Below are positions 1 to 64,000 of a stretch of DNA of 64,000 nt, piece by piece (the stretch's first letter is position 1; every line of letters begins with the position of its first letter). Location: NCBI RefSeq assembly GCF_000246855.1, contig NC_016609.1:2418001-2482000 (forward strand), given 5' to 3'. Under the pieces are notes generated by a model. That model was not told the DNA's origin, ran no database searches, and saw only the letters and a program-made list of their open reading frames with translations. The translations under genes and the position numbers were made by a program. The DNA is from Niastella koreensis GR20-10. GTDB taxonomy: Bacteria; Bacteroidota; Bacteroidia; Chitinophagales; Chitinophagaceae.

Positions 1-390
1 TATACCATTTACTTACTGGGGGCGCCTGGTGATACCGCATTAGGTGAGGAAATCCGTACGGCGGGGATCCCGGCTACTGTAGTGAACCTTTGTGGTAAAC
101 TTAGTTTTTTACAATCGGCTGCTTTGATGAAAGAAGCTGCCATGAATTATGTGAATGATTCGGCGCCTATGCATTTTGCTTCGTCGGTAAATGCGCCGGT
201 AACCGCGGTGTATTGTTCAACCCTGCCTTCGTTTGGGTTTGGACCACTGTCGGACAAGCGTTTTATTGTAGAAGTACAGGAGCCATTAACTTGCCGCCCT
301 TGTGGTTTGCACGGCCGGCCCGCGTGCCCGCTGGGGCATTTCAAATGTGCCTACGGGATAACCAATGCGCAGCTGCTGAATAGTTTATAA
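1..390 (+). CDS. Glycosyltransferase family 9 (ADP-heptose:LPS heptosyltransferase-like), C-terminal part
   Basis: The reading frame is open from the first base of the window, so the start lies outside. The visible 129 residues match the C-terminal nucleotide-sugar domain of GT9 heptosyltransferases: an LLGAPGD stretch, a region naming stacked small residues, then STLPSFGFGPLSD, a signature I associate with Bacteroidota heptosyltransferases, and a Cys-rich end (CRPCGLHG, ACPLGHFKC). The family transfers heptose from ADP-heptose to the lipopolysaccharide core at the cytoplasmic face of the inner membrane. The stop is 19 bases before the cca start, so co-transcription is plausible. Confident on family; the exact acceptor cannot be told. 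Confidence 0.8.
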   Translation, partial: YTIYLLGAPGDTALGEEIRTAGIPATVVNLCGKLSFLQSAALMKEAAMNYVNDSAPMHFASSVNAPVTAVYCSTLPSFGFGPLSDKRFIVEVQEPLTCRPCGLHGRPACPLGHFKCAYGITNAQLLNSL

Positions 391-409
391 TTAATACATT
401 TGTTGTTTG

Positions 410-1957
410 ATGGATATAAAGTGCAACGATAAGGAATTGTTTGTCTTTAAGAAGATCGCTCATGCTGCCGACGAGCTGAAGATGCCTACGTACGTAATTG
501 GCGGTTTTGTGCGCGATAAATTGTTGGGCCGTCCCACCAAGGATGCTGATATTGTTTGTGTGGGTGATGGTATCCAGCTGGCGCATAAAGTGGCAGAACG
601 GTTCCAGCCCAAACCATCCGTTTCGTTCTTCAAGAATTTTGGTACCGCTCAAATAAAGCTGAAGCATTTTTACGAGGATGAACCCGGGGCTGTAGATCAC
701 AAACATATCGTGGATGTGAATGGACAGGAAGCGCAGGTGGTAATCAGTGACGCTTTGCCTGAAGAACAGGTGCATGAAAAGTCTGCACTTGAAATCGAAT
801 TCGTAGGCGCACGTAAAGAGAGTTACCGCTATCACAGCCGCAATCCCGAAGTGGTGCCCGGCACGTTAAAAGATGACCAGGACAGAAGGGATTTTACCAT
901 CAATGCCATGGCCATCTCCCTGAACGCAGATGATTATGGCAAACTCATCGATCCATTTAACGGGGTGCTCGATCTGGAGCGCAAAATCATCCAGACCCCG
1001 CTCGATCCCGGTCAAACATTCAGCGACGATCCGTTGCGTATGATGCGGGCCGTTCGGTTTGCCTCGCAATTGAATTTTACTATTGCACCGGTCACCTTTC
1101 AAAGCATCAAAGACCAGGCAGACCGCATCAGGATCATTTCACAGGAACGCATTACTGAAGAACTGAATAAGATCTTATTAAGCGCCAAACCTTCTGTTGG
1201 GCTGGATCTGTTGTACCAAAGCGGGTTGCTGCATATTATTTTTCCACAACTGGTTGATCTGGCAGGTGCTGAATACATCGATGGCCTGGGCCACAAAGAT
1301 AATTTTTACCATACTTTACAGGTAGTGGATAATATTTCAAAGCACACCAATGACCTGTGGCTGCGCTGGGCAGCTTTGTTGCACGATATTGCCAAGCCTG
1401 CCACCAAGAAGTTTGAAAAAGGCCATGGATGGACTTTTCATGGACATGAAGTAGTGGGCGGCAGAATGGTGCCTCGTTTGTTCACCCGATTAAAACTGCC
1501 GCAGAATGAAAAAATGCGTTTTGTTAAAAAGCTGGTAGAACTGCATTTACGTCCCATTAGTCTTACCAAGGAAAATATCACCGATTCTGCCATTCGCAGA
1601 TTGTTGTTCGATGCAGGTGACGATATAGATGCGTTGATGTTGTTGTGTGAAGCAGACATTACTTCAAAGAACAAACAAAAAGTGGTTCGCTACCTGGAGA
1701 ACTTTGAGCTGGTGCGCCAGCGATTGAAGGAGGTAGAAGAAAAAGACCGCATCCGTAACTGGCAACCACCCATCACCGGTGAAATTATAATGACTATCTT
1801 CGGTTTATCCCCCTGTAAAATAGTGGGTGACCTCAAAAACTGCATCCGTGAAGCCATCCTGGATGGTGAAATTGACAACTCCTACGACGCTGCATACGAT
1901 TTTATGATGAAAAAAGCAACAGAAATGGGGTTGCAGATTGTCAGGAATGAGCCTTAA
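410..1957 (+). CDS. cca: CCA tRNA nucleotidyltransferase with HD domain
   Basis: Adds or repairs the 3' CCA end of tRNA using CTP and ATP, in the cytoplasm. The N-terminal polymerase-beta-type head shows GGFVRD at residues 31-36 and the metal-binding DAD at 45-47, followed by the [10 protein letters not shown] motif that distinguishes this family. The RNA-binding middle is followed by an HD phosphohydrolase motif (LLHDIAKP, about residue 322). The 515-residue length suits HD-fused bacterial enzymes. The ATG at 410 is preferred to an in-frame TTG one codon earlier. The chain has a longer spacer between head and middle (about residues 90-150) than short CCA enzymes, which is common in Bacteroidota. 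Poly(A) polymerase activity cannot be excluded from sequence alone. Confidence 0.93.
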
Positions 1958-2014
1958 ATTGCATACTTTGATAGTTGGGGAATTGGTCTTATTTTTGAAT
2001 CAGAAATATTAAGT

Positions 2015-2590
2015 ATGGCGGTTTTAAAATTCAGAATCTATTTTGAAGAAGATGACAGTATCTACCGGGATGTTGCCATAAAGCATACACAAACTTTTTT
2101 GCAACTGCACCAGGTAATACTGAAAGCGTACGAGTTTGATAACAAACATCAGGCTACATTTTACCGTAGCAATGATAACTGGCAACGCGGACGCGAGATC
2201 AGCCTGGCCCAATATGACAAGCCCTACAAGGTAGCGCCATTGCTGATGGAAAACACCGCTATTGGTACTGAGATCAAAGATCCCAACCAGAAATTTATAT
2301 ACGTTTACGATTTTGTTAAGAACTGGGGCTTTTTAGTAGAGTTGATCGGCGTATCAAAAGAAGAAAGCAGCAAGATCGATTATCCCGCTATGGTTAAATC
2401 TGAAGGGATCGCACCATCGCAATATGGCACCAAAGGTATTGCTGGCGACAAGCTCACCGAAATGGAAGAAAAATACGATTTGAAAGCCGGTACCGAAGGT
2501 TTTGGCACCGAAGGCGGTGATAGTGACGAAGATGAAGACCTGGGTGCAGGTGGTGAAGAAGCAGAAGAAGGCCAGGATGAAGAAGCGTAA
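2015..2590 (+). CDS. pRiA4b ORF-3-like protein with acidic tail
   Basis: A 191-residue soluble protein whose first 125 residues match the plasmid pRiA4b ORF-3 / IS1096 TnpR-like family, a domain of unknown biochemical role found in mobile elements and also in ordinary chromosomes. Recognisable are the FRIYFEEDDSIYRDV opening, LHQVILKAYEFDNKHQATFY, and the YVYDFVKNWGF segment. The last 30 residues are a strongly acidic Glu/Asp/Gly tail, so the C-terminus is probably disordered. It lies between cca and miaA on the same strand. No transposon ends are visible here, so it looks like a resident gene. Function is unknown. Confidence 0.75.
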   Translation: MAVLKFRIYFEEDDSIYRDVAIKHTQTFLQLHQVILKAYEFDNKHQATFYRSNDNWQRGREISLAQYDKPYKVAPLLMENTAIGTEIKDPNQKFIYVYDFVKNWGFLVELIGVSKEESSKIDYPAMVKSEGIAPSQYGTKGIAGDKLTEMEEKYDLKAGTEGFGTEGGDSDEDEDLGAGGEEAEEGQDEEA

Positions 2591-2652
2591 TATAGTTTGT
2601 TGTTTGTTGTTTAAGATTTGCCTTGGGTTCTCTACAAGCTCAGACAAATAAC

Positions 2653-3561
2653 ATGAATAAGAAAACTTGCGTTATTATAGCCGGGCCCACGGCCGTGGGC
2701 AAAACGGCTGCCGCTATTGAAGTTGCGCGCCATTTTTATACTGAGATCATCTCTGCCGACTCCCGGCAATGTTTTAAAGAAATGGATATTGGCGTGGCAA
2801 AGCCTTCCCCCGAAGAACTGAAACAGGTTCACCACTATTTTATCAACACCCATAGTATTCAGGACAACGTAAATGCCGCTGTATTTGAACAATACGCTTT
2901 ACAGGCGATTGACAACATATTTCAGCAGCATGATATAGCTGTTGTTACAGGCGGCACAGGGTTGTATATAAAAGCATTTTGTGAAGGGTTGGATGATATG
3001 CCGCCGTTGAGCCCCGAAATACGCACCGCCATCCAGGAGCAATACCAGCAACATGGAATTGCCTGGCTGCAACAGCAGGTACAGGAACAGGATCCACTGT
3101 ATTATGCCACGGGTGAAATACAAAACCCCCAACGGCTGATGCGGGCGCTGGAAGTAAAACAGGCCACGGGCCAGAGTATACGCAGCTTTCAACAACAAAA
3201 AAAAGTTACCCGCCCATTTAATATTATCAAACTGGGACTTGAATTGCCCAAACCCGAATTACATGCACGCATCAATACCCGGGTAGATGGCATGATGAAG
3301 CAGGGATTAAAAGCGGAAGCGGAAAGGTTGTATCCGTTCAGAGAATTGAATGCGTTGCAAACAGTAGGGTATAAAGAATTCTTTGATTACTTCGACGGAG
3401 AGGAAGGCGACCCGGTTGAGAAAATTAAAGTGAATACCAGGCATTATGCCAAACGACAGATGACCTGGTTTAAGAAGGATGCGGCTTTTCAATGGTTTTT
3501 ACCCGGGGCTGTGGGCGAGATGATAAGTTGGATTGATAAACGCAAGGACACCACATTATAA
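2653..3561 (+). CDS. miaA: tRNA dimethylallyltransferase
   Basis: Transfers a dimethylallyl group to N6 of A37 in tRNAs that read codons starting with U; cytoplasmic. The P-loop GPTAVGKT is at residues 11-18, followed by the ADSRQCF substrate motif and DIGVAKPSPEE, then the GGTGLYIKA segment and the tRNA-binding insertion. The end carries the VGYKEFFDYFDG and RHYAKRQMTWFK motifs typical of MiaA. The ATG at 2653 gives a normal 302-residue enzyme; the frame stays open to an upstream TTG at 2623, but that would add an unrelated leader. A strong hairpin follows directly. Confidence 0.96.
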   Translation: MNKKTCVIIAGPTAVGKTAAAIEVARHFYTEIISADSRQCFKEMDIGVAKPSPEELKQVHHYFINTHSIQDNVNAAVFEQYALQAIDNIFQQHDIAVVTGGTGLYIKAFCEGLDDMPPLSPEIRTAIQEQYQQHGIAWLQQQVQEQDPLYYATGEIQNPQRLMRALEVKQATGQSIRSFQQQKKVTRPFNIIKLGLELPKPELHARINTRVDGMMKQGLKAEAERLYPFRELNALQTVGYKEFFDYFDGEEGDPVEKIKVNTRHYAKRQMTWFKKDAAFQWFLPGAVGEMISWIDKRKDTTL

Positions 3562-3566
3562 ATCAA

Positions 3567-3598
3567 AAAGGGCGTCTCTAATAAAAGAGGCGCCCTTT
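3567..3598. terminator. Hairpin terminator between convergent genes
   Basis: AAAGGGCGTCTC at 3567-3578 pairs with GAGGCGCCCTTT at 3587-3598 around an 8-base loop, with a single G-T wobble. The outer A and T runs let it work in both directions, which suits its place between miaA (plus) and the DUF4302 gene (minus). Confidence 0.8.
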
Positions 3599-3630
3599 GT
3601 ATTGGTGTTTAGCTTAGGAAGTTCTGTTTG

Positions 3631-4977
3631 TTACATGCTCCACCTTATCCACGATTTTGCATCCAATGCACTCACCATATCATAGGAGGCGGGGCCTGTT
3701 TGCACCAGGTAATAACCGCTGGCGTTGGCAATTTGAGTTCTTATTGTTGTATTAAATATTGAGGTAGCTGCGCCAAAAGTGCCCAATACCCTAAAGATGA
3801 TCCGGCCATCTGTAGTAAAATAAGAGGTGGTAGTTGATGGCGTATATGGTGCAGGGGGGCGGGTAGTGGCAGGCCCAATTAACGAACCACCTACATTGGC
3901 GGCAAATGCATCGTATGTAGGCTGGTAATTAGCCCAAAACAGCATGTAGTAATAATTGGTAACCTTACCGGCGCCGTAAAAATCGTCTACTCCGTTTACG
4001 TGAAATGCAGAACCAGACCGGTAATAACTGTTCTGGTCGGAAGAATATTTCCAGAAACGGTAAGGCGCGGTAATATCGGTGCTGATAGATGCGATGGCGC
4101 CGGCCATGGTGCCTGCTGTTCCATTTACTTCTACCGTGGCCGTACTGGTATTTGCATCGAAAACAATTTTATTAATGCTTCTGATGGTTTGTGAACCTGC
4201 TGTGATGGGGTTCAGGAAATAAACGCCATCCAATGTAACATAATAGGGCATTGACTCAGAAGAGGCCAGTGCACCATTGCCATCGAGCCATTTGAAGAAT
4301 GCGCTTTTTGACCCGGTGCCGGGTGTAATTTCATAGGTGGTGCTGCCCAGAGTTATTTTTTTATAATAATTCAATATTCTGTCGAGCACCATGGCTTTTC
4401 TCAGTCCCTGGTTATTGAAGGCATCCATTTCGGCTTTGGTTGCCCGTACCATATAGCCCGGGCTGTGGTTGAAGTTGCCCATCAGGTGAATGGTATCGCC
4501 TAACTGACCAGGGCTTACATTATCAGCAAAGGAGAAATCGAAATCAGCCCCCCAGCCATAACCTCCGCCCTGACTGGCCACCGGACTTTTTGAAATGGCC
4601 GGGTCGGGATCACAGGGCAGGTGAATATAACCGTAGGAGTCAAATTCAATGGATGGCCGTTGCAGGGCTTTTAACCGGTATCCGCTTGTTTTGGGTACGG
4701 AAGAGGTGAGCGTATCAAAATCGGAATACATGGTCACAAAGTTGCTGTCGTTAAACTTCATGTAATACGAGAAGGCAGAGGGTACATCCACCAGCCCTTT
4801 CGAAAATACCACCACTTTCCAGCCATAAGGGGCTTTGGTGAGCACATCCTGGTATTGAGTCAGTGCTTCCGACAGCCGCTCATCGGGCGTTTTGCCCATC
4901 AGGTAGTCAGCCTTTTTCTGACAGGCGCCAACCAGCAGGGCGGCCGTTATTATAATTAAAGGCAATATTCTTTTCAT
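3631..4977 (-). CDS. DUF4302 lipoprotein of a Sus-like locus
   Basis: A 448-residue predicted lipoprotein. The leader ends at a lipobox (LLVGAC) with the acylated Cys at residue 19, and the mature part opens with the DERLSEALTQYQDVLTKAPYGWK pattern typical of DUF4302. Such proteins sit in Bacteroidota nutrient-uptake loci and are thought to be surface-exposed substrate-binding or accessory lipoproteins; the ligand is unknown. It is the last gene of the minus-strand run and starts about 23 bases after the stop of the metallohydrolase gene, consistent with one transcript. It carries no catalytic motif that I can see. Confidence 0.8.
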   Translation of the reverse strand: MKRILPLIIITAALLVGACQKKADYLMGKTPDERLSEALTQYQDVLTKAPYGWKVVVFSKGLVDVPSAFSYYMKFNDSNFVTMYSDFDTLTSSVPKTSGYRLKALQRPSIEFDSYGYIHLPCDPDPAISKSPVASQGGGYGWGADFDFSFADNVSPGQLGDTIHLMGNFNHSPGYMVRATKAEMDAFNNQGLRKAMVLDRILNYYKKITLGSTTYEITPGTGSKSAFFKWLDGNGALASSESMPYYVTLDGVYFLNPITAGSQTIRSINKIVFDANTSTATVEVNGTAGTMAGAIASISTDITAPYRFWKYSSDQNSYYRSGSAFHVNGVDDFYGAGKVTNYYYMLFWANYQPTYDAFAANVGGSLIGPATTRPPAPYTPSTTTSYFTTDGRIIFRVLGTFGAATSIFNTTIRTQIANASGYYLVQTGPASYDMVSALDAKSWIRWSM

Positions 4978-5000
4978 AATAATTTAATTGTAAGTAATGC

Positions 5001-5894
5001 TTATTGTAAATAACCCGCCAGTGCCGCCCGGCATTTAGCCTGCAGGTCGTAAAAATCAACATGCCAGGTTTTGGCGAAATAATCCACTACTATGGCTTCT
5101 TTGGCCTTAATGTTCAGGTAAGGCGTAGAAGTGGTGGCGCCGGCCTGGGAAAGCAATTTGTCGTAATTGTCGTACCCGGTAGGGCCATTGGGGCCGCCCA
5201 CCAGCATAGAGCTTATCATTTCCACAAAATCTTCTTCGGGGGCTGCCATGGCGTAGGCAGTTATAAAACCCTGGGTACGGGCGCTGGCGTCCGATACGTT
5301 AAACCAGGTGGCCGTATATCCGCCGGTGATGGTTTTGTAATTGGTAGAGAACATCACGTTCTGGTGCAAAATGTGCCCCAGCTCGTGATGAATGGTATGG
5401 ATCATTTGTTTAAAGCTGGCGCTGTCTTTCTTTAACCTGCTGAAATAATTAATCAGGTACAGCGTGATCTTGGTGCCGCCCTCGGCCTGTCCTAACGTTA
5501 TGGTGCCATTATAATCGTATTGCGGACTGCCAACCAGTACAAAGTTTTTGGGGGCGTACTGGCGCAGCAGGTCGCGGCTGCCGGTTTGCTGGATGTAGGG
5601 CGTAAACGCTACTGCCAGTAAACCCTGCAGGGAAGGAATTACCTTGGCGGTATCTGGCGGCACCAGGGTTTTATCGAGCGCCAGTTCCCAGGCATCCCAC
5701 CGGTATTTAACCGCAATATTAAAGGGAACGGTGAGGCTGTCGTAGATCCATTTATCAACGTTGGTTTTTCCCCAGGTATCACCACCCAGCCCGTAGGGCG
5801 GGGTATCCAGGCTGCCATTCTCATCCTTGCGGCACGAACTAACCAGGGTTAGCACCGTTATAACAGCCATACTTATTTTAAACAATTGGTTCAT
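5001..5894 (-). CDS. Zinc metallohydrolase lipoprotein (SusC/SusD-associated)
   Basis: A 297-residue predicted lipoprotein with the lipobox Cys at residue 21 (LVSSC). The zinc-binding motif HHELGH puts H170, E171 and H174 in an HExxH arrangement; a downstream acidic stretch (APEEDFVEMIS) is a likely place for the third ligand. This is the architecture of the substrate-import-associated zinc metallohydrolase family encoded beside SusC/SusD pairs. It may trim a peptide or protein substrate at the cell surface before import, but the substrate is not evident. It lies between SusD and the DUF4302 lipoprotein on the same strand with short gaps. Confidence 0.85.
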   Translation of the reverse strand: MNQLFKISMAVITVLTLVSSCRKDENGSLDTPPYGLGGDTWGKTNVDKWIYDSLTVPFNIAVKYRWDAWELALDKTLVPPDTAKVIPSLQGLLAVAFTPYIQQTGSRDLLRQYAPKNFVLVGSPQYDYNGTITLGQAEGGTKITLYLINYFSRLKKDSASFKQMIHTIHHELGHILHQNVMFSTNYKTITGGYTATWFNVSDASARTQGFITAYAMAAPEEDFVEMISSMLVGGPNGPTGYDNYDKLLSQAGATTSTPYLNIKAKEAIVVDYFAKTWHVDFYDLQAKCRAALAGYLQ

Positions 5895-5926
5895 TGTGTT
5901 CAGGTTTTTTTGGTTGAACGGTTCAG

Positions 5927-7408
5927 TTATCGTGGATTCAATTCCAGGCCTGCCTTTGTTACTTCCTGTGGCAACTGCAGCATTCTGCGGTTGTCGTTGG
6001 GAGGTAATGAATCTGCATCATGTTTTACGGGCAGTTGCAGCCGCAGGATATCGAACCACCTGAGCCCTTCATGTATGTAGGAAACTCTTTTGAAGAACAG
6101 GGTTGAGTTAATAAGTGCGCCGGTGGTATCGGTAGTGCCGGGTGCATAAAATGCCACTGCTTTTACCGTACTTATATTGTTGGCAGTTGTGTAATTCCGG
6201 ATGTTCCTGCTGATCCAGATGTTCAGATCGGCAACCGCCGATGCATAATTGCCTAACCGGGTATAAGCTTCCGCCCGGTTAAACAGCACCTCTTCCATAC
6301 TCAGCAGAGGAATTACATCATAGCTTTTGGTGATATCGTCCTTATTGCTTTCGTAGAATTTAGGCACGTTATAAAATTGCGGCGTGGCGCCATAGGTGTT
6401 ATAACCAATGGCAGTATACCCACCGGTAACGTTGGCGTTTTTATAAAACAGGGCATTCACTTTATTACCATATCCATACCGGTAATACGCTACATAGTTG
6501 CCCCAGATAGAGCGCACCTCGCGCAGCAGGATGTTGGCATTTTCCGAGGCTTTGGTATAAATAGCCTGCAGTCCGTAATATCCCAACGCGCTGGCGCTGT
6601 AACCAACCGGGTTACTGGTGGCAACGGTGCCATTCCAGTTGCGGATGAGGTTTACAATATTGGCGTTGCTGCCAAATACCTGGGTTGCATGTGTTATAAC
6701 CTGGTTGTAATCGCGTTTGAACAGGTAAAAGCGGGCGGCAAAAGCGTGGGCTGCCTGTTGGGTAAAATGGAACTTGGACGCATCGCCATACAGCTTGTCC
6801 TGGATCAACGGCAAACCGGCATTCAGGTCGCTTTCTATATTATCATATACCGATTGCACGGTGCCGCGGTTGTAATTTACAAACGCATGTTTTTCTACCG
6901 CCGTAACATACGGTATGCCGGGATCGTTGGCTGCTGTAGCAGGGTCGTATGCTTTGGCAAACAGGGTAACCAGCATAAAGTGTGCGTAGGCGCGGGCTAC
7001 CAGTGCTTCGCCCCGTTGCCCTTTATAATTGTTCGAGTCGGGGCCCGATGAAAATTCAAGCGCCTGGTTGGCCGCTGCAATCGCATTATAACAGGAATGG
7101 AAGTACGCTTCAGGACTATCAAAATCCTGGAACTGCACATCCTGCCACTTATAGGATTGTTGATTAACTGCGTTGGTATTCTGGTCGGCATAAAGTGTCG
7201 CATTTTCTTTATCCTCTGAATTGTCTGACATGGCTTCGGTGAAAGGCAGATAATTCATGCCGGGATAAGCAGTGGTCAGTAATTGCGATACCTGGTCGGG
7301 TGTTGTAACCACCGTCCGGTTATCCGGCAATGTTTCCAGGTATTTCTTACAACCTGCCATACCTGTAACCACACCCGCCACCAACATATATATGATATGC
7401 TTTCTCAT
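5927..7408 (-). CDS. RagB/SusD-family outer-membrane lipoprotein
   Basis: The surface lid protein that captures ligand and hands it to the SusC barrel. It has 493 residues with a lipobox ending MAGC at Cys20, then the CKKYLETLPDNRTV opening common to SusD proteins. The N-terminal TPR-like part is followed by the diagnostic C-terminal segment EGLRWFDILRLQLP and a final proline/asparagine-rich end. It sits 20 bases downstream of the SusC gene on the same strand. The protease-like neighbour suggests peptide rather than glycan uptake, but this is inference. Confidence 0.93.
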   Translation of the reverse strand: MRKHIIYMLVAGVVTGMAGCKKYLETLPDNRTVVTTPDQVSQLLTTAYPGMNYLPFTEAMSDNSEDKENATLYADQNTNAVNQQSYKWQDVQFQDFDSPEAYFHSCYNAIAAANQALEFSSGPDSNNYKGQRGEALVARAYAHFMLVTLFAKAYDPATAANDPGIPYVTAVEKHAFVNYNRGTVQSVYDNIESDLNAGLPLIQDKLYGDASKFHFTQQAAHAFAARFYLFKRDYNQVITHATQVFGSNANIVNLIRNWNGTVATSNPVGYSASALGYYGLQAIYTKASENANILLREVRSIWGNYVAYYRYGYGNKVNALFYKNANVTGGYTAIGYNTYGATPQFYNVPKFYESNKDDITKSYDVIPLLSMEEVLFNRAEAYTRLGNYASAVADLNIWISRNIRNYTTANNISTVKAVAFYAPGTTDTTGALINSTLFFKRVSYIHEGLRWFDILRLQLPVKHDADSLPPNDNRRMLQLPQEVTKAGLELNPR

Positions 7409-7428
7409 GAATAGTAAATGATTTAGGT

Positions 7429-10400
7429 TTAAAGCCCGAGTTTCAATGAAAATGTAACTTGTTTTGTAATAGGCATAGCTACCCCGCCGGTATTAAAGAA
7501 TTCAGGGTCCTGGCCATGCAGGTGGCTGTCTGAATAAATTAACCAGAGGTTGTTGCCTACTGCAGCTATGCTGGCCGATTTAAAACCGATCCTGCTTAGC
7601 ATTTTTGAGGGCAGGCTATACTGCAGGCTCACCGCTTTTAACCGGATAAACCCGCCATCGGCCACGCGCTCGTGCGAATAGTTGTAGTTGTTATAAGGGT
7701 ATTGGGTGTTGTTGATGAGATCGTTTTGTACAAACAACATGGCTACACTGGGCACGTTGGTCAGTTGTTCATCGCCAGGCAGCGTCCAGCGGCGTTTGAA
7801 TTCGCCGGGCATGGCGGCCAGGTCGCTGTAACTGGAACTGTAAACCGGCGTTAACCTGATTTTGTTACCGGCCTGATAAGTGACCAGCGCATTAACCGTA
7901 AATTGCTTAAAGCGAACGGTGTTATTGAACCCGCCGGTATACAGCGGGTCAACCGAGCCTTCGTATTTCAGGTAATCGGTATTAAGGCTTTGCAAAAACA
8001 CGTTGTAGCCGGTCTTGCCGGTTTCAGTGAAGAACTGGGGCAGCCCGTTGTAAGGGTCAAGGCCGGCATTGGCCAGGGAGTACAGACCGCGTACTGCATG
8101 TCCTTCCTTGGCGCTTCCTTCCTGTTTTACCAGGTCGAAGATCATTGGCTCGTTCTTGGCGTTGGTTACCAGGGTGGTGTTATAACCAAATACCAGCGAG
8201 CTGTTCCAGCTCCAGTTGCGTGAGCTGATGATCTTACCACCGAGGGTAACATCCACACCATGCGATTTCATGTCGGCATAGTTGGCGGTTTTAAAGGTTT
8301 CACCGCCAATGCCTGATGTTTTGATGAGGTGTATGAGATCGAAGCTGCGGCGGTTGTATAATTCAACTACTGTATACAGGCGTTCTTTCAATAAGCCCAC
8401 ATCGGCAGTAATGTTGAACTGGTATTGCTTTTCCCAGGTAAGGTCGGCGTTTTCCAGGTTCTTGATACTGATGGCCGTTTGCTGATCGCTGAGGTAATGC
8501 CGTTTGGTGATCTCTGTTTTTAAGATAGCCGTAGTGTTGGTGGCATCGCCGATGTTCGCGTTCAGGCCATAGCTCGATTTCAGGGTAAGGTGATTAATTA
8601 CGTCAACCTTTTCCATGAATTTTTCACGGTCAACGTTCCAGGAACCTGCCACCGTCCACGTGGGCAGCCAGCGTGCAGCTGGTGAAGAACCCAGCCTGTT
8701 CGACCCATCGTCGCGTACCGTACCGGAGATGGTATATTTGCCTCTATAAGTATAGGAACCGTTGGCAAAGAAGGCTATGAAACGATCGCGCTCTTTGCTC
8801 AATCCAAAATAGTCGGTTCCGGCTTCGGTTAGTTTTTTGATAAACCGGTAGTCGATGTAAGGTATGCCACCGTTTGAGTATTGGTAGCCCGCGCCAATAT
8901 CAGAAGCGAGCTGGCGATCGGCGTATTTTACTTCCTGTCCGCCCAGCAGGGTTACCAGATGCTCATCGCCGTTGAACGATTTGCGCCAGGTAAGCATATT
9001 GCGGAAGGTATAGTTCAGCAACTGCCGGTTTTTGGTTTTGTAAAAGCCACCGTAAGGCAATACCACTACAGGATACTCGCCAATAAGGGCCGGGTCGCGG
9101 TACAGGAAGGGGTTGGCATCGCGGATAACCGAGGTGGCGGCTGAACGATAGGCGCCGGCCTGGTTACTGTTTTCCATTACTTCATGTTCTTCGGTAGTTT
9201 TAGCATATCGCAGGGCGCCAATGAAATCGTAAGTAAGCGCGGGCGTTATTTTGTAGGAAAGGTTACCCTGCAACTTAAAGTCGGCTACATTCAGTTTTAT
9301 AGTATTCGATCTTATTTCATTGATGATATTGAAAGGCGTATAATCGCGGGTAAAATATTCCAGGTTCCCACTCTGATCATAAGCGGTTAATACCCGGCTG
9401 GTATTCAACGCATAGCTGAAGGGGTTCAGGTCAAAATCGCGGCTGTACTTACCTTCGGCGGGGTTGGCCTGGCGATCTTCCGAGCCGGGCGCCCGTTGCT
9501 GCCGAACAGAACCGTTCATTTGCAATCCTACCTGCAGTTTATCGTTCACCGTATAGTTGTTGCGTACGTTTACAGTATAACGCTTTACATTGTCTGCAAG
9601 CGTCCAGCCGTTATCATTGTAATAACTGGTTGAAAAATACGATTGGGATTTTTCATTACCGGTTGATACGCTTAAGGTATGTTCCTGGGTTAAAGAGTTA
9701 CGGAACAGAATGTCGAACCAGTCGGTATTGGCATTGGCATAGCGCATTAACCAGGCCTGGCGGGCTTCGGGGGTGTTCTCCACCTCAAATACGCCATCAC
9801 TGTTCGGGAACTGCACCAGGCGGGCCAGTTTACCATATACACCCGAGTTACGGGCGTTTACCAGGTCGCTGTAACGCAGCATACCCTTGCGTTCCAGTTC
9901 TGCATAAACCGACATCTGGTCGGCAGAGCTCATGATGTCGTAATTGGCGTAAGTGGGTTTTAACTGCACACCGAAATTGCCGGTATAGTTAAACACAGGC
10001 TTACCTGCTTTACCTTTTTTGGTGGTGATCACAATTACTCCATTCATTGCGCGGGCGCCGTACAGGGCTGCCGCGGCGGCATCTTTCAGGATATCGAAGG
10101 TTTCCACATCATTTACGTTAAGGCCGGCAACCGCAGAGCCGAGCATGGTGCTGGGGTCGCCGTTCGAGAGCTGATCGTTGGAGATGTTCACGATATCTTC
10201 CAGTACTACTCCGTCTATTACCCATAATGGCTTGTTGTCGCCGGTAATAGAGGTGGCGCCACGGATGCGTACTTTAGGTGCTGCACCAAAAGTGCCCGAT
10301 ACGTTTTGTACCGATACACCGGCGGCGCGGCCTTCCAGCATGCGGCTTACATCTGTAAGACCGTCAATTTTAATGTCATCGGCTTTCAGGGTAGTGGCAG

Positions 10401-11136
10401 AACCGGTAAATTCTTTTTTGTTGATGCGCTGATAACCGGTAAACACCACATCATCCAGCACTACGCCTTCATCGAGGGTGATGATCATGGTGGCTTTGGC
10501 TCTTACTTCAAAGCTTTTATATCCTACCATGGTAATTACCAAAGTGGCATTATCCGGAACGTTCTTCAAATCGAACTCTCCTTTTTCGTTGGTAGAAGTT
10601 CCGATGGTGGTACCTTTTATTAAAACAGATGCGCCTTTCAGTAATTCGCCTTTGTTGCTTTTAATCACCCCATGTACGGGAAAATTATACGGTGCGGCGG
10701 GGGTATTAGTGGCAGCAACCGTCTCACCGTTTGGGGAGGAATTGGTTTCCGTTATTTTTTTTTCGTAATTGTAACGGATCACTATATGGTCGTCGATCAA
10801 TACATAGGAGAGGGGCAATGATCTGAACAGCTCGTTCAATACTTCACTTATTTTTTCATTTTTCGCGTTCAGGTTTACCTTGCCGGCCGATAGAATGTAA
10901 CTGCCGGTATAGATGAACGATACATCGGCTGCCTTTGCAATTTTATCGAGGCATTGTTTTAAAGGAATGTCCCGGGCGTGCAGGGTGATTTTTTTGTCAA
11001 GTACAGGTTGTTGCTCATTGGGGGTGTTGGCATTCACCCAGGTTGCTGTTACTACTGCCAGTAGCACGGTTAACAGCAGGGATTTGAAAAGCGGGATTGA
11101 AAAATGGGCGTGTAACGGTGTCTTTTCTCTGTGCAT
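7429..11136 (-). CDS. SusC/RagA-family TonB-dependent transporter with STN signalling domain
   Basis: A 1235-residue outer-membrane transporter. After a hydrophobic leader (about residues 15-36) comes a secretin/TonB short N-terminal (STN) domain at about 47-120, then a CarboxypepD-regulatory-like beta domain (about 153-225), a TonB-box-like DDVVFTGYQ segment, the plug with VRIRGATSI and GVIVITTKKGKAGKP, and the 22-strand barrel to the C-terminal KLGL. The STN domain is the part that contacts a FecR-type anti-sigma protein, and such a gene lies immediately upstream. That arrangement indicates substrate-sensing transport that induces its own locus. Confidence 0.95.
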   Translation of the reverse strand: MHREKTPLHAHFSIPLFKSLLLTVLLAVVTATWVNANTPNEQQPVLDKKITLHARDIPLKQCLDKIAKAADVSFIYTGSYILSAGKVNLNAKNEKISEVLNELFRSLPLSYVLIDDHIVIRYNYEKKITETNSSPNGETVAATNTPAAPYNFPVHGVIKSNKGELLKGASVLIKGTTIGTSTNEKGEFDLKNVPDNATLVITMVGYKSFEVRAKATMIITLDEGVVLDDVVFTGYQRINKKEFTGSATTLKADDIKIDGLTDVSRMLEGRAAGVSVQNVSGTFGAAPKVRIRGATSITGDNKPLWVIDGVVLEDIVNISNDQLSNGDPSTMLGSAVAGLNVNDVETFDILKDAAAAALYGARAMNGVIVITTKKGKAGKPVFNYTGNFGVQLKPTYANYDIMSSADQMSVYAELERKGMLRYSDLVNARNSGVYGKLARLVQFPNSDGVFEVENTPEARQAWLMRYANANTDWFDILFRNSLTQEHTLSVSTGNEKSQSYFSTSYYNDNGWTLADNVKRYTVNVRNNYTVNDKLQVGLQMNGSVRQQRAPGSEDRQANPAEGKYSRDFDLNPFSYALNTSRVLTAYDQSGNLEYFTRDYTPFNIINEIRSNTIKLNVADFKLQGNLSYKITPALTYDFIGALRYAKTTEEHEVMENSNQAGAYRSAATSVIRDANPFLYRDPALIGEYPVVVLPYGGFYKTKNRQLLNYTFRNMLTWRKSFNGDEHLVTLLGGQEVKYADRQLASDIGAGYQYSNGGIPYIDYRFIKKLTEAGTDYFGLSKERDRFIAFFANGSYTYRGKYTISGTVRDDGSNRLGSSPAARWLPTWTVAGSWNVDREKFMEKVDVINHLTLKSSYGLNANIGDATNTTAILKTEITKRHYLSDQQTAISIKNLENADLTWEKQYQFNITADVGLLKERLYTVVELYNRRSFDLIHLIKTSGIGGETFKTANYADMKSHGVDVTLGGKIISSRNWSWNSSLVFGYNTTLVTNAKNEPMIFDLVKQEGSAKEGHAVRGLYSLANAGLDPYNGLPQFFTETGKTGYNVFLQSLNTDYLKYEGSVDPLYTGGFNNTVRFKQFTVNALVTYQAGNKIRLTPVYSSSYSDLAAMPGEFKRRWTLPGDEQLTNVPSVAMLFVQNDLINNTQYPYNNYNYSHERVADGGFIRLKAVSLQYSLPSKMLSRIGFKSASIAAVGNNLWLIYSDSHLHGQDPEFFNTGGVAMPITKQVTFSLKLGL

Positions 11137-11279
11137 GATAAAGTTCAGGTTAGAATTTTTAAATAAGATCTATGGCAACATTGAACAATGTTGAATAAGA
11201 TCATTACTGCTTATGTTTTGGCTGGGTTAACCTGTACCCGGAAAGCGGTTAGCATTGGTCATGTTTCGCAAGTTTTGGT

Positions 11280-12287
11280 TTATTTACTGGTTGAATTACA
11301 TCCACCGCCGGTAAGACGATAGCTGTTTTGTTCCTGTTCTTTTATAAGGGTGGTGTTCAGGGCGGCAGCCAGGGTGCTCAATACATTTCCTACCGGCTGC
11401 TTTAAGTCAAAATCTCCATAGAATGTACAGGAGCCTATGGCTGCATCGTATTGGATCTGCACGTTATACTGATGCCTGATATCGTCCAGCACAGCGCTTA
11501 CCGTTTCTCCCTGGTAAATGAATTTCCCGTAGCGTCTTTGTGCATAATATAAAGTGCTGGGTAAATCTTTTTTCTCCAGTTGCCGGCGCTGGTTGTTCCA
11601 GCTTGCCTGTTGGTTAGGCGTTACTGTCAGTGGCTGAATATTTGTTTTTGTTTTGCTGTCGGCCTGAACCATTACCCGGCCGGTAACCACTGTTACTTCC
11701 TGGCTAACTGGTGTATAGGCCTTTACAGTGAACGAGGTGCCCAGTACGCGGGTGCGGATGGTGCCCGTATGTATAATAAATGGTTTTGCGGGATTTTTAG
11801 CCACATCGAAAAAGGCTTCGCCGGTGAAATTAATTTCCCGGGTACTGTCATTGAATTGAGCGGGATAATGCAGGCTGCTGCCGGGTTCCAGCCAAATAAC
11901 AGTGCCATCGGCTAACTGTACCTGTTTTCGCTCCTGCAACCCGGTAATGGCCTGTTGCATGCTGGCCGGGCGGTGCAGCAGGCTGCTCAGCTGGTTCCAT
12001 AAAAGATACCCGCCAAGCAATACTACTATGGTAGCCGCCGCCAGTAACTGTTGTTTACTGAAACGGAACAGGCGGCCTTTTTTATCTGTTGAATTATTGC
12101 CAATACTTTCCCTGAGCCGGCTTCTTAGTTTTTGCTCCATAGCATCGCGGGAGCCAAGCTGCTCTTCATCCCATGCTGATGATTGCTGAAAACTGTTGAA
12201 GTAATTATGCAGCAATTGTTCTTCCTCTGCCGATGTTTTTCCCGCCAGGAACCTGTCGATTAGTTGTAGCAATGCTTCCCTGTTCAA
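11280..12287 (-). CDS. FecR-family anti-sigma factor
   Basis: An inner-membrane regulator of 335 residues that relays the signal from the STN domain of the transporter to the ECF sigma factor. The N-terminal cytoplasmic part (1-78) is helical and charged; a single membrane segment (LLAAATIVVLLGGYLLW) is at about 80-96; the periplasmic FecR fold follows (about 115-215, with QVQLADGTVIWLEPGSSLHYP and GEAFFDVAKNPAKPF), and a DUF4974-type domain is at about 258-330. It lies between the sigma gene and SusC on the same strand, the usual order of this module. Confidence 0.93.
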   Translation of the reverse strand: MNREALLQLIDRFLAGKTSAEEEQLLHNYFNSFQQSSAWDEEQLGSRDAMEQKLRSRLRESIGNNSTDKKGRLFRFSKQQLLAAATIVVLLGGYLLWNQLSSLLHRPASMQQAITGLQERKQVQLADGTVIWLEPGSSLHYPAQFNDSTREINFTGEAFFDVAKNPAKPFIIHTGTIRTRVLGTSFTVKAYTPVSQEVTVVTGRVMVQADSKTKTNIQPLTVTPNQQASWNNQRRQLEKKDLPSTLYYAQRRYGKFIYQGETVSAVLDDIRHQYNVQIQYDAAIGSCTFYGDFDLKQPVGNVLSTLAAALNTTLIKEQEQNSYRLTGGGCNSTSK

Positions 12288-12349
12288 TGCTGATTTTACA
12301 GGTATGTGTCAAAATCAGCATTGATCCCCTAATGGAACCAATAATTTTT

Positions 12350-12919
12350 TTAAATTAAATTCAACAGGAAGAAAATACCCGTCATTCTGGCGATACCAAA
12401 GCGGATTTTTTTTAATGCAATTGTGATGTGATTTTCAACTGTTTTGGGGGAGATATTGATCCGGCTGGCGATTTCATTATGGCTCAGTTGCTCTTCCCGG
12501 CTCAGGAGGTAGATCTCCCGGCATTTTTCGGGTAAACTGTTTACTATGACGGCCAACTGGGAGCGAATGTTCTTTTCAATAACAATTTCTTCGGGTGTAA
12601 TATAGTGTAAGCGTTCGGGCAGGTGTTGGAATACCTGGCTGTGAGATTGTTCTTTTTTGATATGTTTGAAAACACTGTAACGAATCACCGAGAAGAGGTA
12701 GGCTTGTAAGGTGGTTTGAATCTCAAGCGTTTCGCGCCGTTGCCACAATTGCAGAAAAGCTTCCTGTACAATGTCTTCACAGACTGCTTTGTTTTTTAAA
12801 ACGTTATAAGCTGCTGTAAATAAATGCTGCCAGTACCTGGCATACAGTTGCTCAAGGGCTTCAGTATTCCCCATGGCAATTGCCCGCAGCAGTTGCTCGT
12901 CATTGGTCATATTGCGCAT
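12350..12919 (-). CDS. ECF-type RNA polymerase sigma factor
   Basis: A 189-residue sigma-70 factor of the Bacteroidota family that partners FecR proteins. Region 2 is visible at about residues 20-62 (YARYWQHLF through EDIVQEAFLQLWQRRE) and region 4 at about 128-175, with LSHNEIASRINISPKTVENH as its helix-turn-helix. The start may be the ATG at 12919 or the in-frame ATG three codons later. It probably drives the downstream FecR-SusC-SusD genes and is held by the FecR protein. The protein ends in a short hydrophobic tail (GIFFLLNLI), frequent in this family. Confidence 0.93.
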   Translation of the reverse strand: MRNMTNDEQLLRAIAMGNTEALEQLYARYWQHLFTAAYNVLKNKAVCEDIVQEAFLQLWQRRETLEIQTTLQAYLFSVIRYSVFKHIKKEQSHSQVFQHLPERLHYITPEEIVIEKNIRSQLAVIVNSLPEKCREIYLLSREEQLSHNEIASRINISPKTVENHITIALKKIRFGIARMTGIFFLLNLI

Positions 12920-13040
12920 AAGCAGTTGATGAATTGGTTGGCTGGCAACAATCTATACCTTAATGAACAAGTGAAAGGTATATGTTATATACGCTGAAAG
13001 TACGAAAAAAAGTTGTTTTCACATATAGAGCATGTTTAGG

Positions 13041-13077
13041 TTCGCCTTTTTTAATCCGGAAATTAAAGAAAGGCGAA
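13041..13077. other. Hairpin between the FadL-like gene and the sigma gene
   Basis: TTCGCCTTT at 13041-13049 pairs with AAAGGCGAA at 13069-13077, with further partial A/T pairing inside. It follows the FadL-like gene on the minus strand, so it may end that transcript, but no clear T run follows. Confidence 0.4.
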
Positions 13078-13127
13078 AGCTGTAGCGGGAACTGGGTATT
13101 GTGCGGAAATCGATGTTGTGTGTTGTG

Positions 13128-14672
13128 TTATATTTTAAATCCGAAGGTCAACAGGACCTGACCGATCTTGCTTTTTACATCTGCATATGTGTTTGCTTTA
13201 TCAGCTAACCGGTAGGGAAAGTTAGCATCCTGCTTTACGCTGTATACATAGGTAAGATCGATGAATATGCCTTTATCACGATATCCTAAACCTGTGCTTA
13301 AATTCGTTATGCCGGCTTTCAAAGGATTGTTTTGATACGGGTTGCCATAATGAGCAAAACCTCCGCGAACCATGAAGGTGTTAAATTTCAATTCAAGTCC
13401 AACCCGTACGTTTAAAGCGCCTTTGTAGGTTGCCTTAACCGCTTTATTTACATTATCGTAATACGATTGATCGTCGTTTTGATCTGCAGGGCTGAAATGT
13501 GATGAACCGTAGGTAACATATTCCGCATCAGCCGTGATAAATCCCCGTTGTTGGGTAACGTCTTCTGCGTCTTCACCTATTATAACATATGAGCCGCTGA
13601 GGATAAATTTCCAGGGTGTCGAAAAATCATATCTGTAAACGGGGTTCGGGCCGAAGTAATCTGAGCTAACGCTATCTACAGGGTCATTGTTGAACAGGTT
13701 CTCCACGTCGGTGACCATTTTAGTTGATACAACATCCTTTAATCCATAAATGGTAGGTGTGTGTATGGCCAGGCCTAACCTCAATTGATAAGCCGGTTTA
13801 TAAATTGCGCCCAGCTTTAAATTCAAGCCGGCGCCGGTTGTTTTCAGCGTTTCCTCATACCTGGAATAGCCAAATTTATTGGTCTTATCATTGGACGGGT
13901 CCGATTCGGTGAATACAGATTTTCGTTCGTAATTGACAATAGGAACACCAATACCGCCACCGATATAGAATTTATCCTGCAGATTACCGGCATAACCAAT
14001 GGCAATTTCTGTAATACCTCCCCGGGTGGTGATCTTGTTCTCCTGTAAAACCTCGTTCAGGTATTCGGGCCGGCCAACTACCTGTAACTGGCCATTGATA
14101 GTGGCGGTGTCGATGAGGTAAGTATGGATGGCCGATTTGGTGCCTAATGACAAATTGCTGTTATAATAATCGTTAATACCAAGGCCGCTACGTTGGTTCT
14201 CCGCTGAAAACTCTTCAGAAAATTGTTCGGAAAAAGAGCTGTAATCATTGGTGCCTTTATAATAAACACTGTTATTGAAATTGGCTGTGCGGCTTACTGC
14301 CAAACTAAACACTTTGCTTACCCATTTGCTGCCGGGGTCGCTGTTGGCAGTTACGAAACCAGTGGTGCTCATATTGAACCGGTTCACATTACTGCTGCGG
14401 GCATCAAAATCGCGATAGGTTGAATTACTATGGCCCAGCGTATATCCTGGGGTCATCACAATTTCACCCAGTTTATAAAAACCCAACCCGGCTGGGTTTA
14501 CAAATGTGTTGGTTATTTCACCGCCCAGGGCACCAATAGCGCCGCCAATGGCCTGGCTGCGGGCTGTTCCGGAGGGTACCGTCCAGCCAAATCGTATTAC
14601 ATCTTCGGGTACCTGGGAAAATGCCTGTGTGCCAATCAGTGTAAGCAATGCTATCGAAAGGGTGTACTTCAT
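13128..14672 (-). CDS. OmpP1/FadL-family outer-membrane porin
   Basis: A 514-residue beta-barrel with a cleavable leader (first about 19 residues, ending AFSQ). The mature start shows SGTARSQAIGGAIGALGGEITNTFVNPAGLGFY, the NPAG-type motif of FadL relatives, and the sequence then alternates in barrel-like fashion to a C-terminal aromatic end (LLTFGFKI). The family moves hydrophobic compounds such as fatty acids or aromatics across the outer membrane; Bacteroidota members of this length are usually uncharacterised. It is a single gene, with an inverted pair of heptamer arrays in the upstream gap. Confidence 0.8.
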   Translation of the reverse strand: MKYTLSIALLTLIGTQAFSQVPEDVIRFGWTVPSGTARSQAIGGAIGALGGEITNTFVNPAGLGFYKLGEIVMTPGYTLGHSNSTYRDFDARSSNVNRFNMSTTGFVTANSDPGSKWVSKVFSLAVSRTANFNNSVYYKGTNDYSSFSEQFSEEFSAENQRSGLGINDYYNSNLSLGTKSAIHTYLIDTATINGQLQVVGRPEYLNEVLQENKITTRGGITEIAIGYAGNLQDKFYIGGGIGVPIVNYERKSVFTESDPSNDKTNKFGYSRYEETLKTTGAGLNLKLGAIYKPAYQLRLGLAIHTPTIYGLKDVVSTKMVTDVENLFNNDPVDSVSSDYFGPNPVYRYDFSTPWKFILSGSYVIIGEDAEDVTQQRGFITADAEYVTYGSSHFSPADQNDDQSYYDNVNKAVKATYKGALNVRVGLELKFNTFMVRGGFAHYGNPYQNNPLKAGITNLSTGLGYRDKGIFIDLTYVYSVKQDANFPYRLADKANTYADVKSKIGQVLLTFGFKI

Positions 14673-14691
14673 GGTGCGTTGTTATAAAAAC

Positions 14692-14925
14692 GGCAAACGT
14701 GAAATGGCAGATGGCAGAAGGAAAACATAAACCCTTCCTTAATTTGAGCTTTCTGAATTCACGTTTACTAATGGAAAAAGCAATTTAATCTGTAGTAAAT
14801 AACATTACACTACAGTGATTACTGTCAATAATTATTTAAGGATTATTGTCTTTAAAATTTCCACTTCAATAAGGCAAGGCAAATAGCGGAGTCCATTTCT
14901 GCCGTTTGCCTTCTGCCGTCTTACT
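14692..14925. repeat. Inverted pair of heptamer arrays (GGCAGAT / TCTGCCG type)
   Basis: Left arm 14692-14726 holds five consecutive 7-bp units of the GGCAAAC/GGCAGAT kind. Right arm 14898-14925 holds four units of the complementary TCTGCCG/TTTGCCT kind and ends exactly before the stop of the Gly/Tyr-rich lipoprotein gene. The roughly 170 bases between are A/T-rich and include a small dyad (CTGTAGT at 14790, ACTACAG at 14809). The same words recur at 33148-33238 and inside the gene at 52179-53261. Confidence 0.75.
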
Positions 14926-15792
14926 TTAATGTCCCCGGCTTGGTCTGCCGCCGCCGCCGCCGCCACTGCCACTGCTTCCGCCAAAACCACCGCCGGAAGG
15001 AGCTGAATAGGTTCTAACAGGGGAGGGGGATGAATAGGTTCTAACCGGTGATGAGTATGTTGGGTTTGATGACCGCTGCGTAGGCGTATAATAGCTGTCA
15101 TTGCTTCTGCGTAAACCGCCCGAATTGCCGCTGTTACCGTTGCTGGTGCTAAACCGGCCATTGGGGTTGGCATTGTAAATGCTTCTGTTGCCGCTTACGT
15201 TGCGAACATTATAATTGCTGTTGGTATAGCTGTTCAGGCGGAAATTACGCGCCGACTGATATACCACGGGGTTGCTTTTTGCACCACCTACAATTATGCC
15301 GCCGGCATAGGGATTATAGTAGCTGTTCCAATAGTAGTAACTGTTCCAGTATGGGTTGAATGCGTTGATTGCCCAGGGATCATAATAGCCATATGCATAA
15401 GGCATCCCAATTCCATAACCTCCATAAAATCCACCGTAGCCACCGCCATAAAATGAAGGGCCATAGAAGGAATTATAGGGGGAATAATAAGGGCTGTAGG
15501 CTCCGTAATAACCGCCGTTGTATTGCCAGTCGTTATAAGAATCGAACGTGTTCCAGCGGCTTCCATATTGGCGCATCCGCAGGTAATTATCGTCGGAATT
15601 TGTACTTGTGGTGTTATTGCCGCCGTAGTTACTGTTGCCCTTTCTGGGATTGTTAACAGTCAGATAGGAGTCGTCCACAGTACGGTTCGGTGAATAATAC
15701 ACATCATCCGGCGTTTGTCCGCTGCGGTAAACCGAGCAGCTTGATAAGGCCGCCAAAGCCAGAATTACAGGGAGTATATTTCGGAACCTCAT
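14926..15792 (-). CDS. Gly/Tyr/Asn-rich lipoprotein of unknown function
   Basis: A 288-residue predicted lipoprotein: the leader ends in ALSSC with Cys19. Residues 25-80 are polar; 85-170 are very rich in Tyr, Gly, Asn and Pro, with repeated YYSPY, YGGGYGG and YWNSYY elements; the remainder is Ser/Asn-rich with two copies of a SSPVRTYS-like element and a poly-Gly end. Such composition suggests a surface-exposed, low-complexity chain that could be adhesive or matrix-forming, but I see no enzymatic domain. It is transcribed divergently from proS. Function unknown. Confidence 0.7.
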   Translation of the reverse strand: MRFRNILPVILALAALSSCSVYRSGQTPDDVYYSPNRTVDDSYLTVNNPRKGNSNYGGNNTTSTNSDDNYLRMRQYGSRWNTFDSYNDWQYNGGYYGAYSPYYSPYNSFYGPSFYGGGYGGFYGGYGIGMPYAYGYYDPWAINAFNPYWNSYYYWNSYYNPYAGGIIVGGAKSNPVVYQSARNFRLNSYTNSNYNVRNVSGNRSIYNANPNGRFSTSNGNSGNSGGLRRSNDSYYTPTQRSSNPTYSSPVRTYSSPSPVRTYSAPSGGGFGGSSGSGGGGGGRPSRGH

Positions 15793-15866
15793 AGTAATGG
15801 TTTTTTTTCTGTTAAAGCAAAGCTAGATAAAACGTTGAAAGCAACTCACAATCATGGGTAAAATGC

Positions 15867-15874
15867 TACTTTTG
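15867..15874 (+). promoter_or_regulatory. Candidate -7 box upstream of proS
   Basis: TACTTTTG fits the Bacteroidota -7 consensus TAnnTTTG and lies 108 bases before the proS start. A clear -33 TTTG at the ideal spacing is not visible, so support is moderate. Confidence 0.4.
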
Positions 15875-15981
15875 CGTTTTTCCAATTAAAGGTACAATAA
15901 AAAGCCAGTAATTTATTGTAAGCCGAATGTTAAAATTTATCGATAAAAGGCTTGATAATGAAGATTATAAACCAATAAAAC

Positions 15982-17460
15982 ATGAGCAAAGAGATCACCA
16001 GCCGGAGCACAGACTATTCGCAATGGTACAACGACCTGGTTATTAAAGGCAGCCTGGCCGATTATTCGGCTGTAAGAGGCTGTATGGTAATAAAACCTTA
16101 TGGGTTTTCCCTGTGGGAAAATATGCGCGATGCCCTTGATAAAATGTTCAAGGACACCGGCCACGTGAACGCCTATTTCCCGTTGTTCGTTCCCAAAAGC
16201 CTGTTTGAAGCTGAAGAAAAGAATGCCGAAGGATTTGCCAAGGAGTGTGCGGTGGTAACGCATTACCGTTTAAAGACCGATCCTTCCAAAAAAGGCGCCC
16301 TGATGGTTGATCCCGAAGCCAAGCTGGAAGAAGAGCTGGTGGTTCGCCCAACCAGTGAGGCCATCATCTGGAATACCTACAAAAACTGGATCCAATCATA
16401 TCGCGACCTGCCGCTGCTCATTAACCAATGGGCCAACGTGGTTCGCTGGGAAATGCGCACCCGCCTGTTTTTGCGCACCGCCGAGTTCTTATGGCAGGAG
16501 GGGCATACCGCCCATGCCACCGCCAAAGAAGCCGTGGAAGAAACGGTGCAAATGCTGAATGTGTATGCCGATTTCGTGGAAAACTGGATGGCATTACCGG
16601 TAATAAAAGGGATTAAAACAGAGAACGAACGTTTTGCCGGCGCCGTAGATACCTATTGTATCGAAGCCCTGATGCAGGATGGCAAAGCCCTGCAGGCCGG
16701 TACCTCGCATTTTTTAGGTCAGAATTTTGCCAAAGCATTCGATGTGAAGTTCTCCGATAAAGAAAATAAACTGGACTATGTATGGGCCACCAGCTGGGGC
16801 GTAAGCACCCGCCTTATCGGCGCACTCGTAATGGCGCATAGCGATGACGATGGGTTAATTCTTCCTCCAAGGATCGCCCCGTTGCAGGTGGTGATCGTTC
16901 CTATTTACAAAGGGGAAGAACAAAAGGCCAGGATCGACGTGAAGGTACTGGAATTGGTAAAACAGCTGAAGGCCCTGGGCGTACGCGTAAAATACGACGA
17001 TAACGACAACAGCCGTCCCGGCTGGAAGTTTGCGGAATACGAATTGAAAGGCGTACCGGTTCGCGTTGCCCTGGGTTTACGTGACCTGGAAAACAATACG
17101 GTGGAGCTTGCCCGCAGGGATACCAAGGAAAAACAAAGCGTTTCCATGGATGGATTGCCAGAGCGCATTGTTCAGCTGCTTGCCGAGATTCAGCAGGCCA
17201 TTTTCAACAAAGCGCTCACGTACCGCGATTCACACATCACCACGGTAAATACCTGGGATGAATTTGTAAGCACCCTGAACGAAAAAGGCGGCTTTATTTC
17301 CGCTTTCTGGGATGGTACTTCTGAAACAGAGGATGCTATTAAGGATAAAACAAAAGCGACCATCCGCTGTATTCCTTTAGATAACCCACAGGAGGAAGGC
17401 GTTTGTGTTTTCTCAGGCAAACCCGCCAAACAACGGGTACTGTTTGCACAGGCTTATTAA
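15982..17460 (+). CDS. proS: Proline--tRNA ligase (short, archaeal/eukaryotic-like type)
   Basis: Charges tRNA-Pro with proline in the cytoplasm. At 492 residues it lacks the long editing insertion of Escherichia coli ProRS and follows the archaeal/eukaryotic-type layout: class II motif 2 region ([11 protein letters not shown], and [24 protein letters not shown]), motif 3 ([27 protein letters not shown]), then the anticodon-binding domain (VVIVPIY to [12 protein letters not shown]) and the extra C-terminal zinc-like domain ending FAQAY. This type is normal in Bacteroidota. It stands alone, with a perfect terminator hairpin right after. Confidence 0.96.
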
Positions 17461-17483
17461 TTGAATTCTTAATATAAAGATGG

Positions 17484-17518
17484 AAGGATTTTGAGAGGTT
17501 TCTCAAAATCCTTTTTTA
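17484..17518 (+). terminator. Strong intrinsic terminator after proS
   Basis: A perfect 13-bp stem (AAGGATTTTGAGA at 17484-17496 with TCTCAAAATCCTT at 17501-17513), a GGTT loop and a T run. Confidence 0.9.
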
Positions 17519-17527
17519 TTTTGGGGC

Positions 17528-17992
17528 ATGGAAAACCCGATAACCCCCAACCCGGAAAATAATTTATTCGAAGTGTGTCTTTCTGCTGAGAGCGCCGTTC
17601 TTTTTAACCGCGTGTTCCGGCTTGCCCGCTGGCTTTTCCTGCTTGGAATTTTTATGTCGATTATACAACTGGCAAACATTGGCATCAGGTTTCGCATGTA
17701 CAACCCGCCCCGCTCCCTGCAGGATGGCGGCCTGATTTTGATCTTAACAAGCATATATCCCATTTTTGAAATACTGATGGTGGTATTGACTGTTACCCAG
17801 CTTTATTTCTTCTTCAACTTCACCCGTGTTGGTAATAAGGGTATCGAGCTACAACAATCAGAGCTATTTAATGAGTCATTTAAATGGCTCCTGCGGGAAA
17901 CGCGGCTGGCTCTTATCCTGTTCGTAGTAGAAACATTACTGCTGGTCTTTGCTATGTATTCTAATTACAGGGTATTTGTAAAGATGCATTAG
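17528..17992 (+). CDS. Small membrane protein, DUF5362-like
   Basis: 154 residues with three or four hydrophobic segments (about 35-55, 67-97, which may be one long or two short helices, and 125-146). It opens with NNLFEVCLSAESAVLF and a Leu-Ala-Arg-Trp segment that resembles the start of the next gene, so the two look like diverged paralogues. It begins just after the proS terminator. No catalytic motif is seen; its place in the membrane is the only prediction I can support. Confidence 0.6.
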   Translation: MENPITPNPENNLFEVCLSAESAVLFNRVFRLARWLFLLGIFMSIIQLANIGIRFRMYNPPRSLQDGGLILILTSIYPIFEILMVVLTVTQLYFFFNFTRVGNKGIELQQSELFNESFKWLLRETRLALILFVVETLLLVFAMYSNYRVFVKMH

Positions 17993-18037
17993 TTCCAATG
18001 CATTTTCATATCTTGTTATACCAAAAAATACATAAAA

Positions 18038-18532
18038 ATGGAGCCCTACAAACAATCCGCTTCAGTACCCAATGAAAATTTGTTTGAACTGCAGATTGAT
18101 CAGCAAAGCATCAGCTATATGGGTGAAACCGCTCGCTGGGCAAAGTTTTTATCAATTGTGGGCTTTGTGATGTGTGGTTTACTGGTGATCTTTGCCGTGT
18201 TTGCAGGCAGCATCATTTCTATTCTCAGTAAAGTGGGCAGCAGTTACGAGTCATCTACCTACAGCTCTGCCGTGATGGGCGTTTATTCCTATGGCATTGC
18301 CGCCGGTTATATAATATTAGCTTTATTATTCTTCTTCCCCTGTTTATACCTGTTTAATTTTTCATCGAAAATGCAAACAGCCCTGCGTAATAACGATCAA
18401 ATAAATCTGAATGCAGCCTTTGGCAACCTCAAAAGCTGTTTCAAGTTTGTGGGCATTCTTACTATTGTTATATTGTCGTTTTACCTGCTTGTGATTATTG
18501 CGGTGGTATCAGTAGCGTCACTGATGAAGTAA
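18038..18532 (+). CDS. DUF5362-family membrane protein
   Basis: 164 residues with three hydrophobic segments (about 36-63, 83-110 and 137-163). The start NENLFELQIDQQSISYMGETARWAKF parallels the upstream gene (NLFE...ARW), and the second half has the FSSKMQTALRNNDQINLNAAFGNLKSCFKFVG stretch characteristic of DUF5362 proteins. Role unknown. The gap to the upstream gene is 45 bases on the same strand, so the pair is probably co-transcribed. Confidence 0.65.
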   Translation: MEPYKQSASVPNENLFELQIDQQSISYMGETARWAKFLSIVGFVMCGLLVIFAVFAGSIISILSKVGSSYESSTYSSAVMGVYSYGIAAGYIILALLFFFPCLYLFNFSSKMQTALRNNDQINLNAAFGNLKSCFKFVGILTIVILSFYLLVIIAVVSVASLMK

Positions 18533-18566
18533 TCGGAAACGGAAGAACGTCAACAGATACAATATC

Positions 18567-19331
18567 TTAATTAGTAGAATAATAGTTATAATCCTTCAAT
18601 AAAGTTTGTAAGAATTCAAGTGAATCCTGATCGCTTGTCATTTTGAGTTTTGACTGAATGCGATAGGCGATTTTGATGGACAGGTCGTAGTCGTTACGCC
18701 TTTTCACTGTTTCAATAATGTTTTTCAGGGTATTTACGTCGCGGTCGCTCAACTGCATTACCTGCGGATAGCGGGGTTGATAAGTTGATTCTACCTCAGT
18801 GAATACGGTATCCTGCCAGGAAGTACGTTTTTTAAGATCTATCAGAATGGTGCCGGCCACCAGGTCGCCCACGCGTTGCGATTTGGGCGTGGCAATTACG
18901 CAGATCAATCCGGCAAAAATAAACAGCACCACCCACCAGGTAGAATAGCCGGAAAGGCTGCCTGCAAACAATAAGATCGGAAAGTCGATAATCCGGAATA
19001 ACCAGCGAATAAGGTACTGGCTGATGGAAGGTTCGCCGCCCTGCAGGGTCATCACTTTTATTTGCATCACCATTTTACCAACGCTTTGTCCGTTCATCAT
19101 GATCTCGGAAATAAGGTGGTAAAAAATAAACGGCAGCAGGTACAAAACAAAGATCCAGATCTGCGAGTCCCATTCCAGGCCTACCAGTGCGTTCAGGAGT
19201 TTGGCGGCCATAAACAGGTACGTACCCTGGATGGTGGCATCGATCAGCCAGGCAAAAAAGCGCCGGTGAAACGGACTGAGGGCAAATTCCACTTCAATGT
19301 TAAAGCCGGTATCTAATTTAACTAACAGCAT
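18567..19331 (-). CDS. RDD-family membrane protein
   Basis: 254 residues. The RDD domain fills about residues 20-170: FHRRFFAWLIDATIQG carries the Arg and Asp that name the family, followed by three to four membrane segments and RVGDLVAGTILIDLKK. The last 80 residues are soluble and helical. RDD proteins are poorly understood; some act in ion transport. It is divergent from the SpoIIM-DUF4129-DUF4350-MoxR-DUF58 run, the company it keeps in many Bacteroidota, which suggests a shared role at the cell envelope. Confidence 0.88.
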   Translation of the reverse strand: MLLVKLDTGFNIEVEFALSPFHRRFFAWLIDATIQGTYLFMAAKLLNALVGLEWDSQIWIFVLYLLPFIFYHLISEIMMNGQSVGKMVMQIKVMTLQGGEPSISQYLIRWLFRIIDFPILLFAGSLSGYSTWWVVLFIFAGLICVIATPKSQRVGDLVAGTILIDLKKRTSWQDTVFTEVESTYQPRYPQVMQLSDRDVNTLKNIIETVKRRNDYDLSIKIAYRIQSKLKMTSDQDSLEFLQTLLKDYNYYSTN

Positions 19332-19346
19332 ATTAAAAATGTTCCG

Positions 19347-19426
19347 GTTACAAGTTACAAGTTACAGGGGGAATTCCAAAGTTGACCCCCGACTTTGTGG
19401 GGGCAGGCGCTGAAAACTGTAACCGG
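19347..19426. repeat. Heptamer array (GTTACAA type) with complementary arm and G/C hairpin
   Basis: Three consecutive 7-bp units GTTACAA, GTTACAA, GTTACAG fill 19347-19367; a complementary CTGTAAC lies at 19418-19424. Between them CCCCC (19386) and GGGGG (19399) close a small hairpin whose loop contains GACTTTG, a motif seen again in the terminator at 39447. The rest of the 243-base gap before the SpoIIM gene is A/T-rich, with a TAGATTTG box at 19546. Confidence 0.6.
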
Positions 19427-19574
19427 CACGAAAATTTCCCCTTTTAAGGAGGCTGGGTTATACAAATTATCTGTTTACCAACGTTATAACGTTCAAAATT
19501 TTACTATTATATTTACCGGTGCCATTTAATTTGAGCCTGAATAGGTAGATTTGAAACAATAAAAATACGTCTGA

Positions 19575-20543
19575 GTGAGAGAAGGACTATTTATAAAGAA
19601 AAATATCGATAAGTGGCGGAAGTATCAGTATGAAAAGACCACCGATCCTGATGAAATGGCGCAACAGTTCACTGAGCTGGTGAATGACCTCGGGTATTCC
19701 AAAACTTTTTACCCGCACAGTAAGGTAACCCAGTATTTGAACGACCTGGCCTCCCGCATATACCTGAGCATTTACCGGAACAAACGGGAAGAAACTTCCC
19801 GCATTGGCAGTTTTTTTAAAACGGAATTACCGCTCACCGTTCGCAAGCACCATCGTGAAATCCTGTATTCATTCCTCATCTTTGTTGGGTTTGCAATTAT
19901 GGCGGCCTTCTCGGCAGCTCATGATGAATCATTCGTAAGAGGTGTGCTGGGCGATGGATATATTGAAATGACCGAGTCGAATATTTCCAAAGGAGATCCT
20001 TTTGGCGTATACCGGCAATCAAAGGCCGTGAATATGTTCGCGTACATTGCGCTGAACAATATTTATGTGTCGTTCAGGGTGTTTGTATGGGGACTGTTCC
20101 TGGGACTGGGCAGTATTAAAGAACTGTTCACGAATGGCGTAATGGTAGGCGCTTTTCAATATTATTTTTTTGCAAAGCACCTGGGCTGGTCCTCCGTGCT
20201 GGTGATCTGGTGCCATGGTACGCTGGAGATCTCCGCCATCATTTTGTCGGGGGCGGCTGGTTTAATAATAGGTAATAGTATTTTATTCCCTGGTTCGCAT
20301 AAAAGATTGCATTCGCTGATGCAGGGGGCAAAAGACGGGTTGAAAATAATGATTGCGCTGGTACCTATACTGCTGGTAGCAGCTTTCCTGGAGGGATTTG
20401 TTACCCGGTATTCCTACTATTCCATGCCCCGTTTGATAAGCATATTGATCCTGGCAGTCTCATTTACTTTTATTATGTGGTATTTTGTGTGGTATCCCAT
20501 CCAGGTACAACGTAAAACAAAGGCCGAAAAAGCAGTTGAATAA
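19575..20543 (+). CDS. SpoIIM-family (stage II sporulation protein M-like) membrane protein
   Basis: 322 residues starting at a GTG. An N-terminal soluble part (1-90) is followed by five or so membrane segments (about 97-115, 160-185, 205-235, 255-280, 295-315). The sequences TVRKHHREILYSFLIFVGFAIMAAFSA, and the HGTLEISAIILSGAAGLIIG segment with its conserved His and Glu, are hallmarks of SpoIIM proteins. In non-sporulating bacteria it travels with RDD, MoxR and DUF58 genes. It is the first gene of the five-gene plus-strand run. Confidence 0.88.
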   Translation: MREGLFIKKNIDKWRKYQYEKTTDPDEMAQQFTELVNDLGYSKTFYPHSKVTQYLNDLASRIYLSIYRNKREETSRIGSFFKTELPLTVRKHHREILYSFLIFVGFAIMAAFSAAHDESFVRGVLGDGYIEMTESNISKGDPFGVYRQSKAVNMFAYIALNNIYVSFRVFVWGLFLGLGSIKELFTNGVMVGAFQYYFFAKHLGWSSVLVIWCHGTLEISAIILSGAAGLIIGNSILFPGSHKRLHSLMQGAKDGLKIMIALVPILLVAAFLEGFVTRYSYYSMPRLISILILAVSFTFIMWYFVWYPIQVQRKTKAEKAVE

Positions 20544-20559
20544 ATAATTTGCCCTGTCA

Positions 20560-21417
20560 ATGAATGTTGTTGCATCATACCGGTTGTTGAGGTTAATAGC
20601 GTGTTTGGTTACATGGCTGGCCTGTGCTCCATTGGTTCAGGCCCAAACTGATACCGACAGTGCCGAAGAGGTTATTGCGCCGCCCGTGGCAGACTCAGCT
20701 ATTGAAATTGGTACCAATACGTACGATACAAAAACAGGCACCACCCGGCTGCCTGAACCGCCCACCTACCGCATCGTTCCCGATTCTACCGTGCGCCGCT
20801 ATAAAAATCAAAAAGATTTCGAATATGCCAATGACCCGGAATACTGGGACCTTGAGCGCGAACGGGAATTGAAACGTAAACGCGAAAAGGAAGAACGGGA
20901 GTGGGAGCAGCGGCAAAAGGAGCAGGAAGGTAAAAGAGGCTTCTGGGATAATGTCTATAGTATTTTCTCCGGTGATGCCATCCGCATCGTTACCTATATA
21001 GTACTGGGTTTGTTTTTCCTGTTTATTATCTACCGCATTATGGTAGTGAACAAATTGTTCCTGTTTTATTCTTCACCAAAATCAAAAGTGAGTGACGGCG
21101 GTGAGGAGGTTGATATTGAAGATGACAACCTCGATGAAAAGATCAGGCGGGCAGCGGAAGCCGGCGACCACCGCCAGGCCGTTCGGTATATGTACCTGAA
21201 AACCCTGCAACTGTTGAACGAAAGACAATGGATCAAATACCATGTGGATGCCACTAACTATGAGTATGTGTTGCAGATGAGTAAACATAAACTGGGCAAC
21301 GACTTTAGTTTTTTAACCCGCATTTACGATTATGTGTGGTATGGAGAGTTTACGCTGAGCCGGGAACAGTTTGATACAGTATATAATAATTTCAGCCACT
21401 TTTACAACGCTGTGTAA
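20560..21417 (+). CDS. DUF4129-domain membrane protein
   Basis: 285 residues: a signal peptide (about 1-29), a Pro- and Asp-rich periplasmic stretch, a highly charged Glu/Arg/Lys coiled-coil segment at about 105-128, one membrane helix (IVTYIVLGLFFLFIIYRIM, about 145-165), and a cytoplasmic DUF4129 region with EAGDHRQAVRYMYLKTLQ and the YEYVLQM segment. DUF4129 is often found next to transglutaminase or MoxR/DUF58 genes. It begins 16 bases after the SpoIIM stop and ends two bases before the next start. Confidence 0.75.
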   Translation: MNVVASYRLLRLIACLVTWLACAPLVQAQTDTDSAEEVIAPPVADSAIEIGTNTYDTKTGTTRLPEPPTYRIVPDSTVRRYKNQKDFEYANDPEYWDLERERELKRKREKEEREWEQRQKEQEGKRGFWDNVYSIFSGDAIRIVTYIVLGLFFLFIIYRIMVVNKLFLFYSSPKSKVSDGGEEVDIEDDNLDEKIRRAAEAGDHRQAVRYMYLKTLQLLNERQWIKYHVDATNYEYVLQMSKHKLGNDFSFLTRIYDYVWYGEFTLSREQFDTVYNNFSHFYNAV

Positions 21418-21419
21418 TC

Positions 21420-22697
21420 TTGAAACCAATAATACGATATCGTTTTTTACTATTGCTGATGGCGTTTGCCGCGCTGGTAGCCGCTTGCGGTTCCGGTGGC
21501 AAAACCATGAACAAACGGGTAACGTTGTGGCGTACCGATAAAATACCCTACGGCACGTATTACGCATATGAGAACCTGAGCCATCTTTTTCCTAATTCCG
21601 AAATTGTTATCAATAAAAGATCGCCCGACCGGTACAAGACGTACAGTGAAAAAACCGACAAGGACGATGAGGGAGATAACGCGGCCAATACCACCAGTTA
21701 TGATGATCCCAGTGTAAACTACATCATCATCAACAACCAGGTTATACCCGATGAAAACGAGGTAAATGCCCTGTTGAACCTGGTAGGTAAAGGACAGCAC
21801 GTTTTTATTTCGGCTTTCACTATCAGTGAAGCCTTGCTGGACAGTTTGCATTTACACCCTGCGTATTATTCTAGTGTATTCAATACCGACGATTCGCTGA
21901 CCGTAAGTGTAGATAATCCCATAACAAAAGATTCCCTGTCGTTCACCTATCCCGGTAAGGCCATGGATAATTATTTTGTGAAGGTTGATTCCAGTATTAC
22001 CAATATTCTGGGAAGGGATAAATTCGGGCATCCCAATTATGTATCGTTTAATTATGATGGTGGCGGCTCCCTGTACATACACCTGGCGCCGATGGCCTTT
22101 ACCAATTTCTTTTTATTACACAAAAACAACAAAGCTTATTACGATAACGCCTTATCGTACCTGCCCAAAAGCAGCTCGGTAATAAGGTGGGATGAGTATT
22201 TCCGGTATCATACGGCGAGTAACAGCGACGGTTCGGCCGGGGGCGGAAAAGGACTGTTCCCTACGCTGGACTGGATCAACAAGCAACAGGGACTCAAAAG
22301 CGCTTTGCCGTTATTACTGGTGTTGATGCTGATCATTTACCTGTTTGAAAGTAAACGCAAACAACGCATCATTCCGGTTATTGTACCCCTGCAAAATGCC
22401 TCGGTTGATTTTGTGAAAACGGTGGGCCGGTTGTATTTTCAACGGCACGATAACAAGAACCTGGCGCTGAAAATGACGGTGCATTTCCAGGACCATGTAC
22501 GCAGCCGCTATGGCATTCGTGCTGCGTTGAACGACCCGGAATTTGAAAAAAAGCTGGCCTGGAAAACAGGCTATAATGTCAATAATATCAAGAACCTGTT
22601 GTTCTTTATGAATTCATTGCAGGACATGCACGATGTAACCGATGCAGCCCTGATAGACTTTAACCGTAAATTGGAGCACTTTTATAAATACGCATAA
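21420..22697 (+). CDS. DUF4350-domain lipoprotein/membrane protein
   Basis: 425 residues beginning at TTG two bases after the previous stop. The leader ends LVAAC with Cys23, suggesting lipid anchoring. The large periplasmic DUF4350 region starts with DKIPYGTYYAYENLSHLFP and is followed by one membrane helix (LPLLLVLMLIIYLF, about 292-306) and a cytoplasmic C-terminus ending in helical repeats. In related clusters DUF4350 proteins accompany MoxR ATPases and DUF58 proteins; biochemical function is unknown. Tight packing implies translational coupling with its neighbours. Confidence 0.75.
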   Translation: MKPIIRYRFLLLLMAFAALVAACGSGGKTMNKRVTLWRTDKIPYGTYYAYENLSHLFPNSEIVINKRSPDRYKTYSEKTDKDDEGDNAANTTSYDDPSVNYIIINNQVIPDENEVNALLNLVGKGQHVFISAFTISEALLDSLHLHPAYYSSVFNTDDSLTVSVDNPITKDSLSFTYPGKAMDNYFVKVDSSITNILGRDKFGHPNYVSFNYDGGGSLYIHLAPMAFTNFFLLHKNNKAYYDNALSYLPKSSSVIRWDEYFRYHTASNSDGSAGGGKGLFPTLDWINKQQGLKSALPLLLVLMLIIYLFESKRKQRIIPVIVPLQNASVDFVKTVGRLYFQRHDNKNLALKMTVHFQDHVRSRYGIRAALNDPEFEKKLAWKTGYNVNNIKNLLFFMNSLQDMHDVTDAALIDFNRKLEHFYKYA

Positions 22698-22700
22698 TAC

Positions 22701-23675
22701 ATGGAAAACTTTTTCGATGTTAGAACCGATCTCAGCGCACTGCAGCAATCGGTACAGACCTTAAAGCAGGAAATTGGTAAAGTGATCGTTGGCCAGGAGC
22801 AGATGGTGGAATTGTTACTGGCGGCTGTTTTGGCCGACGGACATGTGCTTATTGAAGGTGTGCCTGGAGTGGCTAAAACCCTTACTGCCAAATTGCTGAG
22901 CAAAAGCATTTCGGTAGGTTTTTCACGTATCCAGTTCACCCCCGATATGATGCCCAGTGATGTAATTGGAACTACCATTTTCAATCCCAAGGATTCTACT
23001 TTTCAGTTTAATAAAGGGCCCATCTTCAGCAATATTGTTCTTATAGATGAGATCAACCGCGCCCCGGCCAAAACCCAGGCGGCCCTGTTTGAGGTAATGG
23101 AAGAGCGGCAGATCACCGTTGACGGGCATTCGTACCAGTTATCGGTGCCGTTTATGGTGGTGGCCACACAAAACCCTATTGAGCAGGAAGGTACCTATCA
23201 TTTACCAGAAGCGCAGTTAGACCGCTTTCTGTTTAAAATAAATGTGTCATATCCTTCGGCTGAGCAGGAGTTCAGGATTGTACTTCAACATCATCAGCAG
23301 AACCTGAATGAGATGATCAACCAGGTATCAACGGTGCTTTCTGCTACCCAGGTATCGGAACTGCGCAAACAGGTGCGTTCCATTCATGTGGAAGAAAAGC
23401 TCATCAATTTTATCACTACTATAGTTGCCAATACCCGCAATCATAAATCAATTTACCTGGGTGCATCGCCCCGGGCGTCTATCGGTATCTTAAATGGCGC
23501 CAAAGCGCTGGCTTCCATGCGCGGCCGCGATTTTGTTACGCCCGATGATATCATTTATGTGATCCCGCCGGTATTGCGTCACCGCATTGTGTTAACGCCG
23601 GAGAAAGAGATGGAAGGGGCTTCTACGGATGATGTGATTCAGCAGATTGTTGCGAGTATAGAAGTGCCCAGGTAG
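22701..23675 (+). CDS. MoxR-family AAA+ ATPase
   Basis: A 324-residue chaperone-type ATPase. The Walker A motif GVPGVAKT is at 53-60, Walker B LIDEINRA at about 114-121, sensor 1 VVATQNPIEQEGTY after it, and the C-terminal lid holds LGASPRASIGI and the ALASMRGRDFVTPDDI motif. MoxR proteins remodel or activate partner complexes, usually with VWA- or DUF58-domain proteins encoded nearby. The start is three bases after the DUF4350 stop, so it is part of the same transcript; DUF58 follows after a 142-base gap with a repeat. Confidence 0.93.
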   Translation: MENFFDVRTDLSALQQSVQTLKQEIGKVIVGQEQMVELLLAAVLADGHVLIEGVPGVAKTLTAKLLSKSISVGFSRIQFTPDMMPSDVIGTTIFNPKDSTFQFNKGPIFSNIVLIDEINRAPAKTQAALFEVMEERQITVDGHSYQLSVPFMVVATQNPIEQEGTYHLPEAQLDRFLFKINVSYPSAEQEFRIVLQHHQQNLNEMINQVSTVLSATQVSELRKQVRSIHVEEKLINFITTIVANTRNHKSIYLGASPRASIGILNGAKALASMRGRDFVTPDDIIYVIPPVLRHRIVLTPEKEMEGASTDDVIQQIVASIEVPR

Positions 23676-23780
23676 TTTGAAGTTTATGGTTTGTGGTTGC
23701 TGCCGCACTTTGAGGGTTAAAAAAATTTTAAAAGCAGCCATAAAAGAACCATAAACAACAAACCATAAACTAATAAACTG
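23674..23780. repeat. Inverted pair of heptamer arrays (AGTTTAT / AACCATA type)
   Basis: From the MoxR stop codon onward the sequence reads as 7-bp units (AGTTTGA, AGTTTAT, GGTTTGT, GGTTGCT at 23674-23701). The complementary arm at 23747-23780 reads AACCATA, AACAACA, AACCATA, AACTAAT. It interrupts an otherwise tightly packed operon, so it may attenuate transcription of the DUF58 gene. Confidence 0.65.
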
Positions 23781-23817
23781 TTCCTGATTTATCCAATGTA
23801 TTTATATTCACAGAAGC

Positions 23818-25164
23818 ATGGGGTTTTACAAAAGATACATACTTCCATTATTCTTCGGCCGGTGGTTTTACTGGTCGTTTGTGGCAGTAATATTATTGTT
23901 CGTACTGTCGTATAACTGGCCGGTGCTGAATCCCGTAGCGCGGGTAAGCCTTTGGTTTTTTATAATCATGGTAGTGCTGGATTATATCCTGTTGTTCCTG
24001 CGCAAGGAGGGATTACTGATCCAAAGGATAGTAAGCGACCGGTTTAGCAATGGCGATGTTAATAAGGTAAAACTGCTTATTACCAATAAGTTTCATTTTC
24101 GTATCCGCATCAGGGTCATTGACGAAATACCGGTGCAGTTTCAGCAGCGTGATTTTTCTGTTGTTGCCGTGCTGGATAGTGATGAATCAAAGAATATAGC
24201 CTACGACCTGCGACCGGTTGAACGGGGCGAATACATTTTTAACGATACCAATGTATTTGTAAAAAGTCCCTTACAACTGGTGGTGCGCCGGGTGAGGAGC
24301 GAAGGGGAGCAAATGGTAAAAGTATTGCCTTCGTATTTGCCCCTGCGCCAGTTTGAGTTAATGGCGCATAGCAACAACCTGGCCGAAGCAGGCAGCCGCA
24401 AGATCCGGAAAATAGGCCATAGCCTTGAGTTTGAACAGATCAAGGAATACGTTACCGGCGACGACATCCGCAGTATAAACTGGAAGGCTACTGCCCGCCG
24501 GGGCGGACAGCTGATGGTGAATAATTATACCGATGAACGCAGCCAGAGCATCTATTGCATTATAGACAAGGGAAGGGTTATGAAAATGCCTTTCGAGGGC
24601 ATGACGTTGTTGGATTATGCCATCAATGCCACTTTGGTACTGTCGCGGGTGGCGCTGATAAAACAGGACAGGGCAGGGCTGGTGACCTTTGCCGAGAACA
24701 TCGGTCATTTTTTACCGGCCGACCGCAAGGCCTCGCAAATGGGGCATATCCTGGAAACCCTGTACAACCAGCAAACAAAATTCCTCGAAAGCGATTTTGA
24801 AAAGCTGTATGCGCATTTACGCAACCGCATTTCGCAACGCAGCCTCATTGTGTTGTTTACCAATTTTGAATCGTTATCGGGTTTACAACGACAGCTGCCC
24901 TACATCAGGCATATTGCCCGCAATCACCTGGTGCTGGTAGTGTTTTTTGAAAATACCGAACTCCGCCAGCTGACCGATGAACCGGCCAATGATATTGAAA
25001 CGCTCTATACAAAAACCATTGCAGAGAAATTTGTGTATGAAAAACGGTTGATCGTAAAGGAGCTGCAACAACACGGCATTTTCACTATTCTTACGGCACC
25101 ACAAAACCTCACCATTAATACGGTTAATAAATACCTTGAACTGAAAGCAAGGCAGGCGATCTGA
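23818..25164 (+). CDS. DUF58-domain protein (MoxR partner)
   Basis: 448 residues with two N-terminal membrane helices (about 12-32 and 42-60) and then a beta-rich region. The DUF58 signature is present as YVTGDDIRSINWKATARRGG, followed by a VWA-like fold (IYCIIDKG, GLVTFAENI, LIVLFTNF). The pairing of a DUF58 protein with a MoxR ATPase is widespread; the ATPase is thought to act on the VWA-like part. It is the last gene of the SpoIIM-DUF4129-DUF4350-MoxR-DUF58 run. The start ATG matches the usual hydrophobic opening. Confidence 0.9.
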   Translation: MGFYKRYILPLFFGRWFYWSFVAVILLFVLSYNWPVLNPVARVSLWFFIIMVVLDYILLFLRKEGLLIQRIVSDRFSNGDVNKVKLLITNKFHFRIRIRVIDEIPVQFQQRDFSVVAVLDSDESKNIAYDLRPVERGEYIFNDTNVFVKSPLQLVVRRVRSEGEQMVKVLPSYLPLRQFELMAHSNNLAEAGSRKIRKIGHSLEFEQIKEYVTGDDIRSINWKATARRGGQLMVNNYTDERSQSIYCIIDKGRVMKMPFEGMTLLDYAINATLVLSRVALIKQDRAGLVTFAENIGHFLPADRKASQMGHILETLYNQQTKFLESDFEKLYAHLRNRISQRSLIVLFTNFESLSGLQRQLPYIRHIARNHLVLVVFFENTELRQLTDEPANDIETLYTKTIAEKFVYEKRLIVKELQQHGIFTILTAPQNLTINTVNKYLELKARQAI

Positions 25165-25234
25165 TTATTAAAATGGTGGATAGATCATGTGAACGGCAAT
25201 TTAATCCCGGTACGAAAGGTTTATAAGTAAAGCT

Positions 25235-25242
25235 TACTTTTG
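25235..25242 (+). promoter_or_regulatory. Candidate -7 box directly before truB
   Basis: TACTTTTG matches the TAnnTTTG consensus and ends only four bases before the truB ATG, so the message would be leaderless or nearly so. No convincing -33 element is seen. Confidence 0.45.
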
Positions 25243-25246
25243 CGCC

Positions 25247-25933
25247 ATGCAAGAGGCACCTAATATTTTCGAAGCAGGACAGGTTTTATTGATCAATAAA
25301 CCACTTGAGTGGACATCCTTTGACGTAGTTAGAAAGATCCGCAATGCGATCAAAATAAAAAAAGTAGGTCATGCCGGTACGCTCGATCCGTTGGCTACCG
25401 GCATGCTTATTTTGTGTACGGGCAAGTTTACCAAGCGCATAAATGAGTACATGGCGCAGGAAAAGGAGTACACCGGCACCATTACGCTGGGCGCCATTAC
25501 GCCTACCTACGACCTGGAGAGCGAGCCCCGGGATTTTAAAGACTATAGTTCCATTACCCCGGAACAATTACAAACCATTGCCGCGCAGTTCACCGGCGAA
25601 ATTATGCAGGTACCGCCCATGCATTCGGCCATTAAAAAAGATGGTAAACGGGTGTATGAGCTGGCCCGGGCCGGCAAAACCATTGAGCTGGAGCCCCGCC
25701 GAATTACCATAAAGGAATTTGAATTTACCAAAATAGAATTGCCCGTTCTGTATTTCAGGGTGGTTTGTTCAACCGGCACCTATATCCGTAGCCTGGCCAA
25801 TGATGTGGGTAAAGCCGCTGGTTGTGGCGCCTATCTTAGCAGCCTGTGCCGCACGCGCATTGGGGAGTTTAGTTTAGATAAATCTATGACGATGGAAGAA
25901 GCGATGGCGTGGATAGAAGGAATGAAAAGATGA
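25247..25933 (+). CDS. truB: tRNA pseudouridine-55 synthase
   Basis: Makes pseudouridine 55 in the T loop of tRNAs. The catalytic motif GHAGTLDPLATG is at residues 41-52 with the nucleophile Asp47; KPLEWTSFDVVRKIR precedes it and the YIRSLANDVG motif follows near the end. At 228 residues it lacks a separate C-terminal PUA domain, the compact form usual in Bacteroidota. In many Bacteroidota a gene for undecaprenyl-diphosphatase lies next to truB, but not here. Confidence 0.95.
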   Translation: MQEAPNIFEAGQVLLINKPLEWTSFDVVRKIRNAIKIKKVGHAGTLDPLATGMLILCTGKFTKRINEYMAQEKEYTGTITLGAITPTYDLESEPRDFKDYSSITPEQLQTIAAQFTGEIMQVPPMHSAIKKDGKRVYELARAGKTIELEPRRITIKEFEFTKIELPVLYFRVVCSTGTYIRSLANDVGKAAGCGAYLSSLCRTRIGEFSLDKSMTMEEAMAWIEGMKR

Positions 25934-25967
25934 AAAATGAGTAATGAAGAATGATAAATTAGAAAGG

Positions 25968-26062
25968 AAATACAAAATACAAAATATTGAATATCGAATG
26001 TCCAATGTTGAATGTCGAAGGTGCATTCTACTTCTACATTCGATATTCTACATTCGGCATTT
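25968..26062. repeat. Inverted pair of heptamer arrays (GAATGTC / TTCTACA type)
   Basis: From 25968 the sequence runs in register as AAATACA, AAATACA, AAATATT, GAATATC, GAATGTC, CAATGTT, GAATGTC, and then switches to the complementary sense (CATTCTA, CTTCTAC, ATTCGAT and so on) up to the stop of the BamA-like gene. It lies between convergent genes and can fold into a long imperfect hairpin. The same words recur at 35161-35265. Confidence 0.75.
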
Positions 26063-26063
26063 C

Positions 26064-28436
26064 TTAGAAAGGATAGCCTAATCCTAGCTGAAACTGCCCG
26101 TTTAATAACCTGATATCGTTGAACCAGCCATCATTCTCATCGGCATGTGCCGGGTCCTTTAATTTATAGGCCCAGTCGAGGCGGATGAGGAAGAAATCAA
26201 AATCGAAACGCAGACTGCTGCCGCCGCCAATGGCCAGGTCTTTATACAGCCGGTCGAAGCGGAAGGAAGCTTCCAACACCCTTTGTTTATTGAGATCATA
26301 CTCTTTACTCCAGATGTTTCCCATATCAACAAACAGGGCGCTGTTCACTTTTATGCCCGCAATAGAAGTAAGGTTAAAGCGGTATTCGGTATTGAACTCG
26401 AGTTGCATGTTCCCAAAACGCTCAATATTCTTGGTCTCATTTTCATAGAGGGTCGACGAGCCGGGACCTAAATGCCTGATCTGCCAGGCACGCATACTGT
26501 ACGGGCCACCGGCAAAAAAAGCTTTAAAGAACGGCAGGTTATTTTCAGGTCCTATCTTTTTTTGCGTGGCATCGGTAGAGGTATCGGTTTTTCCATACAC
26601 AAAGCCATAGCCGGCATAAAACCTGAATGCCCAGGAAGAATGCTTGTAGTTTATATAATGTTTATACTCACCGTCGATCTTTACAAACCGGGCCAGCGAC
26701 CCATAGTCCAGGCTTTTTATAAAACCAAACAAACCGCCGCTCTCCTCAATTTTACCCCGCAACAGGGTAAGTTTATTATCTTTTTCAATCCCGGTGCTCA
26801 GGCTCAGGATCTGGCTTATGATGAGCCCGTTATTAAACGCGTACCTGTACGATGGGATCGTGTCTTCCAGATGTCTTAAACTGTCGCTTTTCTTTACATC
26901 GGTATATTCAAAGTTAAAAGGAATGTACTGCCAGGTCTTCCGCCATTTTTGCCCTACCTGGTCCTGGTCTTCGCGGCGGCGGCCCTTTACCCACTCATAA
27001 CCCCAGGAAGTATTGAACGACTTCGATTTAAACAGCAGCAGCCTGTCGGTATACGAGGCGTTCAGGTTTAACACCGTACGCGGGTTTATGAGGCTGTCGG
27101 TTTTTATTTTTATAGGTGTTATAAACTTGGGGAAGTTAATGGTATGCGCCAGGCTGGCCTGCAGGGTTTGAATGAAATCGGACCCTAACTCAATCCCGAA
27201 CCGGGCGCTGGTAACGGTTTGAATGGCTTCGCGGTAGGCATTCCGGTTCAGCAGGCGGCCGTTCACCCCAATACCAAATAACTGTCCGTTGGTTAAGATG
27301 TCGCTTACGTTGCGGCTGGCTTCCAGTGAAAGGTTCAGGTTTTGTTTGAGACTGGGATACAGCTTTAGTTTGGCGTCAAGGATAGGTACGCTGGTGTCTT
27401 TGCGTTCAATGATTTCAAAATCCACGTTTTGCCAGGCGCCCAGGCTGGTAAAATTGTTGATGGTTCGAAAATAGCGGCGCTGGTTATACATGATACCCGG
27501 CTTCAGGTAAATATTACTGGCCACAAACGGCAGCCTGAACCGGTGGGAATTATAAATAAACTGGAAACCATTTACATTGGCCGTATCGTGTTTGGTTGAA
27601 TCAAATTGTTCGTAGCTGGCATCGGGGTACACAAACACTTTACCGATAAAATACTTTTTTATGCGGCTGCTGTCCTTTACCGGGTGTTGTTTAAATACCA
27701 CATTAATGGTGGGATTCTCTCTTTTTTTACGCAGGGAGTCCAGTAACCTGATCTGCTCAAACGGATCAAGGGTAGGGTCTATCAGGGCGGCTACCACGGT
27801 ATCCACCTCGGCATACACATCTTCTTTATTTAGTTTGTAATAACCATTGTTGCGAAAAACGGTGAGCAGCCTATCCAGTTCGTCAGATACTTTTTGCTGG
27901 GTATAGGCTTCGTTCTTTTTAATTACCGATTTATCCTGTTGGCGCATGGCCAGGTGTTGCAGGGAAGAGTCGCGGAAGGCATAACCGATTGAATCGAGCC
28001 GGAGCACCTTGCCCGGAATAACCGTAAAGGTGATGTAGGTGCGGTATTGTTTGCGCACCGTATCTATATGAAAGGTATCCTTTATTTCGGGATGGAAATA
28101 GCCTAAAGAATGCAGCAGGCTGGTCATAAACAGCTTCGACCGGACTATATTTACGGTATCAAAAACGGGTGGTTTTTCCAGTACCCGCCGTACCCCTACA
28201 TAATAGATGTACTGCGTTTTTACGCTGTCGTCGAGCTGATTGATAAGGCGTTCCTCCAGTTGCAGCTTTTCGGGCACATTACCCTGAATTTTGATGGTAG
28301 TTTTGTAAACAAAGGGCTTCCCGGCCTGGAAATGTTTTGGAACCGTGCAGGAAGTTATTGACGCCGCTATTAAAGCGCAGTACGCTATCCATTGAACCAG
28401 TCTAAATACAGTAACTTGCCGGGCTAATAACAACAT
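26064..28436 (-). CDS. BamA/TamA-family outer-membrane lipoprotein
   Basis: About 790 residues. The chosen ATG at 28436 gives a hydrophobic leader ending ASITSC, a lipobox; an ATG 54 bases upstream would lie before the candidate promoter and inside the trmH-like gene. The N-terminal half has POTRA-like beta-alpha repeats, and the C-terminal half is a 16-strand Omp85 barrel with the FKAFFAGGPYSMRAW motif (the RGF/RAW-type lid-lock element) and an aromatic C-terminus ending GLGYPF. It probably inserts or secretes proteins at the outer membrane. It resembles the TamA-like lipoproteins of Bacteroidota rather than essential BamA. Confidence 0.85.
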   Translation of the reverse strand: MLLLARQVTVFRLVQWIAYCALIAASITSCTVPKHFQAGKPFVYKTTIKIQGNVPEKLQLEERLINQLDDSVKTQYIYYVGVRRVLEKPPVFDTVNIVRSKLFMTSLLHSLGYFHPEIKDTFHIDTVRKQYRTYITFTVIPGKVLRLDSIGYAFRDSSLQHLAMRQQDKSVIKKNEAYTQQKVSDELDRLLTVFRNNGYYKLNKEDVYAEVDTVVAALIDPTLDPFEQIRLLDSLRKKRENPTINVVFKQHPVKDSSRIKKYFIGKVFVYPDASYEQFDSTKHDTANVNGFQFIYNSHRFRLPFVASNIYLKPGIMYNQRRYFRTINNFTSLGAWQNVDFEIIERKDTSVPILDAKLKLYPSLKQNLNLSLEASRNVSDILTNGQLFGIGVNGRLLNRNAYREAIQTVTSARFGIELGSDFIQTLQASLAHTINFPKFITPIKIKTDSLINPRTVLNLNASYTDRLLLFKSKSFNTSWGYEWVKGRRREDQDQVGQKWRKTWQYIPFNFEYTDVKKSDSLRHLEDTIPSYRYAFNNGLIISQILSLSTGIEKDNKLTLLRGKIEESGGLFGFIKSLDYGSLARFVKIDGEYKHYINYKHSSWAFRFYAGYGFVYGKTDTSTDATQKKIGPENNLPFFKAFFAGGPYSMRAWQIRHLGPGSSTLYENETKNIERFGNMQLEFNTEYRFNLTSIAGIKVNSALFVDMGNIWSKEYDLNKQRVLEASFRFDRLYKDLAIGGGSSLRFDFDFFLIRLDWAYKLKDPAHADENDGWFNDIRLLNGQFQLGLGYPF

Positions 28437-28457
28437 ATTTAGTTTAATCGGAATGCA

Positions 28458-29195
28458 ATGTTGATTAAATCTCAGGTCAAATATATTCAAAGTTTAAGCC
28501 ACAAAAAATTACGAGATACGGAAGAAGTGTTTGTGGCCGAGGGACCGAAGCTTATTAACGAACTTTTAATTGCCGGTTTACCCCTGCAGCAGCTGTATGC
28601 CGTGAAGGAATGGATAGCGGAGCATGGCCGGCAACTGAGCGGTTCCGTAACGGAAATAACCCCGTCGGAACTGGAGCGCATCTCCCATTTACAAACCCCC
28701 AACCAGGTGTTGGGTATTTTTAAAAAGCCGGTTTTCACTGCGAACAGGCCTGCCCGAAATACCCTCTCCCTGATGCTCGATACCATTCAGGATCCCGGAA
28801 ACCTGGGTACTATTATCCGTTGTGCCGACTGGTTTGGCATAACCCAGGTCTTTTGCAGCGTTGATTGTGCCGATGCGTATGGGCCTAAAGTGGTGCAGAG
28901 CACCATGGGGAGTATTGCCCGGGTACAGGTAGTGTATGGCGAGCTGACGGCCATGTTGAAGGCGGAACCGGAACTGCCCGCGTTTGCGGCGGTGCTAAAC
29001 GGCACCGAGCTGCGCAAATTGGCGCCCATTAAAGAAGGGGTGATTATTATCGGAAACGAGTCAAAGGGCATCAGCGCAGACATTTTAGCGCTTTGCCAAA
29101 ACCGGATAACCATTCCCAGACACGGCCAGGCGGAGTCACTTAATGCGGCTGTTGCAACTGGAATAATACTTTCTTATTTAACCGGAGCAGTGTAA
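28458..29195 (+). CDS. TrmH/SpoU-family RNA 2'-O-methyltransferase
   Basis: 245 residues. The N-terminal substrate-binding part (VKYIQSLSHKKLRDTEEVFVAEGPKLI) is followed by the SPOUT fold with motif 1 (DTIQDPGNLGTIIRCADWFG), motif 2 (VIIIGNESKGIS) and motif 3 (ITIPRHGQAESLNAAVATGI). It methylates a ribose 2'-OH in tRNA or rRNA using S-adenosylmethionine; the target nucleotide cannot be told. The 5' end is head-to-head with the BamA-like gene, only 21 bases apart. Confidence 0.92.
   Translation: MLIKSQVKYIQSLSHKKLRDTEEVFVAEGPKLINELLIAGLPLQQLYAVKEWIAEHGRQLSGSVTEITPSELERISHLQTPNQVLGIFKKPVFTANRPARNTLSLMLDTIQDPGNLGTIIRCADWFGITQVFCSVDCADAYGPKVVQSTMGSIARVQVVYGELTAMLKAEPELPAFAAVLNGTELRKLAPIKEGVIIIGNESKGISADILALCQNRITIPRHGQAESLNAAVATGIILSYLTGAV
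28478..28485 (-). promoter_or_regulatory. Candidate -7 box of the BamA-like gene
   Basis: On the minus strand TATATTTG fits TAnnTTTG exactly, with a TTTG element about 16 bases upstream. It lies inside the first codons of the trmH-like gene and 42 bases before the chosen BamA start. Confidence 0.5.
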
Positions 29196-29207
29196 TCGAA
29201 GAAGCAA

Positions 29208-29270
29208 GTTCCAGGTTCCAGGTTTCAAGTTCCAGGGACAACTTGGAACCTGAAACCTGGAACTCGAAAC
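29208..29270. repeat. Nine contiguous heptamers changing sense mid-array (GTTCCAG / CTGGAAC)
   Basis: Nine 7-bp units run without a single indel: four of the GTTCCAG/GTTTCAA kind (29208-29235), a central GGACAAC, then four complementary units of the TTGGAAC/CTGAAAC/CTGGAAC kind to 29270. The whole can fold as one hairpin between convergent genes and stops two bases short of the DUF3857 stop codon. Confidence 0.85.
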
Positions 29271-29271
29271 T

Positions 29272-31158
29272 TTATTCTTTCTTGATAACTATCCTTTGCG
29301 TATCATCCATCAGTATTTCATCAAACAACTTCTTTATCTCCGCATAACCGGCAACGGGGATCTTTTGCTTTTTCAGCACCAGGGATGCCGTGCTGTACAC
29401 CGCTTTTTCGGTTTCGTTATACCAGTATTTGGTGGTATAAGTGGCCAAAGCGCCCGATAATTCCTTTGGTTTGGGCAGCGCTTCTACCGATGCGCCGGCC
29501 GGTAATTTAAAAACAGTTGTATCGGTGCGTTCAAAGGGGTATCTGAAATAATAATCCTGTTTACGGTCGTCCGATTTTGGCAGTGATCTTGACCAGAACC
29601 GGTAAATGCGGGGACTGATGAACAGTTTATTGCCGGCATTGAACTCATGCACCTTTTCGTAGGTCATTTCCAGGTCGGTGGTAAATTCGGCGGTGCCTTC
29701 TATTTGTTTATAGTTAAAGTCGTCCGGCTGTTTAAAGTTCAGGTCGTTCACTATAAATTCTTTCTGATCGTCTTTCTTCTCATCTAAAAAGTACTTCATC
29801 TGTTCTTTAAACTCTCCGGTAGTGACAAAGGTGGTATGGCTGGTGCCCGAGCCATCAGGTTGCAGGTCAATTACCGTACGTACCTTGTATACATTTTCAG
29901 AACATTTACTTTCGGGGGTGGCCACCAGAACGCCGCCATTTTCCGTGATCAGTAAGGCATTGCGGTTTTCGGTAAAGGAGCCTAAGGTATTAAAGTCAAT
30001 GGTATTACTGGTACATTCCAGCCATACCGTGTCTTTTTCCTGGGGCACACAAAGAATAACGTGGTTACTGAATTTGGAAGGGAAGTCGGCATCCATGGCC
30101 AGGGCATTTACTCCGGCATTAATAACGGCGCTGTAGCTTTTAATACCCACCGCATTCAGCATGGCCTTCATGCAATTGCTCAGCGCTTTACAATCGCCAT
30201 ACTTTTTCTTTTCGGTAAAGTCGGCAGAGAATGGGCGCAAGCCGCCAATGCCCAGCTGTATGCTCACATACCGGAAATTCTTTTGCAAATAGGTATACAG
30301 CCTTCTGATCTTTTCCAGATTGTTGGGGGCGTCTTTGACCATATCGTTAAAAAAAGCAACCCGGTCGGGTGGTAATTTATCCAGCCCTTTGCACAGGTTC
30401 CCGTACCAGGCGCCAAAGCTTTTCCAGGTGCTCAGGTCGCCTTCAAAATCATCGAACTTAAACCGGTTGGGCGCCAGCATCACATAAGGATAAGGTCTAA
30501 CCGAACCTGCTTCGTATTTTACGGCCGGCAGGTTTTTTACCGACCAGCGGTACCATTTATAGTTGCCATCTTCGCCGGTCTCAGGTTTTAAGGTGATGTT
30601 CTTTTCTTTATAGCGCAGGTCAAGGTCCTTGGGCACTTTGGCGGTGAACACGGATGATTCCACGCTTTCATTGGCATCCTGGATCTCGAAGCTGGGGAAC
30701 AACAGGTTGCCCTTTAGTTTTACACTGTACTTCACTTCAAACGTAACAGGAAAGCTGGAGGAAGGAAACCGCACATAAGTGACCTTGCTATCGTCTATCA
30801 GGTTATCGCCACCTTCCGCGGTGGTGATCATATCTTTTTGTTTGTACCTGTTTATTTGCCGGCCATTGGCATCAAACACTTTTACTTCTGCATCATCCAG
30901 AATATGAAATTTATCGGTATACTCGGCAAAATGGAGAGCGCTTTTGCCTTTCTCATTCATCACCGTAATGATCTGGTGTACGGTCACTGACGACCGGTCG
31001 ATGTCGGTTACTTCAAAGGTAATTTCCTCCAGCCGTTTAATGATGTCGGCATCTTTTTTCACTGTTTCGGGTACCGACAACAGGGCGTAGGGAGATATTT
31101 GCGCCGTGAGACTGCAGGCGGCGCAAATGGCGGTTATCAGGGATAAACACTTTTTCAT
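29272..31158 (-). CDS. DUF3857/transglutaminase-like protein with intact Cys
   Basis: About 628 residues, starting at the ATG that gives a clean leader (MKKCLSLITAICAACSLTAQ). The DUF3857 beta domain (about 50-230) is followed by a transglutaminase-like core: KKKYGDCKALSN with catalytic-type Cys323, SNHVILCVP with a His, and an acidic VWLECTSN after it. The C-terminal third is a DUF2569/DUF3858-like beta region. It is probably periplasmic or surface-linked; the substrate is unknown. It is the third and most diverged of three tandem paralogues on this strand, five genes' worth of similar layout but with a complete active-site set. Confidence 0.85.
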   Translation of the reverse strand: MKKCLSLITAICAACSLTAQISPYALLSVPETVKKDADIIKRLEEITFEVTDIDRSSVTVHQIITVMNEKGKSALHFAEYTDKFHILDDAEVKVFDANGRQINRYKQKDMITTAEGGDNLIDDSKVTYVRFPSSSFPVTFEVKYSVKLKGNLLFPSFEIQDANESVESSVFTAKVPKDLDLRYKEKNITLKPETGEDGNYKWYRWSVKNLPAVKYEAGSVRPYPYVMLAPNRFKFDDFEGDLSTWKSFGAWYGNLCKGLDKLPPDRVAFFNDMVKDAPNNLEKIRRLYTYLQKNFRYVSIQLGIGGLRPFSADFTEKKKYGDCKALSNCMKAMLNAVGIKSYSAVINAGVNALAMDADFPSKFSNHVILCVPQEKDTVWLECTSNTIDFNTLGSFTENRNALLITENGGVLVATPESKCSENVYKVRTVIDLQPDGSGTSHTTFVTTGEFKEQMKYFLDEKKDDQKEFIVNDLNFKQPDDFNYKQIEGTAEFTTDLEMTYEKVHEFNAGNKLFISPRIYRFWSRSLPKSDDRKQDYYFRYPFERTDTTVFKLPAGASVEALPKPKELSGALATYTTKYWYNETEKAVYSTASLVLKKQKIPVAGYAEIKKLFDEILMDDTQRIVIKKE

Positions 31159-31172
31159 ATTTAGCATATCAA

Positions 31173-33110
31173 TTATCCTTTTTTCTTAATGGCGATCTGT
31201 TCACTCAAGATAGCAAATAGCTGTTTATAGAATTCCTTAAAGTCAGGGTATTCCTGTACGGCAAAAAACGGCTTTGTAAATTCCAGCGCCACTCTTATTG
31301 AAACCTGGTTGCTTTCGGCCACCATCCGGCGGGTGATGGAAATGCTGGTATCGGGCATTATCATGCGCATACTCTTCGGCAATGTTTCAAATGCATAGCC
31401 ATCAGGGATGGTTATATTGGCCACTATGCTGAACGACTGGTTGGTGCCAAAGAAAATATCCGAAAACCGGTTGTCGGCCAGGAACGGGTTTTTCTCCAGG
31501 CTGGTAAACAGGTTGGTGGAGAAATATTTGTAATCGCCTGAAGAGCTTACGGGTAAATTGAAATGCACTTTTTGCACCAGTGGCAGGGAATCGGCATCCA
31601 GGTTTTCCAGTTCCAGACTGTCTACCTGCGCGCCCTGATTATCTGTTTTGAAGTAGTGCTCCAGGAATTTGGCCTTGTCTTTTTTAGCTTCTTCAATCCG
31701 CTGCAAGCGGGCATAATCGTAGCTGTAGAGGGAAGCCCTGCCGTTCATTGCGCCTTTTTCGTCAATGGTCGCCTGCATCACCACTACATTCCTGTTTAAC
31801 GATTTCTCGTTCCACAACGGTCTCCAGCCCCATTCAAAAGTTTCGGGTTTTTCAATAACCAATCCTTCCGAATACATCACATTTTGGGGTATCAGGAATG
31901 ATGGGGTGATCTTTTCGGTGGCATCCAGTACGTACACTTTATCGTCAATTTCAACGTACGCCATTACTTTATTAAACTGACTTCTATCGGCAACCATACT
32001 GTTAACAACCCCATGTTCACGGGTGCTTACCAGCAGGGCGTGCGCTTTCAGGTCGGCATCTTTCAGCAGGTTCACTAATATCAGATTAATTTCCCCGCTG
32101 GTGCCCTTTTTATCTTTCCACGCTGCTCTAACGCCATTCAGTGCCCAGATATTACTGAGGCCATTCCATTCCATGTTCTTACGAACGTATTCATGAATGA
32201 TCACCATTTTACGATAGGGGTCGGTGATGTTTTTCAGGGCAGAATCGAGGCCGCTCGTACGGGGGATGTTCCTTTTCAGCTGTACGCCGAAATCCTCATC
32301 TTCCATCAGTTTTTTTATTTCCTCCGGCCAGTTCTTTATCAGGTTTTCCCGGCGGGTGGGCAGGTTAAGGGCCATTGGCCTGAACTCGACGCGTTGCAGA
32401 TAATCCTTATCACAACTGATGTAGGGCTCATCGCGTAACGCGGGAATATTTTTCATGACATAGGTCTGAATGCTGCGGTTGGATTTGTCTTCCTTCTTTG
32501 ATTCATACGGCAATACGCAATACGGTGTTGAATACAATTCAATTTCATTGGGAAAGTCAACCCGGTAACGGCTGTATTTCACCGGAACATCGCGTTGAAA
32601 ATACCAATTCTCCAGGCTGATGCCGCTCCAGGCCTGTTTCCATTTGTATTCAACAATACTGCCGGCTTTTACCTCGGGGAAGGTGAATACCTGTTCATGG
32701 TAGTATTTATCGATCTTCTTGTCATAAATGAGACTTTTCTCCACTTTGGTGGCAACAACATTGCCTGCACCATCCAGGTTATAGGTTTGGGCCTGCAGGT
32801 TCTTGATGTATTCCACATTCTTGTAGCTGAAATAGGGGATGTGAATGTCGGCCTTGTCCTTGCCTTTGTCTTTCAGGATCTTTATGCGTACATGGCGTTC
32901 CAGTGTCATGTCGCCGCCAGATACGATGTCGCAATACAATTCGCCTACATCGAACAACACAACAGCATCGGCTTTGGCATCAAAATCACATTCTTTCATT
33001 TCCAGGTCGGCTTTTTCAATTTTACCAAAGGCTGGAATGTCACTGCCCTTCTGGGCAAACAACGCTACCGGCAGTATAAGCCAGGCAAGCAGGGTTAATG
33101 ATCGCTTCAT
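31173..33110 (-). CDS. DUF3857/transglutaminase-like protein lacking the active-site Cys
   Basis: About 645 residues from the ATG at 33110, which follows a short leader (MKRSLTLLAWLILPVALFAQ); the frame is open 93 bases further upstream through the heptamer repeat, which I treat as non-coding. DUF3857 fills roughly residues 30-230. In the transglutaminase core the Cys position is occupied by KKGTSGEINLILVNLLKDA, so the nucleophile is missing. The paralogue upstream (33239-35149) is the closest relative and shares the change. Gap to the next gene is 14 bases, so co-transcription is likely. Probably a binding or structural protein of the envelope. Confidence 0.82.
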   Translation of the reverse strand: MKRSLTLLAWLILPVALFAQKGSDIPAFGKIEKADLEMKECDFDAKADAVVLFDVGELYCDIVSGGDMTLERHVRIKILKDKGKDKADIHIPYFSYKNVEYIKNLQAQTYNLDGAGNVVATKVEKSLIYDKKIDKYYHEQVFTFPEVKAGSIVEYKWKQAWSGISLENWYFQRDVPVKYSRYRVDFPNEIELYSTPYCVLPYESKKEDKSNRSIQTYVMKNIPALRDEPYISCDKDYLQRVEFRPMALNLPTRRENLIKNWPEEIKKLMEDEDFGVQLKRNIPRTSGLDSALKNITDPYRKMVIIHEYVRKNMEWNGLSNIWALNGVRAAWKDKKGTSGEINLILVNLLKDADLKAHALLVSTREHGVVNSMVADRSQFNKVMAYVEIDDKVYVLDATEKITPSFLIPQNVMYSEGLVIEKPETFEWGWRPLWNEKSLNRNVVVMQATIDEKGAMNGRASLYSYDYARLQRIEEAKKDKAKFLEHYFKTDNQGAQVDSLELENLDADSLPLVQKVHFNLPVSSSGDYKYFSTNLFTSLEKNPFLADNRFSDIFFGTNQSFSIVANITIPDGYAFETLPKSMRMIMPDTSISITRRMVAESNQVSIRVALEFTKPFFAVQEYPDFKEFYKQLFAILSEQIAIKKKG

Positions 33111-33147
33111 TGGGTTTTTTATGGTTAAATTCTTCAATTTGTGAATT

Positions 33148-33238
33148 GGTAAACGGCAAACGGCAGACGGCAGACGGCAAATGGCAAACAGGGTTTCCGG
33201 CATTCTGGTTTTATTTCTGCCGTCTGCCTTCTGCCATC
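33148..33238. repeat. Inverted pair of heptamer arrays (GGCAGAC / TCTGCCG type)
   Basis: Six in-register units at 33148-33189 (GGTAAAC, GGCAAAC, GGCAGAC twice, GGCAAAT, GGCAAAC) face three complementary units at 33216-33236 (TCTGCCG, TCTGCCT, TCTGCCA). It separates two paralogous DUF3857 genes. Confidence 0.8.
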
Positions 33239-35149
33239 TTATGGTTTTCTCAAAACAATCTGCTCGTTCATGATCCCCGCCATTTTTTTGTAAAACTCCT
33301 TTACATATACGTATTCATCGGCGGTGAACACCGGGCGCAAAAAGTTGATATCATACTTCACGTGCAGCTCATTGTCCTTTACTTCCATATACCGCATAAA
33401 GGTGATGCTGGTGTCGGGCATTATCATGCGCAGGTTTTTAGGCAGCGTTTCAATTTTCAACGATGGCGGCAGGTCAATATTCTCCAGTACCGAATACGAT
33501 CGCAGACAACCGAAATCGATATCCGTAAAGCGGATGTCGGAGATGAACGGATTTTTTGCAATGCCGGTGAACAGGTTCAGGTTAACCAGTTTGTAATCGC
33601 CGCTGGCTATTGGCGGAGCAGAAAAATTAAATTGCTGGTCCAGAGCCATGGAATCGTTATCCATATTCTGTAATTGCAGGCTATCCACTTTCAGTCCGGC
33701 CTCATAAGTAGTATAATAGTTTTCCTTGAAGCGTTCTTTATCACGCATCCAGTCCCGCATGCGGTTAAGCCTGGCATATTCATTACTTTGAATAAAGGCT
33801 TTGCCGGTCATGGCGCCATTGTCGTCAATCCGGGCCTGGATACTTACAAAGTTCCGGTCCTTTTTTTCTGTTTCAGTAAGGGTAATAATACCGCCTTTCT
33901 TTTTATTTACCAGGAATGCTTTTGTATTGATTACAGAGAAAGGGATCATAAAGGGCGGGGTATAGGGCCCCGCAATATCCAGGATATATTTTTTATCATC
34001 GATGAGCACACAGGCCATTGTTTTATTGAACTGGTAAATGAAAGGTAACTCGGCGTTTACTTTACCATTGCCCCGTTCGCTTACCAGCAGGGGATATACT
34101 TCCAGGCCGGCTTCTTTCAGCAGGTTTATCAGCAACAGGTTAATATCGGCACTGCTGCCCTGCTTTTTTTCCCAGGCATCTTTAACGCCATCAACAGACC
34201 AAATACTAATGAGGCCATTCCAGCTGATATTTTTATAAACGAAATTGTAAACGGCCGCCATCCTTTCATAAGCAGGGGAGATAGCTTTTACTTTTTCGAG
34301 CCACTCAGCGCCCACCGGGATATTTTTATTCAGCTGACCGCCGTAAGAAGAGTTGGACATTAATTCACGGATAACTTCATCCCAGGTAGTCATATAATGT
34401 TGTGTGCCGCCAAATGTGCCTGCATAACCCGACATTTGAAATTCTATATGCTGCAGGTAATCTTTTTCAGCATCCATATACGGCTCATCCCGTAACCCGG
34501 CTATTTCGTTCATTTCAAAATAGATGCGGCCCTCTTGTTTATCTTTTTTAATCACAATTGGCAGGCGATCGCTTTTAAAAACTCGGTAGGTAAATTCATA
34601 GTTGGGGAGTACCGCCAGCGAAAAATGGCTGTGCATAACAGGTATCTCGCGTTGGAAATTCCAATCGTCGAGGTGATAGCTTTTAGCGGTGGTAATATAT
34701 TTATAGTCCAGAATAGTACCCGGCTGTACATCGGGCATGGCTATTTTTACAACAGACCATCTGTCGTTTATCTTTTGACGAAATACGGCAGACTGCGGAA
34801 CTTTTTTGACTTCGGGAGCTGATTTGGGACTGTATGTATAGGCTTCAACGTCGCTTACAAATTGCAATTCGTCTTTACTGTAATAACGGATAGAAACATC
34901 CCCATAGTGGATTCCTTTTGATTTCAGGATCTTTAACCGGGTACGCCGGGTAGTAACCTGTTCATTCCGGTCATTGTGGTCAACGCGTGCATCGTCAAAG
35001 ATCACCACGGCGTCGGCTTCTTTATCGAACGGGCATTCGGTGATCGATTTCTCGGCCTCAGTAAATTCCCCGGGTTCAGGCAGGGTGGTTTGTGCGGTAC
35101 AAAGCGTAACAAGTGCCAGGCACAGCAAGCTACAAACAAAGCGTTTCAT
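33239..35149 (-). CDS. DUF3857/transglutaminase-like protein lacking the active-site Cys
   Basis: About 636 residues from the ATG at 35149 with leader MKRFVCSLLCLALVTLCTAQ. The first domain shows CPFDKEADAVVIFDDARV, nearly the same as CDFDAKADAVVLFDVGEL in the downstream paralogue. The transglutaminase-core segment reads KKQGSSADINLLLINLLKEAG, so Ser-Ala takes the place of the catalytic Cys. The C-terminal end (YVYVKEFYKKMAGIMNEQIVLRK) also aligns with the paralogue (FYKQLFAILSEQIAIKK). First gene of the tandem trio. Function unknown. Confidence 0.82.
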   Translation of the reverse strand: MKRFVCSLLCLALVTLCTAQTTLPEPGEFTEAEKSITECPFDKEADAVVIFDDARVDHNDRNEQVTTRRTRLKILKSKGIHYGDVSIRYYSKDELQFVSDVEAYTYSPKSAPEVKKVPQSAVFRQKINDRWSVVKIAMPDVQPGTILDYKYITTAKSYHLDDWNFQREIPVMHSHFSLAVLPNYEFTYRVFKSDRLPIVIKKDKQEGRIYFEMNEIAGLRDEPYMDAEKDYLQHIEFQMSGYAGTFGGTQHYMTTWDEVIRELMSNSSYGGQLNKNIPVGAEWLEKVKAISPAYERMAAVYNFVYKNISWNGLISIWSVDGVKDAWEKKQGSSADINLLLINLLKEAGLEVYPLLVSERGNGKVNAELPFIYQFNKTMACVLIDDKKYILDIAGPYTPPFMIPFSVINTKAFLVNKKKGGIITLTETEKKDRNFVSIQARIDDNGAMTGKAFIQSNEYARLNRMRDWMRDKERFKENYYTTYEAGLKVDSLQLQNMDNDSMALDQQFNFSAPPIASGDYKLVNLNLFTGIAKNPFISDIRFTDIDFGCLRSYSVLENIDLPPSLKIETLPKNLRMIMPDTSITFMRYMEVKDNELHVKYDINFLRPVFTADEYVYVKEFYKKMAGIMNEQIVLRKP

Positions 35150-35160
35150 GCAATTAGTTA

Positions 35161-35265
35161 AATGTCGAATATCGAATAATGAATGTTGAATGTAGAAGGG
35201 AAAACCCAATCTAAGGGTTTAACTTCGACATTGGTTATTCGAATTCGGTGTTCGGTGTTCGATAA
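35161..35265. repeat. Inverted pair of heptamer arrays (AATGTCG / TTCGACA type)
   Basis: Left units AATGTCG, AATATCG, AATAATG, AATGTTG, AATGTAG (35161-35195) and right units TTCGACA, TTGGTTA, TTCGAAT, TCGGTGT, TCGGTGT (35224-35258) keep register. It lies in the 303-base gap between divergent genes; the rest of the gap holds a CTCAACAAGC/GCTTTGTTGAG dyad (35326-35353) that contains TAGCTTTG, a possible -7 box for the TraB/GumN gene. Confidence 0.75.
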
Positions 35266-35340
35266 TAAACGTTGTCTGATTCGTTTATTTCCCCGTTCCC
35301 TGGTTTTGTAAATTTATTCGTACATCTCAACAAGCGGGTT

Positions 35341-35348
35341 TAGCTTTG
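35341..35348 (+). promoter_or_regulatory. Candidate -7 box upstream of the TraB/GumN gene
   Basis: TAGCTTTG matches TAnnTTTG and sits in the right arm of a dyad (35326-35353), so a regulator could cover it. It is about 105 bases before the start codon. Confidence 0.35.
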
Positions 35349-35452
35349 TTGAGTATTCCGGATGTGCTATTACCGGTGCTTTATGAAGCTACGCACCGCA
35401 ATTATAATAAAAAAAAGCACCCTATTCAACAGGCAGGACAAAAGCAAGCACT

Positions 35453-36442
35453 ATGTTACCGAAAAAAGTTAGTATGTTATTTTTTTATGTGGCCCTGGCC
35501 ATGACCGGATTGGGACAGCAAAACGCCAATTCTAGCAAAAAAGAAAACGCTTCGGTGTCGAAAGGCAATCATAACCACTTAAATAACACGTTGTTATGGA
35601 AAATAAGCGGCAACGGTCTCAAACGGCCGAGTTACCTGTATGGCACCATGCACGTATTGTGCGCCGAAGATGCCACGGTGAGCGATAGCCTTAAATTTGT
35701 TATAAAAAATTGTGACCAGATCTACTTTGAGCTGGATATGGACAATTTAGGTGAAACGCTGGGCGCGCTGAAATACCTGCGAATGAACAACGGCACCAAA
35801 CTGTCGGAGTTGCTTACCAAAGAAGAATATGCCAAAGTGGAAGCCTATTTTAAACAAAATTCACTGCCTTTAAGCATGTTCAACCGGGTGAAACCGTTTT
35901 TCATTTCCAGTCTTATTGGCGAACAAATGATGGAGTGTCCCGGAAGCGAGGGACAGGGATCGTCGTTTCTTTCGCAAAAGAACGGGATGGAAGAATTGAT
36001 TATGCGGGAAAGCAAACAGTATAATAAAGAAATAAAGGGATTGGAAACAACCGAGTTCCAGGCCTCCATTTTCGACAGCATCCCTTATGCCAAACAGGCA
36101 AAAGAGCTGGTAACTTATATAGACAGCATCGATACCTACAGGGCCGCCACCCTGGAAATGGTAAAAGCGTACCGCGAGCAAAACCTGGAGTTGCTGGATT
36201 CGCTCTCGAATAAAAGCGACCCGGGCATGGAAGCAGATTATATGGACCTGTTATTATATGGCCGCAACCGCCACTGGGTTGAACAAATGCCGGCCCTGAT
36301 GAAAGAGAACAGTTTGTTGTTTGCAGTGGGAGCGGGGCATTTACCAGGTGAGCAGGGGGTAATTAATCTGCTGCGAAAGAAGGGGTTTCGGGTTACTCCA
36401 ATGAAGAATATCGGGAAGAGTAAGAATACGGAGTCGCTGTAG
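35453..36442 (+). CDS. TraB/GumN-family protein
   Basis: 329 residues with a leader (about 1-22, MLFFYVALAMTGLGQQ). The TraB/GumN fold starts at LLWKISGNGLKRPSYLYGTMHVLC and ends with LLFAVGAGHLPGEQGVINLLRKKGF, the two signature ends (GTMH and GAGHLPG-type). Related proteins from other organisms have metal-dependent peptidase (TIKI-like) activity, with the paired His-containing motifs binding metal; whether this member is active is not shown. Single gene followed by a strong terminator. Confidence 0.85.
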   Translation: MLPKKVSMLFFYVALAMTGLGQQNANSSKKENASVSKGNHNHLNNTLLWKISGNGLKRPSYLYGTMHVLCAEDATVSDSLKFVIKNCDQIYFELDMDNLGETLGALKYLRMNNGTKLSELLTKEEYAKVEAYFKQNSLPLSMFNRVKPFFISSLIGEQMMECPGSEGQGSSFLSQKNGMEELIMRESKQYNKEIKGLETTEFQASIFDSIPYAKQAKELVTYIDSIDTYRAATLEMVKAYREQNLELLDSLSNKSDPGMEADYMDLLLYGRNRHWVEQMPALMKENSLLFAVGAGHLPGEQGVINLLRKKGFRVTPMKNIGKSKNTESL

Positions 36443-36445
36443 GAG

Positions 36446-36485
36446 GGTTGATAGGGTTGACAAGTTAACAGGTTAACAAGTTGAA
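36446..36485. repeat. Octamer array, left arm (AGGTTAAC type)
   Basis: Five 8-bp units in register: GGTTGATA, GGGTTGAC, AAGTTAAC, AGGTTAAC, AAGTTGAA. It is the left half of an inverted pair whose right half is 36557-36600, with a terminator between them. Confidence 0.75.
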
Positions 36486-36497
36486 ATGTCTTAATAT

Positions 36498-36538
36498 AAA
36501 AGGCGTGGTTCGTTAAAACGGACCACGCCTTTTGTTTT
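36498..36538 (+). terminator. Strong terminator after the TraB/GumN gene
   Basis: A 16-bp stem (36498-36513 with 36518-36533, core AAAAGGCGTGGT / ACCACGCCTTTT, one G-T pair), TAAA loop, then GTTTTTC. It can act on both strands, as it lies between convergent genes. Confidence 0.88.
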
Positions 36539-36556
36539 TCGGGGTTGAGGTCATTA

Positions 36557-36600
36557 AAACCTTTATCAACCCTGTCAACTCTATTAACTTTATCAACTTT
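36557..36600. repeat. Octamer array, right arm (TGTCAACT type)
   Basis: Units ATCAACCC, TGTCAACT, CTATTAAC, TTTATCAA in 8-bp register, complementary to the left arm at 36446-36485, ending two bases before the ndk stop codon. Confidence 0.7.
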
Positions 36601-36602
36601 TT

Positions 36603-37019
36603 TTAAAACTGCTCCAATCCACTAAAGAAGAAACTGCCTTCGATAGCGGCATTTTCATCGCTGTCGCTGCCATGTACGGCGTTTTCGCCAATAGAGGTAG
36701 CAAACAGTTTGCGGATGGTGCCGGCTTCGGCCTGGGCGGGGTTGGTAGCACCGATCAGGGTACGAAATGCGTTAACGGCATTGTCTTTTTCCAAAATGGC
36801 GGCAATAATCACTCCGCTGCTCATAAAATCAACCAGTTCGCCATAAAACGGACGCTCTTTGTGCACAGCATAGAACTCACCGGCTTTTTCCTTGCTTAAT
36901 TTGGTCAATTTCAGCGATACAACGCGGAACCCTTCTTTTATGATCCGGTCTAAAATCGCTCCGGCATGCCCATTCTTCATGGCATCGGGTTTAATCATGG
37001 TAAACGTGCGGTTACTCAT
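36603..37019 (-). CDS. ndk: Nucleoside-diphosphate kinase
   Basis: Transfers the terminal phosphate between nucleoside triphosphates and diphosphates. 138 residues from the ATG at 37019: [17 protein letters not shown] at the start, [13 protein letters not shown] in the middle, and the active-site His116 in [14 protein letters not shown]. The frame remains open for 54 codons upstream, but those codons are the 8-bp repeat array (Cys/Leu/Pro-rich nonsense), so the longer start is rejected. A TACCTTCG box on the minus strand (37040-37047) is close to the -7 consensus and lies 21 bases upstream. Confidence 0.96.
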
Positions 37020-37053
37020 ACAATCTTCAATTTTGGCCGCGAAGGTAAGGAAA

Positions 37054-37181
37054 AGGCATCGAGGCACAAAGGCAACAAGGCATAAAGGCATAGAGGCAAC
37101 AAGGCATAAAGGCATAGAGGCACAAAGGCAACAAGGTATCGAGGCAACGAGGAACAAAGGCAACCAGGAACAAGGTAACAA
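37054..37181. repeat. Octamer array of 15 units (AGGCAACA type)
   Basis: Fifteen consecutive 8-bp units starting AGG at 37054, 37062, 37070 and so on to 37166, with no indel; the next unit slips by one base. Variation is nearly confined to unit positions 4-8 (AGGCATCG, AGGCACAA, AGGCAACA, AGGCATAA, AGGCATAG and others). The complementary-sense array at 37221-37332 forms the second arm. Together they fill most of the 407-base ndk-nrnA gap. Confidence 0.88.
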
Positions 37182-37220
37182 GAAACGCTGGTTTGGGCAT
37201 ATTTCCTGGTTTTTCCCCTT

Positions 37221-37332
37221 CGATGCCTAGTAGCCTTGACTCCTCGCCCCTCATTCCCTTGTTCCCTAGACCTCTCGTTCGCTTTTGCCTTTATACCTTT
37301 GTGCCTTTATGCCTGGTTTTCTTGTTGCCTGG
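37221..37332. repeat. Octamer array of 14 units (GTGCCTTT type)
   Basis: Fourteen 8-bp steps in constant register, best conserved at TTGCCTTT, ATACCTTT, GTGCCTTT and ATGCCTGG (37285-37316), and more degenerate to the left. It is the complement in sense of the 37054-37181 array. Confidence 0.75.
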
Positions 37333-37384
37333 CATCTGTTGATCGGAAACCGGTTTATAGTAACTAATTTCTATATAAACTGCT

Positions 37385-37416
37385 TTTGGTGTTTGGTTTT
37401 TATTTCCGCAACTTTG
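37385..37416 (+). promoter_or_regulatory. Candidate promoter of nrnA
   Basis: TTTG at 37385-37388 and CAACTTTG at 37409-37416 are 20 bases apart, close to the Bacteroidota TTTG / TAnnTTTG pair (one mismatch in the first T). The nrnA ATG is 10 bases downstream of the box. Confidence 0.45.
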
Positions 37417-37426
37417 CTGCCGTTTC

Positions 37427-38434
37427 ATGAAACCTATACAAGACATATATCCCCATTTAACAACCCCACGCAATGTGGTGATTACCACGCATCAGAAGCC
37501 CGATGCGGACGCCATGGGCAGCTCCCTGGCCATGTATCATTTTCTAACCTCCCTGGGTCACTCGGTAACCGTAGTTTCCCCTACCAATTGGGCCAAATGG
37601 CTCGACTGGATGCCCGGAGCAGCGAATGTGATAGATTATGAACTGCAGCGCGACCGGGGCGAGGCCGCCTTACAACAGGCGCAATGGGTTTTTTGCCTCG
37701 ATTTCAATGTGCTGGTACGTACCAAGCACATGGCAAATACCCTGCGTGTGGGCCTTTACGACCGTATTTTAATTGACCATCACCAGCAACCTGAGGTTCC
37801 TCTGTTTACCTGGGGTATCAGCGATACCGGTAAAAGCAGCACCTGCGAAATGGTGTATGATTTTATCGTTGGCGGCGGCTACGGCGACCGGATCACCCCG
37901 GCCATTGCCGATTGCCTGTACGCCGGTGTAATGACCGATACCGGTTCATTCCGCTTTCCTTCGGCCAGCGCTGCCGTGCACCGCATGGTGGCCGATCTGA
38001 AAGACCGCGGTTTGCAGCATACCCAGGTGCACGAAAATATTTACGATAATTTCCACGAAAACAGGCTCCGGTTTATCGGGCACATCCTGCTGCACCGGAT
38101 GGACCTGTTCTACGAATACAATACAGCCCTGATCGCTATTCCCAAAAAAGACCTGTTGCGCTATGAGGTTAAAACCGGTGATACCGAAGGCCTGGTGAAC
38201 TGGCCATTGAGTATTCAGGGTATTAAATTGGCCGCACTGGTGATTGACCGCGATGAAGAACGCAAATGGAGCTTCCGCAGCAAAGGGGATTTTGATGTAA
38301 ATACCTTTGCCCGTACTTATTTTGAAGGCGGTGGCCATTTCAATGCAGCCGGAGGCCGCAGCAGTGATTCCCTCGATGGAACCGTTCAACGCTTCTTTGA
38401 GGCTATGAAAGAAAACGCTTTGCAGTTACAATAA
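37427..38434 (+). CDS. nrnA: DHH-family oligoribonuclease / pAp phosphatase
   Basis: 335 residues. The DHH domain has THQKPDADAMGSS at 21-33 (metal ligands) and DHH at 117-119 in ILIDHHQQP; the DHHA1 domain ends with the GGGHFNAAGG motif. NrnA degrades short RNA oligonucleotides to monomers and removes the 3' phosphate of pAp; cytoplasmic. It is followed after 21 bases by an FKBP lipoprotein gene on the same strand, a common Bacteroidota neighbour. Confidence 0.93.
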   Translation: MKPIQDIYPHLTTPRNVVITTHQKPDADAMGSSLAMYHFLTSLGHSVTVVSPTNWAKWLDWMPGAANVIDYELQRDRGEAALQQAQWVFCLDFNVLVRTKHMANTLRVGLYDRILIDHHQQPEVPLFTWGISDTGKSSTCEMVYDFIVGGGYGDRITPAIADCLYAGVMTDTGSFRFPSASAAVHRMVADLKDRGLQHTQVHENIYDNFHENRLRFIGHILLHRMDLFYEYNTALIAIPKKDLLRYEVKTGDTEGLVNWPLSIQGIKLAALVIDRDEERKWSFRSKGDFDVNTFARTYFEGGGHFNAAGGRSSDSLDGTVQRFFEAMKENALQLQ

Positions 38435-38455
38435 AACTTTATTACAAATATTCAA

Positions 38456-39415
38456 ATGAAAAAAACAACGATTTTATTAAGTGCCCTCTCTGTACTGTTG
38501 TTGTCAACGACAGCTTGTAAAAACAGCGGGTTTAAAAAAACAAAAAGCGGTTTGCTTTATAAGATCATCCCTTCGGGCAGCGGGCCCATGATTAAAAGAG
38601 GTGATATTATAAAAATTCAGTTTGTACATAAATTAAGGGATTCCGTTCTGGCTAACTCATACGAGCAAATGCCTTTTTATGCAAAGGTTGACAGCGTAGG
38701 ACCTTCTTACGATCCACAGGAAATTTTCACCATGCTGCACAAAGGCGATAGCGCCGTGGTGATCCGTGAGGCTGACACCCTGGCTAAAAAACAAGGCATG
38801 CTGCCCGAGTTTATTAAACCAAAAGATAAACTGATCTTATCTTTCAAAGTGGTAGACGTGTTCAATGTTGACAGCATTGCACAAAAAGACCAGATGGCTG
38901 AAATGCAAAAAGCGCAGGAACGCCAGAAAGTGAAAATGGAAAGTCTGAAAGGACCTGCCATAAAAGACCTCGAAGATTACCTGGCTAAAAATAACATTAA
39001 AGCTCAAAAAGCTCCTCAGGGTACTTTCGTTGAAGTTAAAGAACCCGGTACCGGCGCCCAGGTTGACTCTGGTAAATATGTCTCCATCCGTTATACTGGT
39101 AAAGTATTCCCAACCCTGAAAGTATTTGAAACAAATAACGAACCCGGCAAACCTGCATTTGATGTTCAGGTAGGTGCCCACGCCGTTATTCCTGGTTGGG
39201 ACGAAGGTTTGAAATACTTCAAAAAAGGTGGAAAGGGTACATTGTACATTCCGTTCTTTAATGCATACGGTGCACAACCTGGTCCTGGTGGCAAACCATA
39301 CGAGAGCCTGGTATTTGACGTAGAAGTGGTAAACGTGAGCGATAGCGCGCCCAAACAAGCGCCTATGATGCCAATGCCGCCTCAGCAAGGACAACCTCAG
39401 CCTCAGCATCATTAA
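38456..39415 (+). CDS. FKBP-type peptidyl-prolyl isomerase lipoprotein
   Basis: 319 residues with a lipobox (LSTTAC, Cys21). A degenerate FKBP-like region (about 30-130, KSGLLYKIIPSGSGPMIKRGDIIKIQ) precedes a Lys/Glu/Gln-rich linker (about 142-170) and a complete C-terminal FKBP domain (about 178-300: VKEPGTGAQVDSGKYVSIRY, GAHAVIPGWDEGL, GTLYIPFFNAYGAQ). The end is Pro/Gln/Met-rich. It likely assists folding at the periplasmic face or surface of the outer membrane. Confidence 0.9.
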   Translation: MKKTTILLSALSVLLLSTTACKNSGFKKTKSGLLYKIIPSGSGPMIKRGDIIKIQFVHKLRDSVLANSYEQMPFYAKVDSVGPSYDPQEIFTMLHKGDSAVVIREADTLAKKQGMLPEFIKPKDKLILSFKVVDVFNVDSIAQKDQMAEMQKAQERQKVKMESLKGPAIKDLEDYLAKNNIKAQKAPQGTFVEVKEPGTGAQVDSGKYVSIRYTGKVFPTLKVFETNNEPGKPAFDVQVGAHAVIPGWDEGLKYFKKGGKGTLYIPFFNAYGAQPGPGGKPYESLVFDVEVVNVSDSAPKQAPMMPMPPQQGQPQPQHH

Positions 39416-39446
39416 TAATAGCTTCGGCTATTACAAGCAAAAATAG

Positions 39447-39480
39447 AAAGGGCCCTCGACTTTGGTCGGGGGCTTTTCCT
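39447..39480 (+). terminator. Terminator after the FKBP lipoprotein gene
   Basis: CCCTCGAC (39453-39460), loop TTTG, GTCGGGGG (39465-39472), extended by AAAG/CTTT outside and followed by T-rich sequence. The CGACTTTGG core recurs at 19386-19403. Confidence 0.75.
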
Positions 39481-39491
39481 TTATCAACCCG

Positions 39492-40319
39492 TCAACTGGC
39501 CAGCTTGTCAACCAGCTTAACTACTTCCTTCGCCTCCTTCACATCATGCACCCGTAAGATATGCGCGCCATTGAGCAGCCCGATGGTGTTTAACACCGTA
39601 GTACCGTTCAGGGCTTCCTGCGCAGTTATGCCCAGTGTTTTATAAACCGATGATTTGCGCGAAAGCCCGATGAGGATGGGTTTATCGGGTAGTTGAAGCA
39701 GGGCCAGGTTTTTCAGCAAAGTAAAATTATGCGCGGGTGTTTTGGCAAAGCCAAACCCGGGATCAATAATCACATCTTTAATGCCGGCTTTATGGCATTC
39801 AGCCGTTTTCTGAATAAAGAAATCCAGCACTTCGCGGGTAACGTTTTCGTACGATGCGTGTTGTTGCATGGTGGCCGGCGTTCCTTTTATATGGGTGCAG
39901 ATGTAGGGAACACGCAGGGCGCCGGTGGTAGCAATAATGGCCGGATCAACCAGTCCGGCGCTTACATCGTTCACAATGGACGCGCCGGCGGCCACCGCTT
40001 CAGCGGCTACCCGGGCATAATAGGTATCGATGGAAATAACAGCTTCGGGAAAATTATAATGCAACGATTCAATAGCGCCCGTAACCCGCTCCAGTTCTTC
40101 ATCTTCCGAAACGGTGCTGCTGTTGGGGCGGGTGCTTTGCCCGCCAATATCCAGGATGTCGGCCCCGGCTTTCAACATTTCTTCTGCCTGTTTCAGCACC
40201 CCGCTTTCGCCCATAAAACGGCTTCCTTCATAAAACGAATCGGGAGTGGTATTGATAATGCCCATCACCAGGGGTTTATCTATTACCAGTAAACGGCCTT
40301 TGCAATTCAGCGTATACAT
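39492..40319 (-). CDS. folP: Dihydropteroate synthase
   Basis: Condenses para-aminobenzoate with the pterin diphosphate in folate synthesis; the sulfonamide target. 275 residues with MGIINTTPDSFYEGSRF (pterin-binding start), DIGGQSTRPNSS, and DPGFGFAKTPAHNF, then the SRKSSVYKTLG motif and the RVHDVKEAKEVV end. All conserved loops are present. It is divergent from the DoxX-like gene with a repeat-filled 197-base gap between. Confidence 0.95.
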   Translation of the reverse strand: MYTLNCKGRLLVIDKPLVMGIINTTPDSFYEGSRFMGESGVLKQAEEMLKAGADILDIGGQSTRPNSSTVSEDEELERVTGAIESLHYNFPEAVISIDTYYARVAAEAVAAGASIVNDVSAGLVDPAIIATTGALRVPYICTHIKGTPATMQQHASYENVTREVLDFFIQKTAECHKAGIKDVIIDPGFGFAKTPAHNFTLLKNLALLQLPDKPILIGLSRKSSVYKTLGITAQEALNGTTVLNTIGLLNGAHILRVHDVKEAKEVVKLVDKLAS

Positions 40320-40351
40320 TTATGGTTTTGTGTATTACATTTGGGTACTAA

Positions 40352-40485
40352 AGGTAGAGAAAGGCAACGAGGCAACAAGGCAACGAGAGAGGAAAGGCTA
40401 CGAGGCATAAAGGCCGCGACGCGGTTTCCGCGAAGTGGTGTATTGCTTTCGGCTTTAACCTTACAGCTTTTAGCCTGGAACTTTA
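40352..40485. repeat. Octamer/heptamer arrays (AGGCAACG; GCTTTCG)
   Basis: 8-bp units AGGCAACG, AGGCAACA, AGGCAACG at 40362-40385 with less regular neighbours (two register slips), the same words as in the ndk-nrnA gap; then at about 40446-40480 7-bp units of the GCTTTCG, GCTTTAA, GCTTTTA kind, as at 41711-41738. Two repeat flavours meet in one gap. Confidence 0.6.
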
Positions 40486-40516
40486 TACAATTGAATATTC
40501 TCAATACCAATATTGC

Positions 40517-41650
40517 ATGAAGATTTTACTCAATGTAACCCGTATCATAGTAGGCGTTCTTTTTATTTTTTCCGGACTGGTGAAAGCCAATGACCCCCTT
40601 GGCCTGAGCTATAAAATGCAGGAGTTTTTTGAAGTGTGGGGCTGGAATTTCCTGGATAATTATACCCTTGCCTTTTCGGTAGCCATGATCGCCTTTGAGA
40701 TCATTGCCGGAGTGGCCGTGCTGGTAGGCTGGCAAATGAGATTGTTCAGCTGGCTGTTATTACTGCTGATCATTTTCTTCACCTTCCTTACCGGGTACGC
40801 CAATTTTAGTGGAAAAATACGCGAATGTGGTTGTTTTGGCGATTGTATCCCCCTTACCGCCGATCAGTCGTTTATGAAAGACCTTATTTTGCTGGTGCTG
40901 ATTACTTTTATCTTCTGGCAGCAAAACAAAATAAAACCGGCTTTAAGCAAAACCTTCAGCCTGGCAGCGCTTTTCTTTACCGTTGTTTTTTCCTTTGCCT
41001 TTCAATGGTTCGTACTGGTGCACCTGCCGGTAAAGGATTGTTTACCTTACAGGATCGGCAATAACATTCCCGAAAAAATGCAGGTGCCGCCCGGTTCCAT
41101 CCCCGATAGTACCGTGATTAGTTTTGTGTATGAGAAAGCGGGCAAACAGGTGGAGTTTACGGCGGATAACTTTCCTGCCGATTATGACGAGGCTACCTAT
41201 AAATTTGTAAAGCGGTACGATAAAGTAGTGCGCAAAGGCAATGCCTCACCGGCTATAAAAGATTTCTCGCTGCAAACATTTGATGGGGTAGATACAACCC
41301 AGGCCTTGTTGAATACCGATGAGTACCAGTTGTACCTGTTCCTGAAAAATGGCTATACCACTACCGGCGAATGGCCCGGCAAGCTGAGCATGATCATGCA
41401 CGTCGCCGAAAAGAAACACATAAAAGGATTTATGGTTACCAATGTGGCTATGGAAGCGCTGAAGCAGAACCCGCCGGATGTGTTTTATGCGTTTGTACCG
41501 TTGCGTTGTGATGCCACCGCCATTAAAACCGCCGCCCGTACCAACCCCGCTTTGTTTTTGATTAAAAAAGGAACTATCTTAAATAAGTGGAGCTATGCGG
41601 ATCTTGAACACGCTTTGGGGGTAGTGAATAACTTACCGAATAAAGAGTAG
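40517..41650 (+). CDS. DoxX/MauE-like membrane protein (BT_3928-type)
   Basis: 377 residues. The first 165 hold four or five membrane helices with the DoxX/MauE signature (RIIVGVLFIFSGLVKANDPLGLSYKMQEFFEVWG, then FLTGYANFSGKIRECGCFGDC, a paired-Cys loop). The remaining 200 residues are soluble, with a thioredoxin-like ring to VVRKGNASPAIKDFSLQT. MauE/DoxX relatives work in disulfide or quinone-linked electron transfer; the CGCFGDC loop fits a redox role. The stop codon is the first triplet of the heptamer array that follows. Confidence 0.75.
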   Translation: MKILLNVTRIIVGVLFIFSGLVKANDPLGLSYKMQEFFEVWGWNFLDNYTLAFSVAMIAFEIIAGVAVLVGWQMRLFSWLLLLLIIFFTFLTGYANFSGKIRECGCFGDCIPLTADQSFMKDLILLVLITFIFWQQNKIKPALSKTFSLAALFFTVVFSFAFQWFVLVHLPVKDCLPYRIGNNIPEKMQVPPGSIPDSTVISFVYEKAGKQVEFTADNFPADYDEATYKFVKRYDKVVRKGNASPAIKDFSLQTFDGVDTTQALLNTDEYQLYLFLKNGYTTTGEWPGKLSMIMHVAEKKHIKGFMVTNVAMEALKQNPPDVFYAFVPLRCDATAIKTAARTNPALFLIKKGTILNKWSYADLEHALGVVNNLPNKE

Positions 41651-41738
41651 GCAGAAAGCCCAAAGCTGAAAGCCAAAGGCCAAAGGCAAAAAGCGAGGTG
41701 CCTGTATTTACTTTAGGCTTTAAGCTTTGACCTTTAGG
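41649..41738. repeat. Inverted pair of heptamer arrays (AAGCCAA / CTTTAGG type)
   Basis: Seven units without indel at 41649-41697 (AGGCAGA, AAGCCCA, AAGCTGA, AAGCCAA, AGGCCAA, AGGCAAA, AAGCGAG) and four complementary units at 41711-41738 (CTTTAGG, CTTTAAG, CTTTGAC, CTTTAGG). Confidence 0.85.
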
Positions 41739-41771
41739 CCGGCAACAAAGAACCTTTCAATCGACTTCAAT

Positions 41772-42824
41772 TTGATAAAGTATTTTACAAAACGGATTTT
41801 CTATGGTTTCCTGGTAATGCTGGGCGTAATCGTACTGGTCTTCCTGCTGTTCCAGGGCTTTGCTGACCCATCCAGATTAATAATGGGGCAGCGGGCCGAT
41901 GCTGCCACGCAGGAAAATATCCGGCGCGAGCTGTACCTCGATCAACCCAAATGGAAACAGTTTGTGTTGTTCGTGAACGATCTGTCGCCCATAGCCGTTC
42001 ATACGGATAGTGAGATTGAAAAAAAACAACTGAAAGGTTTCTTCATTGGCGGGGCGGGCCTTAATGTGGCCATTAAAGTGCCTTACCTGCGCCGTTCTTA
42101 TCAAACCAAAAAAAATGTAGGCGAAATATTGATGGAAGCATTGCCCGGCACCTTGCTGCTGGCCGTTGCCGCCATGTGTATTGCGGTGGCGCTGGGCATT
42201 CCGCTGGGGGTACTGGCTGCAGTGAAAAAAGATACCTGGATGGATACGTCCGCCATTTTTACCAGTGTGCTGGGCATTTCGGCCCCATCTTTTTTTATGG
42301 GCATTGTAATAGCCTATTTGTTTGGATTTGTATTAAGCCATTATACCGGTTTACACATGACGGGCAGCTGGCGCGATATGGATGAAGTTACCGGTAAACC
42401 ATACTGGTCGTTACAAAACCTGTGGCTGCCTGCCATTACGCTGGGTATTCGTCCGCTGGCCATTATTACCCAGCTTACGCGCAGCGCCATGCTGGATGTG
42501 CTGAACCAGGACTATATCAGAACCGCCTACGCCAAAGGTTTGCCCAAACGAGTGGTGATTTGGAAACATGCCTTACGCAATGCCCTGAACCCCGTAATTA
42601 CGGCAATAACCGGTTGGTTTGCCGAACTGCTGGCAGGCGCATTTTTTGTAGAATATATTTTTGGCTGGAAAGGGATCGGAAAAGTAACGGTTGATGCACT
42701 GGAAAAACTCGATTTCCCGGTAGTGATGGGCTCGGTGTTGATCACCTCTTTCTTTTTTATCCTGGTTAATATATTAGCCGATATATTATATGCTGTTGTA
42801 GACCCAAGGGTACGATTACAGTAA
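41772..42824 (+). CDS. ABC transporter permease (dipeptide/oligopeptide type)
   Basis: About 350 residues. The TTG at 41772 (then IKYFTKRIFYGFLVMLG) is preferred because the frame's first start, at 41727, lies inside the heptamer array. Six membrane helices and the binding-protein-dependent permease loop are visible: LPAITLGIRPLAIITQLTRSAMLDVLNQDYIRTAYAKGLP (with the EAA-type loop) and AFFVEYIFGWKGIGKV. This matches DppB/OppB permeases of peptide importers. No second permease, ATPase or binding protein lies beside it, so its partners must be encoded elsewhere. Confidence 0.88.
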   Translation: MIKYFTKRIFYGFLVMLGVIVLVFLLFQGFADPSRLIMGQRADAATQENIRRELYLDQPKWKQFVLFVNDLSPIAVHTDSEIEKKQLKGFFIGGAGLNVAIKVPYLRRSYQTKKNVGEILMEALPGTLLLAVAAMCIAVALGIPLGVLAAVKKDTWMDTSAIFTSVLGISAPSFFMGIVIAYLFGFVLSHYTGLHMTGSWRDMDEVTGKPYWSLQNLWLPAITLGIRPLAIITQLTRSAMLDVLNQDYIRTAYAKGLPKRVVIWKHALRNALNPVITAITGWFAELLAGAFFVEYIFGWKGIGKVTVDALEKLDFPVVMGSVLITSFFFILVNILADILYAVVDPRVRLQ

Positions 42825-42830
42825 AGAATC

Positions 42831-42949
42831 AGTTAGTAAGTTATTAAGTTCTTGAGTTTTTGCGAAGCTCAAAATCGAAGGCGGGAACCTAAAAACTTAA
42901 AAACCCAATAACCCAATAACCTAATAACCTAATAACTTATGAACTTTAG
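42831..42949. repeat. Inverted pair of octamer arrays (AGTTATTA / AACCTAAT type)
   Basis: Four units at 42831-42862 (AGTTAGTA, AGTTATTA, AGTTCTTG, AGTTTTTG) and eight units in perfect register at 42886-42949 (from AACCTAAA through AACCCAAT and AACCTAAT to AACTTTAG), right up to the ATG of the next gene. Confidence 0.85.
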
Positions 42950-42955
42950 AAAATT

Positions 42956-43855
42956 ATGAATAAACTTTTTATAGCCATTACTGCTATTGTAATGATTGCT
43001 GGTTGCCACAGAAAATTAAGTCCGCAGAAAGATTTTCAAAAATCCCTGTTCCGGGCTTATGATCATACAGCGGAGAATTTATTTACAAAGAATTGCGAGG
43101 GACCAGCTGTTGATAGGGATGGCCGTTTGTTTGTGGTGAACTTTCAGAAAGACGGCACCATCGGGCTTGTTCAACCCGATGGCAAAGTAGAGTTGTTTTT
43201 AACACTCCCGGGCAAAAGCGTGGGCAACAGCATTCGTTTTACCGCAACCGGACATATGCTGGTAGCCGATTTTGTGGAGCATAACATCCTGGAAGTGGAC
43301 CCTGCTACCAAAGAAGTGACCGTGTATTGCCACGAAGACCGGTTTAACCAGCCCAATGATATCTGCATTAGTAAAAAAACAGGCGTTGTATATGCATCTG
43401 ATCCCAACTGGCAAAAACAAACCGGGCAGATATGGCGGATTGGCACCGATAAAAAAGCGGTGCTGCTGAAAGAAAACCTGGGTACTACCAATGGCATTTG
43501 CCTGAGCCCCGATGAAAAAACGCTGTATGTAAATGAAAGTGTGCAACGCCGCATAGTGGCCTATCAGCTGGATGCTAAAGGCAACATTACCGGTGAGAAA
43601 GTATTTGCCACCTTTACCGATTTTGGAATGGATGGAATGAAGTGCGATACCAAAGGTAACTTATATGTTTGCCGGTATGGCAAAGGAACCATCGCCATCT
43701 TTAATGATAATGGCCGCCAGTTCCAGGAAGTAGAATTGAAAGGTAAAGACGTGAGCAACATCACCTTTGGTGGTAAAGACGACAGAACCTGTTTTTTGAC
43801 ACTACAGGATAGAAAATGTATTGAGAAGTTCAGATCAGATATACCTGGTAAATAA
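42956..43855 (+). CDS. SMP-30/gluconolactonase-family lipoprotein
   Basis: 299 residues with a lipobox (VMIAGC, Cys17). The rest is a six-bladed beta-propeller of the SMP-30/LRE type: CEGPAVDRDGRLFVVNF, VGNSIRFTATGHMLVADF, NQPNDICISKKTGVVYASD, TNGICLSPDEKTLYVNES and GMDGMKCDTKGNLYV carry the metal-binding Glu, Asn and Asp residues. Such proteins hydrolyse lactones; the substrate is not evident. Its start codon directly abuts the octamer array. Confidence 0.88.
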   Translation: MNKLFIAITAIVMIAGCHRKLSPQKDFQKSLFRAYDHTAENLFTKNCEGPAVDRDGRLFVVNFQKDGTIGLVQPDGKVELFLTLPGKSVGNSIRFTATGHMLVADFVEHNILEVDPATKEVTVYCHEDRFNQPNDICISKKTGVVYASDPNWQKQTGQIWRIGTDKKAVLLKENLGTTNGICLSPDEKTLYVNESVQRRIVAYQLDAKGNITGEKVFATFTDFGMDGMKCDTKGNLYVCRYGKGTIAIFNDNGRQFQEVELKGKDVSNITFGGKDDRTCFLTLQDRKCIEKFRSDIPGK

Positions 43856-43860
43856 TAAGC

Positions 43861-43916
43861 GTTAACAAGTTGACAGGTTAACACGTTAACCTGTCAACTT
43901 GTTAACCTGTTAACTT
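43861..43916. repeat. Octamer array forming a perfect 22-bp palindrome, possible bidirectional terminator
   Basis: Seven 8-bp units (GTTAACAA, GTTGACAG, GTTAACAC, GTTAACCT, GTCAACTT, GTTAACCT, GTTAACTT) run from 43861 to 43916. The first 22 bases (43861-43882) are exactly complementary to 43885-43906 with a 2-base loop. It lies between the convergent SMP-30 and carbonic anhydrase genes. Confidence 0.88.
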
Positions 43917-44553
43917 ACTTCCCGGTAAGATTGTATATTTTTTCGATCCGCTTCAGTATTCCTTCGAAGTCAATATGTAGATCCTTCAGCATCCCATTGT
44001 GCAGATCAAACACCCAGCCGTGTACAATGGGGAATCCTTTTTCTTCATACATCAACTGCACGGCAGCGGTTTTAATAACATTGGTAGCCTGTTCAATCAC
44101 GTTCAGTTCAACCAGGCGGTTATAACGCAGCGTATCATCTTCAATGCTGTCTAACTCCTGTTCGTGTAAACGGTATACATCCCTGATGTTGCGAAGCCAG
44201 GGGTTTAAGATGCCCAGGTCAACCGGCTGCATGGCCGCTTTTACCCCGCCACAATTATAATGCCCGCATACAATAATGTGTTTTACCTGCAGGTGCCGTA
44301 CGGCATAATTCAAAACCGACATTACGTTGAGGTCGATATTGTTTACTATATTGGCAATGTTACGGTGTACAAATATCTCACCGGGGCTGGCGCCCATGAT
44401 CTCTTCAGCAGTAACGCGGCTATCGCTGCAGCCAATGTACAGGTATTCGGGCGACTGGCCGGCAGCCAGTTTTTCCAAAAAGTTGGCATCTTTTTCCGTT
44501 TGCTGAATAACCCATTGACGGTTGTTCTCAAAAATCTGGTCGTATGAGAGCAT
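43915..44553 (-). CDS. Beta-class carbonic anhydrase
   Basis: Interconverts carbon dioxide and bicarbonate. 212 residues; zinc ligands are Cys42 (GCSDSRV), His98 and Cys101 (VCGHYNCGG), with the Asp44-Arg46 dyad. FVHRNIANIV and NYAVRHLQVKHIIVCGH complete the fold. Length and motifs are those of Can-type cytoplasmic enzymes. The stop is within the end of the octamer array on its 3' side. Confidence 0.94.
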   Translation of the reverse strand: MLSYDQIFENNRQWVIQQTEKDANFLEKLAAGQSPEYLYIGCSDSRVTAEEIMGASPGEIFVHRNIANIVNNIDLNVMSVLNYAVRHLQVKHIIVCGHYNCGGVKAAMQPVDLGILNPWLRNIRDVYRLHEQELDSIEDDTLRYNRLVELNVIEQATNVIKTAAVQLMYEEKGFPIVHGWVFDLHNGMLKDLHIDFEGILKRIEKIYNLTGK

Positions 44554-44660
44554 ATGCTATAGTGTTTTCTTAATCAAATAAACAACCGGGCAAAATTGCG
44601 CCAAAAAACGCAGCACGCCAACTAAATAGAAAAAAACGGAGAAGGCAAAACGCTGAAAGC

Positions 44661-44942
44661 TTATTGTATCACTACGTTGTTGATGGTGTTCTCGCCCAGG
44701 GTTTCATTTACCCTTTTAATGATATTTTCTTTTTGATACAGGAGTTCCTGTTTCAGTGGGGCCATGCTGGTGCTGATGAATAAGGTTTTACCCTGGATCT
44801 GTATTTTTTCGGTGTATTTGGCAATGGTTTTGCCCATGATCTGTTCCCACACATCTTCTATCTGCAATGCCTGTATGTAACCTTTCAACTTGCTATGGTT
44901 GAGGAAGTATTTTAGCGCGTCGCCGAGTGAATATTCGCCCAT
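44661..44942 (-). CDS. DUF721-family (DciA-like) small protein
   Basis: 93 residues: GDALKYFLNHSKLKGYIQALQIEDVWEQIMGKTIAKYTEKIQIQGKTLFI and LKQELLYQKENIIKRVNETLG. This matches the DUF721/DciA family, some members of which load the replicative helicase; short Bacteroidota forms are uncharacterised. It sits beside recF on the same strand, the usual neighbour of such genes, supporting a replication role. Confidence 0.82.
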   Translation of the reverse strand: MGEYSLGDALKYFLNHSKLKGYIQALQIEDVWEQIMGKTIAKYTEKIQIQGKTLFISTSMAPLKQELLYQKENIIKRVNETLGENTINNVVIQ

Positions 44943-44944
44943 TT

Positions 44945-45060
44945 TAGTTCTCTGTTTTCAGTTCTCAGTTCTCTGTTCCCCGAACATCGAAGATAAGGAC
45001 TGTTTGTAATTTATCACTCATTTTGAATTAAAGAACTGTGAACAGTAAACTATAAACTGA
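44945..45060. repeat. Inverted pair of heptamer arrays (AGTTCTC / GAACTGT type), overlapping the recF end
   Basis: Five units at 44945-44979 (AGTTCTC, TGTTTTC, AGTTCTC, AGTTCTC, TGTTCCC) and four at 45033-45060 (GAACTGT, GAACAGT, AAACTAT, AAACTGA). The last unit and a half overlap the recF stop and final codons. Confidence 0.7.
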
Positions 45061-46132
45061 TTAGCTGATATTGCATGCCCAAACTATCAAAATGGTGCTC
45101 AATACGTCCCGGGTGTGTATCTGTAATAAAAACCTGGCCGGCGTTTTTCATACAAACGTGTTCGAGCAGGTTGTGCATGCGGCCGGCATCGAGTTTTTCA
45201 AACACATCGTCGAGCAGGAGCAGGGGCGGGAATTGTTTGGCCTGTTTCAGGGTATCGAACTCGGCTAATTTCATGGCAAACAACAGGCTTTTGCGCTGGC
45301 CCTGCGAGGCAAGCGATTTAAAAGGCTGGTTGTTGAGCTGGGTATTGATGTCGTCGCGGTGAATACCCCCGCTGGTGCGTTGAACTATGCAATCCTTCTG
45401 GCGCAGCCGGTGTAATAATTGCGGAAACGTACAGTCATGCAACTGGCTTTCGTAGGTGAGGGCCAGCGGTTCCGACTGTCCGGCTATCTGGGTATAGAAT
45501 TTCGACACCAGGGGCAGAAATTCCTGCAGAAACTCCTTTCTTTTTTGATAAATGAAGGCGCCGTACCGGGTCAGTTGTTCGTCGTACACATCCAGCAGGC
45601 TGTAATCGCTCATTCTTTTTTCGGCCATCGATTTCAAAAAGCCATTGCGCTGCAGCAATACCTTATTATAATCCATCAGCTGTTGCAGGTAGTGGGCGTC
45701 GAGCTGGCAAAGCAGGGCATCGAGCATGCGGCGGCGTTCTTCGCTGCCGCCGGTAATGATCTGCACATCGTCCGGCGCAATGATTACGCAGGGAAGCCTG
45801 CCAATATGGGTGGCCAGTTTTTCGTACGGTTCGTCGTTCACGGAAAATTCCTTGCGGCCGGTTTCGCGCAAAACACAAACCACTTTCAGCGGGTCGCCCT
45901 GCAGGGTGAAATGGCCTTCAATGCGAAACCCGGCGGAGCCATGTAAGGTGTTCTGGCTATCGCTGCGGGTGAAATAGCTTTTGGTAAAACAGCAGTAATA
46001 AATAGCGTCCAGCAGGTTGGTTTTGCCCACGCCGTTCGATCCGCAAATGCCAACTATCCGTTCGGTGAACGGGAATTGCCGGTGTTGATAGTTTTTAAAT
46101 TGGGTGAGGGATATGTTGTTGAGCGATAGCAT
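45050..46132 (-). CDS. recF: DNA replication/repair protein RecF
   Basis: About 360 residues. The Walker A motif GSNGVGKTN is at 31-39; the signature and Walker B regions are in LASQGQRKSLLFAMKLAEF and LLLLDDVFEKLDAGR. RecF binds gapped DNA and helps load RecA at stalled forks. The ATG at 46132 is used since an in-frame ATG four codons upstream falls within a TATCTTGC box on the minus strand (46141-46148) that resembles a -7 element. The last codons lie within a heptamer repeat. Confidence 0.94.
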   Translation of the reverse strand: MLSLNNISLTQFKNYQHRQFPFTERIVGICGSNGVGKTNLLDAIYYCCFTKSYFTRSDSQNTLHGSAGFRIEGHFTLQGDPLKVVCVLRETGRKEFSVNDEPYEKLATHIGRLPCVIIAPDDVQIITGGSEERRRMLDALLCQLDAHYLQQLMDYNKVLLQRNGFLKSMAEKRMSDYSLLDVYDEQLTRYGAFIYQKRKEFLQEFLPLVSKFYTQIAGQSEPLALTYESQLHDCTFPQLLHRLRQKDCIVQRTSGGIHRDDINTQLNNQPFKSLASQGQRKSLLFAMKLAEFDTLKQAKQFPPLLLLDDVFEKLDAGRMHNLLEHVCMKNAGQVFITDTHPGRIEHHFDSLGMQYQLISL

Positions 46133-46140
46133 TTCGGGAT

Positions 46141-46148
46141 GCAAGATA
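46141..46148 (-). promoter_or_regulatory. Candidate -7 box of recF
   Basis: Minus strand TATCTTGC, close to TAnnTTTG, 9 bases before the chosen recF ATG. The nearest TTTG on that strand lies in the first unit of the 21-bp array, about 15 bases upstream. Confidence 0.35.
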
Positions 46149-46159
46149 GCTAATAGCTA

Positions 46160-46450
46160 CTTTCAAATGGGAGGTATCATGTATCTGTTTTGAGGTATTG
46201 TTTGTCATTATTGAAGTATGACTATTAAAATTAAGGGGCTTACTTTTCAAATTGCAGGTGCCACTTTTCAATTTGCGGGCGTCTTTATTCAAATTGGAGG
46301 GCCATGTTGAGAATTAGAGGGGCATTGTTCATATTATAGGTGTGCCATTATCCAATTTGGAGGCATCGTTGTACAATTTAGAGGTCCCATTACTCAATTT
46401 ACAGGCATCATTATTCAAATTGCCTACCCAATATTGAATTTTGCCACCAG
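46160..46450. repeat. Array of about thirteen 21-bp degenerate units
   Basis: Units start at 46160, 46181, 46202, 46223, 46244, 46265, 46286, 46307, 46328, 46349, 46370, 46391 and 46412, all exactly 21 bases long; a further weaker unit starts at 46433. The best-conserved parts are TCAAATT at unit positions 4-10, GAGG at 12-15 and CAT at 19-21; other positions vary freely. Units 5-7 and 10-13 are clearest. There is no spacer and no indel. I see no open frame worth calling on either strand. Confidence 0.9.
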
Positions 46451-46720
46451 TTCCTGGCAGGAATTGCAAAATCCCGGAAGGATTTAAGGATTCCTAATGG
46501 GAAAAGGGAATTGCTGTTGGGTTTTGTCAATTCCCGGAAGGAAAAGTGAATTCCTTCCGGGTTTTCTCTTTTCCCGGCGGGAAAAGGAAATTCCTTCCGG
46601 CTTTTTTGATTTCCCACCAGGAAAAGCTATTCCCTTCCTGGATTTTAAGATCCCCATCGGGATTTGTCATTTCCTGGAGGGAAACGAATATTCCTTCCGG
46701 CTTTTCTCTTTTCCTGGAAA
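46451..46720. repeat. Array of about thirteen 20-bp degenerate units
   Basis: From 46451 the period becomes exactly 20 bases: units at 46451, 46471, 46491 and so on to 46691, with a final partial unit at 46711. Two kinds tend to alternate, one with a near-palindrome such as TTCCCGGCGGGAA followed by AAGG-type bases, the other reading TTCCTTCCGGCTTTT. Every unit starts TTCC, TCCC or a one-base variant, apart from the fourth (TTGC). Confidence 0.9.
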
Positions 46721-46726
46721 ATAACC

Positions 46727-46768
46727 CTGAACCCGGAACGCTGAACTTGAAACTTTGAACTAATAACT
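46727..46768. repeat. Heptamer array (CTGAACT type)
   Basis: Six 7-bp units in register, CTGAACC, CGGAACG, CTGAACT, TGAAACT, TTGAACT, AATAACT, immediately after the 20-bp array. The rest of the gap to pdhA is A/T-rich with no further structure apart from the -7 box at 46905 and a small TCCCGAT/ATCGGGA dyad at about 46931-46954. Confidence 0.75.
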
Positions 46769-46904
46769 GAAAACCTGCCAGTTTTACCGAAATTATGTCT
46801 CAAATACAGTCAGAAGATAAGTTTTTCACCCAATCAACTGGCTATCAAACCATCTATTAGGGCTAAAAATGTTAATCCACATTCCATAATTCCCTTTCTT
46901 ACCC

Positions 46905-46912
46905 TATCTTTG
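46905..46912 (+). promoter_or_regulatory. -7 box of the pdhA transcript
   Basis: TATCTTTG followed by C is an exact TAnnTTTG match. It lies 85 bases before the chosen start, and overlaps the first possible in-frame start (46910), which argues against that longer form. Confidence 0.6.
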
Positions 46913-46996
46913 CCCCCGCCTTTGCCAGCCAGTCCCGATCCCGATCGTAATCGGGAGGAAGGCTTCAGCAGGGTTAAAACCTCAAATTTTTATAAA

Positions 46997-47992
46997 GTGG
47001 CTTCGAAATTCTCCAAAGAAACGTATTTGTATTGGTACGAGTTAATGCTCCTGATCCGTCAATTTGAACTGGCAGCCGAAGAAAAATATAAAATGGAAGG
47101 TAAAATCCGCGGCTTTTTCCACGCCTATGTAGGGCAGGAAGCTATTGCTGCTGGTGTAATGACCGCTACCCGCCAGGAAGATCCTTTTGTAACTGCTTAC
47201 CGCGACCACGGTCTGGCTTTGGCAAAAGGCATGAGCCCTGAAGGTTGTATGGCTGAGTTGTATGGTAAATCAACCGGTGTGGCCAAAGGTAAGGGTGGTA
47301 GTATGCACTTCTTTGGTAAAAAAGAATACTTCTTTGGGGGTCACGGTATCGTAGGTGCACAAATTGGCACCGGCGCCGGTTTGGCCTTCGCCGAAAAATA
47401 TAAAGGAACTGATAACGTATCTGTAACCTTCTTTGGCGATGGTGCTGCCCGTCAGGGTATTTTGCACGAAACTTTCAATATGGCTATGACCTGGAAGTTA
47501 CCAGCCGTTTTCATTTGCGAAAACAACAACTACGCTATGGGTACCTCTGTTACACGTACCAGTAACGTACACGATATCTTTAAACTGGCCGATGCGTATG
47601 AAATGCCTGCTGATTCAGTAGACGGCATGAGCGCTGAAGCTGTGCACGAAGCCATGTCACGCGCGGTTAAAAGAGCCCGTGAAGGCGGTGGACCAACATT
47701 ACTGGAAATTAAAACGTATCGTTATAAAGGTCACTCCATTTCCGACCCACAGAAATACCGTACCAAGGAAGAGGTGGAAGAGTACAAACAACGTGATCCT
47801 ATTCAACTGGTGCTGAACACCATCACCAAGAATAAATACGCTACAAAAGACGAGATTGCTGCAATCGACAAACGGGTTAATGACAGAGTAGCGGCTGCTG
47901 TGAAATTCGCAGAAGAGTCGCCCATCCCAACTGAGGATGAAGTGTTGAAAGACATTGTGATGACTCCGGATTATCCGTTCATTGTCGATTAA
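46997..47992 (+). CDS. pdhA: Pyruvate dehydrogenase E1 component, alpha subunit
   Basis: Decarboxylates pyruvate with thiamine diphosphate, as alpha2beta2 with the beta subunit, which is not in this window. About 331 residues from the GTG at 46997 (ASKFSKETYLYWYELMLLIRQFE). Cofactor motifs: GGHGIVGAQIGTGAG, then the GDG...NN motif (FFGDGAARQGILHE to CENNNYAMGT), and YRYKGHSISDPQKYR with the phosphorylation-loop Ser. The frame extends to 46910, but that part overlaps the promoter and translates as Pro/Arg-rich low complexity, so it is excluded. Confidence 0.94.
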   Translation: MASKFSKETYLYWYELMLLIRQFELAAEEKYKMEGKIRGFFHAYVGQEAIAAGVMTATRQEDPFVTAYRDHGLALAKGMSPEGCMAELYGKSTGVAKGKGGSMHFFGKKEYFFGGHGIVGAQIGTGAGLAFAEKYKGTDNVSVTFFGDGAARQGILHETFNMAMTWKLPAVFICENNNYAMGTSVTRTSNVHDIFKLADAYEMPADSVDGMSAEAVHEAMSRAVKRAREGGGPTLLEIKTYRYKGHSISDPQKYRTKEEVEEYKQRDPIQLVLNTITKNKYATKDEIAAIDKRVNDRVAAAVKFAEESPIPTEDEVLKDIVMTPDYPFIVD

Positions 47993-48045
47993 AAACCTGC
48001 TTTTCCCTAAGTAAACAACATTGTCAACTAAAACATGAATAATTC

Positions 48046-48741
48046 ATGGCAACTGAAGTAAAAGAAGTGCCTGAACAACCAGTAGAAAGATCAACCGAAG
48101 AAAGAGTGGTGGATTCGGCCCGAGATTTCTGGGGTAAGAACAACAAAGTTATTACCTACGCATTGGCCGGTCTGGTGGTAATTGTAGGCGGTTATTTTGC
48201 ATATAGCAAATTCTATAAAGCACCTGCAGAAGCGAAAGCGGCAGAAGCCATCTGGAAAGCAGAATCCTATTTCAAAGTGGATTCTTTTAAACTGGCTTTG
48301 GAAGGTGACGGACAGAATGGTGGCTTTTTGCGGGCTATTAAAAACAACAGTGGAACAAAAGCCGGTAACCTGGCTCAGTTCTATGCCGGCGCCTGCTATA
48401 TGCAATTGGGCGATTTCAACAACGCCATCAAATACCTGAAAGATTTTTCTACCAACCAGGTTGAACTGGAAATACGCGCAGCCGGCTTACTCGGCGACGC
48501 TTATTCTGAGCTGGGAAAGAAGGAAGATGCCATCAGTTATTATAAGAAAGCAGGTAACCTGTTCGATAAGGATGATCTTAATTCACCCGAATACCTGTTC
48601 CGCGCAGCTATGCTGAACCAGGAACTGGGCAAGAACAAAGAAGCAATTGAACTGTTACACCAGATCAAGGATAAATACCCCAGCAGCCAACGTGCTTTTG
48701 AGGTAGATAAGTACTTAGGTAAATTAGGTGATCTGAATTAA
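48046..48741 (+). CDS. TPR-repeat membrane protein
   Basis: 231 residues: a charged N-terminus, one membrane helix (VITYALAGLVVIVGGYFAYSKFY, about 34-56), then a tetratricopeptide region (about 62-225) including AGNLAQFYAGACYMQLGDFNNAIKYL, LLGDAYSELGKKEDAISYYKKAG and RAAMLNQELGKNKEAIELLHQI. It resembles YfgM-like, single-pass TPR proteins that expose the repeats outside the cytoplasm. It follows pdhA after 53 bases and precedes ribH. Confidence 0.82.
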   Translation: MATEVKEVPEQPVERSTEERVVDSARDFWGKNNKVITYALAGLVVIVGGYFAYSKFYKAPAEAKAAEAIWKAESYFKVDSFKLALEGDGQNGGFLRAIKNNSGTKAGNLAQFYAGACYMQLGDFNNAIKYLKDFSTNQVELEIRAAGLLGDAYSELGKKEDAISYYKKAGNLFDKDDLNSPEYLFRAAMLNQELGKNKEAIELLHQIKDKYPSSQRAFEVDKYLGKLGDLN

Positions 48742-48763
48742 GAATTTGTTTTTTGAAAAAGCA

Positions 48764-48826
48764 GTTACAGGTTATAAGTTACAGGGATAAATCCCTGCCC
48801 CGGACCTGAAACTTGAAACATGAAAC
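48764..48826. repeat. Inverted pair of heptamer arrays (GTTACAG / CTGAAAC type)
   Basis: GTTACAG, GTTATAA, GTTACAG at 48764-48784; CTGAAAC, TTGAAAC, ATGAAAC at 48806-48826. Between them GGGAT/ATCCC makes a short hairpin. The right arm overlaps the alternative TTG start of ribH. Confidence 0.75.
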
Positions 48827-48833
48827 AAAAGAA

Positions 48834-49337
48834 ATGGCTGAAGTAAGCAATAGTAAATTATTACAGATAGACACAGGCATTCACAAGAATGCCTGTGTTG
48901 TTATTGTACGCACCGAATGGAACGCCGCTATTTTAGATGAGCTGGAAAAAGGCTGTTTAACCGTATTCGAACGCGAAGGCGTAAAGAACGTAAAGGTGAT
49001 AACCGTTCCCGGTGCTTTTGAAATTCCATTTGGTATAAAAAGTTATTGGGACGCGAATAAATACAAGGATGACCGTCCCCAGGCATTTATAGCCCTTGGC
49101 TGCGTACTTCGTGGCGATACCCCGCATTTTGATTATGTATGCCAGGGGGTAACACATGGGGTTACCCAATTGAACCTGACCTTACCCGTGCCTGTTATCT
49201 TTGGCGTATTAACTGTTGATAACGACCAACAGGCCCAGGAACGTATTGGTGGTAAACACGGACATAAAGGCGAAGAAGCCGCCATCACTGCGTTGAAAAT
49301 GATCTCACTGACCGCATCGTTTAAGAACAACCATTAA
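48834..49337 (+). CDS. ribH: 6,7-dimethyl-8-ribityllumazine synthase
   Basis: Penultimate step of riboflavin synthesis. About 167 residues from the ATG at 48834; an upstream TTG is inside the heptamer repeat. Motifs: VVIVRTEWN, TVPGAFEIPFGIK, AFIALGCVLRGDTPHFDYVCQGVTHG (with catalytic His) and PVIFGVLTVDNDQQAQER. The enzyme forms large icosahedral or pentameric assemblies. It is followed 18 bases later by a LutA-like gene. Confidence 0.95.
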   Translation: MAEVSNSKLLQIDTGIHKNACVVIVRTEWNAAILDELEKGCLTVFEREGVKNVKVITVPGAFEIPFGIKSYWDANKYKDDRPQAFIALGCVLRGDTPHFDYVCQGVTHGVTQLNLTLPVPVIFGVLTVDNDQQAQERIGGKHGHKGEEAAITALKMISLTASFKNNH

Positions 49338-49355
49338 TAGGAAAGGGGATTTGCC

Positions 49356-50081
49356 ATGAACGTTCAATTATTTATACCCTGCTTCGTTGACCAGTTGTAT
49401 CCCACCACAGCCTTTAATATGGTAAAAGTGCTGGAGAAAGCAGGATGTACGGTAACTTATAATACCAATCAAACCTGTTGCGGACAGCCGGCCTTCAATG
49501 CCGGTTTCTGGGATGATACCCGTGAAGTTTGTTCCAAATTCATAAAAGATTTCAGTGGTTCCAGTTCCGACTACGTAGTAGCGCCCAGCGCCTCCTGCGT
49601 TGGTTTTGTACGGAACTACTATACCACGCTGTTTGAAAATACACCTCAGATGGCGGAGGTAAAACAACTGCAGGCGCGTACGTTTGAATTCACCGACTTT
49701 TTGGTGAACGTGTTGAAGGTAGAAGATGTGGGCGCCAGCCTGTATACCACGGCCACTTACCACGACTCCTGCGCCGGTTTGCGTGAATGCAGGATCAAAC
49801 AGGAGCCGCGCAAATTGTTATCGAAAGTAAAAGGCCTGCAACTGGTTGAAATGAACGACGTGGAAACCTGTTGCGGTTTTGGCGGAACTTTCGCCGTTAA
49901 GTTCGATCCTATTTCCATTGGTATGGCCGATCAAAAAAGCAGTAACGCCAAAGCCACCGGGGCAGAATGCATTATCTCTACGGATCTTTCCTGTCTGATG
50001 CACATTGACGGCGTTATTCGTAAAAAAGAGATGGGGATGCAAACCATGCATATTGCCGATGTTTTAGCGAGTGGTTGGTAG
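49356..50081 (+). CDS. (Fe-S)-binding protein, LutA/LldE-like
   Basis: 241 residues with two CCG domains: the first has NQTCCGQPAFNAG, the second ETCCGFGGTFAVK, and a HDSCAGLREC segment lies between. These are the paired Cys-rich motifs of the heterodisulfide-reductase/LutA family, which take part in lactate or glycolate oxidation with LutB and LutC. Those partners are not present here. It sits downstream of ribH with an 18-base gap. The exact electron partner is unknown. Confidence 0.88.
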   Translation: MNVQLFIPCFVDQLYPTTAFNMVKVLEKAGCTVTYNTNQTCCGQPAFNAGFWDDTREVCSKFIKDFSGSSSDYVVAPSASCVGFVRNYYTTLFENTPQMAEVKQLQARTFEFTDFLVNVLKVEDVGASLYTTATYHDSCAGLRECRIKQEPRKLLSKVKGLQLVEMNDVETCCGFGGTFAVKFDPISIGMADQKSSNAKATGAECIISTDLSCLMHIDGVIRKKEMGMQTMHIADVLASGW

Positions 50082-50087
50082 AATACG

Positions 50088-50108
50088 GTTACAGGTTACA
50101 AGTTTCAG
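50088..50108. repeat. Three heptamers (GTTACAG, GTTACAA, GTTTCAG)
   Basis: Three in-register 7-bp units seven bases after the LutA-like stop, matching those at 19347 and 48764. A clear second arm is not seen; it may be the degraded stretch to about 50155. Confidence 0.55.
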
Positions 50109-50189
50109 GGGAAAACCTTCATAACACTCCCTGCAACCTCAGTTTAAGAACTTAAAAGTTACTATTCTTTACTAATTAAACTTAGTATT

Positions 50190-50624
50190 ATGGGAATCGC
50201 AGATCGTTTATTTCAACAGAAAAAAGAGAAAGCAGAAGCTAACCTGAAAGCCGGTAACGACTTTCTGGAAGCCAATAAACAAAAACCCGGCGTAGTGGCA
50301 TTGCCCAGCGGGTTGCAATACGAAATAATTACCGAAGGCACCGGGGCCAAACCTGGCGCTACCAGCAATGTAACCTGTCATTACCACGGAACGCTTATAG
50401 ATGGCACCGTGTTTGACAGCTCCGTACGCCGCGGCCAGCCAGCCACCTTCCCCTTAAACCGGGTTATCAAGGGCTGGACGGAAGGGCTGCAACTGATGCC
50501 TACTGGCAGCAAATGGCGCTTTTTTATTCCACCACACCTGGGTTATGGTGAGCAACAGGTAAGTGCTCAGATAGGACCCAACAGTACACTGGTGTTTGAG
50601 GTGGAGTTGCTGAGCATAAGCTAG
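50190..50624 (+). CDS. FKBP-type peptidyl-prolyl isomerase
   Basis: 144 residues, no leader. A short charged helical N-terminus (IADRLFQQKKEKAEANLKAGNDFLEANK) resembles the dimerisation arm of FkpA/FKBP22-like enzymes; the FKBP domain follows, with VALPSGLQYEIITEGTG, YHGTLIDGTVFDSS, NRVIKGWTEGLQLM, and FFIPPHLGYGEQQ. Likely cytoplasmic because it has no signal peptide. Followed by a strong terminator. Confidence 0.92.
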   Translation: MGIADRLFQQKKEKAEANLKAGNDFLEANKQKPGVVALPSGLQYEIITEGTGAKPGATSNVTCHYHGTLIDGTVFDSSVRRGQPATFPLNRVIKGWTEGLQLMPTGSKWRFFIPPHLGYGEQQVSAQIGPNSTLVFEVELLSIS

Positions 50625-50645
50625 GATATACGAAATTTAGATATG

Positions 50646-50690
50646 AAACCACGGTCGCCCTACTTTAAAAAGGGTAACCGTGGTTTTTGT
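50646..50690 (+). terminator. Terminator after the FKBP gene
   Basis: AAACCACGGT (50646-50655) pairs with ACCGTGGTTT (50677-50686); CCCT/AGGG pair inside; T-rich tail follows. Confidence 0.85.
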
Positions 50691-50764
50691 TTGTTGTAAT
50701 GTCTGGGTTAGTTCTGCGACTAATGATCTATAAGAGTTAGACAGAACAATAAAAACGACTTAAA

Positions 50765-51529
50765 ATGATCTTACTTATTACAGGATTAATTATAGTATTG
50801 ATCCTCTCAGGCATTCGCATTGCCCAGGAATATCAACGCGCAATAGTCTTCAGGCTTGGCCGGTTTCAATCAGTAAAAGGACCGGGTATCTATTGGTTAA
50901 TACCATTGATAGAGCGGCAACAAAAAGTAGACATCAGGACCAAAACAGTTACCCTTGAGCAACAGGAAACGATCACAAAAGATAGTGTAACCATTAAAGT
51001 GAACGCTGTTTTGTGGTATCAGATCATTAATCCCAGGGATTCTATAATAAAGGTGGCCGATTACAACAAAGCGGTGTACCAGTTTGCTGTATCGGCCTTA
51101 AGAAATATAATAGGACAACATAGCCTGGACGAAGTGTTGAAAGAGCGCGAGCAGATAAACACCAATTTACAAAGGATAGTGGACCACACTACAGAGCCCT
51201 GGGGTGTTAAGATTGAAATGGTTGAAATGAAAGATGTGGAAATTCCCGAAGGCATGCAACGGGCCATGGCCAGGGAAGCGGAAGCCATCCGGGAAAAAAG
51301 AGCCAGAATAGTAAAAGCCGAGGCCGAACTGGATGCTTCTATTAAACTCACACAAGGCGCCAAAGAAATGGAAGGAAGCCCCATTGCGCTTGAATTGAGA
51401 AGGATGCAAATGCTTTCGGAAATTGGAATTGATAACAATACCACTACCATTGTTTTGTTGCCCTCAGAATTTTCAAGTGCAGCCAGAAGTTTTTCTGAAC
51501 TGGTCAAAAACAAAAAAACAGGACAGTAA
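50765..51529 (+). CDS. Slipin (stomatin/SPFH-domain) membrane protein
   Basis: 254 residues: one N-terminal membrane segment (LLITGLIIVLILSGIRIA, about 4-22) followed by an SPFH domain (EYQRAIVFRLGRFQSVKGPGIYWLIPLIERQQKVDIRTKT) and a C-terminal coiled coil (AREAEAIREKRARIVKAEAELDASIK). Slipins form membrane-associated oligomers thought to organise microdomains; bacterial members are often paired with an NfeD protease, not seen here. The next gene is a small membrane protein with a 50-base gap. Confidence 0.92.
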   Translation: MILLITGLIIVLILSGIRIAQEYQRAIVFRLGRFQSVKGPGIYWLIPLIERQQKVDIRTKTVTLEQQETITKDSVTIKVNAVLWYQIINPRDSIIKVADYNKAVYQFAVSALRNIIGQHSLDEVLKEREQINTNLQRIVDHTTEPWGVKIEMVEMKDVEIPEGMQRAMAREAEAIREKRARIVKAEAELDASIKLTQGAKEMEGSPIALELRRMQMLSEIGIDNNTTTIVLLPSEFSSAARSFSELVKNKKTGQ

Positions 51530-51579
51530 AAGTCATTGATACATCCGTACTTCGTTATTAAAAGAAACCCGCACCCTGC

Positions 51580-52152
51580 ATGGCCCTGATAGATGATTTT
51601 ATAAAGAACGAGGAAAGTAAAATGTCGTTGGGGGATAAGTTGTTTATGAACTATCCCAAGGTGAGGTCAACTACGGAGCTCACAGATACCTTCCAACACC
51701 TGCGTTTGGGCAACAAAAGAGTGATTAAAACCTCGCTTTCGGATAAGGTAATTGCTGTAGTTTTTTTGTTGTTTATCATGTGGTTCGCGGTAGGACATGT
51801 AAAACTGTTATTTTCATCCCGGGATAACAATTTATTGGGGCTTGGTGGTTTGGTCTTTGTGCTCTTTATGATCTCCTTACTGCTTAGAAATTCGTTTTTT
51901 AATAAGAAATACATTTTCACCATCACTGTCGATTATGAAGGGATTAGTATTGATACCAATAAATTTTCCTGGACAGCCATTGATGAAATTTATCTGATGA
52001 GCAAACACGAAGGCAAAAGAACAAACTATTACCTGCTGATCTTTGAAAAGGATACAACTATAAAAAAGTTTGACCTGTATAAGTTTAGCATTTCTTCCAG
52101 GAAACTGTCAACTATAATCGAATATTACCGTACAGGACACAGGGTATCCTGA
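51580..52152 (+). CDS. Small membrane protein of unknown function
   Basis: 190 residues: a charged N-terminus, two membrane helices (VIAVVFLLFIMWFAVGHVKLLF, about 52-73; LGLGGLVFVLFMISLLLRNSFF, about 86-107), and a C-terminal half (about 110-190) with alternating strands ending in a helix (SSRKLSTIIEYYRTG). That plan, two helices then a PH-like fold (VDYEGISIDTNKFSWTAIDEIYLM), suggests a PH-domain-type membrane protein. Its stop codon is the last triplet of the left arm of a terminator hairpin. Confidence 0.6.
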   Translation: MALIDDFIKNEESKMSLGDKLFMNYPKVRSTTELTDTFQHLRLGNKRVIKTSLSDKVIAVVFLLFIMWFAVGHVKLLFSSRDNNLLGLGGLVFVLFMISLLLRNSFFNKKYIFTITVDYEGISIDTNKFSWTAIDEIYLMSKHEGKRTNYYLLIFEKDTTIKKFDLYKFSISSRKLSTIIEYYRTGHRVS

Positions 52153-52175
52153 GATCAATCAGGATACCCTGTGTC
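52136..52175. terminator. Bidirectional hairpin that includes a stop codon
   Basis: A perfect 17-bp stem: GACACAGGGTATCCTGA (52136-52152) with its complement at 52159-52175, six-base loop GATCAA. The left arm is the last five codons plus stop of the 51580-52152 gene; the right arm ends four bases before the RluF-type gene's stop on the other strand. Confidence 0.85.
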
Positions 52176-52178
52176 TTA

Positions 52179-53261
52179 TTATCTACGACCTTTGTTTCTA
52201 TAGTTTTTAAAGCTGCCTTCTGCGCCGCCACGTCGTCCTTTTTTACTCTCGGGACCTTTCTTTTCTTTTCCGCCATTCTTTTCAGGGCGGGTAGGTTGTC
52301 CTTTTGGAGACTTTTGGCGCGTCGCGGATTCTGCCGTTTGCCTGCCTGTCCCCACTTGTCGGGATTTGCCGTCTGCCCCTTCCCGCTTCCAGGATCTTTC
52401 CGGCTTTTTACCAGTGTGTGGTTTATCTTCCCTGGTGGCAGGTTTTGTTCCTTTGCCTTTGCCGGCCTGCCTGCCGTCTTTTGGTTTAAAGCCGCGTTTG
52501 GGCGGCGTCGCCGTTTGTGTTGCAGGCTTGTTAGGCGTTTTTTCCTTGCTTGAGTCGGAAATGTTTTCCATCAGAATTGACAACTCCGCATCGCTGAGGT
52601 AGCGCCATTTACCCAGGGCCAGTTTATCCAGCTTGATGTTCATGATGCGCACCCGTTGCAAACCGGTTACCGCATAGCCCAGGTACTCGCACATCCGCCT
52701 GATCTGGCGGTTGAGACCCTGGGTAAGCGTAATGCGGAAAGTTTGGCGGCCCATGGAATGAACTTTACAGGGCAGCGTAACGGTGTCGAGAATGGGCACT
52801 CCCTGCGACATCTGCTGAATGAAGGCATTGTCGATGGGTTTGTTAACCCGTACAATGTATTCTTTTTCGTGGTAGTTTTCGGCTCGCAGGATCTTATTGA
52901 TGATATCGCCATCATTGGTAAGCAAAATCAGGCCTTCGGAATCTTTATCAAGGCGGCCAATGGGAAAGATCCTTTTGGGATAACCAATGAAGCTGATGAT
53001 ATTGTCTTTGACGTGCAATTCGGTGGTAGTGGTGATGCCCGCCGGCTTGTTAAGCGCCAGGTACACGCGTTTCTCCTTTTTGGCGGCGGTAATAAGGCTG
53101 CCATCCACTTCAACTGTGTCGCCAGGTTTATACCGGTTGCCCAACTGGGCCGGACGGTTGTTCAATAATACCCGGCCGGCGGTAATCAGGTTGTCCGCTT
53201 CCCGGCGGGAACAATAACCCGTATCACTGATAAATTTGTTCAGACTGATTGAATTGTCCAA
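52179..53261 (-). CDS. RluF/RsuA-family rRNA pseudouridine synthase with long basic tail
   Basis: About 360 residues from the TTG at 53261 (then DNSISLNKFISDTGYCSRREAD). A GACCTTTG box at 53302-53309 on the minus strand, near the -7 consensus, excludes the longer form to 53324. S4 RNA-binding domain (about 5-65), catalytic domain with GRLDKDSEGLILLTNDGD and QGLNRQIRRMCEYLGYAVTGLQRVRI, the RluF pattern. The final 145 residues are a Lys/Arg/Gly/Pro/Gln-rich tail absent from ordinary members. Within it 52330-52385 reads as 7-bp units identical to intergenic repeat words. It probably modifies 23S rRNA. Confidence 0.88.
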   Translation of the reverse strand: MDNSISLNKFISDTGYCSRREADNLITAGRVLLNNRPAQLGNRYKPGDTVEVDGSLITAAKKEKRVYLALNKPAGITTTTELHVKDNIISFIGYPKRIFPIGRLDKDSEGLILLTNDGDIINKILRAENYHEKEYIVRVNKPIDNAFIQQMSQGVPILDTVTLPCKVHSMGRQTFRITLTQGLNRQIRRMCEYLGYAVTGLQRVRIMNIKLDKLALGKWRYLSDAELSILMENISDSSKEKTPNKPATQTATPPKRGFKPKDGRQAGKGKGTKPATREDKPHTGKKPERSWKREGADGKSRQVGTGRQTAESATRQKSPKGQPTRPEKNGGKEKKGPESKKGRRGGAEGSFKNYRNKGRR

Positions 53262-53301
53262 TATTGTATTTTTAAAGCGGTTGGCCAAGGCCTTCCGGGC
53301 G

Positions 53302-53309
53302 CAAAGGTC
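53302..53309 (-). promoter_or_regulatory. Candidate -7 box of the RluF-type gene
   Basis: Minus-strand GACCTTTG then C, one base off TAnnTTTG, 40 bases before the chosen start. Confidence 0.4.
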
Positions 53310-53430
53310 AGGAATTCGGGGCAAAAAAGCGAATCGGGCAGGGCCGGGATGTAAATCCTGGTAATTCTATCTTTTATTTCAATATTAAATCCCGTTTGAT
53401 GAAAATCATCTTGTATCTGTGCTTATTGCA

Positions 53431-54009
53431 TTACGAACCATAAGTATGTACGGTAGTTCCACCCGGGAAAACCTTTACATCCACCAACTTCAGGTAGAGT
53501 GGTATTGTAATACCATTAAAGATCGGCTCACCGGCACCCAATACAACAGGATGGATAACCAGGCGGAATTCATCTACAAGCCCCGTCGCTATCAGGCTCC
53601 GCATAAACCCGGCGCCGCCAATGGCCGTGATCGGTTTTCCTTCCCCGGCTTTGAGTTTTTTGATCTCTTCAGTTAAATCGCCGTCAAAGACCTTGGCATT
53701 CGTCCAGGACGTTGCAGCAGGCGACTGATCATTTCCCAGATCGATGCCTTTAAATCCCTTTTGCGTAAAAACGCCCTTGGGAATCTCGTTCATCGGTGCG
53801 GCAGAGGGATCGGTTGACGTGGGCCAGTAAGGCGCCATTACCTCAAAGGACTTCCTGCCCATGATGATCAGCCCTGCGTCCCAGGCCTGTTCAACGACCC
53901 AGGCTTTCGATTGTGCATCGCCGGTTTTGAAGAGCCAGTCTTTCTCGCCATTGGGGCCGCCGACAAAACCGTCAATCGACATCGACATTTTCATTTGTAA
54001 CTTTCGCAT
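53431..54009 (-). CDS. Dihydrofolate-reductase-like (RibD C-terminal) protein
   Basis: 192 residues with the RibD_C/DHFR-like fold: QMKMSMSIDGFVGGPNGEKDW at the start, GLIIMGRKSFEVMAPYW, the KVFDGDLTEEIKKLKAGEGKPITAIGGAGFMRSLIATGLVDEF segment and VLGAGEPIFNG. Such stand-alone proteins are often annotated as dihydrofolate reductases but most have unknown reductase substrates. NADPH binding is expected. It lies alone between two pseudouridine synthase genes, with no operon partner apparent. Confidence 0.88.
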   Translation of the reverse strand: MRKLQMKMSMSIDGFVGGPNGEKDWLFKTGDAQSKAWVVEQAWDAGLIIMGRKSFEVMAPYWPTSTDPSAAPMNEIPKGVFTQKGFKGIDLGNDQSPAATSWTNAKVFDGDLTEEIKKLKAGEGKPITAIGGAGFMRSLIATGLVDEFRLVIHPVVLGAGEPIFNGITIPLYLKLVDVKVFPGGTTVHTYGS

Positions 54010-54112
54010 AACTAATGGTGTTGTTTCAACAAAAGTAGGTCGTCCTCACGGCACTCGTAGGGGGATAAAATGACAAATAGAGGGGTGATTGTGCCTTTAA
54101 GGAGTAAGGTAT

Positions 54113-55801
54113 TTAAAACCCTTCTTCTGCCTCAAAGCTCATCTTTTCTTTGGTGTTGGGGTGAATAAATTCAAGATGAGCTGCATGCAGGTACATTCTT
54201 TCAGATGCCATCCCATACAAATCGTCGCCAACGATGGGGGCATTCAACCCCAGGTCATGGGCCGAATGCATCCGCAGCTGATGCGTTCTTCCGGTAAGCG
54301 GCCAGAAATCAACTTTGGTCATAGCATTATATGTTTTTACCGCTTTCCACCTGGTAATACTTTTCTTCCCGGTCTTAAAACAAACCAGCTGTCTGGGCCG
54401 GTTGAACACATCGGCTGTCAATGGCAGATCGATTTCGCCTTCTGATTGTTCAAGTACCCTGGAAAGTAAGGCCCGGTAGCGTTTTCTTACCGTGCCCTGC
54501 ATAAACTGCCGTTGAATATGCTTGTGTGCGTGTGGTGTTTTTGCAACTACCAATAACCCGGACGTATCCATATCGAGCCGGTGAACAATAAGCGGCTCGA
54601 TACCGCCAAAAACATCTTTTAGCCGGGTATATACCGACTCTTTGATCTCAACCCCCGGAACTGATAATAAACCGGCAGGTTTGTTCACAACCACCAGGCT
54701 GTCATCTTCATAAATAATTTCCAGCTCGCGCTTTTCATCCGGGATCCGTAAAAATGGATTTTCATCAACAGGCATACCCTCCAGCATATGCGCCAGAATG
54801 GGTTTGCACTTACCTGTACAGGCCGGGTAAAACTGTTTATGTTTCCTGATCTCGGATTTTGGTGCAGCGCCCCACCAAAACTCGGCCATAGCCAATGGTT
54901 TGTAGCCATTCGCAAATGCATATTGCAGCAGCTTGGGAGTAGCGCATTCCCCGGCGCCCCCGGGCGGTTTGCCAAAAGCAGTTAGGCTGAAGATGTCCTG
55001 TAAACTTTTGTTTTTCCCGTCTTTATTTAAAAATACATATTGGGCGAAAAGCTGTTGTTGCAAGGTCGCCGATTTTTCTTTACGCTCATTTTTTAAAGTA
55101 TCAATAGCATTTTCAAATTGAGCCAGGGCTGTTTGTACTTCGTCCAGTACCTGTTTCCATTTGTTGGTGAGAAGGGTAAGCTGGTGCTTGTCATGCAGGC
55201 TGTACTTAATAAGATCCAATGCAACCACTTCATATTCGGGCTGGCTCAGGCTTTTCTTTTGTGTTTCCCTGATCTGTTTTCGCTGTTCTTTATTGTGTTT
55301 TAATTGTTCCCTGAAAGCAGCAATTTCCTGTACCGATTGCGCTGATAATTTTTCAACGTCGAGTTTTAATTGCTGGTAGTTTTTGTTCTCTTCTATTCCT
55401 GTAATGCGATCATTAATAGCATTGATGATCTCTATCTCTTTGAGAAAAAAGCTGTTTTCAACCAGCATATCGAACACCGGTGGTACAAATCTTGGGTGAT
55501 CGTTTGAGTTGGCCAGCTTACCTGAGAAAGCCGATAAATAGCCCACCTTTCCATCCGCATCCTGCACCACCAGCACGCCAAACATTTTACCAATAACCAT
55601 TCCCTCCGCATCAGCGTTCAGTCCAAAATTATGTTCAAGGTGGGTTTGGGTTTCCAGGTAATGTTGCAGGTCAAGAGCGGCCAGTTTTGTTAAAGGGTGT
55701 GGCTCATAATAGAAGGGAAAAGTAAACCGTTCTGGTAATGCAATGGCAGCTATTGTCTTGTCCGGAAAATAGGAGATCCTGCTCTGGCTATTGAATTTCA
55801 A
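54113..55801 (-). CDS. RluA-family pseudouridine synthase with coiled-coil N-terminus
   Basis: 562 residues. The C-terminal 220 residues are the catalytic domain: EDDSLVVVNKPAGLLSVPG, then VHRLDMDTSGLLVVAKT with the catalytic Asp, and GRTHQLRMHSAH. The N-terminal 340 residues hold a beta-rich part (to about 100), a coiled coil (about 140-245), then PGGAGECATPKLLQYAFANG and a CTGKCKPIL Cys pair. This long form is typical of a Bacteroidota subgroup; the target is 23S rRNA or tRNA. Nothing suggests disruption. Confidence 0.9.
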   Translation of the reverse strand: MKFNSQSRISYFPDKTIAAIALPERFTFPFYYEPHPLTKLAALDLQHYLETQTHLEHNFGLNADAEGMVIGKMFGVLVVQDADGKVGYLSAFSGKLANSNDHPRFVPPVFDMLVENSFFLKEIEIINAINDRITGIEENKNYQQLKLDVEKLSAQSVQEIAAFREQLKHNKEQRKQIRETQKKSLSQPEYEVVALDLIKYSLHDKHQLTLLTNKWKQVLDEVQTALAQFENAIDTLKNERKEKSATLQQQLFAQYVFLNKDGKNKSLQDIFSLTAFGKPPGGAGECATPKLLQYAFANGYKPLAMAEFWWGAAPKSEIRKHKQFYPACTGKCKPILAHMLEGMPVDENPFLRIPDEKRELEIIYEDDSLVVVNKPAGLLSVPGVEIKESVYTRLKDVFGGIEPLIVHRLDMDTSGLLVVAKTPHAHKHIQRQFMQGTVRKRYRALLSRVLEQSEGEIDLPLTADVFNRPRQLVCFKTGKKSITRWKAVKTYNAMTKVDFWPLTGRTHQLRMHSAHDLGLNAPIVGDDLYGMASERMYLHAAHLEFIHPNTKEKMSFEAEEGF

Positions 55802-55920
55802 TTGTTTAGTATTCGTTTGAGATGCAAAAATATCATATTCCTGGTATTTTTATAACACCTGCTGACATAGGGCTGTCACTCAGCCCTTTTACTTTTGAGA
55901 TGTAAATAAAAAACTAATAA

Positions 55921-56286
55921 ATGACAACGCAGGAAATCGCAGCCCGCTATCACGAAATGGCCAACCAACGGAAATTTATTGAGATCCAGGACACACTCTA
56001 TCATGAAGACGTCGTTTGCCAGGAGCCAGAAAAGGCAGCAGCGATGGGGATGGCCATCCTTACCAATGGCCGGGAAGCCATCAAAGCAAAAGGTGTTGCC
56101 CGCAGGGCCACCATTGAAACTGTACATAGTTATGTTTGCAGCGAACCGATCGTAGCGGGTGAATATTTTAGTGTGGTGTTGAAACAGGAAGTCACATTCA
56201 AAGGAAAGCCCACTGTTACACTCGAAGAAATTGGGGTTTTTCATGTACAGAACGGTCAGGTGATAAAAGAGCAGTTCTTTTATTAA
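55921..56286 (+). CDS. NTF2-like (SnoaL-type) small protein
   Basis: 121 residues with the cone-shaped NTF2-like fold pattern: EIAARYHEMANQRKFIEIQDTLYHEDVVCQEPE (helix-strand), NGREAIKAKG, then strands VHSYVCSEPIVAGEYFSVVLKQEVT and EEIGVFHVQNGQVIKEQFFY. Such proteins are small ligand binders or enzymes of varied function; no fixed catalytic residues can be named. Transcribed alone on this strand; an inverted repeat follows. Confidence 0.78.
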   Translation: MTTQEIAARYHEMANQRKFIEIQDTLYHEDVVCQEPEKAAAMGMAILTNGREAIKAKGVARRATIETVHSYVCSEPIVAGEYFSVVLKQEVTFKGKPTVTLEEIGVFHVQNGQVIKEQFFY

Positions 56287-56302
56287 GAAATGATAGGAGG
56301 AA

Positions 56303-56336
56303 AAGAGGCTGTATCGAAAGTATGAGACAGCCTCTT
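56303..56336. terminator. Hairpin after the NTF2-like gene
   Basis: AAGAGGCTGT (56303-56312) pairs perfectly with ACAGCCTCTT (56327-56336); a 14-base loop and no clear T run, so termination is uncertain. Confidence 0.5.
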
Positions 56337-56448
56337 ACCAACTACCCCGGGTAATTGTCAAACTACTCAGTTGCACTGGATATGACTGTTAAGCTGGTAT
56401 ATTTTTGATGGAGCGTCAATCACTCATCATTAAACAAAACTTACAGTC

Positions 56449-56979
56449 ATGAAAAGAACAGCCGTTTCCGGTATTACAGTAATTATACTGAGCTGGACAA
56501 TAAATACCACGCATGCGCAGCTTGAATATAATATTGCGAAACTTGATACCCCTGCGTCTTCTGCCTACAAAAAGTTTTTAATACCGGGCATGGTAAAAGA
56601 TTTTAAAGGTGTTCATGTAAAAGCTGAAACAAATTTTACTAAAACTTATAAAAATGCAACGGATATAACGTGGTACACTTTAAACGACAAACGTTTAATG
56701 GTCCGTTTTTTTGATAATGGTGTTCAAACAAAAATATTTTATAGCAAGAGGGGTAACCAGGACGCTGTGGTCCGGTATTATAATGAAGATAAACTGCCAA
56801 ATGAAGTGAGGGGGGCTGTAAAATCGACATATTACGACTTCAATATTTTTATGGTAATTGAAGTGACTGTTAGTAACCAAACCGCCTATCTGGTGAAAAT
56901 TGAAGATAAAACGTGCACAAAAACGATTAGGTTCATGAATGGGGAAATGAACGTAGTAGAAGAGTTTAAAAATTTGTAA
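56449..56979 (+). CDS. Secreted PepSY-like protein
   Basis: 176 residues with a signal peptide (about 1-24, ending THAQ). The mature part has FTKTYKNATDITWYTLNDKRLMVRFFDNGVQTKIFYSKRG and LPNEVRGAVKSTYYDFNIFMVIEVTV, the strand-helix pattern of the PepSY-like / beta-lactamase-inhibitor-like family common in Bacteroidota. Role unknown, extracytoplasmic. It lies 66 bases before the twin kinase genes on the same strand, which may mean a functional link. Confidence 0.7.
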   Translation: MKRTAVSGITVIILSWTINTTHAQLEYNIAKLDTPASSAYKKFLIPGMVKDFKGVHVKAETNFTKTYKNATDITWYTLNDKRLMVRFFDNGVQTKIFYSKRGNQDAVVRYYNEDKLPNEVRGAVKSTYYDFNIFMVIEVTVSNQTAYLVKIEDKTCTKTIRFMNGEMNVVEEFKNL

Positions 56980-57045
56980 AGAAAAAGATGATAGATATCA
57001 TCGTGTAGCTGTATACAATGTTCCTCGGGAAGTCGTATCTTTCAT

Positions 57046-59175
57046 ATGAAACTTTTCATTATGCGAAGTTTCCGTTGCACTGTTTCATCAAGAGTAACCT
57101 GCATGTTAATTGCAGCGGTCCTTGCTGCATCTCCTGACTGCTTAGCTCAATGGGAAAAAATTGATAGTCTGAAAAAAGTTCTGCCCACACTAAATGACAC
57201 AGCGAGGATCGATTGCCTGCTTGCGCTGGGTTGCCAATACTTTTGCACTCCTGAAAAAGATTCAGCCATTCCGTACACTCAGATGGCTTATGAAGAATCG
57301 AAAAAAATAAATTATATCCATGGCCTGGCAGTATCATACCTAAGAAGATCAGGTATTGCTAATTGTACACGCAACGATTATCCTGAAACGGAAAAATATG
57401 CCCGGGAAGCGCTGAGGTGGTTCAGTCTTACTGCTAATAAAAAAGAGCTATCCGTTGCTTACTGGTTTTTAGGTCGTGCATTAACAAATCAAAGCCACTA
57501 TGACGAGGCGTTGACAAATATTCAGCTCGCATACCAGTTGGCTAAGAAAGAAGGGGACGAGAATTGTATGGGAATGGCACTGGAAACAATGACGGATATA
57601 TACAGGGATCGGGGGGAGTATGTGAAACTGCTGGAATCACAGCAGGAACTTGTTAAGAGGGATAGAAGGTTAGGCGATAATGGTTATTATTCGTTTCACG
57701 AGCTATGGGTGTTAGGATTAATGTACAGGTTGTTGGAAGAGTACGCTACTGCTTTACCTTTCTGGCGCCGTTTATTTTTAGAGAATGGTTTTATCTGGAG
57801 TTGGAACCAGATGGAGTATGCCGAATTATTAACGCTCGCAAAAGAACCTGATTCTGCACTTTACTATTATAACAAATTTGATTCGGCCAAAGCCGGCATA
57901 AAAGACCTGCGCTTTTTTTTGATCAGTAAAGGCGAGTACTATTTATACCTAAAACAATACAACACAGCACTGCCTTATTTTTCGAAGGGCCTGCTCTATC
58001 ACCAACAATTAAATGATCGCAGGCAAATAAACCGGACCCTGATCGATCTTGCCAAAACTTACGAGGCCCTGCATAGGAACGATTCTGCCATTTACTATGC
58101 AAGGCAGGGTTTGGCCATGGCTTTGCAAACAAAGGCCAAGCCATTGATGCGGGATGGCTATGAGATCTTTTACAGCGTTTACGATGGTTTGCAACGCGAC
58201 AGTGCTTGTATGTATTATAAGACTTACATCAGGCAAAAGGAAGCGGTGATGAATGATCAAACAAGAGGTAAGTTAGCCGCCTTCGATTATCAGCATAAAA
58301 TTGAAATGCTCGACAAAGAAAAGCAACTGCAACAACAACAGTTGGTTCAAACAGCCCAGCAGAGAAAATTGCTCCTGTTCGGCATTGCCGGAATTTTATT
58401 ATTTGGATTTATTGTTGTCAGGAATTTTTTTCTGAAAAGAAAAAATGAGGTCAACCGACGAAGGCTTGCCGAACAGGAATTGTTATTGCAAAGATCAGAA
58501 GCCGAGCGAACAGAATCAGCGCTTCAGCAAAAAGCTTCCATGCTTGAAATGCAGGCGCTGAGAGCACAAATGAACCCGCACTTCATTTTCAATTCGCTCA
58601 ACTCGATCAATCGTTTCATCCTTCAAAATGATAAATTACAGGCATCTGAATATCTGACGAAATTTTCAAGGCTTGTAAGGCTTATTCTGCAAAATTCACA
58701 AAATATATTAATTCCGCTTGAAAGCGAATTGGAAGCATTGGAACTGTATCTTGAACTGGAAGCACTCCGTTTTAATCATCATTTTGACTATAAAATAAAT
58801 GTAGAAAGAGAGATTGATACTTCTGTTGTAAAAGTGCCGCCACTCATTATTCAACCTTATGCCGAAAATGCCATCTGGCATGGGCTTATGCATAAAGCGG
58901 AAAAGGGATTGCTGGAAATTGAGATCGTTCAGCAGGAAGATAAGTTGCTATGCAAAATAACCGACAATGGAATTGGCAGGGAAAAAGCAATGGAGTTAAA
59001 GAGCAAATCCGCAGTTGCGCACAAGTCAATGGGCATGCGCATTACAGCAGACAGAATAGCCATACTTCAACAGAAAAAACAAAAGGATTGCTATTTTGCC
59101 GTAAATGATCTGATCTTACCTGATGGAAGCGTTGCAGGCACGGAAGTGTTGTTGAAAATTCCTTTATACCAATAA
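57046..59175 (+). CDS. LytS-type sensor histidine kinase with TPR sensor (first of pair)
   Basis: 709 residues: a leader or signal anchor, periplasmic TPR-like repeats (about 40-400), a coiled coil, a membrane helix (LLLFGIAGILLFGFIVVRNFFL, about 443-464), a coiled-coil linker, and a His_kinase domain with phosphoacceptor His512 in QMNPHFIFNSLNSI and the ATPase segment PLIIQPYAENAIWHGLM, ending with GGTEVLLKIP-type GTEVLLKIP. The start may also be the ATG at 57061. TATCTTTC at 57036-57043 resembles a -7 box. Partner regulator is probably the LytTR gene downstream. Confidence 0.92.
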   Translation: MKLFIMRSFRCTVSSRVTCMLIAAVLAASPDCLAQWEKIDSLKKVLPTLNDTARIDCLLALGCQYFCTPEKDSAIPYTQMAYEESKKINYIHGLAVSYLRRSGIANCTRNDYPETEKYAREALRWFSLTANKKELSVAYWFLGRALTNQSHYDEALTNIQLAYQLAKKEGDENCMGMALETMTDIYRDRGEYVKLLESQQELVKRDRRLGDNGYYSFHELWVLGLMYRLLEEYATALPFWRRLFLENGFIWSWNQMEYAELLTLAKEPDSALYYYNKFDSAKAGIKDLRFFLISKGEYYLYLKQYNTALPYFSKGLLYHQQLNDRRQINRTLIDLAKTYEALHRNDSAIYYARQGLAMALQTKAKPLMRDGYEIFYSVYDGLQRDSACMYYKTYIRQKEAVMNDQTRGKLAAFDYQHKIEMLDKEKQLQQQQLVQTAQQRKLLLFGIAGILLFGFIVVRNFFLKRKNEVNRRRLAEQELLLQRSEAERTESALQQKASMLEMQALRAQMNPHFIFNSLNSINRFILQNDKLQASEYLTKFSRLVRLILQNSQNILIPLESELEALELYLELEALRFNHHFDYKINVEREIDTSVVKVPPLIIQPYAENAIWHGLMHKAEKGLLEIEIVQQEDKLLCKITDNGIGREKAMELKSKSAVAHKSMGMRITADRIAILQQKKQKDCYFAVNDLILPDGSVAGTEVLLKIPLYQ

Positions 59176-59182
59176 AATTTTT

Positions 59183-61297
59183 ATGGTTGTACGACGCATA
59201 TTATTATGTCTTGCGCAATACCTGTTTTGTACAATAGCGCTTGCGCAGAAAAGCAAAATCGACAGCCTGAAGAAAATTTTACCTGCGTTGAAGGATACTG
59301 CAAGGATTGATTGTTTCAATCAGTTAAGCCGCGAATACATTGAGTCAGATAAAAAAGATTCTGCCGAACATTATGCAACCCTGGCTTATGTTGAAGCGAA
59401 ACAGTCGGATTATATACATGGTATTGCCGTATTCTTCTCCCTGCAGTCTCAAATGGCAAAGCATTTTGATGACGATTTCAAAAGGTCCGAGGTGTTGGGA
59501 AAGGAGTCGCTTCAGTGGTATGAAAGAACGCCGAATAAAGAAGGTATTGATAATTTGTATTTCTACCTCATCTACACGGTTTTTGCGCAAAGCAGGTTTG
59601 ATGAAGCAATAGGTTATGCCCGGAAAAGATATGCCCTGGCAAAGCAAAGCGGTAATCAGGAGGTAATGCTTGACGCCTTATCCTTCATGTTTGCTGTTTA
59701 CAGGCAAAGCGGGGATTACGAAAAGAGTTTTTTGTTTGCCCAAATGGTTTATAACCTGGCGTTAAAAACAAAAAATAAGATCAGGATAACAGGCACCCTG
59801 TATGGCATGGCCCAGCTGTATGAGCTGATAGAAGATTATCCCAATGCACTGATATATTTCCATAAGGTTCTACAGATGGACGATGCTGAAACCCGGAGTA
59901 ATCGTATTGCCACTGATAATGACATTTGGTTTAAGATGGAATTTACCGAAATATTTAGCCATTTGCACCAGTTTGATTCGGCATGGCATTATTACAATTT
60001 ATTCAAGCCTGCGCCAAACAAAGCTGTGTATTGGCGGGTATGGTGGATAAGCACAGGTGAATGCTATTTGTTGCAAAAGGATTACAATCATGCATTGCAA
60101 AACTTTCGGCTTGGATTGGCGGAACACAAAAAACTAAACGACCGCAATGAGGTAATGCGTACACTGCTGGATCTGGGTAAAACCTGGTTAGCCTTAAATA
60201 AAGATCCGGAGGCTTTGCAGTATGGGCGGGAAGGATTGGATATGGCATTACAAACAAAGGCAAAACAATTCATTCGCGACGGGTATCTGATTCTTTCTAC
60301 GGTATACGATCGCCTGCATCAAACAGACAGCGCCAATTTTTATTTCAGGCAATTCATAACCATGAAAGACGAGGTGCTGAACGATCAGGTAAAAGGAAAA
60401 TTTACAGCTTATAATTATGAACAGAAACTTGCCCTGATCAATAAAGAAAAGCAAATTCAGCAGGCAGGATTAGAGAAAGAGTCGTTCATAAAGAAAGTGC
60501 TGATTGGCGGTGTCATTTTTTTGTTCCTGTTCGGGTTAATTGTTTTTAGAAATATCATGCTTAAAAGAAAGAATGAAAGGCAAATGCTGGAGCATAAGAT
60601 CACACTTCAAAAGCTGGAAAACGACAAAACCAAAGCAGAATTTCAGCAGCAGGCTGCGGAGCTCGAAATGCAGGCGCTGCGTGCCCAAATGAATCCGCAC
60701 TTTATTTTTAATTCGCTTAATTCTATCAATCGCTTCATCCTTCAAAATAATAAACTACAGGCGTCGCTATATCTTACCAAATTTTCAAAACTGGTAAGAC
60801 TGATCCTTCAAAATTCGCAAACCGCATTTGTATCTTTAGATAATGAACTGGAAGCGCTGCAGCTTTATCTTGAATTGGAAGCGTTACGCTTCGATCATCA
60901 TTTTGTTTATACCGTTAACGTTGAGGAGAATATTGACCCTTCTGTTCTTAAGATTTCTCCGCTGCTTATACAACCCTATGCGGAAAATGCTATCTGGCAT
61001 GGACTCATGCACAAGCCGGAAAAGGGACATTTGCATATTACGCTCATTATGCAGGAAGAGGTTTTGCTTTGTAAAATAACCGACGACGGAGTAGGAAGAA
61101 AAAAGGCGGCAGATCTTAAAAGTAAAAATACTTTCATTCACAATTCTTTGGGCATGAAGATAACAGCCGAGAGAATTACCCTGCTGCATCAGGGAAAACT
61201 ATTGAATAGCTATGTAACCATCAACGACCTGATATTGCCTGATGGAAGTGCAGGCGGAACAGAAGTTATTTTAAAAATACCAGTTCATTATGATTAA
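59183..61297 (+). CDS. LytS-type sensor histidine kinase with TPR sensor (second of pair)
   Basis: 704 residues with the same plan as its neighbour: leader, TPR-like sensor (about 35-395), membrane helix (VLIGGVIFLFLFGLIVFRNIML, about 437-458), coiled coil, and a kinase domain with His506 in QMNPHFIFNSLNSI and LLIQPYAENAIWHGLMHK. The two kinases are paralogues, closely similar in the kinase half and diverged in the sensor half, so they may sense different signals. The gene ends eight bases inside the regulator gene, so translation of the two is coupled. Confidence 0.93.
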   Translation: MVVRRILLCLAQYLFCTIALAQKSKIDSLKKILPALKDTARIDCFNQLSREYIESDKKDSAEHYATLAYVEAKQSDYIHGIAVFFSLQSQMAKHFDDDFKRSEVLGKESLQWYERTPNKEGIDNLYFYLIYTVFAQSRFDEAIGYARKRYALAKQSGNQEVMLDALSFMFAVYRQSGDYEKSFLFAQMVYNLALKTKNKIRITGTLYGMAQLYELIEDYPNALIYFHKVLQMDDAETRSNRIATDNDIWFKMEFTEIFSHLHQFDSAWHYYNLFKPAPNKAVYWRVWWISTGECYLLQKDYNHALQNFRLGLAEHKKLNDRNEVMRTLLDLGKTWLALNKDPEALQYGREGLDMALQTKAKQFIRDGYLILSTVYDRLHQTDSANFYFRQFITMKDEVLNDQVKGKFTAYNYEQKLALINKEKQIQQAGLEKESFIKKVLIGGVIFLFLFGLIVFRNIMLKRKNERQMLEHKITLQKLENDKTKAEFQQQAAELEMQALRAQMNPHFIFNSLNSINRFILQNNKLQASLYLTKFSKLVRLILQNSQTAFVSLDNELEALQLYLELEALRFDHHFVYTVNVEENIDPSVLKISPLLIQPYAENAIWHGLMHKPEKGHLHITLIMQEEVLLCKITDDGVGRKKAADLKSKNTFIHNSLGMKITAERITLLHQGKLLNSYVTINDLILPDGSAGGTEVILKIPVHYD

Positions 61298-62030
61298 AGC
61301 AATCCTGATAGATGACGAATTGCATTGTCTTGATACGCTCAGTATCTTGTTGAAGGAATATTGCCCTGAGGTTCAGATCATAGAACGGTGTCACTCGGGG
61401 AGAGAGGGGTTGCTGGCTATTAAAAAAATAGATCCTGATCTGGTTTTTCTCGATATTGAGATGCCCGGAATGAATGGTTTCGAGATGCTGGAGGAGCTTT
61501 CGGGGGTTTCCTTTGCCATCATATTTACTACAAGTTACGATCAGTATGCGATCAGGGCCATTCGTTTTAGTGCGCTGGATTATTTACTAAAGCCAATTGA
61601 TCCCAATGAACTGATCAACGCGGTAAGTAAAGTAATTACACAGCGTCATTTGCCAATGGCGGAGCAGTTTCAAATGTTGCTAAAGCAGATCCGGAACAAG
61701 GACCACCAGTTTAATAAAATTGCCTTGCCTACCGCGGAAGGTTTTGAGTTGGTGCCTGCTGACCAGGTGGTCCGTTGCGAGGCCGATGACAACTACACGC
61801 ATCTTTATTTGAAAAATAAAACAAAGATCACTGCCTGCCGCACCCTGAAAGAGGTGGAAGAACAGTTGCATGATTTTACATTCTTTATCCGGGTCCATCA
61901 TTCCCATGTCGTTAATCTGAATGAAGTGACAAAATACATTCGTGGAGAAGGTGGATATCTTGTAATGAGTGATAGCAGCAGCGTAAACGTATCACGCAGC
62001 CGTAAAGAAGCGTTGCTTAAACTTTTCTAA
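61290..62030 (+). CDS. LytTR-family response regulator
   Basis: 246 residues. Receiver domain: DDE at 9-11, phosphoacceptor Asp55 in LVFLDIEMPG, TSYDQYAIRAI and LLKPIDPNEL. LytTR DNA-binding domain from about 145: EGFELVPADQVVRCEADDNYTHLYL, FFIRVHHSHVVNLNEV and VSRSRKEALLKLF. It overlaps the second kinase by eight bases. With two kinases upstream and one regulator, both may feed this protein; it probably activates genes outside this window. Confidence 0.95.
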   Translation: MIKAILIDDELHCLDTLSILLKEYCPEVQIIERCHSGREGLLAIKKIDPDLVFLDIEMPGMNGFEMLEELSGVSFAIIFTTSYDQYAIRAIRFSALDYLLKPIDPNELINAVSKVITQRHLPMAEQFQMLLKQIRNKDHQFNKIALPTAEGFELVPADQVVRCEADDNYTHLYLKNKTKITACRTLKEVEEQLHDFTFFIRVHHSHVVNLNEVTKYIRGEGGYLVMSDSSSVNVSRSRKEALLKLF

Positions 62031-62086
62031 TACCGTTTAAGGGGCTACATTTGACTACCATGATCCACAATTTTACAGATCAATGG

Positions 62087-62116
62087 CTTTCTCTAACTGA
62101 AAGGATCAGTTGAAAG
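62087..62116. other. Hairpin across the AraC-gene stop codon
   Basis: CTTTC (62087) and AACTG (62095) pair with CAGTT (62107) and GAAAG (62112). Weak stem without a T run, in the gap between convergent genes. Confidence 0.3.
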
Positions 62117-63026
62117 ACCGCCTGAATTCCAGTGGAGACAAATTGGTTTTTGTTTTAAACAGTTTACTGAATGACTGCGGGTGTTCGAATCCCAACGTAT
62201 ACGCTATTTCACTCACCGATAAGGTAGTCGTAGATAATTTTTCCTTGGCCTTTTCGATCAGTTTATCATGGATGTGGTGCTGCGCATTCTGGCCGGTCAG
62301 TGCGCGCAGCATATCGCTTAAATAACTGGGCGACAAATTCAGGTTTTCAGCCAGGTACTGAACGGTTGGAATGCCGTTGCTTAAAGCCTGTTCATTGTTG
62401 AAGTAACCACTCAGCAGGTCTTCCAGTCTTTGCAGCAGATCGTGGTTAACGGCCTTACGGGTAATAAACTGGCGGTTATAGAAACGATTGGCGTAATTCA
62501 GCAGCAACTCGATCTGAGATATAACCACATCCTGGCTAAAGTCATCTATCCGGCTGTTCAATTCTTCCTCCATGATCCTGAAAACAGACATGATGGCGGC
62601 TTTCTCAGTTTCGGAAAGATGCAGCGTTTCGTTGGTTGCATAAGAAAAGAATCCGTAGTGCGTGATCTTTTTAGCTACGGGATAACCTAACAGGAAATCC
62701 GGATGGATCAGCAGGGTATATTCAGAACAGATGGCTTCTTCGTTTTCTGCGCTCCCCATCACCTGGCCGGGCGCAGCAAACAGCAAGCCCCCTTCATCAA
62801 AATCATAATAACCCTGGCCATATTTTAGTTTACCACCCAGTTTGGGTTTGTAAGAAATTTTATAAAATCCCAGCACATGAGGCTGGTCTGGTTGTAGTAC
62901 GTCTGACCAGGAAGGTGCTCCATGGAGCAAACTGATCAATGGATGTTTGGGCTGAGGCATGCCAAATGCGCGATGGGCCTCGGTCAATGTCTCAAATTTG
63001 TGCACGCTGTGCTCCGCTTTTTTCAT
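62106..63026 (-). CDS. AraC-family transcriptional regulator
   Basis: About 306 residues from the ATG at 63026 (KKAEHSVHKFETLTEAHRAFGMPQPKHPLIS); an ATG 11 codons upstream lies in a dyad (63045-63075) and is not preferred. The N-terminal AraC-ligand-binding-like part is followed by two helix-turn-helix units: LAENLNLSPSYLSDMLRALTG and SVSEIAYTLGFEHPQSFSKLFKTKTNLSPLEFRRSF. It lies immediately downstream of, and on the same strand as, the SDR gene, and may control it or itself. Confidence 0.9.
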   Translation of the reverse strand: MKKAEHSVHKFETLTEAHRAFGMPQPKHPLISLLHGAPSWSDVLQPDQPHVLGFYKISYKPKLGGKLKYGQGYYDFDEGGLLFAAPGQVMGSAENEEAICSEYTLLIHPDFLLGYPVAKKITHYGFFSYATNETLHLSETEKAAIMSVFRIMEEELNSRIDDFSQDVVISQIELLLNYANRFYNRQFITRKAVNHDLLQRLEDLLSGYFNNEQALSNGIPTVQYLAENLNLSPSYLSDMLRALTGQNAQHHIHDKLIEKAKEKLSTTTLSVSEIAYTLGFEHPQSFSKLFKTKTNLSPLEFRRSFN

Positions 63027-63044
63027 GCTGAAACAAATATAATC

Positions 63045-63075
63045 ATAACCGGCAATCATTTTAATTACCGGTTAT
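63045..63075. promoter_or_regulatory. Inverted repeat upstream of the AraC gene (candidate operator)
   Basis: ATAACCGGCAAT (63045-63056) and ATTACCGGTTAT (63064-63075) are complementary save one base and end 19 bases before the AraC start. It could be an operator or a hairpin after the SDR gene. Confidence 0.4.
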
Positions 63076-63084
63076 GAACAGTTA

Positions 63085-63927
63085 TTATTTAGATAAGGCC
63101 TGGGCCGAACTGGAAACGGCGTCCCATTTTTCCCAAAGTGCCAGCCGTTCTTCATAAGCAGCCCGTACCCATGGCAGGTTGTGGCTGCCCAAATGGAACC
63201 GCAGGGGCGGGTTTTCCAGGTCTACGATCTGGAACAGCGCTTGTGGAGTGGCATCCGGATCGCCTTTTTCCAGGCCTTGTAACATGCCGAAAAATTGCGT
63301 TTTAAGATCCGAATATATTTCCATGCCGGCCGCAAATTTCAACGATTGCTCACTGCCAAATTCGGTAGCATAGGCGCCCGGTTCAATAATGGTTACTTTG
63401 ATTCCAAAATCTTTAACCTCATTAAACAGGCTTTCGTGAATAGCCTCAAATGCCCATTTGGTAGAACAGTAGTAACCAATTACCGGCAGGGTTACATGGC
63501 CAACGTTGCTGGAGGTGCCCAATATATGTCCGCCACCCTGCTTGCGAAGCAGCGGTAAAGCTGCCTGGATAACAGCCAGCGCTCCGAAAACGTTTGTTTC
63601 ATACATGGCCCGAACATCTTCCACGCTCGCTTCCTCAATAGTACCAACCAATGAATACCCGGCATTGTTCAGTACAATGTCGAGCCGGCCGAAATGGGCA
63701 TGGGCCCGGGTTACGGCAGTTTCAGCCTGGGCGTGCCTGGTTACGTCCAGTTCAAGGGTCAATACATTTTCTCCAAATTTTTCTTTAAGTGCAGCTAAAC
63801 TGTTTACGTTGCGTGCAGTGGCGGCTACTTTATCGCCACGCTCCAGGGCGGCTTCTGCCCAAATACGTCCAAAACCGCGTGAAGCTCCGGTAATGAACCA
63901 TACTTTGCTATTCCTCTGATTTTTCAT
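63085..63927 (-). CDS. SDR-family oxidoreductase
   Basis: 280 residues. Cofactor-binding GASRGFGR at 14-21, the NNAG motif, a Ser in SSNVGHV and the catalytic YxxxK in YYCSTK (about 156-161), all as in classical short-chain dehydrogenases that use NAD(P)H. GFGRIWAEAA and the EPGAYATEF segment fit the retinol-dehydrogenase-like group often adjoining AraC regulators. The substrate is unknown. The ATG at 63927 begins a short typical N-terminus; the remaining 73 bases of the window upstream show no further gene. Confidence 0.92.
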   Translation of the reverse strand: MKNQRNSKVWFITGASRGFGRIWAEAALERGDKVAATARNVNSLAALKEKFGENVLTLELDVTRHAQAETAVTRAHAHFGRLDIVLNNAGYSLVGTIEEASVEDVRAMYETNVFGALAVIQAALPLLRKQGGGHILGTSSNVGHVTLPVIGYYCSTKWAFEAIHESLFNEVKDFGIKVTIIEPGAYATEFGSEQSLKFAAGMEIYSDLKTQFFGMLQGLEKGDPDATPQALFQIVDLENPPLRFHLGSHNLPWVRAAYEERLALWEKWDAVSSSAQALSK

Positions 63928-64000
63928 GTTCCTTATATTTCAATTATTGATAAGGCAAAAATCAGAAGACACCGGCCGCCGGGCGTAAGCTAATTGAGGA

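What the first reader, a model, noticed from the sequence alone, without database searches (positions are those of the whole stretch)
46160..46450. Thirteen 21-bp units in exact register upstream of recF
Units begin every 21 bases from 46160 to 46412 with no indel, although up to half the positions vary. Conserved are TCAAATT at unit positions 4-10 and GAGG at 12-15. 21 bp is two helical turns, so the conserved core would lie on one DNA face. On the minus strand each core reads CCTCnAATTTGA, presenting a TTTG, the Bacteroidota -33 motif, toward recF. A binding array for a protein or an architectural element is possible; slippage alone would leave indels.
Basis: partly seen in the sequence, partly recalled or inferred. 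Interest (0 to 1): 0.78.

Follow-up and report, generated by a model that had tools for sequence, protein, structure and literature searches.

The report
Helically phased DNA arrays between genes
A bacterium carries, between its genes, families of roughly 200-300 base arrays whose loosely similar units repeat almost exactly every 20 or 21 bases (two turns of the DNA helix), and in the best-kept families DNA shape rather than exact letters seems to be preserved, possibly for a protein that bends or wraps the DNA.

Summary
The 21-bp period at 46160-46432 is real (lag-21 identity 0.54 versus 0.27; 0 of 1000 shuffles), but two of 13 units are off register by 1-2 bp, so "no indel" is only nearly true. 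The array is not a one-off: its family (R1) has matches at five loci of this genome (length as Niastella koreensis GR20-10). At four of five it adjoins a second array, R2 (20-bp units; window 46453-46712). R2 has at least 8 loci here and was measured in five congeners, mostly beside the same genes; family R3 has 21-bp units at 8 loci. Spacing is nearly exact: R2 96/97 here, 246/248 in congeners; R3 65/65. Units of one array resemble each other barely more than units at other loci, against local slippage. In fixed R2 and R3 columns TpA is avoided while AA and TT both occur, and R3's central step is pyrimidine-purine in 73/73: a constraint on base-pair steps more than letters. Best reading: phased DNA-bending/binding arrays for an unknown factor. 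No protein, transcript or function was shown.

The parts
46160..46432 (+). R1 array: thirteen 21-bp units, core TTCAAATT/TTCAATTT + GAGG; units at 46307 and 46328 displaced by 1-2 bp
   Evidence: model matches also at L201, L205, L204, L207
46421..46472 (+). junction between the two arrays; closely similar letters at the same place in L205, less so in L201
   Evidence: read by eye
46453..46712 (.). R2 array: thirteen 20-bp units, CC-N5-GG core with two A/T tracts, near-palindromic, units often alternating (40-bp period)
46723..46778 (+). eight heptamers of the form AACnnnn, of the common 7-bp class of this genome
   Evidence: read by eye; 7-bp class counted
45050..46144 (-). recF-like gene (Pfam SMC_N, RecF/RecN/SMC); first possible start 15 bp from the R1 array
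   Evidence: matches in 56 of 59 genomes
46910..47992 (+). dehydrogenase E1 component gene (pdhA-like; the true start may lie downstream of 46910)

Best explanation
The 21-bp array is one member of a class of intergenic DNA elements in this genus: arrays of about 7-15 sites placed almost exactly two helical turns apart (20 or 21 bp), at several loci as a composite of a 21-bp array beside a 20-bp array. Shown: the arrays, their spacing, their recurrence at unlinked loci and in corresponding gaps of congeners, and the step-type rule in R2 and R3. Inferred: a trans-acting DNA-bending or DNA-wrapping protein reads each unit mainly by shape (A/T tracts without TpA beside a GC core, flexible pyrimidine-purine step at the R3 dyad); phasing puts the units on one face so that the bends add up to a curved or wrapped segment. 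Selection keeps spacing and step types while other letters drift. For R1 itself this rests on its company with R2 and on its spacing, not on a step rule of its own.
For: (1) Spacing, with 16-24 (or 17-25) bp allowed: R2 20 bp in 96 of 97 here (8 arrays) and 246 of 248 in 21 arrays of five congeners; R3 21 bp in 65 of 65 here, 48 of 54 in G009. With no spacing assumed, in 864 kb, pairs of R2 unit matches 14-30 bp apart are at 20 in 40 of 42 cases, R3 pairs at 21 in 25 of 25; R1 only 10 of 63 at 21. (2) Units within a locus are hardly more alike than units at other loci: R2 0.544 v 0.525, R3 0.636 v 0.621, R1 0.477 v 0.455, background 0.26-0.27. (3) R2 arrays found by model search fall beside the same genes in different species, both flanks matching: TrhO gap in 4 species, L203 gap in 4, L215 gap in 3, recF gap in 2; one flank matching: malic-enzyme gap (G000 with three others), L214 and L229 sets of 3. 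(4) TpA in R2 tract columns is 21 of 580 A/T steps (0.036) against 0.243 in other columns of the same arrays and 0.208 in non-periodic gaps. Permuting columns within each locus: own R2 11 v 32.6 and 10 v 38.9, R3 10 v 17.9 and 27 v 42.2 (0 of 2000 each); 21 congener R2 arrays 14 v 62.0 and 21 v 80.6, five G009 R3 arrays 8 v 24.8 and 6 v 15.0 (0 of 1000 each). (5) R3 central step is YR in 73 of 73 units here, 61 of 62 in G009. (6) AA/TT phasing: all 8 R3 arrays at the 100th percentile of 127 control pieces at 10.5 bp; R2 81st-100th at 10.0 bp. (7) Unit number is narrow: R2 11-15 in the 29 arrays chained, R3 7-10 here. (8) R2 model matches are 88, 33, 27, 17, 15, 8 in six genomes and 0-1 in four, as if dependent on a trans factor.
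Against: No binding protein, footprint or transcript is known. For R1 the step rule is weak: TpA 17 v 22.9 (37 of 2000), 24 v 30.2 within loci (51 of 2000); its AA/TT phasing is only the 90th percentile at recF and 50th-98th at the other four loci at 10.5 bp by the fairer control (one search flattered it by comparing array maxima with single windows). Its column pattern alone fits uniform decay. Some other arrays tested likewise fit uniform decay (L039, L066, L006, L008, L004 42-bp), others do not (recF 20-bp, L035, L036, L052). TrhO R2 phasing is ordinary (81st, 76th, 50th percentile). G000 v G008 TrhO array: 41 substitutions and no indel in a 200-column block chosen after a 20-bp gap, flank 73 and 5 in 239 columns; per-column divergence does not follow conservation in independent arrays (pooled r -0.25, p 0.15). 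Arrays are dispensable at some loci: the TrhO gap is about 26-103 bp in G009, G004, G001 and G003 with the same neighbour. R2 loci were found with a two-unit model of fixed spacing made from this genome, and chaining favours the period, so spacing and presence/absence counts lean that way; one search is the less biased check. In R3 the strongest column associations lie in columns 17-19 of the variable part and are unexplained.
Confidence: 0.48

Rival explanations
1. A mutational generator: the arrays are made and kept tidy by a DNA-copying or cutting process with a two-turn step (REP/BIME-like transposase action, template switching at quasi-palindromes, or in-phase tandem duplication), without function for the host.
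For: Recent in-phase copies exist: 84-bp repeats 0.97 identical in G005 (L142), 42-bp repeats 0.84-0.90 in L118, L131, L147. Adjacent R2 units show slight inverted similarity here (0.444 v 0.377, p 0.0035; other species p 0.06), and single perfect hairpins are seen. Array-free alleles exist. G000 and G008 TrhO arrays differ by a 20-bp gap.
Against: Within-locus similarity hardly exceeds between-locus similarity, so units are not recent local copies. Column-restricted step rules are not expected from copying. No common ends seen by eye at 16 arrays; the two Y1 transposase genes found here do not carry these arrays beside them.
Confidence: 0.22
2. Ordinary minisatellites: local slippage followed by decay by substitution.
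For: The genus is rich in degenerate 7/8-bp arrays (33 of 55 periodic gaps in the own and congener samples). The recF array alone is compatible with uniform decay, with identity falling slightly with distance (0.54, 0.52, 0.49).
Against: Same consensus at unlinked loci; periods of 9 or more, multiples of 7 and 8 set aside, are 11, 20, 21, 41 or 42 in 18 of 19 gaps (set chosen after seeing the data); few register shifts at about 50% divergence; recurrence beside the same genes.
Confidence: 0.13
3. A transcribed structured RNA: a chain of hairpins formed by neighbouring units.
For: R2 arrays fold better than dinucleotide shuffles (recF20 z -8.8), and against 25 unit-order permutations each z is negative in 6 of 8 own arrays, below -3 in three (L202 -4.2, L206 -3.6, TrhO -3.3).
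Against: recF20 and L204 are not better than unit-order permutations (+0.9, +0.9); R1 is not structured (recF z -1.0, unit order -0.8; L201 +2.4 and +1.2). In R2 the column pairs above the null maximum are neighbours or lie within one tract, which does not fit pairing. No Rfam match in the window.
Confidence: 0.06
4. An array of promoter-like sites (TTTG) acting on recF.
For: Position next to the recF start and the minus-strand AATTTGA-like cores.
Against: The family stands at varied distances from genes elsewhere and at L207 points at a gene's 3' end; the core is not found in congener recF gaps. 5' ends were not available.
Confidence: 0.05

Closest known systems
REP/BIME elements with RAYT transposases (PMC2817692: abstract and passages seen)
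   Same: dispersed, intergenic, palindromic units, regularly spaced and alternating in some arrays
   Different: no enrichment of the GT(A/G)G head, near-exact 20/21-bp period with 7-15 units, arrays not beside the Y1 transposase genes of this genome
Intergenic heptamer arrays such as TAACTGA (PMC4679880: abstract and passages seen)
   Same: intergenic tandem arrays, also reported in five Bacteroidetes; this genome also has 7-bp arrays
   Different: those are direct repeats of one heptamer; here period 20/21, degenerate units with conserved core and two-turn spacing
Helically phased A-tracts / curvature-related sequence periodicity (PMC3940949: passages seen; PMC3431218 and PMC4132750: search listing only)
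   Same: AA/TT phased near 10-10.5 bp (R3, most R2), a proposed link to DNA bending and nucleoid compaction
   Different: there a diffuse genome-wide signal; here discrete arrays with GC cores, narrow unit number and families shared among loci
Iteron, partition-centromere and ribbon-helix-helix operator arrays (recalled; one search looked for such papers and none was read)
   Same: tandem sites of 7, 8, 11 or about 20 bp bound cooperatively (recalled)
   Different: those (recalled) are few and lie at a replicon or operon; here many chromosomal copies in all gene orientations, no known binder

Membership tests
REP/BIME | GT(A/G)G head next to the palindrome | tested here: not met
   GTRG in arrays, both strands: R1 3, R2 17, R3 2, against 10.6, 26.4, 16.0 in letter shuffles
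REP/BIME | cognate rayt gene flanked by the same units | tested here: not met
   Y1_Tnp at 5623007 and 7754495; best in-register pair within 600 bp R1 18.6 and 8.5, R2 1.8 and 1.2, R3 -2.9 and -8.2, against 30-54 in arrays
Minisatellite/VNTR | units of one locus derive from local copying | tested here: not met
   within-locus v between-locus identity nearly equal in R1, R2, R3; recent copies do occur in other gaps
Heptamer repeats (TAACTGA type) | direct repeats of one 7-bp unit | tested here: not met
Helically phased A-tract DNA | A/T tracts avoiding TpA, phased near 10-10.5 bp: R2 and R3 | tested here: met
   TpA. Phasing: R3 100th percentile at 10.5 bp in 8 of 8; R2 94th or above at 10.0 bp in 7 of 8, TrhO 81st
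   TpA 24 v 30.2 (51 of 2000), phasing 90th percentile at recF; no marked step pattern per column pair
Helically phased A-tract DNA | measured curvature | not testable with these tools
   only an AA/TT phasing proxy was computed
Known structured RNA | match to a curated family | tested here: not met
   no Rfam match at gathering score in the window
Protein-coding heptad repeat | open frame through the units | tested here: not met
   2-12 stops in each of six frames of the R1 array, 1-3 in each of the R2 array

The most novel reading that the evidence does not exclude
A shape-coded DNA element class: arrays of 7-15 two-turn units whose code is the base-pair step (AA=TT, YR) more than the letters, each family read by its own fast-changing bending or wrapping protein, so that families appear and vanish genome-wide while period and position persist; in effect sequence-programmed, nucleosome-like wrapping sites in a bacterium.
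Probability: 0.3. Interest if true: 0.92.

Novelty: categorically new. Interest (0 to 1): 0.77.

Why it matters
If the reading holds, it is a class of bacterial chromosomal element whose conserved quantity is helical phase and step geometry while its letters drift, which ordinary alignment and motif tools miss. It would give a natural, replicated system (29 R2 arrays in six species were measured) for asking how a bacterium places bends or wraps at fixed sites.

Tried and rejected
Local slippage was tested by within- versus between-locus identity and rejected as the main cause. Coding heptads: rejected. REP membership: rejected. Ends of a mobile element: 130-bp flanks of 8 R2 and 8 R3 arrays were printed and read by eye; no common ends seen, apart from a stretch shared downstream by L202 and TrhO. 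Core-versus-variable divergence between G000 and G008: not significant against independent arrays. A TG/CA preference at the R3 dyad (64 of 73 here) was not repeated in G009 (32 of 62), so only the YR rule is claimed. A first phasing control put the recF R1 array at the 98th percentile; the fairer one at the 90th, and the weaker figure is used. Terminus avoidance was considered; GC skew of the sample changes sign near 2.6 and 7.9 Mb, which does not fit it. Corresponding gaps with mixed results (own genome included): XdhC 21-class in 6 of 7 gaps examined (L113 and L119 were cut short by the ORF rule, L119 wrongly), MoeB 3 of 8, MsbA 5 of 10, cupin 1 of 4, TrhO 20-class in 4 of 8 (two more cut short). 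R1 rows: one search placed L204 on the wrong strand (3 units); one search corrects it (15 units) and extends into flanks, where 51 of 66 spacings are 21. Outside the genus: a family-wide R2 search of 117 genomes found four other-genus genomes with one match each, E 0.004-0.009. R3 also has one weak single match here at 863582, and the two G009 loci L226 and L227 hold only 2-3 units. The list of R2 matches was cut by the tool and only the 150 best candidates per genome were scored, so locus counts are lower bounds. Literature: eight searches listed no description of such arrays; the library holds open-licence papers only.

Full report
What was checked first. The window is bases 2418001-2482000 of a single 9,033,684-base contig. 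That length is the one given for Niastella koreensis GR20-10 in PMC3751351 (passages seen), and I use that name as likely. Its period is far beyond chance. The register is nearly but not wholly free of shifts: 11 of 13 units fit in place, two are displaced by 1-2 bp and register is regained. All six frames contain stops, so it is not a coding repeat.

Surroundings. A second array of thirteen 20-bp units follows (46453-46712) and then eight heptamers. In 864 kb of this genome, 24 of 194 gaps of at least 150 bp have a significant period, against 0 of 194 shuffled gaps. In 400 kb of congeners it is 31 of 130; in 400 kb of other genera of the family 4 of 71, with 7- and 11-bp periods only. Apart from the abundant 7- and 8-bp class and its multiples, 18 of 19 periodic gaps have a period of 11, 20, 21, 41 or 42 bp (the set was chosen after seeing the data). 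These look like one, two and four helical turns.

Families. They were searched in 10 genomes of the genus (lower bounds, see Tried and rejected). In the own genome R2 arrays lie at eight or more places, R3 arrays at eight, R1 matches at five. R1 stands next to R2 at four of its five loci (recF, L201, L204, L205), three times in the order R1 then R2 and once R2 then R1. Neighbouring genes occur in every orientation. By eye no common ends surround the arrays.

Spacing and origin of units. With other spacings allowed at a small cost, R2 spacings are 20 in 96 of 97 cases here and 246 of 248 in 21 arrays from five congeners; R3 spacings are 21 in 65 of 65 here and 48 of 54 in G009. Because models and chaining favour the period, a test without spacing was made: among unit matches 14-30 bp apart in 864 kb, R2 gives 40 of 42 at 20 and R3 25 of 25 at 21; R1, a weaker model, gives 10 of 63 at 21, other spacings 1-8. 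Units of one array are hardly closer to each other than to units at unlinked loci. Local tandem copying therefore did not make the present units, or did so long ago.

Corresponding gaps in congeners. R2 arrays found by model search fall beside the same genes in different species. Both flanks match for the TrhO gap (4 species), the L203 gap (4), the L215 gap (3) and the recF gap (2). One flank matches for the malic-enzyme gap (G000 with G002, G003 and G005) and for the L214 and L229 sets (3 each). L216 and L217 had no such partner in what I fetched. Of eight R3 gaps here, four share flanking sequence with a G009 R3 locus, two on both sides (XdhC, L213) and two on one (L210, L212). That these gaps show the 20-bp class is partly by construction; that many also hold a 21-bp array (L201, L234, L220, L204, L205, L233, L214 as 42 bp; TrhO of G005 and G002; recF of G000 and G003) is not. 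At the recF gap the 21/42-bp class is significant in 5 of 8 congeners, with different letters. Against this, G009 and G004, nearest by recF identity, and G005 lack it; the TrhO gap is array-free in G009, G004, G001 and G003 with the same neighbour; and the MoeB, MsbA and cupin gaps are mixed.

What is constrained. In R2 tract columns TpA makes up 21 of 580 A/T steps, against 0.243 in other columns of the same arrays and 0.208 in non-periodic gaps. It stays far below expectation when columns are permuted within each locus, in R2 and R3, here and in congeners; taken species by species, one of the two tracts is weak or not significant in G001 (49 of 1000) and in G008 (112 of 1000). AAAA, TTTT, AATT and ATTT occur side by side. 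In R3 the central step is pyrimidine-purine in 73 of 73 units here and 61 of 62 in G009. AA/TT is phased near half the period in R3 and most R2 arrays. AA and TT are one base-pair step read on two strands, so the conserved quantity looks like step geometry. RNA pairing does not explain it: in R2 the column pairs above the null maximum are neighbours or lie within one tract. The avoidance is confined to certain columns, which does not fit a general avoidance of UpA in RNA. For R1 these signs are weak.

Interpretation. The best-supported mechanism is a set of DNA-bending or wrapping sites in helical phase, read by shape by a trans-acting factor that differs between families. Spacing, column-restricted step rules, recurrence beside the same genes, narrow unit number and uneven presence of a family among genomes are observed; factor, bending and function are inferred. 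A mutational generator is the main rival and is not excluded.

Novelty. Resemblances to REP/BIME, heptamer arrays and phased A-tracts were tested feature by feature, and only the last is met, by R2 and R3. Eight literature searches listed no such description, in an open-licence library only; an earlier description elsewhere is possible.

Noticed in passing
L036:6945-7449 (own genome about 2.357 Mb): About 24 consecutive units keep one 21-bp register, by eye, while the motif changes two or three times along the array.
   Followed up: partly
window 37052-37182: Octamer array with an AGGCA part conserved and other bases variable; column pattern of 14 units not explained by uniform decay (z 5.7).
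   Followed up: partly
L007, recF gap of G006: 28 heptamers with GGCAA nearly invariant and two variable positions; very far from uniform decay (z 14.2).
   Followed up: partly
L043, L048, L065, L070 (own genome): Arrays with an 11-bp period; those in L043 and L065 look alike by eye (GGTCTGGGAAT-like).
   Followed up: no
own genome, R2 and R3 loci: None of the 16 listed R2/R3 loci lies between 3.18 and 6.07 Mb (the R2 list was cut); not tested for significance.
   Followed up: no
window 46533-46561 and R2 arrays of L201, L202, L205: Single perfect or near-perfect hairpins inside otherwise degenerate R2 arrays, by eye, as template switching would leave.
   Followed up: partly
L142 (G005 TrhO gap) and L126 (G005 MoeB gap): Recent tandem copies: 84-bp period 0.97 identical and 64-bp period identical in the best window.
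   Followed up: no
XdhC gap (L052) and MoeB gap (L031): By eye, an 8-bp AGTTAACN/AGTTGACN array directly precedes the R3 21-bp array at both gaps.
   Followed up: no
R3 units, columns 17-19: Strong association among these three columns of the otherwise variable part (mutual information 0.49-0.67, null maximum 0.34), unexplained.
   Followed up: no
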